A stretch of DNA of 64,000 nucleotides from Chamaelirium japonicum (lineage: Eukaryota > Streptophyta > Magnoliopsida > Liliales > Melanthiaceae), in NCBI GenBank assembly GCA_947650365.1, contig OX393549.1, forward strand, positions 20,884,572 to 20,948,571, read 5' to 3'. The translations under genes and the position numbers were made by a program. The notes beneath the pieces are model-generated. The model saw only the letters and a list, made by a program, of their open reading frames with translations. It did not search any database and had not been told where the DNA came from. Positions 1 through 64,000 of this stretch are shown here, piece by piece. How positions within the stretch are numbered: position 1 is the first letter of the stretch; every line of letters starts with the position of its first letter.

Positions 1-588
1 CAAAAACGCTGCTATGGATAACTTCTGTGCTAAGTATAAAATCAAACAGAGATGTTCTACAATGTATAATGCTCCCGCCAATGGTTTAGCAGAAGCTTTC
101 AATAAGACCTTATGCAAGCTCTTGGAGAAGGTGGTTTCTAAATCTAAGAAAGACTGTCATGAGCGTATGCACGAGGCTCTATGGGCTTATCGAACATCGT
201 TTCGCACTCCGACTCAAGCAACACCATATTCCCTTGTGTATGGAGTAGAGACGATTCTACCTCTAGAACTTCAAATTCCTTCTCTAAGAATTGCTATCCA
301 AGAAGGTCTTACTACTGATGAAAATGCTCAACTCCGACTTATGGAATTGGAAGCTCTAGACGAGAAAAGACTTAAGGCTCAGCAACGACTTGAATGCTAT
401 CAAGCTCGTATTTCTCGAGCGTTCAATAAAAAAGTTAAGCCTCGCTCTTTCCAAGAATGGGACTTGGTCCTAGCAGTGCGACGTCCCATCGTCTTATCCC
501 ACAGAGCAGGGAAAAAATTCGATGCTAAGTGGGATGGCCCGCATGTCGTCAGAGAAGTTTATACCAATGGAGCATATTTACTTATGAC

Positions 589-1344
589 CTAAGAAGCACT
601 GACACTGGTACGGGGACACGGGTACGACACGACACGGGTTCGCCGACACGGCAAATCCTAAAAAAGGAGGACACGGGTACGACGGGGACACGGCAAAATA
701 AATTAATATTTTTAAATTTATATTTTATATATGTTTGTAATTCATATATATTTCGATAACCGAAAAAACCTCATAAAAAACAACTAAAATAAAAATTTAA
801 TGCATACTACATCGCTATCGTTAGTTACATCTAGCCCGATCGGTGAATCACAGGCAGCTCTAAATGATATAGAAAATAACGGTTGTGTTTCAGTTTTGAC
901 TTCAACCTATCCGAAACCTCAGAGGATAATAAGTTAAAGCCAAACCTAAATCGTAACCGTCCATCATACCATCTTGACAAGTGAATCACACTCAGGCCCA
1001 AATGGCATGCAAAAGAACGGCTGCGATTTAGCTTTGGCTTCAACCTATCTGATTCTCTGAGGTTATAATCTCAGAGGATCAGATAGGTTGAAGCCAAAAC
1101 TGAATTACCACAGCTTGTAACCCGACCCTATATCGAACAGTCCGTCAACCCGCAGTGTCCCGAGTGTCCGAGGAGTGTCCGACGAGTGTCCGAGGAGTGT
1201 CCGACAGTGTCCGGCTCCCGGAAGCACGTAGGACACGGCACATGCGTGTCCGGTGCGTGTCCGGCGAGTGTCCGACGAGTGTCGGTGTCCGACACGTGTC
1301 CGACACGGGTACGGGAGGCCTGGGGAAGTGTCCATGCTTCCTAG
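589..1344. mobile_element. Non-autonomous hAT element inserted in gypsy pol
   Basis: The ends form terminal inverted repeats: CTAAGAAGCACTGACAC on the left and, read as reverse complement, CTAGGAAGCATGGACAC on the right. A perfect 8-bp target duplication, CTTATGAC, flanks the element at 581-588 and 1345-1352. Subterminal regions are dense in GACACG/GTGTCC repeats, as in the autonomous element at 8259-12460, which has almost the same TIR. The interior has no transposase. It contains AT-rich sequence, two related ~150-bp blocks and a hairpin at 1036-1095. Mobilisation by the 8259-12460 transposase is an inference from shared ends. Confidence 0.92.
1036..1095. repeat. Perfect-looking hairpin inside the non-autonomous hAT
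   Basis: Two 26-bp arms with one mismatch (GGCTTCAACCTATCTGAT...) are separated by an 8-nt loop (GTTATAAT). It lies in the right half of the element and is not part of the TIRs. Confidence 0.85.
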
Positions 1345-1413
1345 CTTATGACACCAGAAGGAGGACAACTTGGCCCAATCAACGGCAAGTTCCTCAAACG
1401 ATATTATGCATAA

Positions 1414-1720
1414 AGAAAATCACTCTATATTTGCAAATGATAGTCCTGATAGATATGGGTGCCAACCTAGTTGGGATGCATATCGATTAGGTGATGCAAG
1501 TTAAAAAAAAAAAAATCCCAAAGGAACTACGTGTGACTTGATCCCTTGAAAAAGGGTACGTAGGCAGCCTGAGGAAACCCCTCAGGTTCAGTCCAAACAA
1601 AAAAATATAAAACCCATATTCAAGCAGAGCAATCAAGAAGGAAATACCAGGCGAATTCATATATTGCATAAGTCTTAAACAAAGTCTAAAAGAAAAAAAA
1701 AAAAGTACAAGGCTTAATAA
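1414..1720 (+). other. Post-pol spacer of the gypsy element with a conserved GTACGTAGGCAGCCT motif
   Basis: This non-coding stretch between the pol stop and the end of the antisense gene contains an A-tract and, near 1525-1600, the motif GGTACGTAGGCAGCCTGAGG followed by a CAGGTTCAGTCC-type sequence. I recall the same motif after pol in many plant Ty3/gypsy elements. Its role is not known to me. Confidence 0.55.
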
Positions 1721-4700
1721 TCAATAAGTCGAGCTTAAATCCCGAAGACGTTGCATAAGTTCCTCTCGTGCGCCATCAATAGCTAAGACAGAAGATGCCC
1801 CAGCTTCTTCTTGGCCCTTGAGTTCGGTCAGTTCCTTCTCTTTTTCAGTCTTTTGTGCCTTCAGGGAGTTGAGGTAATCATGCTGTAAAGTCACGGCATC
1901 AGAAGCTGCAGCCAAACGATTTTCGCAAGAAATAACCACCGATTTAGCATCCTCCAAAGCTAAACAAGCAGCAGTTTCCTCTGAGTTTGCGGCTGACAGT
2001 ACAGAATCACCCTCGTTCAAGAACTGGGAGAACGACTTCAAAGTCTCTTCTATCTTCGCTATATGGTCCGGACTAACATTGGCCTTTTCTTTGACAAACG
2101 ATGAACGTCGGTTATGATAAGCACGACTGTTTTGAAGAAGTGATTCGATCCTTTCAACAAAGACAAAATCGTTCACTCCGAATTTTCGAAGACGATCACA
2201 AAAGATGGCACCCATATTGGTCCACAACTTCTCTAATGCTGAGAATCCCGCTTGATGAAAGGGCTTCAGTGAGCAGTCTATGAATGACCTGCAGGGAACC
2301 AGCATGATAGCAGCCAAAGAACGGTCCATCTCCTCAACTGAACCATGCATGAATCCAGTTGCCTCAGACATAGCTGGATCATCCCAGCAATCGATCTCGG
2401 CTTCTTGAAAACAGGGACCCCGGCCTGAGCTTTCTGACATACCAAAGAAGATTGAACTTCATAATCTACTGGTGTTGTGGAAGGACCTGCAAGTTCCTCA
2501 AACATAGAGTCACCCACTATTTTTTCTGTGGCCATTTCAACGGTTACTGATGCCTCGTGATTTTTTCCAACACCCTCATCTTGCAAATCCTGAAAAAAGG
2601 GGTATGTCGCTTCAAAGGCATCATCCTCTTGCCAATCACTTCAGTTAGATCATCATTAGGAATGCAAAGGCCGCCAGCAGAATACCCTATACAACAAAGC
2701 AATAGGGTAAAACATATAGTAATCATTAGTATTCAAAGATTACAAAAGAAACAACTTATACCTGAAGTAGTAATATCAACACCTTGAGTTGCCACATCAG
2801 GAGGAGAAGCTGCAACAAGAGCAGTCTCCAATATTTGATGCCTCGATCCGGTAGGGGACGTCGCAAGAGGATTAATGATCTCCCGAATAGAAGAACTATC
2901 CTCTGATGTTCTCGCCCTCTTCCTGGCACCTCTTTCATCTCCTTGTCGCTCAGAAGGTACGGCTGGAAGAACAGGACGCTCAGAAGTGCCCAAACAAGAA
3001 GACTCAACCTCTTTGTCAGATTCTGTTCGGCGATGGCACGCTCGTGAAGAACCAGGACGAGAGTTCTTTTGGAATCGAATCTCCGTCCTATCTCTCATAC
3101 CTTCATCTTTTTTAAATTCAAACGAGTTTTTCTCACTTGATTTCAGCATAGAAGCAGGATACATAGCTAATCGATTCTTGATTCCCCCTCTTACTAAACT
3201 TGAATATGCTGAAGATACGCAGTCTCTGAGGTTTACTTCTCGTAACGGGAGAGCAAAACTAACTCCAGTATGCCTCTCACTGAATGCTAACCAATAACCA
3301 AACGCCAACTGTGGAGACACTTCTTCCTTATAAGGGATATGTGTTCCAGGTATCGTTTGTATAAAACCTTATTGACGAGAAAACCGATGAGGACTATATT
3401 GTGCTATCTGTACCGTATTACCCCGACGGAATACAAGAAACCCTGGTTTACAGCTCAACATTACGAGGAAGATAGAGTATGGCATCTTGGCATTATCATA
3501 AAAAATGCCCTTTTCTCTATCAGGGATCGGCTTCCAAACTTCATGAGCAAAACGAAAATCAGCTTCTCCTATAGTACGAAGAATCATTCTAGCGTCTTGA
3601 GCTGACCCTTGACCCTTCCCAAGGCTGATAAGCTGCCAGAGCACCAGATACTGTTATGAGGAAAGGGAATCTCCTTTGCCGAAGATTCTTGGCAAATATC
3701 TCTCTTGGAAAGTGAAGTCCGATCCACCCATATAAGTAGTGAAGGGGACAAAAGGAACTCGCCCGACCTAGCTCACCACTGAACTTGGGGCTTGTAGACA
3801 AACTGCTGTAAGTCCGCGTCAGACCGTTGTAGAGTAAGCATAATATTGGAACAGCCAAATTGTATTCGGTACCTTTCACCATATTTACAGCTGGGATGAA
3901 AGTACCAGGACGAATCAAGTCACCACTCCAAGGCAGGGCGAACTTACAAAGAAAAAGAACAATCGCCGCAGACCTATAGACAATCTTCCCCAAAGTGCTA
4001 TTGGCTGACAATCCTAGCAAAACGTAAGGACTGTGTTTCGATCCAGAAGGTCGTTTCTCTGGAGGCATAAGACTAATTGGCCTATCAATATCTCCTGATT
4101 GGTCAAGTTTAGCTTTGGCTTTCCTTATGATATCAGTTTTCTGAGAATTAACAGCTCGAGGGTATCCACGAAACCAAAAATCAATCCAGTCACAATGCCG
4201 AACTCGGTCACTACGGCAAGATGCAACAATAATTGCAAAAGCTTTGAAAAGATAAGAAAGTGCTGAAGGAGTATATACACAGTCGAAAAGTTCAAAGAGA
4301 TTAGGGACTCTCTCTTGGTAATATTCTCCACTCATGAGACAACCTGATATCTGAAAGAAGAAAAATAAAGAAAGTAAGTCACACGTATGAATGTCGCTCA
4401 AATTCAATTTCAAGTATGAATATACCTGATAGATCTCCGACAAGGAAATCCCTATTTCCCCAATAGAAGTGAGGAATGTATTCGTTTCTGGACACCAGAG
4501 CTCACACAAAGCTCTATACATTCCATCAGGCCTACAATATTCATAACAAGCAGGCTCCAGCATAACAGATATATTTCTAGTAGCCTCTCGGCCACGCAAA
4601 GCTTCGAAGACTTCGCGCATCCATTCACCGAAACCATTGAGATACTGGACATCACCACGATCTCGTATTTCTTCCCCCCATCGAGTGAATCTTGAAGCAA

Positions 4701-5013
4701 TTTTTGAAGCAATTTGAGGAATGGGTACCATTTCAGCCGTTGTATGATGATACGGAAAAGTAAGAATCGGAGCCTTTTCAAAACGGCTAATAGGTCCAGC
4801 GCTCTTCTCAGCTCCATGACTATCGCCGTCACAACTCTCGTGCTCAACGATTCTCAAGGTAGTCAAAGAGTTTGGGCCATTCTTTTTCAGAGTTGTCCCA
4901 TGCTGCTTGACTTTTGCATGAGGGAAAACAAGATAAGTGACCCCTCGTTCTTCTTCTTCTTCTTCTAACCAACCGTCTTCTGGCATAGCAATATATTTCT
5001 CTGAAGTACTCAT
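1721..5013 (-). pseudogene. Antisense gene of the gypsy element: decayed plant-mobile-domain (PMD) protein with coiled-coil C-terminus
   Basis: It reads opposite to pol, from an ATG at 5013 down to a stop at 1721, between pol and the 3' LTR. The first block (5013-3589) contains GFGEWMREVFEALRG and GEIGISLSEIYQVYS, typical of the PMD/aminotransferase-like family. An in-frame 75-bp GT-AG intron (4425-4351) interrupts it. PMD homology continues in other frames: SYSPHRFSRQ-like sequence near 3370 ends in a premature stop where the family reads RFSRQFGF. A basic/Ser-rich linker (3320-2762), a 172-bp GT-AG intron (2761-2590), then a Glu/Lys/Ala-rich coiled coil (about 2080-1721) follow. Frameshifts near 3640 and 2440 and the stop near 3368 mean this copy is dead. 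Antisense ORFs of this kind are known from Tat-lineage elements; their function is unclear. Confidence 0.75.
4351..4425 (-). other. In-frame intron of the antisense PMD gene
   Basis: On the minus strand the sequence reads ATCAG|GTATATTC ... CTTCTTTCAG|ATATC, with a pyrimidine-rich 3' end. Its 75 nt is a multiple of three, so the raw ORF reads through it and gains a spurious insert (about 25 residues) in the PMD domain. Confidence 0.7.
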
Positions 5014-5089
5014 ACCTACACACAGAAGATTGAATTAAAAGTTAGGATACATTTTGCAAAAATTGACCACCAAAAAGCATCAAAGATCG

Positions 5090-6020
5090 AAGATCATTGC
5101 AAAGGAAGGAAAGGAGATCAAAGAACAAGCAAAAGAAAAGGACCAAGAGTATGATTACTTTGAATAGATCTGATCGTCTCCTTGCCGAAGGAATCAAGCT
5201 TGCAAGATGGTTGTTCCAAAAAACCTTGAAGTAAGGGTTTTTGACCTAGTTCCAAAGAAACCCGAAAAAAATGAGTTAGAAAAAAAAGAAAGAAACCCCG
5301 TTTTATATAAAAAAGGGGGTCAAAGGACGAGCTGTACCGTCATAAGTACCGCTGTCCTTAAAAAAAAAAAAAATGACCTGGTCAAACCTGACCGATTCGG
5401 GTAGATAAATGGTCAAAGATTATCTAGAAGTATGAAAAAAGATCCAAGAATCAAACATCATGCAAGAGATATGCAAGAAGATCAAATTTTTTTTTTTTCA
5501 AAGAAAAGGTAAAAATGAGAGCAAAAATCGTTCTTGCAAAACCTTGAACTAGGGTTTGTACAAACCTAGCCGATTCAAGCAGATAGATAGTCAAAGATCA
5601 TCTAGAAGCATGAAAGAAGATCCAAGAATCAAATATCATTCAAGAGACATGCAAGAAGATCAAAAATTCAAAAAGATAAAAGAAGAGATCAAAGATCATT
5701 CTTGCAAAACCTTGAATTAGGGTTTCGTTTTTTTTCAAAGAGGCCCGCAAATATCATTCCAAAAGGAGAAACGAAGATCAAAGAGCAAGCAAAGCAAAGG
5801 AAAAGATCAAGATCATGATTACCTTGAATGAATTTGATTGTTTTCTGGCCGAAGGAATCAAGTTTGCAAGATGGTTTTGCAAAAAACCTTGAAGTAGGGT
5901 TTTTTGACCTAGCTCCAAAGAAACACAGAAAAATAAGTTAGAAAAGGAGAGGAGACCCCTTTTTATAGAAAAAGGGGGTCAAAGGACGAGCTGTACTGCC
6001 ATCCTTAAAAAAAAAAATAT
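5090..6020. repeat. Two copies of a ~270-bp block with TATA-like motifs, upstream of the antisense gene
   Basis: The blocks at about 5090-5370 and 5755-6020 share long stretches: CCTTGCCGAAGGAATCAAGC, TTGCAAGATGGTT, AACCTTGAAGTA, GGGGGTCAAAGGACGAGCTG. Each holds an A/T-rich motif that reads as a TATA box on the minus strand (around 5300-5312 and 5965-5972), so each could be a promoter for the antisense gene. The 380-bp spacer between them holds further partial copies (TCTAGAAG...GATCCAAGAATCAAA). The promoter role is inference. Confidence 0.5.
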
Positions 6021-6169
6021 ATTTTTTTTTTGGCCGGCCCTGGAGGTTTCTGGCCGGCCCTGGTCAAACCTGGCCGGCCCTGGCAAAAAAAATCAAGGAC
6101 CGACCTTTTTCGCTTCTCGCTTGAAACGTCAATTCTTGAGGGGGCAATTTGTAGACATTGAAATATTGA

Positions 6170-7060
6170 ATCGGAAATTGGCTAAGTCTGGGACACTTTA
6201 TTTTCCTGATGACCAGGGAAATTTTTCTCTACACTCAGAAATTGACTAAGTCTGGAAAACTTTATTTCCCTGATGACCAGGGAAATTTTTCTTTCTTACA
6301 TATTTGGCTAAGTCTGGGAAACTTTATTTCCCTGATGATCAGGGAAATTTTCCTCTACACTCAGAAATTGGCTAAGTCTGGGAAGCTTTATTTCCCTGAT
6401 GACCAGGGAAATTTTCCTCTACACTCAGAAATTGGCTAAGTCTGGGACACTTTATTTCCCTGATGACCAGGGAAATTTCTCTACACTCAGAAATTGACTA
6501 AGTCTAGAAAACTTTATTTCCCTGATGACCAGGGAAATTTTTCTTCCTTACATATTTGGCTAAGTCTGTTAAACTTTATTTCCCTGATGACCAGGGAAAT
6601 TTTCCTCTACACTCAGAAATTGGCTAAGTCTGGGAAGCTTTATTTCCATGATGACCAGGGAAATTTTCCTCTACACTCAGAAATTGGCTAAGTCTGGGAC
6701 ACTTTATTTCCCTGATGACCAGGGAAATTTTTCTCTACACTCAGAAATTGACCAAGTCTGGAAAACTTTATTTCCCTGATGACCAGGGAAATTTTCCTCT
6801 ACACTCAGAAATTGGCTAAGTCTGGGAAGCTTTATTTCTCTGATGACCAGGGAAATTTTCCTCTACACTCAGAAATTGGCTAAGTCTGGGACACTTTATT
6901 TCCCTGATGACCAGGAAATTTTTTCTCTACACTCAGAAATTGACTAAGTCTGGGCAGCTTTATTTCCCTGATGACCAGGGAAATTCTGCTCTCTACATTT
7001 AAAAATTGACTAAGTCTGGAAAACTTTATTTCCCTGATGACCAGGGAAATTTTGCTTCCT
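6170..7060. repeat. Tandem subrepeat array in the gypsy LTR (about 14 copies of 62-65 bp)
   Basis: The unit contains TTTCCCTGATGACCAGGGAAA-type sequence (arms TTTCCCTG/CAGGGAAA around a 5-nt loop), then CTCTACACTCAGAAATTGGC and TAAGTCTGG. Copies start about every 62-65 bp (loop positions near 6211, 6274, 6336, 6401 and so on to 7038). Two variants alternate: CTCTACACTCAGAAATT and CTTACATATTTGG. Confidence 0.88.
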
Positions 7061-7540
7061 TACACTCTGAAATTTGACCAAGTCTGAGAGTAAGGAAAGT
7101 ACTATATCCCTATCATCCAAAGGCTATATCTAAGTCTTAGAGATGAACATCCTTCGACAAGCCGATATACAAGGCCGAAGAATAATCAAGCTTAAGCTCC
7201 TACAAATAAGCTTACGCTAGATTCGACAAACTCGTTGAATCCACCAAGTCAGAAAGGACCGGATCAAGAGTTAACTTTGTTAAAATCTGAGTCGCAGTAA
7301 GTCAACTCGGATTTTAAGACCCGAACCACAAGTCGTTTTAATCAGACCGGTTCACTCAAACTCAAAAGGATTAAACTACCAGTGGAAGTTACAAAACCAC
7401 TTGAATATGATCCTAATCATCAAGGAGTTATGTAAACCACCTGGAAGTTTCTCTAACCATCCAAGGGAAGTTATAGAAACCACCAGGAGGTTGCTTCAAC
7501 CACCCGAAGTAGTTATTCTCTACAATAACTACTTCGACCC

Positions 7541-7548
7541 TTATAAAA
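7541..7548 (+). promoter_or_regulatory. TATA box in the gypsy LTR
   Basis: TTATAAAAGGAGGG sits downstream of the U3 subrepeats and upstream of an A/G-rich leader, the normal position for the U3/R promoter of a plant Ty3/gypsy LTR. Confidence 0.55.
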
Positions 7549-8879
7549 GGAGGGACAAGAAAAGAAGAAAGGATCTTTGGCCATAGCAAGAAGAACATAC
7601 AAAGCTCCCGACTGAAGATACTTCAAAGCTCCAAGAAATCCCGGAGAAGAAGGATCGAAGATCGAAGCGAACCAAAGAAAATCAAAGACCGAAGATCGAA
7701 GAAGATGGAAAACTGAAGATTCAAGTCCAAAGCAAAACGAAGAACGAGTGAAGAACAAGTGAAGATTCAAGAAGAAGAAGAGTAAAGCAAAGCCCATAGC
7801 CGATCACGCGCAAAGCCCGGAAGGATCAAGCATCGCAACGCTCTTCTCTTTTTATTTTCTCACTTGTTGTAATCTTTGTACTTCGAAATCGAGTATCAAA
7901 GGATCAAAGACGGATTTCCCCGCAATCTCCTGATATACATATTGTACTCCGCTCCCTTGAAGCGAGTCCTTTGAAATTTGTACTTGAGTGAAAATTCAAA
8001 TCTTTGCTCATACAATCCTTCCACATGAGATTTGCTAAGGGGTTATCCAAACTTGCAATTAACGACTTCAACTTGTCGTTTCATGTCACCTTAGAAAGTT
8101 TCATGAATCTCTAAGACCAAAATGATTCGAAGCACCTAGGGTAGGGTTTCACATTTAGAGAGAGAGAGAGAGAGATCTTTTACTAGATAGTTGTACTTGA
8201 CATACCTTTAGACTGAATAAATAAATGAGATAAAAAATTCTAGCAATTTAGTGTTATACTATGAAGCACGGACACTTCACCCGCCTACCCGTACCCGTGT
8301 CGGACACGTGTCGGACACGGACACGGCTCGGACACGGCCCGGACACGTGTCCGACACAGCCCGACACGGCTCGATTGGGTTTTAAATCGATATGGGCTTC
8401 GGACACGGGCTGGACACGGGCCGGACTCGGGTTGGACACGGACGGATCGAAATGGCCTTTTTTTTAATTCTGTACCCGACCCGACCCGACCCTAAATAAA
8501 TAACCCCCACCGATCTCGGGCTGAAAGACTGAAACGGTGAAAACCCTAGCGATCGCCCCTTGCTCCGCTCTGCTCGAGATCGAGCGATCTCACCGCCCGA
8601 CCTCGCCGCTGACCTCGCCGCCGGACTCGCCGCTGAACTCGCCGCCAGACTTGGCCGCCGACCTCACCTCCGACCTCACCGCTGACCTCGCCGCCGACTG
8701 CAGGTACTCCTTTCTCCTTTTTTTTTTTTTCTTTTTGCTGATTCTCTTCCTTCTCTTCTTCCTCTTGTTTCTCTGCTCCTGCTTCATCCTCTTCTCCTTC
8801 CTCCTCTCCTGTTTATGCATTCAAAAACAAAATAAATTTTAGTTTTTTTAAGAATGTTTTTTTTTTGAAGAATTTTTGT

Positions 8880-9330
8880 TTTTGAATGCAAAAACATGAA
8901 TCAGTCACGACTGATTCCTGTTTATGCATTCAAAAACAAAAAACTGTGAGCATAATACAGTGAGCATAATACAGAGATTTTTTTTTTCTTTTTCTTGATT
9001 CTCTTCCTTCTCTTCTTCATCTCGTTCCTCTGCTCCTACTTCAACCTTTTCTTCTTCCTTCTCACCTATTTATGCATTCAAAAACAAATAAATTGTTATT
9101 TTTTTTTAAGAATGTTTTTATTTGAAGAATTTTTGTTTTTGAATGCAAAAACATGAATCAGTCATGACTCATGACTGATTCATGTTTTTGCATTCAAAAA
9201 CAAAAAACTGCGGATTTTTTTTTCTACATAAAACAGTGAGTTTTTTTTTTTTTAAGAATGTTTTTTTTTAAATTTTTTTGTTTTTTAATGCATAGTCATG
9301 AATCAGTCATTGACTGATTCATGTCATGCA
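8880..9330. repeat. Palindromic repeats in the left part of the hAT element
   Basis: Copies of ATGAATCAGTCATGAC / TGACTGATTCATG lie near 8897, 9152-9185 and 9295-9325, interspersed with AAAAACAAAAAACTG and TTTTTTTTAAGAATGTTT. They make several imperfect hairpins between the subterminal repeats and the transposase gene. Confidence 0.7.
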
Positions 9331-9669
9331 TTTAAGAACAAAAAAACTATGGACTGACTGTTTGTAGTTAATTTCTGGGCTTCATAAAAAAATATGTCTA
9401 TAGTTCTATATTGTTTGTTAAATATGTCTAATTGTCTATAGTTCTATATTGCTTGTTAATTATTTCTATAGTTCTATATTGCCGGATTCATCATTGTTTT
9501 GTTAATTACTTCTATAGTTCTATATTGCTTGTTAGTAGTTAATTCGTAGTTGACACTAGTTGTTTGTTAGTTTTGTTATTGTTAATTACATGAATTATAA
9601 TTTCTAAGTTTGCTTCATTTGTAATTGTAATGTATTGTTAATGTCAATTATGTTTGTCACGTTTTTGTA

Positions 9670-12018
9670 ATGTATAATAATAGGAAAATGGATCAAGAGA
9701 GTTTCGTATCTACCGGTGCCGGTGGTAGTAGTCATACTCCCCAAGATGAAGATCCTAGTAAGCCTCTTTGGCGGTTTGTGACAAAGATAGCAGAAAAGAA
9801 AGAAGGAGGGGGAAATATAACTTTCCGGTGCATCTTTTGTCAAACACAATTCAAGGGCTCTTATTCTAGAGTAAAGGCGCATTTGTTGAAGATAGCCGGT
9901 CATGGAATCCGGGGATGCGTGAAAGTTACATCCCAACAAATTCAAAATATGCAAAGGCTTATTGAACAAGCAGAGTTGCAGGCGAAGAATGAATTGCCCA
10001 AGCAAGTCCCTTTGCCATCTTCCGCTTCTACTCGATCTTCGGGTGCAAGTACGGGGACAGGGGCCCTAGGCATCACGTCATTTAGGCAAGAGAGTTTCGA
10101 GCCAAGGAAGAGGAAGACTGGTAGCTCCGCTTTGGAAAAAGCATGGAACATTGAGTGTCGTGATCAATTGCGAGCGGAGATTGCTAGGATGTTTTATTCG
10201 GGGGGCTTACCGTTTCATCTTGCAAGGAATCCATACTATGTGAGTTCTTATACCTTTGCTGCTAATCCCGCCAACGCGATCAGCGGCTTTGTCCCTCCTG
10301 GGTATAATATGTTGAGAACCACTTTACTTCAAAAGGAGCGAGCAAATATTGAGAAGTTGTTAGAACCAATCAAAACCACTTGGAAGGAGAAGGGAGTTAC
10401 AATTGTTTGTGATGGTTGGACGGATGCTCAAAGAAGGCCTCTTGTGAACTTCATGGCGGTGACGGAGTCCGGACCTATTTTCTTGAAAGCTATCAATTGC
10501 GAGGGAGAGTACAAGGACAAGTTCTACATTGCTAATTTAATCAAGGAGACTGTTATAGAAGTTGGGTCTCAAAATGTGGTACAAGTTATCACGGATAATG
10601 CCCCGGTGTGTAAGGCGGCGGGGATGCTTATCGAAGCACAATGGCCCCGCATCTTTTGGACTCCATGTGTGGTCCATACTCTTAATCTTGCATTGAAGAA
10701 CATATGTGCGGCGAAGAATACAGAATCCAATGAGGTCACGTATGATGAATGTAGTTGGCTAACTATCGTTGCCGGGGATGCCAGTGTTATCAAGAATTTT
10801 ATTATGAACCACTCTATGAGGCTAGCAATGTTCAATGAATTTGTGAAATTAAAGATGCTCGCAATTGCCGACACACGCTTTGCTTCTGTGGTGATCATGC
10901 TCAAGAGGTTTCATGACATAAAGCGCGGTCTCCAAAATATGGTGATTAGTGATCAATGGGATTTGTATAGAGAAGATGATGTGGGGAAAGCACAATTTGT
11001 CAAACAAAAGGTGTTGGATGACTTATGGTGGGACAAGATAGATTATATATTATCTTTCACCGAGCCCATCTATGACATGTTGAGAGTTGCCGATATGGAC
11101 AAGCCGTCTCTACATCTAGTTTATGACATGTGGGACACAATGATTGAAAAGGTCAAGGCGGCTATATATCGATATGAGAAGAAAAAGGAAGGTGAAGAAT
11201 CAAGCTTTTATGAAGTGGTCCATGATATTTTGGTTGATAGGTGGAACAAAAGCAATACTCCACTTCATTGCTTAGCGCACTCATTAAATCCAAAGTAAAG
11301 TAGTAAACTCTCTAATCTCTAATTCTCTATTTTATTGTTGATAACATCATTCAATAATTCAAATTAATTAAGCAATTTGTCTTTTACTTTCTTTAGGTAC
11401 TATAGCAAGGAGTGGCTTGAAGGGGCTTTGAATCGTGTAGCTCCTCATATGGATGTGGAGATCTCGGCCGAGAGGAACAAATGTATTAGACGATATTTTT
11501 CAAGTCCGGATGAGCGTCGGATGTTGAATGTGGAGTTTGCAAAGTTCTCGGCGGCTTTGGAAGAATTTGCGGAGTATGATTCTTTGCACGATAGGGGAGA
11601 GATGGATCCAAAGATTTGGTGGGTCGTGCATGGGGCTTCTACACCTACACTCCAAAGTTTGGCTTTCAAGCTTCTCGGGCAACCTTCTTCCTCTTCGTGT
11701 TGTGAGAGGAATTGGAGCACCTACTCGTTTATTAATTCAATGCAGAGGAATAAGATGACTCCGCAACGTGCCGAGGATCTTGTCTTTGTTCACAACAACC
11801 TTCGTCTTCTATCAAGGAGAAGCCCACAATATTTGGAGGGAGAGACGAAGATGTGGGATATTGGAGGAGATGCATTTGACTCTCTCGGGGACATTGGAGT
11901 TCTAGAGGTTGCGGAGCTTTCACTTGATGAACCCGATTTAGAGACGGTGCTTTTTACGGATGAAGGCGAAGACGAAGGAAATATTGGAGAGGACACCATC
12001 ATACTTGGGGCAAATTGA
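9670..12018 (+). CDS. hAT transposase, two exons, intact
   Basis: This DNA cut-and-paste transposase has exon 1 at 9670-11294 and exon 2 at 11397-12018, with a 102-bp GT-AG intron that splits a Lys codon (AA|G); the junction reads NPKYYSKEW. The product is 748 residues from the ATG at 9670, or 742 from the ATG at 9688, which is the more likely start. Order: an N-terminal BED zinc finger (about residues 35-80, CIFC then HLL...H), a DUF659/RNase H-like core with CDGWTD (Asp near 248) and ITDNAPVC (Asp near 309), and a C-terminal hAT dimerisation domain with the Glu of CCERNWS near 645. The C-terminus is acidic. No stop or frameshift is visible, so the protein could be active. Confidence 0.93.
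11295..11396 (+). other. Intron of the hAT transposase gene
   Basis: The donor is CCAAA|GTAAAG and the acceptor TTTCTTTAG|GTACTAT. Removal joins the two frames and restores the family sequence NPKYY. Confidence 0.85.
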
Positions 12019-12301
12019 AGATCTTTTTTCATTTGTGTTTTGGATAATATGGAAGAGGGATTATGACATTATGTTTATGTTTTTGTTTTGTAACTGTTTG
12101 TTGGATGTTGTTTATCTATTTTGGACCGTTTATGTTTTATTAGGATGCATTTGCGGAGTATGATGTTTATCTATTTTGGTTGTCTATTACTCGTTTTAGT
12201 ATGATATGTTAGATGATGTATTTTAGTTTCTACTTTCTAGCATAGTATAATATGTTAGATGGACCGTTTAGTTTTTAACGTTTTATGAATGGTTATGTCA
12301 T

Positions 12302-12302
<1 letters not shown>

Positions 12303-12354
<52 letters not shown>
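12303..12354. repeat. (TA)n microsatellite in the hAT right end
   Basis: About 25 TA units lie directly inside the subterminal repeats of the hAT. The relic end at 30189 has the same arrangement. Confidence 0.9.
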
Positions 12355-12356
<2 letters not shown>

Positions 12357-12468
12357 CCGTGTCCTAGCCGTGTCGTGTCCTACTTTTTTGAGAAAATGCC
12401 GTGTCGCCGTGTCCGTGTCGTGTCGTGTCGTGTCGCCGTGTCCGTGTCCGTGCTTCACAGGTGTTATA

Positions 12469-13327
12469 TAACTAAACCACCCCTGTGAAATATTTTATAG
12501 TTGAGTGGGAAGGGAGAAGTCACAGGCTCCACGTGAGCATGTATGGTGAAGTGACGCCCCATGCATGCCCTTTTCTTCCTTTTCTGTATGTAGCGGCCAT
12601 GCTTTTATAAAATCCCAAATAGTAAGATGTAATCCGTAGAATATAAGGATTTCAATACTATATATGGAAGAACAGCTTTAAGTCCAGAAAAATTGGATTG
12701 ACAACCACAACCCCTTTATTCCTATCCCAAAGTCTGACAAACAACTATATGAAGAGGCCGGTTTCCCTTTTTTCTTTCCCATATAATTCTCAGGTGGGGT
12801 CCATCTTAAGACTTCAGCTGTAGATTTATCGTATAACTAACTGGTGACCATCCAACCACGAATGGACCACTACAGCCTCACCTAATCTAAACCACTAGTA
12901 ACACTATTATTCAAATTAACCCCTTTATGTACCGAAAACTAAAACAATGGATCCTCTATTAAAAAAGTGTAGCAAATATAAAGACTCAAATTGAAATTCC
13001 TTGACACAATCTATACTTACACCTAACCTAAACCTATGGATTAGATCATATGTTAAGCTCACTGAAAAAGTAGACATTTATAGGAAAAAATCCAGCATGA
13101 CATTATTCTGGTCTCTTGGCCTAAAAGCTTTTTCAAAGATTGTTTCTTTAGCTAACATTATTCTTTTAATTTCTTATTTTCTTAAAAAATAGTTTTGGAA
13201 GTCTATTTGCAATTAAGCTCCCTTTTCTATTTTAATAGCCACTTTATCATATTAAGTTTATCCAATTTTTTTTAAGAAATACAGTAAAGTTGGCTGTCTG
13301 CAGTTAAGATTCTTCTAACTTTTGTAG
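12469..13327 (+). other. Host intron sequence upstream of the first visible PUS10 exon
   Basis: This is AT-rich sequence without a convincing ORF. I looked for the N-terminal CxxC part of PUS10 here and did not see it. Confidence 0.5.
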
Positions 13328-56206
<42,879 letters not shown>

Positions 56207-56460
56207 GTGGCTGACTGGTTCCTGCTCCTTAAGCTCCCAGGCATTGAACCGATTACCCAGCGAGGAAGTGGATACCGGCTAATACGCCTGCTCAAAGTGC
56301 CTCCAGGTGCGGATTCGATGCACGAAATCACTGATTTGGTTTAAGGATAATCTTTAAAGACTGTTAAGCAAGATGTGTAGTTGATTGATCCACTCAACCT
56401 GCTATTTAAAGTTTCACATGATCCATTTTTCTAATTAATGAGAACAAGAAATAAAATAAA
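56207..56460 (+). other. PUS10: Probable 3' UTR of PUS10 with polyadenylation signals
   Basis: Non-coding sequence follows the stop. Overlapping AATAAA signals lie at 56450-56455 and 56455-56460, followed by an A-rich run. The cleavage site cannot be read from sequence alone. Confidence 0.5.
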
Positions 56461-56479
56461 AAAATTAGTAAAAACATGT

Positions 56480-56960
56480 TAATCCAAATATATAATGTAT
56501 GAGGCAGCCATTATGTTAAAACTGGACCTGCCGCCTGTGTCGCGGGTAAGACTGAGAACCGATCCAACCCGACCTAAATGGATCGGGTAGTTTGACCGAA
56601 TATGTTGGTTCAATTCTAAGGTGTGGACATGATTAAATACGGATCGGTTCGATCCATGTTGGGGCTCGGGTAGACCCGGCCCAACCCGAGAAATGGGCTC
56701 ATATATACTCGTCCACATATATGATAAGCCCACAAATATATGTTGTGGGTTTCGACTTGGAGGTTACTACCAAGAGAGCATGTGGCTAAAGCTTAAAGCC
56801 TAATGTGGGTCTGTGGCTTGCTAGTAAATAGCCAACAATCATTAGTTTTTAAACCAACGACCCGAGAACCAATGTCTAAGCCGAATTCGGGTTGGTTAGC
56901 ATTATGGCAGAGTTCGGCTCCGGGCTGGCTCGAACCCGAACCAACCTGACCTGAGTTGCA
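56480..56960. mobile_element. Possible relic related to the MITE at 60284-61144
   Basis: Repeated AACCCGACC/GATCGGTTCG motifs and a right end CCTGAGTTGCACCCCTTG resembling the TAGGGCTGCAACTCG terminus at 61144. The left end was not identified. Confidence 0.35.
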
Positions 56961-57053
56961 CCCCTTGTTAAAATATAAAATCAAATGTTTTAGCCAATAT
57001 ACCAAGATGAATTCATCTCTAAATAAATATTAACTTGAATGAGAGCTCTAGAT

Positions 57054-57402
57054 TAGGGCAAATTATAAAAATTTTCCTTGAACTATACTGCTCATTTCAT
57101 ATTGGTCCCTCAAGTATTTTTTTGAACAATTTGGTCCTTGAACTAAGTTCCGTTTGCATTTAGCGCCTTACATCAACTTTTTATCCCGAAAATACCCTTA
57201 TTAAGTTTCAATAAGACTCAAAATTGTTTTAAAATATTTAACTTATGCTTACTAGGACAATGATATTTTGGAATAAAAGTTGACTGACGGGGTTAAATGC
57301 AGACGGAGCATAGTTCAGGGATCTAATTGTTCAAAAAAATAGTTGAGGGACCGATACGAAATGTGGTCTATAGTTCAAGGGAGGTTTTTGTAATTTGCCC
57401 TA
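57054..57402. mobile_element. Foldback MITE (TAGGGCAAATT ends)
   Basis: The left arm TAGGGCAAATTATAAAAATT...CCTTGAACTATA...GGTCCCTCAA...TTTTTTTGAACAATT is inverted in the right arm ending TTTGTAATTTGCCCTA. The arms are about 115 bp, total 349 bp. The target duplication is not clear beyond TA. Confidence 0.85.
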
Positions 57403-57523
57403 TAAATTATGACATCACTTACAACTGCATATTATCAGCAGAGGTGCCAACAGATGGAATTCTGTGCTTTATCCGGATATCTTATGATGAGCTAAGAGCA
57501 GCACACTACAGCTTTGCCTGTGA

Positions 57524-58310
57524 GGCCAACAATTACTAGCACCCCCGACTTCACAAATAAAAAAAATACCAGACTGTCTCCCAAGCATTCCATGCATATT
57601 GATATGCGCACTGCCACCTCCACCTCTAGAGCCGCCGGTCTCATTACCTCACAGCCACTTCCTTCCTGTTCATGCCGCCATCGCCGTCCTTCCTGTTCAT
57701 GCTGCCATCGCCGTCATGTCCACCTCCTCTCCTCCTCGCCACTCTGATTGTCCTGTCGGAGCCACCAATCCCATGCAGCTCACCGTCACCTCCTCGCTCG
57801 TCCTTCTTTCCTTCTTCTCCAGGAACACCCCCTTGTCCTTATTCCTGCAGACATGTCGGTCGTTTGCAACTGATATGGTTGTCAGTTGCTTCTGATCAAC
57901 ATGGTATGGTCCATATTGATTACGATCGACATGGACCACACCATGTTGGTTAGGAGAAACCGACAACCATGCAAGTCATGAGCGATCAATAGGAATGATG
58001 AAAAAGGGGAGAATGGAGGAGGAAGAGGAAGAATGGGGGAGGAGGAGGAAGAAGATGAAAGGAAGGTAGAGGCAGCAGCGGTGAGGTGCATGAGACCGGC
58101 GGCTTTGGTGGAGTGATCAGAGTGAAGATGAGGACGTTGTATAAGAAGAAGGTAAGAAGAAGGGGAGGAGGAGGACACGAAGGAGCAGGGAGGAGAGGGA
58201 GGGGGAGGCAAACCCTTCTCTATGGTGCATTATCAAAATCGGGGTAATTGTAAAAAGCAAAATCAGGGTGGGATATGTGCATGGTATTGGGGGTGTTAGT
58301 AATTTTGCCC
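57524..58310. mobile_element. Inverted-repeat element (GGCAAAATTACTAACACCCCC ends)
   Basis: The left end GGCCAACAATTACTAGCACC and the right end (reverse complement) GGGCAAAATTACTAACACCC match, and the interior shares AGCCGCCGGTCTCAT in inverted orientation (57630 and 58090). The GC-rich, poly-purine/pyrimidine interior yields ORFs on both strands that are low-complexity artefacts. Confidence 0.65.
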
Positions 58311-58369
58311 TAAATCAAACCCTAATTTTATGTTTGGACATAAGACCGATTGATTCAAATAATAAATGG

Positions 58370-58980
58370 GCGAGTTGGTTAGTGGTCCCCGGCAACATAT
58401 CCCGTTAAGTTGAAAGATAAACAAATGATGTGGATGAAAATGCCCTCCACGATATTTTCAATTTTCAACGAAATGCCATCGTTCTAACCGAACCTCTACC
58501 TCGATCTTCTTGCCTACGATGCTCGCCGTCGCTGAAGCTGTTCACCGCCGTCGAACCGAACATAAACCTAAGATCTATAAGTCATGGGATGAACCCTAGA
58601 CCTAATCCTAAACCTAAGATCTATAAGTCATGGGATGAACCCTAGACCTAATCATAAACCTAAACCTAAACCTAATTCTAATCGAACCTTAAGATCTGTC
58701 GCCGGCCTCTCATCTCTGCTATTCGCCGTCTCCAGAGCAGCGGCGATGAGCAACTGCAATTCGTGGCTGCCTCACTGTCACCTTCCTTGATTGTGCCGCC
58801 TCAGCCACCACTGATTGCGCCCGCCTCGGCCACCCTACTACTCATGCTCAAGAGAGATGGGAGAAGGAGAGGCCAGAGGATAGTTTCAGGTTTTTTAAAA
58901 AAATCTGGGACCTAATGTTAATCGTAATTTCTCGATGGCCTAGTCGTACACAGTTTGTTTGGTTATGGATTTATCACCAA
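58370..58980. repeat. Member of a dispersed repeat family (copies near 51410 and 58990)
   Basis: It starts with GGTTAGTGGTCCCCGGCAAC, comparable to GCTTAGTGAGCCCTTCGCTG (51414) and ACTTAGTGAGAGGTCCCTGA (59006). The 51410 and 58370 copies share GATGTGGAYGRAAATRCCCT and an ending like ATAGTTTCAGGTTTTTTAAA...GGGACC. The interior has a 52-bp tandem copy (CATGGGATGAACCCTAGACC at about 58583 and 58628). Family not recognised. Confidence 0.5.
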
Positions 58981-59204
58981 TTAATCCAATAAAAAAAATG
59001 GGGAACTTAGTGAGAGGTCCCTGACAAGAGATCACTTAAAGGGTAAGGACACACAAAAAGATGGTGTTGCAGCAAGTCCCTCCCGAAAAGGATCCTACTA
59101 GAGCAAGTCCCATACGTGACTTTTATCCCTTTTTAATGACCAAATGGCCCCTTAGTGCATACCCCATCGTCCCTTGCTGCTATACGACTCCAATTTACGG
59201 ATTT

Positions 59205-59620
59205 ACTTCAGTGATTTCACTGTAGTATTTTTTTTTACACGATTTCTTAAAAAAATATATTGCTACAGTAATTTCACTGTAGCTAAAGGGTAAAAATTTG
59301 TGCAGATTGTTACTCTACAAAGATTGTTACTCAATCCGTAAAGATTGTTACTCTTTAGCTACAGTGATTTTACTTTAGCAATTTTGTTTCCCCGACAAAA
59401 TTTTTCAAAAATTATTTGCTACAGTGATTTCCTGTAGCAAAAGAGTAACAATTTGCGCAAATTGTTACCCAATATGCACAAATTGTTACTCTTTTGCTAA
59501 AGTGATTTCACTATAGCAAAAAAAAAATGATAGGATTTCATAATTTTTTTGCTACAGTGATTTTACTGTAGCAAAAGAGTAACAATTTCCAAAGATTGTT
59601 ACTTTTTTAGCCACAGGATC
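59205..59620. repeat. Array of short hairpins (CTACAGTGATTTCACTGTAG)
   Basis: At least five imperfect copies of TTGCTACAGTGATTTYACTG / TAGCAAAAGAGTAACAATT recur about every 60-100 bp. Each contains a palindrome of CTACAGTGA and TTCACTGTAG. Confidence 0.75.
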
Positions 59621-59869
59621 AGTGCCCATATGTACAGCTACACTTAGGGTCTTACTCATGTGTACAGCTGGTCGTAGGGGTAAAAAGAAATTTTTTCTAT
59701 CTGGAATACTTATCACTAATTAACGAAATTGACTGTCTATAACTAAATTTGATCTGTTAGAGAGACCAATCACACATTAGTTTAAATCCTTTTCTAATTT
59801 TATCTGGGATGCATCTGAACCTCAACTTCACTCTCGGCTCGTTACATTAAACGAAAATTCAACGCAACG

Positions 59870-60275
59870 TTCGGTGACTCTCACGGCCATGGGTTCATCC
59901 TTCGAGATGACGAGGGTCGGCTCATTCATTGTGGAGGATCAGTCGTCGCCGGCTCTGCAGTCATTTGGAGGTCGATGCCAAGTCCCTGATGGAATGCTTA
60001 TCTCAACTCCTGATAGTTGGGGCTACTAAACTGATAGTTGAAGGTGACAATTCTGTCATCGTTACGCTCCTGTTGGATGAGGATCTCTCTCCTCCTTGAC
60101 GCATTCGCAGCATTATTGCAAATTGCAAGAGACTATCTTCGAATTTTGTGTCTTGTGACTTTGCACACATCTGGCGCACCGACAATGAGTGTGGCCACGT
60201 GATCGCCAACCATGCCCTACTCAGCGAGATGTCCTTTACTTCTAGAACCGCTTAGAACTATAATGACTCGTTTCG
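59870..60275 (+). pseudogene. LINE RNase H (RVT_3) remnant
   Basis: GFILRDDEGRLIHCGGSVVA near 59890 then, one frame over, EVDAKSLMECLSQLLIVGAT, VEGDNSVIVTLL and HIWRTDNECGHVIANHA to about 60215. It is interrupted downstream by the MITE at 60284-61144 and seems to resume after it. Confidence 0.65.
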
Positions 60276-60283
60276 CCTAGGGC

Positions 60284-61144
60284 TAGGGCTGCAACTTGGG
60301 CAGGTTGGATCCGAACCAATCCGAGTTTTGGATGGGTTTGGGTTGATGTATTTGAAGATTGGATTGGATTAGGGTTGAAAAGATACAACCCGAGTTGTAC
60401 TCGGATCGGGCTCAGATTGAGGGGTTGGGCAACCCGACCCAACCTGAACCGGAGTATTCATGTATGTATGTGAGTCTCATTACACTAATTTGACGAATTA
60501 ACTACATAAATAAACGACGGATAAAGTTTGTCTTTTAATAAACGACGATCAATTAATATTTTTTAATGGTAAAGAATGATGGGCATTGAAAAACGACAGA
60601 GTAAAAAACGACATACTGAAAAACGACGTCATTGCCTGTCCTTTTTGAACAGTATTGGTGTAGTGTCTATGATATATATAGGTAATTAACAAGCAGATCC
60701 ATTCCCAACACTCATATATTGAGGGGTCGCAATCACAACCATCCAATTTCACTGAGTCCAATATTATTTATTTGCATCTTGCTTATTAGATAATGGCATT
60801 ATCTGATTTTGTAGTAAATTGTATGGATAAAAATGCAACAAAAGTTATAAGATAGTGTTAGTATGTATACGGTCTTTTCTGTCTTTTATCCTTAAAGGTA
60901 AAAAGTTTGAATAATGATTAGAAATAAGTATATCCGAATCCGCACAACCCGATCCATCCTACCAACTTGGGCTAACCCAAACCCAACCATTGTTTGAAAA
61001 TTTTCGCTTGGGTTGGGTTCTGCAGGGCATCTCGGGTTGGAGGTTGGGTTGGGTTAGGGTTAGGTTAGGATTGAGGGTTCTAGTACTTGAGTTGGGCTTG
61101 GGTTGACCCAAAACCCGACCCAACCCGCTCGAGTTGCAGCCCTA
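60284..61144. mobile_element. hAT-type MITE (TAGGGCTGCAACT ends)
   Basis: The TIRs are TAGGGCTGCAACTTGGGCAGG (left) and TAGGGCTGCAACTCGAGCGGG (right, reverse complement). The 8-bp duplication is CCTAGGGC (60276-60283) against CATAGGGC (61145-61152), one mismatch. Subterminal regions are rich in GGTTGGGTT/AACCCGACC. The core is AT-rich with no transposase. Confidence 0.85.
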
Positions 61145-61320
61145 CATAGGGCAGGATGAATAGCACGCCATAATTTCGGTAAAAAAATAATACAAGAGGG
61201 AGAAAAAGAAAGAAATAATAGACAACACAATCTCTCACATCCCACACATGGGATGACCTTGTGTCTCCTCCCCGGGTGATCCTGGCCTCTTTGATTTCTT
61301 CGAAAGATCTTGACCCTGGC

Positions 61321-61444
61321 AAAATGTTTTCTTGATCCTGGCAAACTTGGATGGATTATGAATGAAAAAGAACCCGTCAAGAAAAATGTTTTCTTGACCC
61401 TGGCAAACTTGGACGGATTATGAATGAAAAAGAACCGGTCAAGA
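61321..61444. repeat. 62-bp tandem duplication
   Basis: AAAATGTTTTCTTGAYCCTG...GAAAAAGAACC(C/G)GTCAAG begins at 61321 and again at 61383. Two copies with three or four differences. Confidence 0.9.
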
Positions 61445-61919
61445 AAGGGTTTAGTTGGAGGTTAAAAACCATAAAAAAAAATCCCTTTTTAGTTGTAGTG
61501 CACACTTGGCCTCCAATGACCGAATGAGCTATACATGCACTAAACTTGATCTCCAATTGCCGAATGCACAATATATGACTAGGCCTGAAACTATCGAGTG
61601 TAGAAGGAAGAAGAAGGCAAAGGAGAACGGAGGAAAGAAGGAGGAAGAGGAGAAAAAAGGAGAAGGAAGGCGGAAAGCGGAGACGACTGTGGATTGCACG
61701 GGGTCGGCGGTGGCGGACGCAAACAACGAAGATGGGCAACATCCAATGCGGAACGGGCATAGAGCGCAGGCTGCGGGGCTGAGTTGCCCTCATGCGTAGG
61801 CCTGGTTTGCATAGGGTCAACATGGGCATATTTTTTTTAAGTGGTTGTTTGTCTCTAGTAATATGTGTAGTGCGAATAGCAGAAAACATACGAGTATCCT
61901 GATAGGTAAAAATCAGGCC

Positions 61920-62530
61920 TTATTCCCAAGAAAAAGCAGGCCGATACCCCCTGTGACTTTCGGCCCATAAGCCTCTGCAACGTGACCTACGAGATCATCG
62001 CCAAGATCCTAGTAATTTGTTTGAAGCCGCTTATGTCGAGGTGCATCTCCCCCCTTCGAAGCACCCTCGGAAGGTCGGCATATTACAGACAGTACGGTTA
62101 TTGCTAATGAAGTCATGCACACCGTGAGGAAGACGTCCGGTCACAGAGGCTATTTCTCTTTCAAGCTAGATATGGCAAAGGCCTATGACTAGGTGGAGTG
62201 GGGTTTCCTATTCTAAGTATTGGAGTATTTCGTGTTTTCACAGGATTTCCGTGACATCATCAGAGCTTGCATCACCACGATCGACATCTTTCTAGATCTC
62301 AATTATCATCAACGGCTGCTCGCAAGGTCTCATCCAGACGGAGAAGGGTCTTTGCCAAGGCTGCCCCCTATGCCCTTACCTCTTTGTTATGGGGTCCGAA
62401 GTCCTATCTAAGCTCCTGTTAGGGTTGGAGGAACACTTTTATATATCCACGGCATCAAGCTTGGGAAGTCTGGTATTGTACCAGTGTTTCTCATCTCATA
62501 TATGTTCGCAAATGACTAGCTTCCTTTAAG
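61920..62530 (+). pseudogene. LINE reverse transcriptase remnant
   Basis: CDFRPISLCNVTYEIIAKIL near 61950, DSTVIAN(E)VMHTVRKTSGHR near 62095, SFKLDMAKAYD near 62160 (followed by a stop) and GLCQGCPLCPYLFVMGSEVL near 62350, spread over frames. This is the RT core of an L1-type LINE, + strand, 5' and 3' truncated. Confidence 0.78.
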
Positions 62531-62756
62531 GGGGTGGACCTTATGAAGCAATTCTCTTAATTCCCATGTGGGGCGCACGACTCTTATTAAATCCTCTCAT
62601 GGGCCTTCGGTCATTCCAAACTACTTCTTCTCCACCAAATCCTCTCAGACCCGGACCCATGAGATCGAAGACCATGCCTTCAACTTTCCTCGAACGGGGT
62701 ACATGCCTTCGTTCAAGCATTGGGGTAGCTAGATTTTGGAAGTTCAAGAACATCAT

Positions 62757-63601
<845 letters not shown>

Positions 63602-64000
63602 GCCCAACCCGTTCAACGTTATTTTTGAGGTTTCCCATCAGATTATATCAGGGGATCGGATTGCAGGCCCAATGCCCCCCGATCATGGATCCCACCTCCA
63701 GTCAGCATCCCCAAAGGGAATTTCGCCGCCGCCGTCGGAGCTTCTATAACTGCTCACTAGAACACAAACGGTCTATTATGGCCATTAAATCAGCGGCTAT
63801 TCCTAATATGGCCAATTATGGTCAAATTTTTTGTAAGAAAATAGAAAACAAATAATCGGCGGCAAGCTCGCCTTATTTAAGCCTGTAAATCCAAAGTGTG
63901 CGAGCAACACGAGCAGCCGCACGGCTGCTGGACTGAAAAAATGGTTTAATATAATCGGCTATTGGCCGGCCGCCGTATAGATAAGCGGCTGCTGGATTCA
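63602..64000. other. Terminal stretch without recognised gene
   Basis: There is an open + frame from 63354 to 63749 through the hAT relic end; its part after 63602 (FNVIFEVSHQIISGDRIAGP...) has no domain I recognise. GC-rich CGGCTGCTGG/CGGCCGGCCG motifs lie at 63900-64000, and a TATTTAAG motif near 63873. Confidence 0.35.

Follow-up and report, generated by a model that had tools for sequence, protein, structure and literature searches.

Whether the hAT transposon at 8259-12460 is an element that can move today, or an intact member of a family in which other copies have moved, is the question raised by this locus. The window, the whole stretch of 64,000 nucleotides that was analysed, corresponds to C1:20884572-20948571 of the 1.52 Gb genome of Chamaelirium japonicum, and a first-pass annotation had described the element in it as recently active, autonomous and situated next to a host gene. 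The element belongs to the well-known hAT superfamily. We consider it very probable that it is a complete cut-and-paste hAT with one transposase gene, and that its family has been mobile very recently, while the window copy itself is somewhat older and has kept an open frame.

Ends, gene and domains of the element

The boundaries and terminal sequences of the element are as follows:

8259-12460: hAT element, 4202 bp
8251-8258, no strand: left target-site duplication (TSD) GTGTTATA
12461-12468, no strand: right TSD GTGTTATA
8259-8275, plus strand: left terminal inverted repeat (TIR) CTATGAAGCACGGACAC
12444-12460, minus strand: right TIR CTGTGAAGCACGGACAC
8259-8718, plus strand: left end with 12 GACACG/CGTGTC hexamers, putative transposase binding sites
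12311-12460, plus strand: right end with 11 GACACG/CGTGTC hexamers
12304-12354, no strand: (TA)25 microsatellite

The 8-bp duplication is perfect and the 17-bp TIRs differ at a single base (16 of 17 positions identical), both as previously described, and the similarity between the two ends ceases beyond 17 bp. With up to three mismatches allowed, the TIR pattern has six matches within the window, compared to 0.20 expected from shuffles. On the two strands together, the first 460 bp contain 12 GACACG hexamers and the last 150 bp contain 11, with none in the sequence between, while 1000 mononucleotide shuffles gave a mean of 0.26 and a maximum of 3 for the left end and a mean of 0.05 and a maximum of 2 for the right end. 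By analogy to Ac and Hermes, we infer that these hexamers are subterminal repeats read by the transposase. A literature search for the exact string TATGAAGCACGGAC found no paper, and scans of the window for Rfam families (gathering threshold) and tRNAs found nothing.

The transposase gene comprises the following features:

8704-9683, plus strand: putative 5' UTR intron (GT...AG; predicted splicing), with acceptor letters common to the sister-family locus L045
9688-11294, plus strand: exon 1, from start codon to donor
11295-11396, plus strand: coding-region intron, GT-AG, 102 bp
11397-12018, plus strand: exon 2, including the stop codon
9829-9918, plus strand: BED-like finger ligands C48, C51, H65 and C77, by eye
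10297-10716, plus strand: DUF659 match, residues 204-343 (Pfam, 1.8e-47)
10411-10413, plus strand: D242 codon, within CDGWTD of the DUF659 match
10594-10596, plus strand: D303 codon, within TDNA of the DUF659 match
11560-11802, plus strand: Dimer_Tnp_hAT (PF05699), residues 591-671 (Pfam, 2.1e-12, above cut-off)
11704-11706, plus strand: E639 codon, within CCERNWS of Dimer_Tnp_hAT

Joining of 9688-11294 and 11397-12018 yields an open frame of 742 aa, and the GT and AG of the coding-region intron are kept at the same sites in all 31 aligned copies. The two open exons of the first-pass annotation were hence recovered, and its length of 748 residues is reproduced from an in-frame upstream ATG at 9670. 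We prefer the start at 9688, since AG/GAAAATG also precedes the start codon of L045, for which the upstream stretch examined contains no in-frame ATG. In the window copy, this AG/GAAAATG looks like the acceptor of the 5' intron, which carries a 257-bp tandem duplication, and the ATG at 9670 probably sits within that intron.

The dimerisation domain is retained as claimed, with a Pfam match above the cut-off. For the BED finger the outcome is divided: the ligand pattern (C48-x2-C51, then H65 and C77) is present by eye, but the zf-BED profile reaches 13.7 bits (cut-off 20.6) in a scan restricted to the N-terminal segment and gives no match at E≤1 in the whole-protein Pfam scan. The two Asp motifs and the Glu named in the first-pass annotation were found. 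We take D242, D303 and E639 to be the catalytic residues, with the Asp pair presumably being the catalytic pair of hAT enzymes; D242 and D303 are assigned by motif, while E639 alone is aligned with Hermes by sequence.

Maize Activator (Ac) is described as a 4.6 kb element with an 8-bp TSD, 11-bp TIRs and a spliced gene for a transposase of 807 aa, which binds repeated AAACGG hexamers close to the Ac ends (PMC3260210). Set against this description, the window element is similar in its 8-bp TSD, short TIRs, single spliced transposase gene and a hexamer at both ends, and it differs in TIR length (17 instead of 11 bp), in the hexamer itself (GACACG instead of AAACGG) and in the DUF659 match of its transposase. 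The housefly element Hermes makes 8-bp TSDs and reads subterminal repeats by BED fingers (PMC10368747), and the window element shares the TSD length and has a putative finger that would read such repeats. Residues 609-669 align with Hermes (E 0.0015), including ERNWS/ERTFS. Unlike these shared features, the remainder of the protein differs from Hermes, with ∼60 residues alignable by sequence and another finger loop length, and the Hermes repeat is AAGT rather than GACACG. If the biochemistry of hAT enzymes applies, the 742-aa product of the element's single gene would read the GACACG repeats at both ends with its N-terminal finger, its D-D-E RNase H-like site would make the cuts at the TIRs, and insertion would proceed with an 8-bp stagger.

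The proposed proximity to a host gene was not borne out. By Pfam, no host gene adjoining the element was recognised among 20 ORFs, of which four lie further left and 16 were drawn from the 76 ORFs in 5034-8258 and 12461-16500 that are 45 aa or longer. The sole match above the cut-off among them was:

3592-5034, minus strand: Plant mobile domain (Pfam, above cut-off)

The region around the element looks retroelement-rich. An ORC2-like match at 7907-8080 (minus strand) was rejected, as it was weak (E 0.018, short of the cut-off) and PDB gave no match at E≤10. From reading of the ORFs, there are Copia-like frames (15418-19579) and one Gypsy-like frame (2-592); Pfam returned nothing for the pieces 15418-15930 and 2-589, respectively. 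A LINE-like pair of open frames is located at 22412-28093.

Family copies and their insertion sites

Copies with more than 95% identity, for which a genome search had been suggested, do exist. The search scored 34 places among 2411 first-look candidates, and the resulting counts are lower bounds. Of the 33 further scored places that were retrieved, three were left out of the counts, namely two compound loci (L019 and L025) and one place for which no left end was found (L041), which leaves at least 30 copies with both ends beyond the window copy. Their TSDs are perfect in 27 cases and contain one mismatch in three. All 31 TSDs, including that of the window copy, are distinct; T occupies position 2 in 19 of them, and A occupies position 7 in 17. 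The copies L016 (C12) and L020 (C11) show no substitution in 4132 aligned bases and five gap events, and L017 is three substitutions away from each of them.

Of the 31 copies, 13 have an open transposase frame; in the youngest group these are eight of ten members. Among the 13 open copies the pooled dN/dS is ∼0.16 (pairs non-independent), which points to purifying selection on the transposase between open copies. Such selection together with the open frame of the window copy would also be compatible with a transposase that has turned into a host gene. We give this almost no credence, since the element retains its TIRs, TSD and terminal repeats and mobile copies are many, while a domesticated gene should normally occur as one copy without transposon ends.

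Small unplaced contigs hold three of the copies, and for two of these empty sites were sought within this one assembly, in line with a second check that had been suggested; both sites are precise. The flanks of L014 (C685) are 99.7% and 99.0% identical to C7:56.93 Mb, where the alignments of the two sides share exactly 8 bp, so that filled and empty site differ by the element and exactly one 8-bp copy of the target. L021 (C411) has an open frame and belongs to the youngest group; its flanks are 98.8% and 99.5% identical to C6:20.84 Mb, where ATGCTGGA stands once at the junction. We infer that these empty sites represent the other haplotype, although they may be paralogous segments instead. The right flank of the window copy, with which an empty counterpart was sought, is single-copy in the assembly.

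It is conceivable that the family has had no recent activity and that assembly or segmental duplication accounts for the near-identical copies and the empty sites. The three copies on small unplaced contigs would fit this, as would the resemblance (97.7% over 7 kb) of the C1829 locus to a compound locus on C7 that is occupied. However, L016 and L020 are located on large contigs and have different TSDs, no TSD is used twice among the 31 copies, and the filled and empty L014 sites differ by the element and a single 8-bp target copy, which makes duplication a highly improbable explanation. The substitution-free pair at different sites, the 31 different TSDs and the two precise empty sites establish that the family transposed very recently.

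The window copy and residue 652

The recent activity proposed for the element thus holds at the level of the family, as seen from copies, TSDs and empty sites, whereas the window copy belongs to an older branch outside the youngest copies and carries a private replacement, R652Q. Its nearest relative among the copies retrieved is L009, with 1.08% body difference. In a tree built from the coding region and the 3' part, the window copy groups with L009 (99/94) and then with L011 and L012 (97/92), the bootstrap being unsettled, and in a left-end tree it falls into a group of six (100/98) in which its frame is the sole open one (1/6). Compared to L016, the first 100 bp are 99% identical, positions 100-400 73-86%, positions 600-700 47%, and the sequence from 800 onward 96-100%. 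This left-end divergence is likely due to slippage and misalignment, since minisatellite and low-complexity sequence is present in that zone, and an exchange of ends between elements may be behind it.

Private to the window copy are four replacements (A7V, M264I, I358L and R652Q), four silent codon changes and changes at 6 of 1097 non-coding sites (0.55%). Substitution rates in plants, per site and year, lie between 2.6e-9 and 1.3e-8, and at these rates the non-coding change would correspond to roughly 0.4 to 2 million years. Since four replacement and four silent changes are too few, a decay of the window copy cannot be asserted. One of the replacements deserves separate mention:

11743-11745, plus strand: codon 652, CAG (Gln), in the window copy only

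All 30 other copies encode Arg at this codon (CGG in 29 and CGA in one), and the change in the window copy falls at a CpG. Residue 652 is situated 13 positions past E639; it is R, R, K and K in the four sister families, and the aligned residue of Hermes is K. The first-pass annotation had named a lack of near-identical copies and a hidden inactivating change in the transposase as observations that would count against its claim. Near-identical copies are present, and R652Q is the best candidate for an inactivating change.

The window copy could nevertheless be a fully competent autonomous element today, with R652Q being neutral. In agreement with this, its frame is open, its TIRs and splice sites are intact, its catalytic motifs are retained and its private changes are few, but it has the only open frame in its group of six and lies outside the youngest copies, and its Gln652 is unique, the other 30 copies having Arg and the four sister families Arg or Lys. 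We regard full competence as possible, but lean against it, and favour an intact, somewhat older copy of a family that has moved very recently.

Putative recognition hexamers in the sister families

A search with exon 1 scored 81 rows of 2332 candidates, 30 of them with 89-100% and 51 with 67-74% identity, and the matched stretch is stop-free in 31 of these 51. Two more places of the window family, with 89% and 93% protein identity, were seen among the matches of this search. The sister loci L042-L045 were compared as long stretches and L048-L051 as left-end pieces. L042, L043, L044 and L045 represent sister families that have the gene layout of the window element and an exon 1 that is 67-74% identical, and GAAGCAC is kept in the left TIRs of L042, L044 and L045.

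The sister loci differ in their hexamers. L044 and L048 contain only GACACG at the left end (the right end of L044 was not found), while L043 and L049 contain only GATACG. GATACG is predominant in L051 and in L045 (17 GATACG to 2 GACACG), and the two hexamers are mixed in L042 (18 to 8) and L050 (9 to 2). Where found, the inner TIR follows the hexamer type: L045 has CGGATAC at the homologous place of both ends, one base off at the right end, L042 has one CGGATAC-type and one CGGACAC-type, and L048 has CGGACAC.

A residue that could correspond to these differences is finger residue 60: the window copy and L042 have Ser there, L044 has Thr, and L043 and L045 have Phe and Tyr, respectively. In Hermes, S66 makes base contacts (PMC10368747), and residue 60 corresponds to S66 by counting back from the zinc His, with finger loops that differ in length. 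It might be speculated, though we think it rather unlikely, that the sister families underwent a concerted switch of their recognition hexamer, affecting the TIR together with ∼20 copies per element (GACACG for the window family and L044, GATACG for L043 and L045, both for L042), with residue 60 of a putative DNA-reading helix as the matching change, Ser or Thr going with GACACG and Phe or Tyr with GATACG. Against a match of residue 60 and hexamer, L042 has Ser60 yet mostly GATACG, and within the window family itself Phe60 occurs along with GACACG repeats in the young copy L017. The correspondence, from a comparison of five families only, is imperfect, and the hexamer switch is a lead. If true, the sister families would represent a natural series of transposase specificity switches, and their natural pairs would make it testable how a hAT transposase changes its site across about twenty dispersed copies.

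For the window family itself, the substitution-free copies, the clean empty sites in the assembly and the many open transposases make it an active supplier of new mutations and of markers, and a candidate for use in tagging.

Relatives and neighbours within the window

589-1344: non-autonomous relative, 756 bp, TIRs CTAAGAAGCACTGACAC / CTAGGAAGCATGGACAC
22412-28093, minus strand: LINE-like element with two open frames
30192-30208, plus strand: single end of a related element, TIR CTAAGAAGCACAGACAT, GATACG-type repeats
63584-63600, minus strand: single end of a related element, TIR CTATGAAGCACGGATAC, GATACG-type repeats

The short relative is flanked by a perfect TSD (CTTATGAC), carries GACACG/GTGTCC repeats at its termini and terminates an open frame that we read as gypsy-like; a Pfam search of this frame gave no match. 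Within the window, neither of the two solitary ends could be paired with an opposite end bearing a matching TSD. The LINE-like element encodes endonuclease, reverse transcriptase and zf-RVT domains in a frame of 1211 aa, and DUF4283 together with a zinc knuckle in a frame of 681 aa.

Repeats in the putative 5' intron of the window element

8721-9210: tandem duplication, 257 bp, 88% matches
9130-9206: perfect inverted repeat, 38-bp arms

Variant, nested and compound copies elsewhere in the genome

The transposase of L017, a young window-family copy with an open frame, carries Phe in place of Ser at residue 60, in the putative DNA-reading helix; Phe is the residue type found in the GATACG sister families.

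C8:32288264-32294423: L011, window-family copy nested within another element
C7:15289919-15297920: L019, two partial copies in inverted orientation with a common junction
C1829:7112-15141: L025, same arrangement

The ends of the element hosting L011 are of the GATACG type, and this outer element is flanked by a perfect TSD of its own (GTCTAGGG). The compound loci L019 and L025 are very similar, and the inverted pair of partial copies held by both is possibly a product of aberrant transposition.
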